Made by a program: the position numbers and the translations under genes. 25,360 nucleotides of DNA, taken from Kiloniellaceae bacterium (GTDB lineage Bacteria; Pseudomonadota; Alphaproteobacteria; Kiloniellales; Kiloniellaceae). The notes below the pieces were generated by a model that was not told where the DNA came from, made no database searches, and saw only the letters and a list, made by a program, of their open reading frames with translations. This document shows positions 1-25,360 of this stretch, piece after piece. The stretch is from positions 1-25,360 of the forward strand of contig JAJFGK010000079.1 in assembly GCA_021776195.1 (NCBI GenBank), in the 5' to 3' direction. The first letter of the stretch is position 1, and each line of letters opens with the position of its first letter.

Positions 1-192
1 CTCGATGTCGTCTTCGACGAGGATCGCGCCAGAAACCGTAAAGACAACGGTCCCGAAAACCTCGCTATCGTGCGAAAGCTCGCGCTCAACATCCTGCGAT
101 CCCATCCCGAAAAGGCCTCCATACGACGCAAAATCAAGCGCGCAGGATGGGACGACAAATTCCTCTGCTCCCTCATCGGACATATGCGATAG
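1..192 (+). CDS. ISAs1-family transposase, C-terminal fragment
   Basis: Reading from base 1 in frame 1 gives about 63 residues without a start, ending at TAG 190-192. The peptide has the typical tail of ISAs1-family DDE transposases: an acidic/basic DEDRARNRKDNGPENLAIVR segment (the R-K-x-x-GPEN signature), a LALNILR helix, a basic stretch and a GWDDKFLCSLI ending. In this family the segment follows the last catalytic acidic residue of the DDE domain and contributes to the DNA-binding C-terminus. Only this end is visible, so whether the element is intact and active cannot be judged. The reading stays open to the left edge, so no internal stop or frameshift is seen. Confidence 0.85.
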   Translation, partial: LDVVFDEDRARNRKDNGPENLAIVRKLALNILRSHPEKASIRRKIKRAGWDDKFLCSLIGHMR

Positions 193-197
193 CCCTG
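1..197 (+). mobile_element. Right end of an ISAs1-family insertion sequence (partial)
   Basis: The element enters from the left edge of the window. It contains the C-terminal end of an ISAs1-type transposase whose stop codon sits inside the presumed terminal inverted repeat, ATGCGATAGCCCTG, ending at about base 197. As I remember the family, ISAs1 elements begin with CAGGG..ATCGCAT and have a transposase that runs almost to the right terminus, which fits. The left end is outside the window, so neither the inverted repeat partner nor the target duplication can be confirmed. The bases just after 197 (TCTCCCAGTG) would be one copy of any target duplication. Confidence 0.75.
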
Positions 198-220
198 TCT
201 CCCAGTGGGGGTTCGTCTAT

Positions 221-245
221 GGCCCACCGAAGGCCGGGTTTTTTT
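221..245 (+). terminator. Possible rho-independent terminator
   Basis: GGCC-CACCGAA-GGCC followed by GGG and seven T residues (239-245). The stem is short, but the T-run is striking in this GC-rich sequence. It lies just beyond the insertion sequence end, so it may have served a gene now separated by the element. It cannot be assigned to a particular gene. Confidence 0.4.
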
Positions 246-359
246 GCCTTCTGGCCGCGTTCCGCTCCTCGACCGATGCTCGGCATCGCTCTTCGAAGCG
301 CGCCTTGCCAGAAGACAAAATAATCCCGGTCAAATGCTTCCGTATGACAAAGAAAGGCT

Positions 360-1358
360 CTAGATATCGAAATCCCAGTGCGCCGGCTTAACCCCAACAA
401 AGGGCGCCTCGAAGCTGGCGATCGCATCGCCCAGCAGGCAGCCGAGATAGGCGGTCTTGCGGTCGGGCCCGCCGAAGGCGATGGAGGAGACGTTGCGCAG
501 CTGGCGGCTGACGATGCCGTCGAGGTGCGGCCGTCCCATGCCGGTTCCCCGATAGGCCGTCTCGACCCAGGCCAGGTGGTCGGCGTCGCTGTCGTCCAGC
601 ATGACCTCCTGGCTTCCGTCGGGAGCCACCCGGATCACCCGGTTGGAGACGATCGACACCACCCAGATGCCGCCCTCTTCGTCCAGTGCCATGCCATCGG
701 GAAAGACACCGGCGCCGAAGCTGGCCAGGGTTTCCCGCGAGCCGAGGCTGCCATCGGCGCGCAGCGGCAGACGCGAGAGCCGGCGGGCGAAGGTTTCGTT
801 CACATAGAGCCATGCGCCGCCGGGGTCGAGCGCCACCTCGTTGGTGTAGCCCAGCCCCTCGGCGACGATCCGCGGTCCCTTGCCGTCGACCAGGACGATG
901 AAGCCGTCGGCCACCTCCCGGCTGTAGGCCCGGTCGCGCGGCGCCAGGCGGGTCGAGACGGTGATCCAGAGGCGCCCCAGGCCGTCGCGCAGCACGAAGT
1001 TGGTCGGCGGCAGGGCCTGGCCCGCCACCGCTGTGACCACAGGGTCGATGCGGCCCTCGCGGTCCAGGCGGTAGACGCCGCCGCAGTCGTGGCCCAGGTG
1101 CGCCAGGAGAAAACCGCCGTCGGGCTCGACCGCGATCCCATTGGGCTTGACCGGGCCATCTTCGGGTCCGCGCCCCGAGGTGGCCAGGAACCGGGCTTGT
1201 CGGCCCGCGGCATCGAGGCGCAGAACGCCGCCGTCCCAGTCGCTGACCAAAAGCGTGCCCGCCGCGGTGGCCAGAACGCACTCGGGCCGCCGCAGGTCCC
1301 GGCCCCGGAAGGTCACGGTCTCGAGCGGCACCCGAGGATCGGCCGCCGCGGCCTTCAC
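360..1358 (-). CDS. SMP-30/gluconolactonase-like beta-propeller protein
   Basis: A 332-residue protein of the SMP-30/gluconolactonase/LRE superfamily, six-bladed beta-propellers that use one divalent metal to hydrolyse lactones or related esters. Expected metal ligands are visible: Glu26 in RRPECVLA, Asn173 in YTNEVALD and Asp221 in FPDGMALDEEGG, with Asn120 in PPTNF as the usual substrate-side residue. Repeated D-x-x-G-x-x-W/L blades span the length, and no signal peptide is seen, so it is probably cytoplasmic. The start is GTG at 1358, which overlaps the stop of the DUF3306 gene by 4 bases (GTGA) and implies translational coupling. Substrate is unknown; sugar lactone or another ester is equally possible. 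Confidence 0.85.
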   Translation of the reverse strand: MKAAAADPRVPLETVTFRGRDLRRPECVLATAAGTLLVSDWDGGVLRLDAAGRQARFLATSGRGPEDGPVKPNGIAVEPDGGFLLAHLGHDCGGVYRLDREGRIDPVVTAVAGQALPPTNFVLRDGLGRLWITVSTRLAPRDRAYSREVADGFIVLVDGKGPRIVAEGLGYTNEVALDPGGAWLYVNETFARRLSRLPLRADGSLGSRETLASFGAGVFPDGMALDEEGGIWVVSIVSNRVIRVAPDGSQEVMLDDSDADHLAWVETAYRGTGMGRPHLDGIVSRQLRNVSSIAFGGPDRKTAYLGCLLGDAIASFEAPFVGVKPAHWDFDI

Positions 1359-2140
1359 CCCTGGTCGGTCCCCTGCCCGCCCCAGCGCCGCGCCGCGACG
1401 CCGCCCCTCGGCTTGGCCGCGCGGGTAGTCATGGCGAGTGGCTTGGGGGCCGCTGAGTTGGCGGGGAGAGCGGCACTGCCGCTCTGATCCGTCTCGGGCA
1501 AGGCCGCCTGCTCAGGCTCGGACCCGTCTTCGGCCTTGGCAGGGGCATCTTGGTCCGCCGCTTCGCCCGCGGCCTCCTCGACATCCGACGGCTCCGCAGA
1601 TGGCTCACCGTCGGCCGGGCCGGGGGCGGCCACTTCATCGGCGGCCAGTTCATCGGCGGCCGGGTCGTCGGCGGCCAGTTCTTCAGCGGCCAGATCATCA
1701 TCGGGCGGGTCGTCGCGCAGATAGCCGCGCCCGACCTGATAGGCCGTCTTCATGCCCTCGATCACGGTCGCCGCGTCGGTGAAATCCTCGTCATAGTCGT
1801 TCAAGCCATCGAGATTGGCGAGCAGCGGGTTCGAGCGCCAGAGCCGCTTGAGGGCTTGGCGGCGCAGGGCCTCTGGAACCTTTTCCTGCAGAAAGACGGT
1901 AAAGTCGGAATCCCGGTCGAGGGTCTCGATGTCCGGCAGTTGGGCGACGACCTCCTCCTCGCTGAGCTCGGCATCCCCCTTCGCAGCATCGGCCCCCTTC
2001 GCAGCTTCGACCGCGTCCTCGGGAACGGGAGCCGTCACGGCAACGGTCTTGGCGCCCGGATCGTCGTCCTGCTTCAACCGCGACCAGCGGCCCAGGAAAC
2101 CTTCCTTCTCGGAGTCCAGTTCATCGACCCGCCGTGTCAT
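1355..2140 (-). CDS. DUF3306 domain protein
   Basis: A 261-residue protein. The N-terminal half matches the DUF3306 pattern: GFLGRWSRLKQ near residue 14, LPDIETLDRDSDFTVFLQEKVPEALRR (about 68-94), then ALKRLWRSNPLLANLDGLNDYDEDFTD (about 96-122). The second half is a disordered Ala/Glu/Asp-rich tail with repeats such as AADDPAADELAAD and a basic end. In many proteobacteria, DUF3306 and DUF3305 genes sit together beside formate dehydrogenase genes and a TorD-like chaperone. Here the DUF3305 partner is present, but no dehydrogenase is visible in the window. ATG start at 2140 with a GAGAGGG tract upstream. Molecular function is not established; a role in molybdo-enzyme maturation is inferred only from that genomic association. 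Confidence 0.85.
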   Translation of the reverse strand: MTRRVDELDSEKEGFLGRWSRLKQDDDPGAKTVAVTAPVPEDAVEAAKGADAAKGDAELSEEEVVAQLPDIETLDRDSDFTVFLQEKVPEALRRQALKRLWRSNPLLANLDGLNDYDEDFTDAATVIEGMKTAYQVGRGYLRDDPPDDDLAAEELAADDPAADELAADEVAAPGPADGEPSAEPSDVEEAAGEAADQDAPAKAEDGSEPEQAALPETDQSGSAALPANSAAPKPLAMTTRAAKPRGGVAARRWGGQGTDQG

Positions 2141-2189
2141 CCGCGTTGCGCCCTCTCACCCTTCATCGAGCCAATCACCGTCGCCCCCC

Positions 2190-2837
2190 TCACCCGGAGC
2201 CCTGGCCGCGCGGCGGTCGCCCGGCGCCGGGAGGGGGCCCGTCGAAGCCTTCCTTGCGCGGGTCGTGCGGCTTGCGCTTGCGCTTCTTGAAGGGCACGTC
2301 GACATGATGCTGGTGGCAAAAGGCCTCGATAAAGCCCACCAGTTCGGCGGGCAAAGCCACGGCATCGACGATCTCCTCGCCGGAATCGAGATAATCCTGG
2401 GCCTCGTAGGGGCAGGCCGTGACCAGGAACGGCAGAAAGTCATGGGGCACATCGGGATCTTCGTTCTGGCGCAGCACCACGAAGAGCCGCGGCGGCGTTT
2501 GTGACAGATTGACCTTGTAGCCCTCGGTTTCCTTGCGAAACAATTCTAGCGGGAGAGTCCCGGCGTGGAACAACTGGCGTTCCTCGCCGGCCTCCAGAAC
2601 CGGCCAGTCGTCTTCCGGCGCCTGGGCGGGGGCGCCGGGGATCACGGCGACGGCGCGCCAGGCGTAATCCTGCCAGGGGTTGTCGATCTTGCGCCGCTCG
2701 ACCACGACGCCGACCGAAACACGCTCCTGCTTCGCAAAAGCGCCCTCCTGGTCCACCATCCCCGCGTCGGCCCTGATTTCGGCGGCCGTTATTTCGTCGC
2801 TGTCCATTCGTCCATCCCGATCACCTTGTGTCTTCAT
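2190..2837 (-). CDS. DUF3305 domain protein
   Basis: A 215-residue protein with the DUF3305 signature: VSVGVVVERRKIDNPWQDYAW followed by AVAVIPGAP (about residues 40-70), a FHAGTLPLELFRKETEGYKVNLSQTPPRLFVVLR block, and a C-terminal HHVDVPFKKRKRKPHDPRKEGF basic stretch followed by a Pro/Gly tail. It lies 49 bases upstream of the DUF3306 gene on the same strand, the usual pairing. Start ATG at 2837 is preceded by GAGGCAAG; an in-frame ATG ten codons later (MDSDEITA) is an alternative. In other genomes the pair accompanies formate dehydrogenase and 4Fe-4S genes, none of which is visible here. Biochemical role unknown. Confidence 0.85.
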   Translation of the reverse strand: MKTQGDRDGRMDSDEITAAEIRADAGMVDQEGAFAKQERVSVGVVVERRKIDNPWQDYAWRAVAVIPGAPAQAPEDDWPVLEAGEERQLFHAGTLPLELFRKETEGYKVNLSQTPPRLFVVLRQNEDPDVPHDFLPFLVTACPYEAQDYLDSGEEIVDAVALPAELVGFIEAFCHQHHVDVPFKKRKRKPHDPRKEGFDGPPPGAGRPPRGQGSG

Positions 2838-2936
2838 CTTGCCTCATTCCCCCGCCATTGTCAGGCCCGCCTGACGCCGTTGGCCTTGGGCCCGTCCGCG
2901 AGGCTTCACGCGGCCGTGTAGAGGGATGATTTGCGT

Positions 2937-2963
2937 TTGATCGGTTCGGACCAGATCTATATC
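2937..2963 (+). promoter_or_regulatory. Tentative sigma-70-like promoter for the cytochrome c gene
   Basis: TTGATC (2937-2942) and TATATC (2958-2963) are separated by 15 bases, shorter than the preferred 17. They lie in the 193-base region between the divergent DUF3305 gene and the cytochrome c gene. This AT-richer patch is the best candidate in the interval but is unproven. Confidence 0.25.
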
Positions 2964-3030
2964 GTCGCCAGGCTTCGCCGTGGCGATTCCGCACAACATA
3001 TTCTTGCTGAAAGATTCGGGAGACAAGTGA

Positions 3031-3450
3031 ATGGTGACGATGACTTTGAAGCGGGCGACTTTGAAACAGGTGACAATGGCTGCCACCCTGACATTGGCCA
3101 TTGTTGGCACGGGTAGCGGCTCGGCGCTGGCGGAAGGCGACGCCGAGGCCGGCGCCAAGGTCTTCCGCAAGTGTAAGGCCTGTCACGTGGTCGATGCCCC
3201 CAAACACCGGGTCGGGCCTTCGCTGCAAGGCCTCATCGGTCGGACCGCCGGGACCGCCGAGGGCTACAAGTACTCCAAGGCCATGATCGCCTATGGCGAA
3301 TCCGGCATCGTGTGGGACGCGGCGGCGCTCGACACCTATCTGGAAGCCCCCCGCAAGATCGTCGCCGGCACCAAGATGGCCTTTCCCGGCCTCAAAAAAC
3401 CCGAGGATCGCGAGAACGTCATCGCCTATCTTATGCAGTCTTCCCAATAG
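3031..3450 (+). CDS. Class I cytochrome c (c2/c550-like), periplasmic
   Basis: A 139-residue precursor with a Sec-type signal peptide (basic start, hydrophobic MAATLTLAIVG, likely cleavage after ALA at residue 34), leaving a mature electron carrier of about 105 residues. The heme c site is CKACH at 48-52. GPSLQGLIGRTAGTAEGYKYS is the usual region after it, and Met116 in GTKMAFPGL is the expected axial ligand, followed by the C-terminal helix ENVIAYLMQ. These are hallmarks of mono-heme class I cytochromes that shuttle electrons to terminal oxidases or other periplasmic enzymes. GGGAG upstream of ATG 3031 supports the start; ATGs at 3040 and 3076 are in frame. The next gene also encodes an exported heme protein. 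Confidence 0.93.
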   Translation: MVTMTLKRATLKQVTMAATLTLAIVGTGSGSALAEGDAEAGAKVFRKCKACHVVDAPKHRVGPSLQGLIGRTAGTAEGYKYSKAMIAYGESGIVWDAAALDTYLEAPRKIVAGTKMAFPGLKKPEDRENVIAYLMQSSQ

Positions 3451-3457
3451 ACGAACC

Positions 3458-3481
3458 GGGCCCCGTGACCGCGCGGGGCCC
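3458..3481 (+). terminator. Strong GC hairpin after the cytochrome c gene
   Basis: GGGCCCCG (3458-3465) and CGGGGCCC (3474-3481) form a perfect 8-base stem with an 8-base loop, beginning 8 bases after the cytochrome stop. No T-run follows, so it may be an mRNA-stabilising or pausing structure rather than a classical intrinsic terminator. Confidence 0.45.
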
Positions 3482-3688
3482 CGCCGCCGCGACCCTATCG
3501 GCCAGATTTCCGGTCCCTCCCAAGGTATTCAAGAAAAGGCATGCTCACCAGAACGTGAGTTTGCTTGATTCTACAAGCGTCTAGACTCGGGCTAGCGTTC
3601 AATCGCGGAAATCAATCTGGCCAACCGGCCGAACAGCTTTAACATTTGTCCCACCGCACAACTGGGGCTTCGTCTTGGGAGGACTTCG

Positions 3689-4975
3689 ATGATATTGAGA
3701 AACCGCTTGTTGATGACCTGCGCCATCGTGCCAGCGGCCCTCGTGGCCGGGGGCGCACTGAGCGGCGTGGTGGTCACCGGGCAATTGGGCATGCAGTCTG
3801 CTTATGCGACCTGTAACCCCTGTGCGGCGGTCAACCCCTGCAATCCTTGCGCGGCAGCCTGTAACCCCTGTGCCGCGGCTTGCAATCCCTGTAACCCTTG
3901 CGCGGCGGCTTGTAATCCGTGCAATCCTTGTGCGGCGGCCTGCAACCCTTGCAATCCCTGCGCGGCGGCCTGTAACCCCTGCAATCCTTGTGCGGCGGCT
4001 TGCAATCCCTGTAACCCGTGCAATCCTTGCGCCGGTGCGTGCAATCCGTGCAATCCCTGTGCGGCGGCCTGTGTCGTGCCGCGCCTTCAAGCGGCCGCGG
4101 CGTGCAACCCCTGTGCGGCGGCCTGTAACCCCTGCAATCCCTGCGCGGCCGCTTGCAATCCCTGTAATCCCTGCGCGGCGGCCTGTAACCCCTGTAATCC
4201 CTGCGCGGCGGCCTGCAACCCCTGCAATCCCTGTGCGGCGGCCTGTAACCCCTGCAATCCCTGCGCGGCGGCCTGTAACCCCTGCAATCCCTGTGCAGCC
4301 GCTTGCAATCCCTGTAATCCCTGTGCGGCGGCCTGTAACCCCTGCAATCCCTGTGCAGCCGCTTGCAATCCCTGTAATCCCTGTGCAGCGGCCTGTAACC
4401 CCTGCAATCCCTGCGCGGCTTGCAATCCTTGCAATCCCTGCGGCGGGTGCAATCCCTGCGGCGGCGGCGCTGCACCGGAGCTGACGGCTGGCGAACTGGC
4501 CGCGGTTTACGACTGCCTCGAGCCGACCATGACGGCGGCCTACGGCAAGTCCGACAATGCCCGCGCGCTGGAGTTCCGCACCTATCGGATCTACAGCAAG
4601 CACGCCTATGTCTCCGACACCCACGGCGGCCGCTTCGTGATGAACTATGGCAACGAGACCGCCAAGGCCTACGGCGCCTACGAGAACGCGGGGACCTTCC
4701 CGGCGGGATCGGCCCTGGCCAAGCCGAGTTTCGCGGTCAAGGGCAACGGCCGCGCGACCCTGGGGCCCTTGTTCCTCATGGAGAAGATGGCCGCCGGCTT
4801 CAATGCCGGCAGCGACGATTGGCGCTACACCATGATCATGCCGAACGGTTCGATCTTCGGGACGACCAACGGCAAGAACTCCAAGAAGGTCGAGTTCTGT
4901 ATCGGGTGCCACCAATCGGTCACGCCCGACCAGGATAACGTCATGCTGCTGCCCGAAGAACTCCGGGTGAAGTAG
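3689..4975 (+). CDS. Asn-Pro-Cys repeat protein with C-terminal cytochrome P460-like heme domain
   Basis: A 428-residue exported protein in three parts. Residues 1-40 form a signal peptide with likely cleavage at AYA|T. Residues 42-257 are a low-complexity array of [10 protein letters not shown] units, with about 41 NPC triplets and roughly 60 cysteines, interrupted once by VVPRLQ near residues 129-134. Residues 264-428 resemble cytochrome P460: [49 protein letters not shown] and a heme c motif CIGCH at 404-408 close to the end. P460-family proteins bind an unusual heme and act on hydroxylamine or nitric oxide; the substrate here is unknown. GGGAGGA precedes the ATG at 3689. The array could be a metal-binding, disulfide-linked or spacer segment; this is inference. 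A hairpin terminator follows the gene. Confidence 0.85.
3812..4459 (+). repeat. In-frame tandem repeat, about 30-base unit ([10 protein letters not shown])
   Basis: The coding array of the preceding gene. The basic unit is about 30 bases (10 residues), with near-identical copies in register every 30 or 60 bases from 4103 to about 4420. Codon variation alternates mainly TGC/TGT, AAC/AAT and GCG/GCA/GCC. The first part (3812-4072) is less regular and includes a single NPC unit and an NPCNPCNPC triple. An 18-base interruption lies at 4073-4090. All variation preserves frame, which suggests the protein sequence is under selection. Confidence 0.95.
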
Positions 4976-4986
4976 CTACACACATA

Positions 4987-5023
4987 ACCCGGCGTGGCGG
5001 GATGCCGCTGCGCCGGGTTCTTT
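4987..5023 (+). terminator. Rho-independent terminator after the P460-like gene
   Basis: AACCCGGCG (4987-4995 region) pairs with CGCCGGGTT (5011-5019), a 9-base stem followed by CTTTCT. It begins 11 bases after the stop of the P460-like gene and should limit transcription into the Sel1-repeat gene, which starts 23 bases further on. Confidence 0.7.
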
Positions 5024-5045
5024 CTGCCTGGAGGTCTGGTTTCGA

Positions 5046-5534
5046 ATGGTCCCGTGCGGGTTCACCCTGCTGGTCGTGCTGTCGCTGGCCTTGGGTCCTG
5101 GCCTGACCGCCAATTCCGCCCTGGCCATTGACCCCGAAGAAATCTTCATCGAAGGCCTGGAGGCCTATGACGGCGGCGACCTGACCGAAGCCGCCGCCGC
5201 TTTTCGTCAGGCGGCCGACGCCGGCCATCGCGAAGCGCTGGTCGTCCTCGCCGGTCTGACCCTGGACGGCCGCGGAGTCAGACAAGACCCGGCCCAGGCC
5301 GCGCGGCTCTATCGCCGCGCCGCCGAGCAGGGGGACGCCCTCGCCCAACTCAATCTCGGCGACCTTTACAGCCGCGGCCTGGGTGTGCCGCGCGATCGCC
5401 GGGAAGCGCACTACTGGCTGTCGCGTGCCGCCGCCCAGGGCCGTCGATGGCCCCTGGCGCGGCTGCGCCAGATCGAGGCGGCGATGACGCCGGAAGAACT
5501 GGCCCAGGCCCGGCTGCGCCTCGCCAACGAGTGA
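5046..5534 (+). CDS. Exported Sel1-like repeat (TPR-related) protein
   Basis: A 162-residue protein. Residues 1-27 look like a signal peptide (LLVVLSLALGPGLTANSALA). The rest holds a TPR-like helix pair (GLEAYDGGDLTEAAAAFRQAADAGHREALVVLAGL) and then Sel1 repeats with the typical pattern: LDGRGVRQDPAQAARLYRRAAEQGDALAQLNLGDLYSRGLGVPRDRREAHYWLSRAAAQG. Sel1 repeats are alpha-alpha superhelical scaffolds for protein-protein contact. It probably acts in the periplasm or at the envelope, but the partner is unknown. ATG at 5046 has GGAGG about 15 bases upstream (spacing long). Upstream is a terminator, so it may have its own promoter or depend on readthrough; downstream it converges on the methyltransferase gene with a 28-base gap. 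Confidence 0.85.
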   Translation: MVPCGFTLLVVLSLALGPGLTANSALAIDPEEIFIEGLEAYDGGDLTEAAAAFRQAADAGHREALVVLAGLTLDGRGVRQDPAQAARLYRRAAEQGDALAQLNLGDLYSRGLGVPRDRREAHYWLSRAAAQGRRWPLARLRQIEAAMTPEELAQARLRLANE

Positions 5535-5562
5535 GCGCCCCCGCAGCCACGTAATCCGTCTC

Positions 5563-6216
5563 CTAGCCGGCCTTCTTCGCCACGATAAACAAGCCTTTTG
5601 CCCGGCCGGGCTTCCGTCGGTAGTCGATTGTGAAACCGGCGGAGGTCAGGTTGTCCTCGAGTTCCCGGGCGGTGAAGACCTTGACCAGCGGCAACAGCCC
5701 AAAGAACCGTCCAACCGGCGCGATGATCTTGAAGATCTTCAAGAAGTCGCCGATACAGACCGTGCTGGAGACGAACAGACCGCCGGGTTTGAGCATCCTG
5801 TAAACCTTGGCGATGGCGTCTTCCTTACTCTCCAAAAGGTGCAAAATACTGTGCGCCATGACGGCATCGAGGGATCCATCGGGCAGATCGAGGTCTTCGA
5901 TTGTCGATTGCTCAAACGTGACGTTCCCCACGCCGCCAGCCTCTGCCTTGCCTTTCGCGATCTCGATCATTTTCGCCGAGATATCGATGGCCTGTATGTG
6001 CTTCACAGAGGGCGCCAGGGCGATGGCCGTCGAACCGGTGCCACTACCGAACTCCAAAATCTCCATTTCGGCGCGGAAGTAGTCTCGCATGACCTGTAGC
6101 TTTTTCTGATAGGCCGCCTCATCGGCAACCGGTTTTTTCGCGTAGCCTTCGGCGATCTTGTCCCAAAATTTGCTCGGCTGGTGCATCGTCATCCCCGTCT
6201 GTTTGGTTGTGGTCAT
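5563..6216 (-). CDS. Class I SAM-dependent methyltransferase
   Basis: A 217-residue protein from ATG 6216, chosen because the start overlaps the stop of the upstream methyltransferase gene (ATGA) and has GGAG 8 bases before it; an extension to 6288 would run through that gene. Motif I is ILEFGSGTGSTAIALA, followed by the acidic IQAIDIS strand, DLDLPDGSLDAVMAHSILHLL (motif II region) and YRMLKPGGLFV (motif III). This is the UbiE/Methyltransf_11-type Rossmann fold. The hydrophobic FGLLPLVKVFTARELEDNLTSAGF segment suggests a lipophilic or membrane-associated substrate, but none can be named. It forms a two-gene unit with the next methyltransferase, divergent from a LysR regulator. Confidence 0.85.
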   Translation of the reverse strand: MTTTKQTGMTMHQPSKFWDKIAEGYAKKPVADEAAYQKKLQVMRDYFRAEMEILEFGSGTGSTAIALAPSVKHIQAIDISAKMIEIAKGKAEAGGVGNVTFEQSTIEDLDLPDGSLDAVMAHSILHLLESKEDAIAKVYRMLKPGGLFVSSTVCIGDFLKIFKIIAPVGRFFGLLPLVKVFTARELEDNLTSAGFTIDYRRKPGRAKGLFIVAKKAG

Positions 6217-7010
6217 GCTGCAAGCTCCATGACGAACTCGTTCGCCGGCTTCCTGGCGACACAGGCCAGGCTCAGTTGCCGACAGCAAGGACTATCGTTG
6301 AACAAGACACAGCGGACGCCTTCCAGGCCTCGGCCACGCAGCCAAGCTTCGGCCTGGGTGGGCGTCACCCGATGGGTTCGCCACTTGAGGTGCAGAACCA
6401 GGCCCAGCGGGGAGCGGCGGGTGAGGCAGGCCACGAGCAGACCTCCGGGCTTTAGGACCCTAACCATCTCGTCGAGCGCAGCGCTCGGATCGACCAGGTG
6501 TTCCAGCACATGAGAAGTCATCACGAGATCGAAAATGCCATCACCGTAAGGGAGCTTGCGCACGTCGCCGCGACGTAACGACGCCTTGAGACCGGCATCG
6601 CGAAGGCTACCGCGTGCCAGCTCGAGCATGCGAGGCGATATATCGATGGCGTCGAGCTTGAACGGGGCCGGTAACACACGGGCGAGCGCGCAGGATAGGG
6701 CGCCGGTGCCGACGCCACAATCCAGTACGCGCAGGTGGACCTTGTCGACCTCGGATCCGGCCTCACCCAACACCTCGCGAAGCAATGTCTCGTAAGCGCT
6801 TGGAAAACCGAGCCGATCCAGCATTCGGCTCCAGCCTGGCGCGGCACGGTCGTAGCGGCGGGCCAGCTCTCCCGTGCTCAGGGCGCGACGGCGCAGGGAG
6901 ATCTGCCAGGAGCCGATCCAGCGAACGAGCACGGGAATCGTACCCTCGTCAGAATCGGGCTTGGGCACTGTGCCCGAGGATAGCTTGGTCGGAGTGTTTG
7001 GGCTGTGCAT
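6213..7010 (-). CDS. Class I SAM-dependent methyltransferase
   Basis: A 265-residue protein if started at ATG 7010 (MHSPNTP); GTG 7076 and ATG 7067 are upstream in-frame alternatives, and none has a decisive ribosome binding site. After a variable N-terminus (TGELARRYDRAAPGWSRML, a typical methyltransferase cap) comes VLDCGVGTGALSCALARVL (motif I), LDAIDISPRMLELAR, LPYGDGIFDLVMTSHVLEHL and MVRVLKPGGLLVACL. Two Cys at the end (SPCCRQL) are notable but not diagnostic. The stop overlaps the next methyltransferase by 4 bases, so the two are probably co-translated. The LysR gene transcribed in the opposite direction from the shared upstream region is the likely regulator. Confidence 0.85.
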   Translation of the reverse strand: MHSPNTPTKLSSGTVPKPDSDEGTIPVLVRWIGSWQISLRRRALSTGELARRYDRAAPGWSRMLDRLGFPSAYETLLREVLGEAGSEVDKVHLRVLDCGVGTGALSCALARVLPAPFKLDAIDISPRMLELARGSLRDAGLKASLRRGDVRKLPYGDGIFDLVMTSHVLEHLVDPSAALDEMVRVLKPGGLLVACLTRRSPLGLVLHLKWRTHRVTPTQAEAWLRGRGLEGVRCVLFNDSPCCRQLSLACVARKPANEFVMELAA

Positions 7011-7099
7011 GGGATTCTCGTTGTTTTGCGAGGTGTGGCGGGGTCGATGGGGCGTCGTGCGATCCATCCGGCGCACTCTTAATCATACATCGATCGAAT

Positions 7100-7124
7100 A
7101 GAAATTGCGGAAATCGGTATTTCT
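7100..7124. promoter_or_regulatory. Candidate LysR-type operator in the divergent region
   Basis: AGAAAT (7100-7105) and ATTTCT (7119-7124) are inverted arms 13 bases apart in an AT-rich island between the divergent methyltransferase and LysR genes. A second inverted repeat, ATGCA-AATA-TGCAT (7128-7141), follows. LysR-type regulators usually bind partly palindromic T-N11-A sites in exactly this position. Confidence 0.4.
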
Positions 7125-7127
7125 GAT

Positions 7128-8024
7128 ATGCAAATATGCATGAATTGGCCGTCCATGCTCTTTGACTGGAATCAGGCGCGAGCTTTCCTCGCCACCGCCG
7201 AGGAAGGATCGCTGTCCGCGGCGGCCCGGGCGCTTGGCCAGACACAGCCCACGCTCAGCCGACAGGTCTCTGCGTTGGAAGAGGACCTCGGCGTGCTCCT
7301 CTTCGAACGGGTCGGGCGATCGCTGTCACTCACGCAATCGGGATTGGACCTGCTCGATCACTTTCGCTCCATGGGAGACGCGGCCAACCGTATCTCGCTC
7401 GCGGCGTCGGGTCAGTCGCAGGCGATCGAAGGGCAAGTCAGCATCACGGCCACCGACTTCATAGCTGCCTATCACCTGCCGGCGATGCTGAAACGGCTCC
7501 GGGAGATTGCGCCGGGGATCGAGATCGAAATCGTGGCCGCGAACGAGATCCGCGACCTGATGCGGCGCGAGGCCGATATCGCCATCCGGCACGTGCGCCC
7601 CGAACAACCGGATCTGATTGCAAAGCTGGTCAGGGAGTCCTCCTGGCACCTCTATGCCTCGAGCGAATACCTCGACAGCTACGGCCGACCGGCGAGCGCG
7701 AGCGACCTGTCGAACGCCGAATTCATCGGGCCCGATCACCCCGAGCGATTGCTTCCCGCCTTAAACGGGCTTGGCCTGTCGTTGACCCGGCAAAGTTTCA
7801 AACTGACCACGGCGAGCGGCATCGTGATCATCGAGCTGGTAAAGCAGGGCCTCGGCATCTCTATGCTGACAGAGGAGGTTGCCGATCAATTTCCCGGACT
7901 CGAACAGGTCTTGCCCAAGCTGGCCCCGATCAAGGTCCCCATCTGGCTCGTATCCCATCGCGAACTCTACACCAGTCGCCGCATCCGTCTCGTGTTCGAT
8001 TTCTTGGCCAGCGCCTTCTCATAG
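7128..8024 (+). CDS. LysR-family transcriptional regulator
   Basis: A 298-residue regulator. The N-terminal winged helix-turn-helix is clear: FDWNQARAFLATAEEGSLSAAARALGQTQPTLSRQVSALEEDLGVLLFERVGRSLSLTQSG. The C-terminal part (about residues 95-295) is the periplasmic-binding-like effector domain (VSITATDFIAAYHLPAMLKRLREIAPGIEIEIV, MRREADIAIRHVRPEQPDLI, SFKLTTASGIVIIELVKQGLGISML). The start is uncertain: ATG 7128, 7140 and 7155 are in frame, none has a strong Shine-Dalgarno, and 7155 (MLFDWNQ) gives the usual family N-terminus. It is divergent from the two methyltransferase genes, the classic arrangement for a LysR regulator and its targets. The effector is not known. Confidence 0.92.
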   Translation: MQICMNWPSMLFDWNQARAFLATAEEGSLSAAARALGQTQPTLSRQVSALEEDLGVLLFERVGRSLSLTQSGLDLLDHFRSMGDAANRISLAASGQSQAIEGQVSITATDFIAAYHLPAMLKRLREIAPGIEIEIVAANEIRDLMRREADIAIRHVRPEQPDLIAKLVRESSWHLYASSEYLDSYGRPASASDLSNAEFIGPDHPERLLPALNGLGLSLTRQSFKLTTASGIVIIELVKQGLGISMLTEEVADQFPGLEQVLPKLAPIKVPIWLVSHRELYTSRRIRLVFDFLASAFS

Positions 8025-8156
8025 GGCGCGCGCCTTCTCAAGGGAACGGTCTTCCTGCAGGCGAGCAGCGCCTCGCCAATGAGCAGCGCCCCGCGCAAGA
8101 ACCTTCCCTCTTCGATCGAAATCAGGGCATGCTGCGGGCCTGCAACAGCGGCGCGC

Positions 8157-8162
8157 GGGAGG
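8157..8162 (+). promoter_or_regulatory. Ribosome binding site that selects a TTG start
   Basis: GGGAGG at 8157-8162 lies 5 bases before TTG 8168-8170, in frame with the LLM oxidoreductase. The upstream ATG at 8129 has no comparable site, and family members begin near the residues encoded right after this TTG. Confidence 0.7.
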
Positions 8163-8167
8163 CAGCC

Positions 8168-9301
8168 TTGGATTTCGGTCTTTATCTACCCTGCCACTGG
8201 CCCGACCGGTCGCGGCCCTGGGCGGAGATGTACCCGGCGATGGTGGAGCAGGCCCGGCGGGCCGAGGCCTTGGGTTTCGCCAGCCTGTCGATCCCCGAAC
8301 ACCACTTCATGAACTATCTGACCCACCCCAGCGCGCTCTTGAGCGCGGTCAAGGTGGCCAGCGTCACCGAACGCATCCCGATCGTCACCTCGGTTCTGGT
8401 CTTGCCCTTCTGCGATGTACGCCAACTGGCCGGCTACATCGCCCAGACCGACCATTTGACCGATGGCCGTCTACAAATCGGCGTCGGCCGCGGCGCCTTT
8501 CGCTACGAGTTCGACCGACTCGACAAGAAAATAGAAGAAAGCCGTGATATATTTGATGAATCACTCGATCTACTTGAGGCACTCCTGACCCAGGAGAACG
8601 TCTCCTGGAGCAGCCCGAACTACAGATTCGAGGCCCTCACGGTGACGCCGCGTCCGCTGCAACAGCCGCGCCCGCCGATCTGGATAGCCGCGCTCCACCC
8701 CGACGCCATCGCCGCCTGCGTGAAGCGCGGCTACAACATCCAGACCACGCCCCTGCGCGATCCCTTCGAGGCCGCCCGGCAGCAGGCCGCGGGCTTTTAT
8801 CGCGGCGTCGCGGCGGCGGGCGACGCCGGCCAGGCGCGCCGCCTCTCGCTGCTGCGCAACTGCCACGTCGCCATCGACCGGGACGACGCCCGGCAGGCCA
8901 TTGCACTGGCCTACGAAAAGCACCGCCTCTTCTCCAACGTGCGCCGCACCGAGGGCACGATCCGCGACGGCTTTATCGAACCCATGACCGTGCCCGAAAC
9001 TCTGGAGGACATCGCCGCGTCGGTCATCATCGATACCGCCGAGGGGGTGATCGAGAAACTCCGCGCCTACGAGGGCCTGGGCATCCACGAGCTGATCCTG
9101 GACATGGATTTCGGCCAGGGCCAGGCTGCGGTGTTGGCCTCGATGACGCGTTTTCATCGCGACGTGATGCCGGCCTTCGCCGGCCGCCCGACCGTGGTGC
9201 CCGACTTCGCGGCCCTGGCGCCGGCCAGTGACACCGCCGGAACGCCGAACCGGGACATGCCCTTCGGCGGCGGCGTGGGCTCCCTGCCGGGGTCTCCTTA
9301 G
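8168..9301 (+). CDS. LLM-class flavin-dependent oxidoreductase (luciferase-like monooxygenase)
   Basis: A 377-residue protein from the TTG at 8168 (reads DFGLYLPCHWPD); ATG 8129 would add 13 residues with no family match. Bacterial-luciferase-like TIM-barrel features are visible: the N-terminal FGLYLP strand, QARRAEALGFASLSIPEHHF, LPFCDVRQLAGYIAQTDHLTDGRLQIGVGRG, and the C-terminal barrel part RPLQQPRPPIWIAALHPDAIAACVKRGYN. Members use FMN or F420 with a reductase partner to oxidise varied organic compounds. No flavin reductase is adjacent. A low-GC patch near 8527-8560 is a local codon-use oddity. It converges on the agmatinase-family gene, with a 109-base gap carrying a perfect palindrome. 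Substrate unknown. Confidence 0.9.
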   Translation: MDFGLYLPCHWPDRSRPWAEMYPAMVEQARRAEALGFASLSIPEHHFMNYLTHPSALLSAVKVASVTERIPIVTSVLVLPFCDVRQLAGYIAQTDHLTDGRLQIGVGRGAFRYEFDRLDKKIEESRDIFDESLDLLEALLTQENVSWSSPNYRFEALTVTPRPLQQPRPPIWIAALHPDAIAACVKRGYNIQTTPLRDPFEAARQQAAGFYRGVAAAGDAGQARRLSLLRNCHVAIDRDDARQAIALAYEKHRLFSNVRRTEGTIRDGFIEPMTVPETLEDIAASVIIDTAEGVIEKLRAYEGLGIHELILDMDFGQGQAAVLASMTRFHRDVMPAFAGRPTVVPDFAALAPASDTAGTPNRDMPFGGGVGSLPGSP

Positions 9302-9382
9302 AGAGTTGCCGTCGGTCGACAGCGCGGTCATCCCGGAGGCGAATTTCCTCCAAATCTTCGATTCGGGAAGGAATGTCAGCGA

Positions 9383-9396
9383 GCCGGGATCCCGGC
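9383..9396. repeat. Perfect 14-base palindrome between converging genes
   Basis: GCCGGGATCCCGGC lies between the LLM oxidoreductase stop and the agmatinase-family stop. It could form a short cruciform or hairpin acting as a bidirectional pause site. No T-run is present on either strand. Confidence 0.35.
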
Positions 9397-9410
9397 GGGT
9401 GCTTCTCCCC

Positions 9411-10373
9411 CTACTCCTGACGCCGTTCTTCCCAGATGTAGCCGAGGAAATTCATCAGCAGTTGGGCGGCGAGGATGGAGGTGACATCGGCGTGGTCGTA
9501 GGGCGGCGCGACCTCGACCAGGTCGACGCCGACGACGGGCCCCATCTTGACCAGGCCCTGGAGGATCTCGAGCACCTCGTAGTAGAGAAAGCCGCCGTGG
9601 CTCGGGGTGCCGGTGCCCGGCGCGATCGAGGGATCGAAGCCGTCGATGTCGATGGTGACGTAGTAGCGCAGGCCCTTGGGGATTTCCGCCAGGGTGCCCG
9701 CCGCCCCCATGCGCCGCACGTCGCGCACCGAAAAGATCTTCGAGCCGGCCTCCCGCGCCGCGTCGTAGTCCTCGCGGTTCGAGGAGGAGACATTGCGGAT
9801 ACCCAGTTGGGTCATGCCGGTGACCCAGCCCTTTTCCGAGGAACGGCGCAGAGGGTTGCCGTGGCCATGGCGCACGCCGTGGCGCTCGTCCACGAAGTCC
9901 AGGTGCGCGTCGAAGTGGACGATGTGTAGCGGCGGCTCGTCGGCATAGGCCGCCATGACCGGGTCGTGCACCGAATGATCGCCGCCCAGCACCACCGGCG
10001 TGGCGCCGGCCGCCAGGATCTTGCGCACGGCGAACTCGGTGTTGGCGCGGCTCTTGGCCATGTCCGTATGCACGATGTCGGCATCGCCGCAGTCGACGAT
10101 CCGCACCTCCTTGGACGGCAGGTAGGTCACGTCGTCCTCGAAGTCGTAGGCACCGGCGTGGCCGAAGGAAAAGAGCGTCGAGGCCTCGCGGATGCCGCGC
10201 GGCCCGAAGCGCGCGCCCGGTCGATACTGCGTGCCCATGTCGTTGGGCACCCCGAGGATGGCGAAATCGGCCGCGAGCTGGTCCCAGTCGGTACAAACTG
10301 GCGCCTTGGCAAAGGTCGCGTGCCCGACAAAGGGCAGGTTCAGCCGCCCCGCCTCATAACCGTGATCCGCCAT
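9411..10373 (-). CDS. Agmatinase-family ureohydrolase
   Basis: A 320-residue protein from ATG 10373 (MADHGYEAGRLN), chosen for the strong GAGGGGG site 6 bases upstream; the frame is open to 10556 but those residues look non-coding. The binuclear manganese motifs of the arginase/agmatinase superfamily are complete: VVLGGDHSVHDP, HFDAHLDF and DIDGFDPS. RFGPRGIRE and GTGTPSHGGFLYYEV complete the fold. The family hydrolyses guanidino compounds to urea plus an amine. In many agmatinases the specificity loop is GTGTPEPGG; here it is GTGTPSHGG, so guanidinobutyrate, guanidinopropionate or another guanidino acid is as likely as agmatine. It is followed head-on by the LLM oxidoreductase gene, and a second family member lies at 19848. 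Confidence 0.9.
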   Translation of the reverse strand: MADHGYEAGRLNLPFVGHATFAKAPVCTDWDQLAADFAILGVPNDMGTQYRPGARFGPRGIREASTLFSFGHAGAYDFEDDVTYLPSKEVRIVDCGDADIVHTDMAKSRANTEFAVRKILAAGATPVVLGGDHSVHDPVMAAYADEPPLHIVHFDAHLDFVDERHGVRHGHGNPLRRSSEKGWVTGMTQLGIRNVSSSNREDYDAAREAGSKIFSVRDVRRMGAAGTLAEIPKGLRYYVTIDIDGFDPSIAPGTGTPSHGGFLYYEVLEILQGLVKMGPVVGVDLVEVAPPYDHADVTSILAAQLLMNFLGYIWEERRQE

Positions 10374-10462
10374 AGTAGCCCCCTCGTGGTCCTCAAACTC
10401 CCAGTCAGTCTCCATAGCGCAGCGGCCAGTCGACCGCAAAGCAATCTCATTGGCGCGGGTCT

Positions 10463-11194
10463 CTAGGAACAGGTTCGCTGGCGCTCGGAATCGTAGAGGC
10501 GGGCCAGGGCGCGGCCCGGCAGGTGCAGATGGTAGAGGCCGTGCAGCAGGAGCCATTGGGCGAAGATCGCAATCGGGTGGCGCCCGGCGAAACGGCGCGA
10601 GGAGGTCACCACCGGCGGGTCGTCGATACAGACCGTGCCGCCGTGGCGCTCCAGGCGGCGGCTGAAGTCATAGTCCTCCATCAGGGCCAGGGGGTGAATG
10701 CCGCCCAGTTCGTGGTACAGGGCACGCCGCACGAAAATCACCGAATCGCCGTAGTAGAGCCCCTGGCGGCGGAACCAGGCGTAAAAGCCGGTCAGCCAGC
10801 GGGCAAAGCCATCCGCGCCGTCGAACAGCACCCGAAAGTTCCCGCCGGTGACGGTCGGATCGGCCAATGCGGCCCGCAGCGCCGCCGCGCCCCGGACCGG
10901 GAACAGGGTGTCGGCGTGAAGAAAGACCAGAAGATCGCCCCGCGCCGCCTCGGCGCCGGCCTTCAACTGGGCCCCCCGGCCGCGCGGTGCGGCGATCAGG
11001 CGGGCGCCGGCCCGTCTGGCATTGCCGGGTGTGTCGTCGTCGCTGCCGCCATCGACAACGATAATCTCGGCGCCGAAGTCAGCAGCCCGGACCCTGGCGA
11101 TGCAGGCGCCGATCCGCGGCGCCTCGTTCAGCGCGGCGATGACAAAGGAGATCCGCAGCGGCGCGGCCTCAGGCGATGAAGTACTGGCGTTCAT
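10463..11194 (-). CDS. Family 2 glycosyltransferase, TIGR04283-like
   Basis: A 243-residue protein from ATG 11194 (MNASTSSPEAAPLRIS). Features are ISFVIAALNEAPRIGACIARV (GT-A nucleotide-sugar binding), AEIIVVDGGSDDDTPGNARRAGARLI (the DGGSxDxT signature), APRGRGAQLKAG, GDLLVFLHADTLFP (the HADT metal-binding motif), FRRQGLYYGDSVIFVRR and LALMEDYDFSRRLERHG. This pattern fits the TIGR04283 glycosyltransferases, some of which are annotated in arsenosugar synthesis. The usual TIGR04282 partner and an arsenic methyltransferase are not adjacent, so that role is not supported here. The first 26 bases overlap the di-iron gene, suggesting coupling. The C-terminus has the expected WLLLHGLYHLHLPG hydrophobic helix. 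Confidence 0.87.
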   Translation of the reverse strand: MNASTSSPEAAPLRISFVIAALNEAPRIGACIARVRAADFGAEIIVVDGGSDDDTPGNARRAGARLIAAPRGRGAQLKAGAEAARGDLLVFLHADTLFPVRGAAALRAALADPTVTGGNFRVLFDGADGFARWLTGFYAWFRRQGLYYGDSVIFVRRALYHELGGIHPLALMEDYDFSRRLERHGGTVCIDDPPVVTSSRRFAGRHPIAIFAQWLLLHGLYHLHLPGRALARLYDSERQRTCS

Positions 11195-11969
11195 GATCTT
11201 GATAGAGGCCGACACGGCGCATTTCCTCTTGCCATGAGCTCCAGCGCCGCGCGGCCCAGTAGCGTCCGGCCAAGGTCCCGACAAGGGCGGCATAGCCGAA
11301 GTCGACGAAGACCAACTCCAGGCTCCGCCACCAGGTCTCCCGCAGCCACGCGTAGGCGGCCCGCCGGTCCTGCAAGGAGAGGGCCGGCAGCGCGGCCGGC
11401 AGATAGAGCTTGGCGAAGGCGACGTGGCGCGCCTCGTCGCGGGTGATGGCGCGGTTCAGGGCGGCGAGCCGGGGGCAGGACAGCCATTTCGCGGAGTCCT
11501 CCTGCAACTCCATGGCCTCGCCCTCGAGCAGCAGCTGGGTTGCCAGGATCAGAGCCTCGGGCGCGCCGCGCCAGCCGTCGAACCGGCGCTCGAGATAGGC
11601 CAGGGCCCGGCCGGTCTTGACCGCCTGTTGGCGTTGCAGGCGTCGCGGCGCTCCCTGTAGAGCGTCCAGATAGCGGCCGTAGGCGATGGCGTGGTCGGTC
11701 TCGTCATGCTCCTGCCGGCGCAGGCAGTCGCCAGCCGCCGGCAGGCTGAGACGCGGTGCGATGCGGGCGCAGACCCGCGCCGTGAGCTCTTCGCCCTGGT
11801 AGAGATGGCTCAGCACCGTGACGGCCAGGGCACGGCGCGGGCCTTTGCTGGCGGCGCGCACCTGCCCTTGCCAGTCCGCGGTCAGATCGTCCAGCCGCAG
11901 GGCCGCCGGCTTCGCCGCCAGGCGCGACAGACGGTCCTGGAGCGACGGTGCGGCGGTGGGCCTAGTCAC
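11169..11969 (-). CDS. Ferritin-like di-iron protein
   Basis: A 266-residue helical protein with metal-ligand motifs in the order expected for a four-helix di-iron carboxylate protein: GEELTARVCARIA, then CLRRQEHDETDHAIAYGRYL (ExxH types), then LLLEGEAMELQEDSAKW, then ITRDEARHVAFAKLYLP (DEARH). This arrangement resembles ferritin-like oxygenases and hydroxylases more than storage ferritins, but no named family can be assigned with confidence. The annotated start is GTG 11969 without a convincing ribosome binding site; a later start is possible. It overlaps the glycosyltransferase gene by 26 bases, so the two probably form one unit, perhaps modifying a common lipid or sugar product (inference). 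C-terminal aromatic residues (WRSLELVFVDFGYAALVG) suggest membrane association. Confidence 0.75.
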   Translation of the reverse strand: MTRPTAAPSLQDRLSRLAAKPAALRLDDLTADWQGQVRAASKGPRRALAVTVLSHLYQGEELTARVCARIAPRLSLPAAGDCLRRQEHDETDHAIAYGRYLDALQGAPRRLQRQQAVKTGRALAYLERRFDGWRGAPEALILATQLLLEGEAMELQEDSAKWLSCPRLAALNRAITRDEARHVAFAKLYLPAALPALSLQDRRAAYAWLRETWWRSLELVFVDFGYAALVGTLAGRYWAARRWSSWQEEMRRVGLYQDHERQYFIA

Positions 11970-12034
11970 CGTCGTCGCCAGCCATGCTGAATTCGACCTC
12001 GACGGCGGGCGCAGCGAACGGGGACCCGATTGAA

Positions 12035-12057
12035 AGACCGACCCACAGGTCTGGTCT
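12035..12057. promoter_or_regulatory. Imperfect palindrome upstream of the di-iron/glycosyltransferase unit
   Basis: AGACC-g-ACC-caca-GGT-ct-GGTCT, a near-symmetrical element at 12035-12057, about 66 bases before the GTG of the di-iron gene. The position suits an operator. The binding protein is unknown; the HTH/PBP-like regulator encoded just upstream is one candidate. Confidence 0.25.
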
Positions 12058-12146
12058 CAATACATTCCATGTTTGTCGCCGCACCTGTATGCCTCCCCCG
12101 ACCGGGCTGACTAGATCATTCAAGACCAGAGATGTATCCGCCGGCG

Positions 12147-12166
12147 CGGCGTGGCAATTCACGCCG
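12147..12166 (-). terminator. Hairpin downstream of the HTH/PBP-like regulator
   Basis: CGGCGTG (12147-12153), a 6-base loop GCAATT, then CACGCCG (12160-12166) form a perfect 7-base stem, 45 bases past the stop of the regulator gene on the minus strand. No T-run follows in that direction, so terminator function is uncertain. Confidence 0.3.
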
Positions 12167-12210
12167 GCATCACATCTGCTCGACAAGGCTGTGCGACAAC
12201 CAGAAACCGA

Positions 12211-13119
12211 TCAGGGCCCGAGATGATGAACCCGGCCGAAATCCGACAGGTCGTAGCCGCCGTACTCCCGGGCCTTGGCGTAAAAGGGGTCCTGACCGCA
12301 AAAGGCGAGAAGACGCTGGAAGGGCGGCTCGAAGTAGGCCCGGCGGTCCACCAGGATATCGAAGCGTTCCTTCAGCAGGGGCACGAAACCGAGACGGAAC
12401 TGCGCCGCCAGGGAGGCCAGCCCGATCCCGGCATCGGCCTTGCCTTCCGCCACCGCCAGGGCCACGTCGGCTTCGCTGCGCGCCGGCGGCCGCAGCAGGT
12501 CGATGGCCTGAAGGTCGAGCCCCTCGCGGGCCATCAAGGCCTCGAACAGGACCTGGCTGCCGGCCTCGGCCTGACGCGGCGCAAAGCGCAGACCGGTCAG
12601 GTCGGCCAGGCCTTTCAGGGCCTTGGGATTGTCCGCTGGAACGATCAGGCCGCGCGCGCGCCAGGCCCACTCCAGCAGGACCGCCGGTTCGCGGCCGACC
12701 TGGTCCTCGACCTGACGGCAGTTCCAGGTCTCCTCCGATGGGTCGAAAAGATGCAAGCCCGCGGCCATGGCCTCGCCGGCGCCATAGCGCCGCAAACCGT
12801 CCAGCGACCCGTCGAAAAAACTGGCAATGCCGCTGGCCGATTCGCGCAGCGCCCAGTCGAGCAGAGGATCGTGACTGCCGGCAAAGACCGCCGGCCGGGG
12901 CGCGGCGGGACCCGCGCGGCGCGCGCGCCCTTGGACCGCTGACGCACCGAACCGGGCCAACCAGGCGTCGACCTCTTCGCGGGGAAAGAGCAGCTTGCCC
13001 GTGGCGCGATTGCAAGGAATCGTCCCCTGGGCGGCCAGGCTATAGACCTTGCGCTCCTTGACGCGCAGCAGCTCCGCCAGTTCGCGCACGGTAAGGTAGG
13101 GAGATGGTTGCGACGCCAT
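12211..13119 (-). CDS. HTH regulator with periplasmic-binding-protein-like domain
   Basis: A 302-residue protein from ATG 13119 (MASQPSPYLTV); 23 further in-frame residues upstream would overlap the divergent promoter region. Residues about 7-60 are an excisionase/MerR-like helix-turn-helix (YLTVRELAELLRVKERKVYSLAAQGTIPCNRATGKLLFPREEVDAWLARFG). The rest resembles the PBP_like_2 domain seen fused to such HTH motifs: AGSHDPLLDWAL, GLHLFDP, NPKALKGLADLTGLRFAPRQAEAGSQVLFEALM, EADVALAVAEGKADAGIGLASLAAQFRLGFVPLLKERFDILVDRR. Proteins of this type are often proposed to sense molybdate or molybdenum cofactor state. It is cytoplasmic and divergent from a methyltransferase gene starting 69 bases away, which it may control. 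Confidence 0.82.
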   Translation of the reverse strand: MASQPSPYLTVRELAELLRVKERKVYSLAAQGTIPCNRATGKLLFPREEVDAWLARFGASAVQGRARRAGPAAPRPAVFAGSHDPLLDWALRESASGIASFFDGSLDGLRRYGAGEAMAAGLHLFDPSEETWNCRQVEDQVGREPAVLLEWAWRARGLIVPADNPKALKGLADLTGLRFAPRQAEAGSQVLFEALMAREGLDLQAIDLLRPPARSEADVALAVAEGKADAGIGLASLAAQFRLGFVPLLKERFDILVDRRAYFEPPFQRLLAFCGQDPFYAKAREYGGYDLSDFGRVHHLGP

Positions 13120-13187
13120 GGTGGCGCACACTATGGCGATTCCGGCAAGAAAGGGAAGGCTTGGCGGGTCTCCGCAAGGGTGCTGCA

Positions 13188-14045
13188 ATGCCCGGCATGA
13201 CCAGCAGATCGGAACAGACCGACGACCCGGCGCAGACCAGCGGCTACGCCACCGCCTGGACCAAGTGGTTTGCCACGATCGAGGGCGGCGCGGCCCCGCT
13301 CACCAAGCGCATGCTGGAGATGGCACAGATCGGCGGCGACCAGCAGGTTCTCGACATCGCCACCGGGATTGGCGAGCCGGCCCTGTCCGCCGCCGCTGCC
13401 CTGAGCCCCGCCGGGCGGGTCCTCGGCATCGACCTCTGCCCGGAGATGCTGGCCGAGGCCCGGGCCCGCGCCGCGCGGGCCGGCCTGGACCGAGTCTCTT
13501 TCCGTCAGCTCCTGGCCGAGGACCTCGACCGGCTCGACGGGCCATTCGACAGCGTGCTCTGCCGCTGGGGCCTGATGTTCGTCCAGGACCTCGACCGCGT
13601 GCTCAAGGAGATTCACCGGCTGCTGCGCCCCGGCGGGCGTTTTGTCGCGGCGGTCTGGGCGCCACCGGACCGGGTGCCGGCGATCAGTCTGGCCCGCCGG
13701 GTGGTTCATGCCGACCTGGGATTGCCGGCGCCCGATGAGGGGCCGGGAACGGCTTTTGCCCTCAGCGACATCGCCGCCTTCCAGCGCCGGATCGCCGACG
13801 CCGGCTTCGAGGAGGTGACACAGGAAGCGGTGCCGGTGGTCTACCGCTTTGCCTCGGTCGAGGAATTCATCGCCTTTCGCAGCGAGGTCTCGGGCCCCCT
13901 CTTTGCCGCCGCGGGCGACCTACCCGCGGCCCGCCTGGCCCAAGCGGAAGCCGCCTTGGTCGAAGCGCTCCGGGCCTTCGAGACTCCATCCGGCGGCCTG
14001 GAGCTGGCCAATGGCTGTCACTGCCTTTCCGCTGTTCGCGAGTGA
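13188..14045 (+). CDS. Class I SAM-dependent methyltransferase
   Basis: A 285-residue protein from ATG 13188 with AAGGG 7 bases upstream; the frame stays open to 13104 but would overlap the divergent gene. The N-terminus has YATAWTKWFATIEGGAAPLTKRMLEMAQI, a motif common in UbiE-like enzymes, followed by VLDIATGIGEPALSAAAAL (motif I), VLGIDLCPEMLAEARARAARAG, LDGPFDSVLCRWGLMFVQDLDRVLKEIHRLLRPGGRFVAAVW and a C-terminal substrate region (FASVEEFIAFRSEVSGPLF). The small-molecule substrate cannot be named. It is divergent from the HTH/PBP-like regulator and ends about 100 bases before the 824-residue repeat protein gene. Confidence 0.87.
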   Translation: MPGMTSRSEQTDDPAQTSGYATAWTKWFATIEGGAAPLTKRMLEMAQIGGDQQVLDIATGIGEPALSAAAALSPAGRVLGIDLCPEMLAEARARAARAGLDRVSFRQLLAEDLDRLDGPFDSVLCRWGLMFVQDLDRVLKEIHRLLRPGGRFVAAVWAPPDRVPAISLARRVVHADLGLPAPDEGPGTAFALSDIAAFQRRIADAGFEEVTQEAVPVVYRFASVEEFIAFRSEVSGPLFAAAGDLPAARLAQAEAALVEALRAFETPSGGLELANGCHCLSAVRE

Positions 14046-14073
14046 CGGGGCTCACAGTCAGGCGCCTATTGCC

Positions 14074-14102
14074 TTCAATTCGGGGCATGTCTGGCCTAGG
14101 AT
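14074..14102 (+). promoter_or_regulatory. Tentative promoter for the 824-residue low-complexity protein gene
   Basis: TTCAAT (14074-14079), a 17-base spacer and TAGGAT (14097-14102) resemble sigma-70 elements, about 45 bases before ATG 14148. The -35 match is weak. Confidence 0.3.
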
Positions 14103-14147
14103 GAAATCTCTACCCGAATGCATGCGAAGCGATTCAGGGAGAGAGTC

Positions 14148-16622
14148 ATGGCCCATGGATTTATGGAGGAATGGGGTCTCAGCGAACCCTCGCCCTCGGG
14201 CGCGGGCCAGGACCTGGAGGCCTTCAGGGTCAGCTTTGGCGACGAGATGCAGGCCGTGGCCAAGGCCATGGAGTTCCTCGCCGGCAACGCCAGCGCGGCC
14301 GAACAAGGGCCCTATCTGCGCGAAGAGACCGCCACCTTCGAGGCCTACCAGACGATCCTCAGGAACGCCGAAAAGGCCGGTGGCACGCTTGACCAGGACG
14401 CCTGCGAAGAGGTCCTGACTTCCGCCCGGCGGCTTCGGGCGGACCTGGAGGAGTTGCAAGACACATTGGGCGACGCCTACTCCTCCTGGCAGGCTTCGCG
14501 TTTCAGTTTGGAGGCCGCCGGCGACCGTATCGACGAACTCGACAAGGCCGGGCGCAAAGAGGCCGCGGGCCTGCTGCAAAGCCTGCAACAGGTCGAAGAA
14601 GAGGCCGCCGCGAGACATTGGACGGCGGCCCGGGACGGTCTGGCCGCCCTGCTCCAAGAGCTCGACCCGATCTACCGCGCTTATCGCGACGAGGTCGGCG
14701 AAGATGACGAAGAGGGAGCGGCGACATCGGAAGCGTCGAGCGGCGATGCGGTGGCTTCGGGTGGCGGCGGTGGCGGCGGCGGTGGGGGCGGCGGTGGCGG
14801 AGCGAGTCCCCAGAAATCGCCGGCGCCGCAAAGCCCCGCACCCACGGACCAGCAGGCGGCCGGTGCCGGTGTCACGGATGAGCAGCTTCAGCAGAGCAAC
14901 GAGCCGGCCTTCCAGACTGCCGCGGCCGGCCAGATGGACATGGAAGAAGATGAGCTGCTGCTGCAGTACGACGACGATCCTGACGAAGGCGAGTACGTCG
15001 ACCCGCCCATGATGCCGCCTCCCGAGCCGAGCACCCCATCGCCGCCCGCCGAACCGGAAAAGGGCGGTGCTGGCGGTGGCGGCCCCGATGACGGTGGCCC
15101 CGATGACGGTGGCCCCGACGATGGTGGCCCCGACGATGGTGGCAAGAGCGCCTGGGATGTCATGGAGGAGGCCTACGACGCGGTCGCCGAGGTGGTCGAA
15201 GATGTTATGGAGGCGATCGACGATTTCGTCGATGACAACAAGGACCTGCCGGCGCAACAGGGCGACACCCATGAATTCGCCGAGGACGAGGAAATGGTCA
15301 TGACCTCGGAAGGCTCGCTAAGCGGCGGGCCAGGCGGCGGTGGGACCGGCGCGGCGGCGGTCGCGGCGGCTGCCGATGAGGCCCAGCAGGCGGCCGGTAC
15401 GGTCCAAGCGACACTTGACGAAGTCATGAACTATCAAACTTTGGCCCTGCAAGCGCAGTCGTCGATTTTGACCGCTCTCACGACCCTGCAGACGACCCTC
15501 GCCACCAAAAGCAGCGATGCCATGCACGCGGCGGAGCGAACTGCCGGCCAAATCGTCGACCAGGCCGGCACGCCCGGCGTGCCAAAACAACAGGTGATGC
15601 CGCAAATATCCGACCTGGCTGTCACAAACAGTGCGGCGCTATCCGACCTGAAGGCGCTGGTCGGCAAATCTATGGAGGCTATCGATGGCCAATTGGGTCA
15701 GTTGTCTGGCTTCGCCAGCGCGTCCCAGGCCCGTGCCAGCACCACCGACGCTTTCGTTGCCATGGCACAGATGGCAGCGCTCCAGGCCAACAACCTGGCC
15801 GCGGAGGCCGAGAATGACGAGGACGATGATGCAATTCAGAAGCACTTGGCACGGGCGCAGGGCGCCGTGTCTCAGGCCCAGACCGCTCACGGCCTGTCCC
15901 AATCCACGGCCCAGACCACCAACGCACTTTTGGCGACCACTAAACTGACCATCTCGGCGGGACGGACAGAGGCTAACAGCAGCATCGCCTCCACCGAGCA
16001 GGTCCAGGCGACGATCCTGGCGCAATGCCAGAGCCAGTCCCAGGCAGCGCTCGCCGCACGCGGCGCGGAGGCCAAGCGGGCAACGTCCGAAGCCGCCGCG
16101 ACCGCCGAGAGCGACGCCGAGGCCGCCGAAGCGCAAACCGCCCAAGCCGTGCAGGAAGCCGTCAAGTCAGCAGAGGCCGCCGTCGCCAAGGCCGCCAAGG
16201 CGGCGGAAAAGATGATCGACGAGCAGTTCGGCGACGACCCCGACCTGGCCAAGCGCGTGAAGCAGGCGGTCAAGGATGGCGCGGGCGGGGCCCTCGACCT
16301 GATGAAGGGCGTCGCCGAGACGGCTCGGGAAGGCGCCGCCCAGACGGCCGACGCGGTGAAAGACACGGCCAATGCCGCCCGTCAGACCGTGACGCAAGGG
16401 GTCGAGGCCGGCACCGAGGCCGTCGAGACGGTCGCCACGCGGGTCAAGCAGACTGTCACCGATCAGGTTGGCGAAACTGTCGAGACCGTCAAGGAGGTGG
16501 TCGAAAAGTCCGCCGAAATGGTCGAAAAGGTCGCGGAAGATGCCGTGGAACTGGCCAAGCGGGCCGGCGAAGCCGAAAGCGCCGAGGAGGTCGAGGAAGA
16601 GGAAGAAGAGCTCCAGAGATAG
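14148..16622 (+). CDS. Large low-complexity helical protein with poly-Gly and PDDGG repeats
   Basis: I do not recognise a named family. The protein is 824 residues from ATG 14148, chosen for the GGGAGAGAG site just before it; ATG 14118 is weaker. Residues about 1-190 are helical and include one segment, LLQSLQQVEEEAAARHWTAA and onward (about 141-182), resembling the module of the giant protein at 21930. Residues 205-218 are 14 glycines; 220-330 are Pro/Asp/Gly-rich with four PDDGG units. About 335-390 are acidic. From about 400 on there are long Ala/Gln/Thr-rich helices, then LEA-like amphipathic repeats (VKDTANAARQTVTQGVEAGT) and the acidic tail EEVEEEEEELQR. There is no signal peptide or membrane segment. 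Possible roles are a secreted or structural scaffold protein (inference only). Confidence 0.75.
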   Translation: MAHGFMEEWGLSEPSPSGAGQDLEAFRVSFGDEMQAVAKAMEFLAGNASAAEQGPYLREETATFEAYQTILRNAEKAGGTLDQDACEEVLTSARRLRADLEELQDTLGDAYSSWQASRFSLEAAGDRIDELDKAGRKEAAGLLQSLQQVEEEAAARHWTAARDGLAALLQELDPIYRAYRDEVGEDDEEGAATSEASSGDAVASGGGGGGGGGGGGGGASPQKSPAPQSPAPTDQQAAGAGVTDEQLQQSNEPAFQTAAAGQMDMEEDELLLQYDDDPDEGEYVDPPMMPPPEPSTPSPPAEPEKGGAGGGGPDDGGPDDGGPDDGGPDDGGKSAWDVMEEAYDAVAEVVEDVMEAIDDFVDDNKDLPAQQGDTHEFAEDEEMVMTSEGSLSGGPGGGGTGAAAVAAAADEAQQAAGTVQATLDEVMNYQTLALQAQSSILTALTTLQTTLATKSSDAMHAAERTAGQIVDQAGTPGVPKQQVMPQISDLAVTNSAALSDLKALVGKSMEAIDGQLGQLSGFASASQARASTTDAFVAMAQMAALQANNLAAEAENDEDDDAIQKHLARAQGAVSQAQTAHGLSQSTAQTTNALLATTKLTISAGRTEANSSIASTEQVQATILAQCQSQSQAALAARGAEAKRATSEAAATAESDAEAAEAQTAQAVQEAVKSAEAAVAKAAKAAEKMIDEQFGDDPDLAKRVKQAVKDGAGGALDLMKGVAETAREGAAQTADAVKDTANAARQTVTQGVEAGTEAVETVATRVKQTVTDQVGETVETVKEVVEKSAEMVEKVAEDAVELAKRAGEAESAEEVEEEEEELQR
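15081..15140 (+). repeat. Four 15-base tandem repeats encoding GPDDG
   Basis: Four in-frame 15-base units; the first two (GGCCCCGATGACGGT) are identical and the last two (GGCCCCGACGATGGT) are identical, so the array probably grew by slippage or duplication. It lies in the flexible linker of the 824-residue protein. Confidence 0.9.
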
Positions 16623-16643
16623 TCACGGCGCCGCGCGGCGTTG

Positions 16644-16657
16644 CCCGCCGCGGCGGG
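16644..16657. repeat. Perfect 14-base palindrome between two plus-strand genes
   Basis: CCCGCCGCGGCGGG in the 74-base gap between the 824-residue protein gene and the 2OG oxygenase gene. It can fold to a short GC hairpin that might attenuate readthrough. There is no T-run. Confidence 0.3.
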
Positions 16658-16696
16658 TCTATGCCATCCTCCAGGAATCGCTGCGAGGATGGAACC

Positions 16697-17554
16697 ATGC
16701 CACAAGATCAAACCCAGCCGGCCGGCACGCACTTCGCGCCCGAGGCCATTATCGACCTGGACCGCTATCCCCTGGAGGACGAGTCGGACCCGGCACGGAC
16801 CGCGCTGGTCGAGCGGCTGCGAAGAGAGCTCGACCGCGATCAATACTGCGTCCTGCCCGACTTCATCCGGCCGGCGGCCTTGAGCGCGGCGCTGGAAGGC
16901 GCCCGGGCCCTGCTGCCGCAAGCCTATGGCAACCGCTCGCACCGCAACTGCTATTTCCAGCGCGAAGCGGACCCTGCCCTGCCCGACGATCACCCGCGCA
17001 ACATCCTGCAGGCGGCCAGCTACAGGATGATCGCCGCCGACCTCTTCCCGGCGGCTTCGCCCCTGCGCGTTCTCTACGACTGGGCGGCGACGCGCCGCTT
17101 CATCGCCGATATCGTCGGATCGAGGGAACTCTTCGCCAACGAGGACCCCTATCAGCCGGTCAATGTGCTCTGCTATGGCGAAGGCGACCGCTCGGCCTGG
17201 CACTTCGATTCGACCAACGCCTTCACCATGACTTTGATGCTGCAGCCGGCCGAAGCCGGCGGCGAATTCGAAATCGCGCCCAACACCCTGCCCCGCGCGC
17301 CAGATCATGAAGGCGACAACGATCGGCTGCGCGCGGTCCTGCAGGGCGACCGCGCCGGTGTCGAGACGGTGCCGCGCGAAGCCGGCGCGTTGGTCCTGTT
17401 TCGCGGCTGCACGTCGCTGCACCGGGTGACCCCGGTTGTGGGCAGCAAACCGCGCCTCATGGCGGTTTTCGTCTACGAGACCGAACCCGGCGTGATCGGC
17501 GACCCGATGGTCAACGAGACGGTCTATGGGCCGCGCACCGTGACACCGCGCTAG
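16697..17554 (+). CDS. 2-oxoglutarate/Fe(II)-dependent oxygenase-like protein
   Basis: A 285-residue protein from ATG 16697 with GAGGA in good position; the frame stays open far upstream inside the preceding gene, but that part is a shadow. The double-stranded beta-helix iron site is visible: His169 and Asp171 in SAWHFDSTNAFTMTLML, His242 in GCTSLHRVTPVVG, and Arg253 in SKPRLMAVFVYE as the 2-oxoglutarate carboxylate partner. LALVLF-type strands and an N-terminal FIRPAALSAALEGARALLP helix fit the PhyH/2OG-FeII fold. Substrate unknown. It converges with the acyl-CoA synthetase gene 3 bases away, and shares direction with the 824-residue protein gene after a 74-base gap, so co-transcription is possible. 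Confidence 0.82.
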   Translation: MPQDQTQPAGTHFAPEAIIDLDRYPLEDESDPARTALVERLRRELDRDQYCVLPDFIRPAALSAALEGARALLPQAYGNRSHRNCYFQREADPALPDDHPRNILQAASYRMIAADLFPAASPLRVLYDWAATRRFIADIVGSRELFANEDPYQPVNVLCYGEGDRSAWHFDSTNAFTMTLMLQPAEAGGEFEIAPNTLPRAPDHEGDNDRLRAVLQGDRAGVETVPREAGALVLFRGCTSLHRVTPVVGSKPRLMAVFVYETEPGVIGDPMVNETVYGPRTVTPR

Positions 17555-17557
17555 GGC

Positions 17558-19147
17558 CTAATCGCCGAAGAGCCTGCGCGCCTCCTCGGCCAGCTTGTGC
17601 CGCAGCACCTTGCCGGTGGCCGCCGTGGGCAGGGATGGCACGAAAACAATCCGGGTCGGCACCTTGTAGGCGGCCAAATGGTCGCGCAGACGCGCGCGCA
17701 GGACCGTTTCCTCGACCGCCCCGCCCGCCACTGTCGTGACAAAGGCGACGATCTGCTCGTCGCCAACCACCTGACAACCGACCACCACGGCACTGCCAAT
17801 CGCGGGGTGGGCCGTCAGCGCCGCCTCCACCTCGCCGGGGTAGACATTGAAGCCGGAGCGGATGATGAGCTCCTTGGAGCGGCCGACGATGAAGAAGGCG
17901 CCGTCCTCCCCGACAAAGCCGAGATCGCCGCTCTTGAACCAGCCGTCCGGGTTCAGTACCGCCGCCGTGGTCTCTGGATCTCTGTAGTAGCCCAGCATGA
18001 TGCCGGGGCCGCGTAGCCAGACCTCGCCGACCTCGCCGGACGGCAGGTCACGGCCATCCGTGCCGACGATGCGGCCCTGCGAACCCTCCAACGGCCGGCC
18101 GATCGAGGCGTCGGGTCGCGGCTCCTCGATGCGCGAGACGATGATCGGCGCGGTCGACTCGGTCAGTCCGTAGCCGTTGTTCAGGTTGATGCCGAAGCGG
18201 GCCTCGACCTCGCGCCGCCAGCGCAGGTCCAGGGGCGCCCCGCCGGACGACAGGTAGCGCAGGCGCGGCGCCTGGCATTCCAGCCCGCGGCTGTCGAGAT
18301 AGACCTGAAGCCTGGCGTGCATGGTGGGCACCGCCGGCAGCACCGACACCCGGGTGGCCAGCGCGGCGGCCAGATGGGCCGGATCGAAGCGCGGCAGCAG
18401 CTCCACCGTGGCGCCGGCGGCGATCGTGCCGAGAAAGACCGAGGTCAGGCCGAAGACATGGGACATGGGAAGAACGCCGTAAACGTGATCCTCCGGCGTC
18501 AAGCCGCGAAAGACGGCGGTCTGCCGGGCCGCGTAGAGGAAGTTGCCATGGGTCAACATGACCCCCTTGGGCTGGCCGGTGGTGCCGGAGGTGTAGAGCA
18601 TGACCGCCACCTGCCGGGCCGGGTCCAACACCACCGGCTCAGGCTCGCCGGGCTGGTCGGCGACAATTCGCAGGGACGTCCCGGCCCCCTCCAGGTCGAC
18701 GTCCGGCGCCGAACGCCGCTCGGCATGGCCCTCTGCCTCATCGGAGATACCGGAGAAATAGACCAGGGCGCGGGGCCGGCAATGGGCCTCGAAACGGTCC
18801 AGTTCGGCGGCGGCAAAGCGCGCGTTGATCGGCACGGCCCAGGCGTCGATGCGGCTGCAGGCCAGCAGAAAGGCGGCCAGGGCCACGCAGTTTTCGCCGA
18901 CCAGCATGACCCGGTCGCCGCCTAGGACCCCGGCGGCCCGAAGAGCGTGGGCGGCCCGCTCGACCACCGCGGCGAAGTCCCGGTTGGTCAGCAGCCGGCC
19001 ATCGTGGTCCATGACGGCAGGCTCGCCGGAACGCCGCACGAGCTGTCGGTCGAGCAGATGATGTAGCCGGGTCATGCCTTCAAAGGCAGCTGAACCAGCG
19101 ATCCCGGCCGGCGGGTCTTGGATGGTGTTATTGTCGGTCCCGGCCAT
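17558..19147 (-). CDS. AMP-binding acyl-CoA synthetase (fatty acid or aryl acid CoA ligase)
   Basis: A 529-residue adenylate-forming enzyme. Motifs are in order: P-loop YTSGTTGQPKGVMLTHGN (185-202), NNGYGLTEST (323-332), GWFKSGDLGFVGEDG (402-416), the hinge VGRSKELIIRSGFNVYPGEVEAAL (421-444) and the catalytic lysine in TAATGKVLRHKL (Lys513). It ligates CoA to a carboxylic acid via an acyl-adenylate in the cytoplasm. The acid cannot be assigned; the family includes medium/long-chain fatty acyl and 4-coumarate-type enzymes. Start ATG 19147; ATG 19075 (MTRLHHLL) is an alternative. It lies 29 bases downstream of the small coiled-coil gene on the same strand, possibly co-transcribed. Confidence 0.93.
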   Translation of the reverse strand: MAGTDNNTIQDPPAGIAGSAAFEGMTRLHHLLDRQLVRRSGEPAVMDHDGRLLTNRDFAAVVERAAHALRAAGVLGGDRVMLVGENCVALAAFLLACSRIDAWAVPINARFAAAELDRFEAHCRPRALVYFSGISDEAEGHAERRSAPDVDLEGAGTSLRIVADQPGEPEPVVLDPARQVAVMLYTSGTTGQPKGVMLTHGNFLYAARQTAVFRGLTPEDHVYGVLPMSHVFGLTSVFLGTIAAGATVELLPRFDPAHLAAALATRVSVLPAVPTMHARLQVYLDSRGLECQAPRLRYLSSGGAPLDLRWRREVEARFGINLNNGYGLTESTAPIIVSRIEEPRPDASIGRPLEGSQGRIVGTDGRDLPSGEVGEVWLRGPGIMLGYYRDPETTAAVLNPDGWFKSGDLGFVGEDGAFFIVGRSKELIIRSGFNVYPGEVEAALTAHPAIGSAVVVGCQVVGDEQIVAFVTTVAGGAVEETVLRARLRDHLAAYKVPTRIVFVPSLPTAATGKVLRHKLAEEARRLFGD

Positions 19148-19176
19148 GGGTTTGCCACGCCTCAGAACGGCGATCT

Positions 19177-19623
19177 CTAGCGGCGGCCCTTGGCGTTCTT
19201 GGCCATTTCCTTGGTAAGCTTGTCGATCCGCGCATCCAGTCTTTTTATTTCCGATTCGGTGTTGGTTTTGCCCAGCTTGTCGATCCGGCCATCCAATCGT
19301 TTGATCTCGTTTTTCGTTTTCGCCAGGTTTCGGTCGGAAATGTCGACATTCTGCTGGATGCGGTCCACCAATCGGCTGAGATGGTCGTGGTTCCCCTTCG
19401 ACGTGTTCCAGACGTTGTTGATGTTCTTGGCATTGTCGTCGACCAGCGGTGTTATCCGCCCCAGGACCTTGTCCATTCGCTTGATGTCGCCGTTAAAGCC
19501 GGCCTGGTTTCGAGCGATGGTTTCCCGGTCTCTCATGCCGGCATTGCGGTCGCTTTCAAGTTCGGAGATGCGGTTTTCGAGTTCGCGCAGGGTCTTGTTG
19601 ATACGCTTGATTTCGTCCGACAT
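19177..19623 (-). CDS. Small coiled-coil protein of unknown function
   Basis: A 148-residue protein that is almost entirely heptad-like: IKRINKTLRELENRISELESD, GDIKRMDKVLGRI, VDRIQQNVDISDRNLAKTKN, then two near-copies, EIKRLDGRIDKLGKTNTE and EIKRLDARIDKLTKEM, and a basic end (KNAKGRR). There is no signal peptide, enzyme motif or transmembrane segment. It is more Lys/Asn/Ile-rich and less GC-rich than its neighbours, hinting at a different history. It probably forms a coiled-coil oligomer. It lies upstream of the acyl-CoA synthetase (29-base gap) and divergent from an ureohydrolase gene. I do not recognise the family. Confidence 0.65.
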   Translation of the reverse strand: MSDEIKRINKTLRELENRISELESDRNAGMRDRETIARNQAGFNGDIKRMDKVLGRITPLVDDNAKNINNVWNTSKGNHDHLSRLVDRIQQNVDISDRNLAKTKNEIKRLDGRIDKLGKTNTESEIKRLDARIDKLTKEMAKNAKGRR

Positions 19624-19711
19624 GAAACTGCCTGTCCCGCGTTATCCGAATCTGACACCGAACGAGCATAACCCTATGCCCGCAGCCGATCAAACCGGCG
19701 ATCGTAGGGGC

Positions 19712-19721
19712 ACCATATGGT
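19712..19721. promoter_or_regulatory. Perfect 10-base palindrome in the divergent interval
   Basis: ACCATATGGT lies in the 224-base gap between the small coiled-coil gene and the second ureohydrolase gene. It may be an operator, but a palindrome this short can arise by chance. Confidence 0.2.
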
Positions 19722-19847
19722 CGATTTTTCCATGAGGTTTGGATCGCAAGTCTTGTCCAGTGGCCAGATCCGGCGGGCTCGGGCATGCTCGTGTCACGGG
19801 GCAAGCAAGGTTCGGGATGACCGACAAAACGAGGGAGGATTCGAGAC

Positions 19848-20804
19848 ATGACAGACCGACTGACCGAAGCACCGGGGGGACCGCCGCGAACATTTCTCGA
19901 CTTTCCCCTGGTGGCGGATCTCGACGGCCTCGAGGCCGATATCGCCATCCTGGGCATTCCCTTCGGCATGCCCTACGAGGCAGCGGCGATGGCGAACGAC
20001 CAGAGCCGCGCGCCGGACGCGATCCGTCAGGCCCCGGACGACACCCACTACACGAAGAATCATTTCGACTGGGACCTGGGCGGCCCGCTGCTCGACGGGC
20101 GCGACATCGCCGTGGTCGATTGCGGCAACGTGACCGCCGACATGTCCGATCACAAGGAGCACTATCGCCGTGCCGAACAGGCCGCGCGGAAGATCCTGCA
20201 GGCCGGCGCCACCCTCGTCACCCTGGGCGGCGACCACGGCATTCCAATCCCGGTGATGCGGGCGCTGGAGTGCAAAGGCGAACCGATCACCCTGGTCCAC
20301 GTCGATGCCCATCTCGACTGGCGCCACGAGGTCAACGGCGAAACCGAAGGCTATTCCAGTCCGATCCGCCGCGCATCCGAGATGGCCTGGTTCGACAAGA
20401 TCGTCCAGATTGGCATCCGCGGCATCGGCAGCGCCCGGACCGGCGAGGTCGAGGATGCCCGGGCCTATGGCGCCGACATCGTCACCGCCTACGAAATGCA
20501 CGATATCGGCATGGAGGCCGTACTGGCCCGGATCCCCGACGGCGGCCCCTACTACCTGACGATCGACGCGGATGGTCTGGACCCGACGATCATGCCAGCG
20601 GTCATGGCACAGACCCCGGGCGGCCTGGACTGGATGCAAACCCGCAAGCTCATCCATGGTCTGGTCAAAAAGGGGCGGGTGCTGGGCATGGATCTGGTCG
20701 AGATCGCGCCGACCTACGACGTCGGCAAGACGACGATGGTCCACGCCGAACGCCTGATCTGCAACTTCATCGGCGCCGCGGTGCGCGCCGGCTACTACGA
20801 CTAG
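19848..20804 (+). CDS. Agmatinase-family ureohydrolase, divergent paralogue
   Basis: A 318-residue protein with a strong GGGAGGA site before ATG 19848. Binuclear manganese motifs are kept: VTLGGDHGIPIP, HVDAHLDWR and TIDADGLDPTIMP. The specificity loop reads MPAVMAQTPGGLDW rather than the usual APGTGTPEPGGL, and the protein is clearly diverged from the paralogue at 9411. It probably hydrolyses a guanidino compound or related amidine to urea plus an amine, with the substrate unknown. It overlaps the Ldh-family dehydrogenase gene tail to tail by four bases in CTAG, each strand using TAG. This arrangement and the dehydrogenase partner suggest a shared catabolic theme, but the convergent orientation means no operon. 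Confidence 0.88.
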   Translation: MTDRLTEAPGGPPRTFLDFPLVADLDGLEADIAILGIPFGMPYEAAAMANDQSRAPDAIRQAPDDTHYTKNHFDWDLGGPLLDGRDIAVVDCGNVTADMSDHKEHYRRAEQAARKILQAGATLVTLGGDHGIPIPVMRALECKGEPITLVHVDAHLDWRHEVNGETEGYSSPIRRASEMAWFDKIVQIGIRGIGSARTGEVEDARAYGADIVTAYEMHDIGMEAVLARIPDGGPYYLTIDADGLDPTIMPAVMAQTPGGLDWMQTRKLIHGLVKKGRVLGMDLVEIAPTYDVGKTTMVHAERLICNFIGAAVRAGYYD

Positions 20805-21850
20805 CTTTGCGGGGCATCGACTGCCAGGGTTTCCAGCCGCGCAAGGAGCGCCGGCTCGACCCGGACCCCTTCCGCCTCGGTCCGGGCACGCCGCGCAAAG
20901 CGCCCGTCGCCGGGGATTCGGGCCTGACCGTTGTCCTCGAAGGCGGCGACCAGTGGCGCCATGCGCGCGGCGAAGTCACGGCCTTGAAGGCGATCAGGGT
21001 CGATCGCGATGATAAGCTGCCCATCCTTGCCCGAGGCCGCGCCGGGGAAATCCCTGGAGCGGTCCTCCACCCCAAGGCAGGCGCCGGTCAGGGCACCGGC
21101 CAGGATCTCGACCATCAAGGCGATGGCGGTGCCCTTGTGCTTGGCAAAGGGCATCACCTGTTCGGTCTGCATGATAACGCGCGGATCGTCGGTCGGCTGG
21201 CCGGCGGCGTCGAGCCCGGCGGGTTCGGACAGCCGTTGACCATGGACGGCCGCATCGCGCACCTCGGAAATCGCCATGACGCTGGAGGCCTGATCCCAGA
21301 CGATGGGCGGGCCGTCCGGGCGGGGCGCGGCGAAGGCCATGGGATTGGTCCCGAAGATGGCCCGCTCGCCACCCCAGGGCACCATGAAGGGCCGTGCGTT
21401 GACCATGGTAAGTGCCACCAGGCCCTGGTCGGCCAGGGGCTCGATGTCGGGTCGAAGAGCGGCGATGTGGTGGGTGTCGCGGATCGCCAGGAGAGCGATG
21501 CCGTTCTCTCTGGCCAGGTCGACCAGCGCCGCACTACAGAGCTTGAGCGCGGGCTGGGCGAAACCGTTCCGGCCATCGACCTGGATCGCCCCGGGCGCGG
21601 TCTGTTCCCACCGCGGCACCGCCCGGCCGTCGGCCCAGCCCGAGCGCAGGTTCGAGGCGTAACTCGGCAACATGGCGAGACCGTGACTGCGCAACCCGTC
21701 GCGCTCGGCGGTGACGATGATTTCGATCAGGGCCGCCGCGTTCTCCGGCGATGTATCGCACGCGAGAAAAATCCGCTCGGCCAACGCAGCGACCTCGCCG
21801 AGAGACAGAACGATGTTCTGCGATGCGTCTTGATTGTCCTGCCCGCTCAC
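20801..21850 (-). CDS. Ldh-family (malate/L-lactate type 2) NAD(P)-dependent dehydrogenase
   Basis: A 349-residue protein from GTG 21850 with GAGGGCGGA upstream; the frame opens with TTG 21886 but that start has no site. Family motifs are present: TAERDGLRSHGLAMLPSY (active-site His), ALVDLARENGIALLAIRDTHHIAAL, GGERAIFGTNPMAFAAPRPDGPPIVWDQASSVMA and FAKHKGTAIALMVEILAGALTGA. Enzymes of this non-Rossmann family reduce 2-oxo acids or related imines with NAD(P)H: malate, lactate, ureidoglycolate, pyrroline/piperideine carboxylates. No substrate can be fixed. The link with a neighbouring ureohydrolase makes a product of guanidino or ureido compound breakdown plausible (inference). Confidence 0.9.
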   Translation of the reverse strand: MSGQDNQDASQNIVLSLGEVAALAERIFLACDTSPENAAALIEIIVTAERDGLRSHGLAMLPSYASNLRSGWADGRAVPRWEQTAPGAIQVDGRNGFAQPALKLCSAALVDLARENGIALLAIRDTHHIAALRPDIEPLADQGLVALTMVNARPFMVPWGGERAIFGTNPMAFAAPRPDGPPIVWDQASSVMAISEVRDAAVHGQRLSEPAGLDAAGQPTDDPRVIMQTEQVMPFAKHKGTAIALMVEILAGALTGACLGVEDRSRDFPGAASGKDGQLIIAIDPDRLQGRDFAARMAPLVAAFEDNGQARIPGDGRFARRARTEAEGVRVEPALLARLETLAVDAPQS

Positions 21851-21929
21851 TGGTCCGCCCTCGGCCCCATCCCGATCCTGGCGCAAGGATGCAGCCTGGG
21901 CTCGCCGGTCTCAAGCCGAATTGCCGACC

Positions 21930-24900
21930 TCAAGCGGTGGCCGCGACATCTTCCTTGGAAAGAAATGATTCCAGGGTCGCCAAGGAACCATCCAGTTGCG
22001 TCAAGTAGGACAGCGCCTCCCTGTACTGATGCTTGGCGGCCAGATCCTTCATCGCCTTGTAACCGCTGGTGATGCTCTTCAAGAGCCCCTGGGCCTTGGG
22101 ATCGCTGGGCTTGGCTTTCGCGACCGCTTGGAGACGCGGCTTGATCGCGCCGTGCCCGGTCTTGTAGTCCGCCTCTTGCTTCTGCTCGGCCGCCAACTCG
22201 GTCGCGTAACCGTCGACCATGGCCGTGGCGCGGTTCATCTTATCGAGCGCCTCTTCGAAGTTCTTGGCGCCGGCGGACGCCTTCATCTCGCCGATCTTGG
22301 ATTTGATCGAGTCCTCGACCGGTTTCAGGACCGGGTAGTGCGAGGGATAGTCCAGTCCGCCCAACTTGGTGTCGAGCGCGGCGGCCCCGGTGGTGTACTT
22401 CACCTCGAGTTCCTCATCCTGCTCCAACAGTTCGCTGTAGGCCGCCAGGGAAGTATCGATGATGTCCGCCAGGCGCAGAGCCTGGTCGAAATCGTCCTCA
22501 CCGGCCGCCGCCTCCATGGTCGTCTTGTTGCGCCCGATTGACGCTATGATTCCCGCGGCCATCTCGCCTTCCAGAGGCGGTTCGGTTGTCTTCAGACCCT
22601 CGGAAATCGTGGCCAGACGCCCCTCATAGGTCTGCCGCTCTTCCTCGACGTCGGCCTTCATGGTCTTGAAGCCCTCGAATGTCGCCTCCAAATCCGTCAA
22701 GGCGGCAAGCCCAGTCTCGAAGGCTCGGTTCTGCTCGGCCTCCTGAACCGTGTCGCGGCGCGGCCCCAGGCGTTCTTGGATCGCCACTACGCCAATGTTC
22801 TTTTCGGCGGACTGTATCGCGGCCGCTACCGGGTCCTTTAGGGCGCCCCAGCGCGTGGTAAAATCCTCTTCTTGTTGCTCCAAGCGCTCCAGCAGCGCTT
22901 CATAGGCGCCAACGTCGGCGGCCAGCACGACGACTTGACCGAGCGCCGTCTCGAAGTCCTCGCCCGCCGCGCTCGCCTCCATCGTGGCCCGATCCGATGC
23001 AATGGCTTGCTGGGGCTCCTCGGCCTCGGGGTAGGCTGCGGAGTCCGCCGCAGCGTTGAGCCGCGACACCAAGGGGCCATATCGCTTTTTGTACTCCTCC
23101 TCGGCGTTCTCCATCGCGTTTTGGAGGGTCAGATAGTCAGCGACCGCCGGTTCCAGCCAGTCGAGCGCGACTATGGCCGCCGCATAGTCCTGACTTCCGG
23201 CGGCCGACTGCATCGCCTCCTGCTTGCCGAAGATACGCGAGCGGGGCTCTTTCAGGGCCATGTGCGAGACCGGTTTGGCCACCTCGGCCAGTCCATCGGT
23301 GATGCCGCCTGAGCGAGTCTCATACTCGGTCATCAGCTTTTCATGTTCCTCAAGGAGCTTGTTGTACCCGGACAGGGAAGTCTCGATGACGTCCATGCCC
23401 TGCAGGGCGTCATCAAAGTTGTCCTCTGCGGCGTGGCCTTCCATGGTGGCCTTGTTGCGTCCGATCGATTCAACCAGCGACTTTGCCAACTCGCCGGGTA
23501 TCGTGGGCTCGGTCTTGGCCAGTGACTCCTCCAGTACGGCAAGGCGCGTGGTGTAGGTCTCGCGCTCGGCCTCAACATCGTCCTTATGGGTCTGATAGCC
23601 GACCAGCGCCGCCTCCTGCTCGCGGGCCTTTTCCAGCGCCGTATCGAAATCCTTCGCACCAGCGGCTGCCAGCATGGCGGTCTGGCGCTTGGTGAGATTG
23701 GCCTGGATCGTCGACAGGGCATAGTTTTTGTCGGGCGATTTCGTCGCCTCGGCCACCGGTCCCTCCAGCTTGCCGGCGAGCTGGTTGTACTCTTCTTCTT
23801 TCTGGTCTTCCTTTTCCTTGAAGGTGGCCAGGGTCGCGAGGCCATTGACCAGTTGGGTGATCGTGCCGAGGGCCTGGGCGAAATCCCGGCTGGCCGCCTC
23901 GCCTTCCATGATCCCGATAGCATCTTGCAAGCTCTTGTAGTAGCTCTTCGCCGACTCGTCGTTGGGCAGATCCTTGCCGGCTTCCACGACCTTCTGCTTG
24001 ATATCCGGGGCCTTGGCGAGGTAGTCGGCCTCCTGCTTTTGATAGACCGGCAGCTCCTTGGCATGGCCCTCGAGCATGGCGCTGGCCCGGGTCATGGCGT
24101 CCAGAGCGGTGGCGTAGTCGCCGCCCGCCGCTGCGGTTTCGGCCTCGCCCTTGCGCTTGTCGATCGCCTCCTGCCCCTCGTTCAGCATGGGGTAGTCGTG
24201 GGGGTAGGCGATCGCCGCGCACTTGGCCTCGAAGGCCTTGAGCGATTCCTCGTAGTCCGTCTTGGCGGCCTCCTGCTCGTCGACCTCGGTCTTCAGTTCC
24301 TCGGCCTGTTGGCCGGCTTCGTCCAGCTTCGCCTGGCCCTGGTCGAAATCGCCGGCCGCGCCCTTGGTGCTGTCCACCGCGGCCTTGTCATCCTGAAGGG
24401 TCTCCGGAACGTCGGCCTGAATGGCTTCCATTTCACCTTCGACCTGTTGCTGGCTTTCCTCGAATTGGGCCTTCTTGGCTTTGTGATCATCCACCTTTTT
24501 CTTGAGGGTCGCATGAGCAGCCTTCATCGAGTCGAAAAGACTGAGTGCCAGGGTGTAGTTCCCTGCCTGCTCCGCGCCCATGATCTGCTCCAGGACGGCG
24601 TTGAACGGCACCATCTCGCTTTCCAGCTCTGGCGGAACATTTTGGGTCGTCGGGGTCATTTCATTGAGCAGCGTGCCCCACTCGGCTTCGAAGGTCGTCT
24701 TGTCCGCGCGGTGCTGTTCCAGCTTCGCCTCGAAGGCCTGTAGCTCGCTCTCGGCCTGGCCGAGGAGGTTCACGCCGGCCCCGAAGTCCATGCTCTGAGC
24801 CGCCTGGTCCGCCTGACCCAGGAGGCTGTCGACCTTCTGATATTCGGGCTCGAGGTGTGCCGGCAGATCGGCCGAGGCCGCCGTGGCCCGCGGCAGCACC

Positions 24901-25360
24901 GCATCGAGCTTTTCCTTGTAGGCCTGGTGCCGCGCCACCAGCTCGACGAGTTTCTGGTGCTCCTCCTTCATCTTGCCGAAGAGGCTCAAGGCCAGTCCGA
25001 AATCCTCGGCCTGCTCGGCATCCATGATCTGTTCCAGCACCGCGTTGAAGGGCTCCATGGCCGCGGCGCATTCCGGCGGCATCGCGCTGGTCGTGGGCGT
25101 CATTTCATTCAGCAGCGGTCCCCACTCGGCTTCGAAGGTCGTCTTGTCCGCGCGGTGCTGTTCCAGCTTCGCCTCGAAGGCCTGTAGCTCGCTCTCGGCC
25201 TGGCCGAGGAGGTTCACGCCGGCCCCGAAGTCCATGGTCTGAGCCGCCTGGTCCGCCTGACCCAGGAGGCTGTCGACCTTCTGATATTCGGGCTCGAGGT
25301 GTGCCGGCAGATCGGCCGAGGCCGCCGTGGCCCGCGGCAGCACCGCATCGAGCTTTTCCT
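21930..25360 (-). CDS. Giant helical-repeat protein, 5' part beyond the window
   Basis: An open reading frame of about 1,140 codons in the window, running off the right edge with no start seen; stop TGA at 21930-21932. The product is built of about 15 modules of roughly 75 residues. Each ends in a helix pair with the core A-x(4,6)-[DNR][FY]-x2-[AG]-x3-L, for example MDFGAGVNLL, EDFGLALSLF, GDYATALDAM, RDFAQALGTI, DNFDDALQGM, EDFETALGQV, KNFEEALDKM and HQYREALSYL. Higher-order copies exist: the module pair with YPHDYPML resembles the pair with YPSHYPVL near the C-terminus, and SIGRNKATMEGH matches SIGRNKTTMEAA. The composition is acidic, Glu/Ala/Lys-rich and lacks Cys runs. No catalytic motif, signal or membrane segment is visible. 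A filament, scaffold or spacer role is inferred; I do not recognise the family. Confidence 0.8.
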   Translation of the reverse strand, partial: EKLDAVLPRATAASADLPAHLEPEYQKVDSLLGQADQAAQTMDFGAGVNLLGQAESELQAFEAKLEQHRADKTTFEAEWGPLLNEMTPTTSAMPPECAAAMEPFNAVLEQIMDAEQAEDFGLALSLFGKMKEEHQKLVELVARHQAYKEKLDAVLPRATAASADLPAHLEPEYQKVDSLLGQADQAAQSMDFGAGVNLLGQAESELQAFEAKLEQHRADKTTFEAEWGTLLNEMTPTTQNVPPELESEMVPFNAVLEQIMGAEQAGNYTLALSLFDSMKAAHATLKKKVDDHKAKKAQFEESQQQVEGEMEAIQADVPETLQDDKAAVDSTKGAAGDFDQGQAKLDEAGQQAEELKTEVDEQEAAKTDYEESLKAFEAKCAAIAYPHDYPMLNEGQEAIDKRKGEAETAAAGGDYATALDAMTRASAMLEGHAKELPVYQKQEADYLAKAPDIKQKVVEAGKDLPNDESAKSYYKSLQDAIGIMEGEAASRDFAQALGTITQLVNGLATLATFKEKEDQKEEEYNQLAGKLEGPVAEATKSPDKNYALSTIQANLTKRQTAMLAAAGAKDFDTALEKAREQEAALVGYQTHKDDVEAERETYTTRLAVLEESLAKTEPTIPGELAKSLVESIGRNKATMEGHAAEDNFDDALQGMDVIETSLSGYNKLLEEHEKLMTEYETRSGGITDGLAEVAKPVSHMALKEPRSRIFGKQEAMQSAAGSQDYAAAIVALDWLEPAVADYLTLQNAMENAEEEYKKRYGPLVSRLNAAADSAAYPEAEEPQQAIASDRATMEASAAGEDFETALGQVVVLAADVGAYEALLERLEQQEEDFTTRWGALKDPVAAAIQSAEKNIGVVAIQERLGPRRDTVQEAEQNRAFETGLAALTDLEATFEGFKTMKADVEEERQTYEGRLATISEGLKTTEPPLEGEMAAGIIASIGRNKTTMEAAAGEDDFDQALRLADIIDTSLAAYSELLEQDEELEVKYTTGAAALDTKLGGLDYPSHYPVLKPVEDSIKSKIGEMKASAGAKNFEEALDKMNRATAMVDGYATELAAEQKQEADYKTGHGAIKPRLQAVAKAKPSDPKAQGLLKSITSGYKAMKDLAAKHQYREALSYLTQLDGSLATLESFLSKEDVAATA
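24657..25360 (-). repeat. Near-identical 444-base tandem duplication inside the giant gene
   Basis: Bases 24672-24916 and 25116-25360 match almost perfectly at an offset of 444 bases (148 codons, two modules); I see one substitution (CTC versus GTC in the Gln-Ser/Thr-Met-Asp segment) in about 240 bases. The flanking part of each unit (24917-25100 versus the preceding module) is diverged. The match continues to the window edge, so further copies may lie beyond it. Confidence 0.92.

Follow-up and report, generated by a model that had tools for sequence, protein, structure and literature searches.

We identified, in a 25,360-nucleotide stretch of DNA (the window), a gene from a marine-type alphaproteobacterium whose product joins a dense cysteine array to a P460-type heme c domain. 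The Cys-array proteins to which it belongs form a widespread and apparently undescribed family. The protein is probably exported to the periplasm, judging by eye from its signal-like start. We propose that it serves as an exported carrier whose many dithiols take up a thiophilic ligand, most likely Cu(I) or another soft metal, and that this carrier is coupled to an electron-exchanging P460 heme and embedded in a larger Cys-array system. We assign this reading a probability of roughly 0.38. A literature search for the union of array and P460 domain, for stand-alone NPC arrays and for a link to the DUF6969 family returned no description. The gene boundaries and the neighboring cytochrome c gene given in the preliminary description of this DNA are both right (Table 1).

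Table 1 Features at and around the Cys-array P460 gene in the window.
Feature	Position	Strand	Details	Basis
DUF3306 and DUF3305 gene pair	1355-2140 and 2190-2837	-		PF11748, PF11749
Class I cytochrome c (c550-like)	3031..3450	+	upstream; 139 aa, CKACH	PF00034 E=3e-9
Cys-array P460 gene	3689..4975	+	428 aa	
Signal-like N-terminus, residues 1-40	3689..3808	+	basic start, hydrophobic stretch, AYA before TCNPC	by eye
Cys array, residues 42-257	3812..4459	+	63 Cys in 10-residue units	
10-residue spacer within the array, residues 129-138	4073..4102	+		sequence
P460-type heme c domain, residues 263-428	4475..4972	+		PF16694, predicted model, Foldseek
Cys276 codon	4514..4516	+	nearly restricted to array-bearing relatives	
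Lys345 codon	4721..4723	+	at the position of the P460 heme-crosslinking lysine in alignments	
CIGCH heme c attachment motif, residues 404-408	4898..4912	+		sequence
Inverted repeat AACCCGGCG...CGCCGGGTT, then T-rich tail	4986..5019	+	terminator-like	by eye
Sel1-repeat protein, signal-like start	5046..5534	+	downstream; 162 aa	PF08238 E=3.4e-19

Eight distinct genes of the window, lying between 360 and 7076, were profiled with Pfam. The upstream cytochrome c scored 97.9 bits against NF043008, under the 240-bit cut-off of that model. The inverted repeat behind the gene is absent from the output of a terminator scan, and its loop exceeds the length that the scan allows. Elsewhere in the window, two long ORFs are of low complexity and rich in repeats (14118-16622 (+), 834 aa, and 21930-25343 (-), 1137 aa), and two others look by eye like paralogous ureohydrolases of the agmatinase/arginase type (9411-10556 (-) and 19848-20804 (+)).

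The array comprises 216 residues, including 63 Cys, 61 Ala, 42 Pro and 41 Asn, in agreement with the repeat of about this length and some 60 cysteines described earlier. The whole protein has 67 cysteines: Cys11 in the signal-like region, the 63 of the array, Cys276, and Cys404 and Cys407 of the heme motif. Tandem Repeats Finder reported a 30-base unit in 20.2 copies at 3858-4459, with 77% matches. Comparing the 14 exact 10-residue units in pairs gave 0 differences at first, 0 at second and 382 at third codon positions. Confinement of the changes to third codon positions indicates purifying selection on the protein rather than a repeat maintained at the DNA level, and on this codon evidence the array frame is selected as protein. 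The preliminary description had allowed that the frame might not be translated, and the third-position variation speaks against this. The repeat is of low complexity, and many database relatives begin inside or after the array, as though gene callers had truncated them; still, an untranslated or artefactual DNA repeat is extremely improbable, given this pattern of variation and an array that stays in frame with the domain in 119 divergent relatives. The spacer within the array has a counterpart matching [VI]P[RG]L in 46 of 80 relative frames. At the N-terminus, the motif L[LMIC][SATG][STGA][TSA] occurred within the first 50 residues of 73 of the 119 fused relatives, compared with 4% in shuffled sequences; the window protein (LLMTC) does not fit it.

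The C-terminal domain matched PF16694 with E=3.5e-7 (31.1 bits) in the whole protein and 6e-8 (33.6 bits) as an isolated domain, above the cut-off of 27, whereas no NCBIfam model matched the protein at E≤0.1. The domain model was built on 45 sequences (43 from 80 relative loci, the solo P460 of L015 and the window protein), and the AlphaFold model of the P460 domain had a mean pLDDT of 93.2. In a Foldseek search of the PDB, ranks 1-9 were all P460 or cytochrome c'-beta structures, ranks 1-7 had E≤0.001, and the best match was 6hiu (E=8.9e-6, TM 0.56/0.64). The domain is thus predicted to adopt the P460/cytochrome c'-beta fold. The P460 assignment of the preliminary description is borne out by the profile, with which the fold and the conserved lysine agree. 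Sequence identity to three canonical-type relatives (L116-L118) was 17-18%.

We aligned the window protein with 119 relatives, a set of 120 chosen for having CxxCH, so that C404, C407 and H408 are present in 120/120 by selection. Cys276, Lys345, Phe362 and Lys366 were also invariant. In sequence alignments, Lys345 coincides with the lysine found in canonical-type P460s. In the PDB alignments, 6amg has K at the equivalent position and 6w6n has L, and the latter is described as a Lys106Leu/Ala131Glu variant (PMC11928373), which makes Lys345 a candidate for the heme-crosslinking lysine. Among 116 distinct P460-domain proteins, the position was K in 115 and R in one. Hydroxylamine-oxidising P460s carry a distal carboxylate, according to the same review (PMC11928373). 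In the window protein this residue appears to be replaced by Phe362, which hhalign placed at the carboxylate position in a weak alignment (probability 72%, three-sequence template). As the carboxylate is probably missing, classical P460 enzymology should not be assumed. With a P460 lysine and what looks like a non-polar pocket, the domain tentatively resembles the "halfway house", a term used in the abstract of the review (PMC11928373).

Cys276 was present in 78 of 84 array-bearing but only 2 of 32 array-less P460 proteins, counting as an array at least 6 Cys upstream of the domain in an open frame and accepting Cys276 within one alignment column (116 distinct domain proteins in the loci). The frames of the two array-less proteins with Cys276 (L041 and L061) are both cut by a contig end. 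This distribution suggests that Cys276 largely comes with the array, and it bears on whether the domain might bind or convert NO or NH2OH, with the array serving as a structural tail or anchor. The P460 fold and the lysine at the crosslink position are compatible with such a role, as P460 proteins oxidise NH2OH and c'-beta proteins have been proposed as gas binders, according to the review (PMC11928373). We nevertheless consider it improbable. The distal carboxylate position aligns, if weakly, with Phe362, and FNR-like boxes were not enriched upstream of the genes (5/62 with ≤2 mismatches, compared with a shuffled mean of 4.7). Moreover, since Cys276 goes with the array and arrays also stand alone, the array is probably more than a tail.

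We analyzed the distribution of the family in proteins and genomes. A domain-scored protein search, which admitted only proteins of about 235-749 aa and was therefore biased towards fused forms, returned 223 fused-length relatives at E≤0.001. Of the 120 listed among these 223, 119 carried Cys arrays; the odd one, P0003, has its P460 domain first and a Sel1 region after it. The preliminary description called the architecture unusual. The fusion of array and P460 domain is real, but it is not an isolated case, being typical of a large family. On genome contigs, 249 stretches encode a relative, of which 80 were kept for analysis. These came from Kiloniellaceae, Pelagibius, Sneathiella, Rhodospirillales, Hyphomicrobiales and other Alphaproteobacteria, with a few assigned only to "Proteobacteria", and fused genes occurred in Pelagibius litoralis DSM 21314 and in named Sneathiella strains. 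At least three NPC were found in 71 of the 80 frames. Of the other nine, five have no array (L062, L068, L072, L079 and L080), L061 is truncated by the contig end, L038 and L059 are frame-broken, and L078 has an array of CGAC/CGGC. In L038 and L059, the array is out of frame with the P460 domain, which is what a disrupted gene or a sequencing error would produce. Additional solo P460 genes were met in the loci. A DNA pattern for CNPCNPC matched 35 of 385 alphaproteobacterial genomes, while the reversed control gave 0 matches; phylum-wide, it matched 7 of 398 genomes and the control pattern matched 1. Some pattern matches came without an array: L086 (genome G165) has no array ORF, and L171 and L172 are single hits.

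Next, we considered the array as a module in its own right, using 180 array sequences from overlapping sets of proteins and loci. The array held a median of 30 Cys per sequence (range 8-89), and the commonest Cys-Cys spacing was 2, accounting for 59% of the intervals. NP, GA and SP were the commonest two-residue inserts, and thioredoxin-like CGPC was also present, with a GP insert occurring 61 times. In L078, L180 and L187, P460-linked arrays consist of CGAC/CGGC instead of CNPC, with the Cys density kept. Outside locus L173, His and Met made up 0.2% and 0.4% of array residues, respectively, and aromatic residues were almost absent. Counting array cysteines together with Cys276, the number was odd in 94 sequences and even in 86, and this lack of preference argues against one fixed, fully paired set of disulfides.

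Arrays also occur without the P460 domain. The loci contained 29 such array ORFs, a number that includes repeats of one place and the frame-broken fused genes of L038 and L059, and a 93-aa stand-alone exported-type array protein had 486 database relatives, of which 120 were listed. In L162 (5215-6165 (+)), a short N-terminal array is accompanied by a second array segment that interrupts the P460 domain, with the Lys345 region on one side of the insertion and the MEKM region on the other. In L173, at 1762-2370 (-) and 2357-2722 (-), a SoxA/TsdA-type cytochrome domain carries a fused NPC array, with a stand-alone array beside it. The fusion matched PF21342 (E=3.3e-14) and scored 48.5 bits against TIGR04484, under the 110-bit cut-off. 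The stand-alone array of L173 also holds Met and His, residues often carried by copper-binding proteins, and a multiheme cytochrome gene adjoins it.

The L173 fusion raises an alternative in which the array would work as a SoxY with many arms: its thiols would hold persulfides or thiosulfonates, to be oxidised or passed on by the heme domain. P0277 likewise joins, by eye, a similar-looking stretch to a C-terminal array, and the arrays of L085, L165 and L166 have genes for YeeE/YedE-type sulfur transporters (PF04143) nearby, with tblastn extending such neighborhoods to 10 loci, several from the same genomes. The transporter matches are, however, under the NCBIfam cut-offs, and the annotated neighbors of the P460-fused gene (window proteins and 10 cluster representatives) included no sox gene. 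We know of no sulfur chemistry for P460 domains. A sulfur carrier of this kind is a possibility that we regard as unlikely.

A further alternative is a redox capacitor or disulfide relay, in which the CxxC sites would switch between dithiol and disulfide and so hold electrons that the heme and cytochrome c could use. CxxC is the dominant cysteine pair and includes some CGPC. Near the stand-alone arrays of L083 and L170 and, by tblastn, of L084 and L164, there are genes for a VTT membrane protein and a pyridine-nucleotide disulfide reductase. Against this, cysteine parity is random, such a reductase lies beside P460-fused genes only in L038 and L054 (by tblastn), and the window protein matches no thiol oxidoreductase domain in Pfam; we hold this alternative to be distinctly unlikely. 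Separately, we noted that the reductase of L083, L084, L164 and L170 (and partly L082) is of a MerA-like FAD type, under the MerA cut-off, and that a sensor histidine kinase is also encoded nearby.

We then surveyed the gene neighbors in 81 stretches, namely the window and the 80 loci, many of which are cut by contig ends. Named clusters were Sel1 (34 of 81), DUF6969 (24), cytochrome c (23), FGE-like (18), an Rrf2/SUF regulator (16) and solo P460 (15); annotation covered 10 cluster representatives. The recurrent neighbors seen in the window itself were cytochrome c and Sel1. DUF6969 was found in 90 of 385 alphaproteobacterial genomes, comprising 32 of the 35 genomes with the CNPCNPC pattern and 58 of the 350 without it (odds ratio 54, p=2e-19, uncorrected for kinship). 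It lay within 6 kb of an array in 22 of the 29 genomes compared, with G112, G308 and G384 set aside. We also read 8-11 kb at 20 DUF6969 loci from the 58 genomes free of the strict pattern and found a Cys-array ORF, with or without P460, in 10 of them, one of which (L192) is weak, with only two NPC.

DUF6969 (for example, the gene L054:6689-7426 (+)) contains conserved HYP, YHxH and ExGHFH motifs, and these His motifs suggest that it might be a metalloenzyme. A confident predicted structure of DUF6969 (pLDDT 91.0) had no convincing fold match in the PDB. As no signal was seen in DUF6969, it is probably cytosolic. Among the FGE-like neighbors, a signal-like start was seen in the four inspected and GCGVC in at least half of 42 sequences, while two proteins that were scanned reached no NCBIfam cut-off. 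Known members of the FGE superfamily act on thiols. The MNIO family (PF05114), which supplies the bufferin enzyme and served here as a control, was present in 11 of 32 array genomes; it was not within 6 kb of the array in the 9 comparable genomes (G308 and G384 set aside) and was unmatched among the eight profiled window genes.

These associations could reflect a RiPP-like maturation, in which DUF6969, the FGE-like protein or both would modify the array cysteines to give a chalkophore-like product or a redox-active polymer. The genomic co-occurrence and proximity of DUF6969 and arrays, its His motifs in a protein without a convincing fold match, and the shared GCGVC of the FGE-like sequences are consistent with this idea, with the proviso that G165 has no array ORF in L086. 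It is weakened by the 10 of 20 DUF6969 loci in which no array lay within the 8-11 kb read, by the 3 of 35 pattern genomes without a DUF6969 match, and by the fact that metal binding by DUF6969 is suggested by its His motifs only. Overall, we judge such maturation doubtful. A wider proposal draws the observations together as a new exported thiol-polymer system, in which DUF6969 and the FGE-like protein would modify or load the array cysteines to form a metal or sulfur store wired to the respiratory chain through P460- and SoxA-type hemes and cytochrome c; this, too, we regard as rather unlikely.

In the metal-carrier mechanism that we favor, dozens of flexible CxxC sites, formed by CNPC pairs and short Ala-rich linkers, would bind many copies of the ligand, and binding capacity would scale with repeat number. 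Cu(I) or another soft metal would be the most likely ligand, and reduced sulfur the leading alternative. The P460-type c-heme would exchange electrons with the array or its ligand and hand electrons to the neighboring class I cytochrome c, while a larger alphaproteobacterial system would add stand-alone exported arrays, DUF6969 and the FGE-like protein. The ligand, the electron flow, the cellular location and the role of DUF6969 and the FGE-like protein are what we infer here. A large and variable number of cysteines without parity, variable linkers and the CxxC spacing fit a capacity-type carrier better than a fixed fold. Arrays joined to two heme c families, the tie between Cys276 and the array, and the cytochrome c neighbor suggest that electrons are exchanged among heme, cytochrome c and the array or its ligand.

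We ranked a soft metal first because bufferins, which are exported, MNIO-modified Cys peptides, chelate excess copper (PMC12452194), because EGKCG repeat models have been compared with copper storage proteins (PMC12452194), and because of the Met and His in L173. Sulfur was ranked second because of the SoxA fusion and the YeeE/YedE neighbors, and redox storage third. Several observations count against the metal carrier. Arrays outside L173 have almost no His or Met, linker lengths are too variable for one defined metal site, and no known metal-resistance or metal-transport gene was found among the annotated neighbor clusters (10 representatives). In addition, the periplasmic thiols may simply be oxidised. 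With regard to the wider system, the closest relatives (L001-L015) have neither DUF6969 nor an FGE-like gene within the flanks examined; in Pelagibius litoralis (L007, genome G001), DUF6969 is on another contig. The case for cytochrome c as a partner is weakened by the fact that just 23 of the 81 stretches, of which many are truncated at contig ends, have such a neighbor.

These findings add to the P460/c'-beta superfamily a branch that combines a heme with tens of thiols, which are probably exported. The branch is tied to the unstudied DUF6969 family, whose genomic partnership with the arrays is now a testable hypothesis. Should the arrays turn out to be metal or sulfur stores with a connection to respiration, they would represent a new type of extracytoplasmic store in Alphaproteobacteria. 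These questions can be tested in Pelagibius litoralis DSM 21314 and in the named Sneathiella strains, where fused genes are present.

Finally, we compared the window protein with known systems. It shares the fold, CxxCH and the lysine at the crosslink position with cytochrome P460 from N. europaea and Nitrosomonas sp. AL212, but adds the N-terminal Cys array and Cys276 and probably has Phe in place of the distal carboxylate. With cytochrome c'-beta it shares the fold (Foldseek matches 7ead and 7s5o) and probably a non-polar distal site. Cytochrome c'-beta replaces the P460 lysine by Phe or Met, as the review describes (PMC11928373), whereas the window protein keeps the lysine and has an array. 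Like metallothioneins, the array is rich in Cys and almost free of aromatic residues, but the window protein differs in its signal-like start, regular CNPC units and fusion to a heme domain, and Pfam gave no metallothionein match, PF16694 being the only family at E≤0.1. The SoxA/TsdA and SoxY proteins are connected to the arrays through one relative, the L173 fusion. The window protein itself has the P460 fold, without a SoxA/TsdA or SoxYZ carrier domain in Pfam (P460 only) or a sox gene among its annotated neighbors. The Buf_EGKCG/oxazolin precursors are described as having a signal peptide, variable Cys repeats with up to 58 Cys, and domain fusions (PMC12452194). The array proteins resemble them in their signal-like start, variable Cys repeats and domain fusions, yet they are linked to DUF6969 and FGE-like proteins, are fused to heme c domains and have no MNIO within 6 kb where genomes could be compared; no EGKCG occurs in the translated window protein. 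The P460 fold and exported Cys-repeat proteins are each of a known kind; in the literature searched we found neither their combination nor stand-alone NPC arrays or a link to DUF6969.
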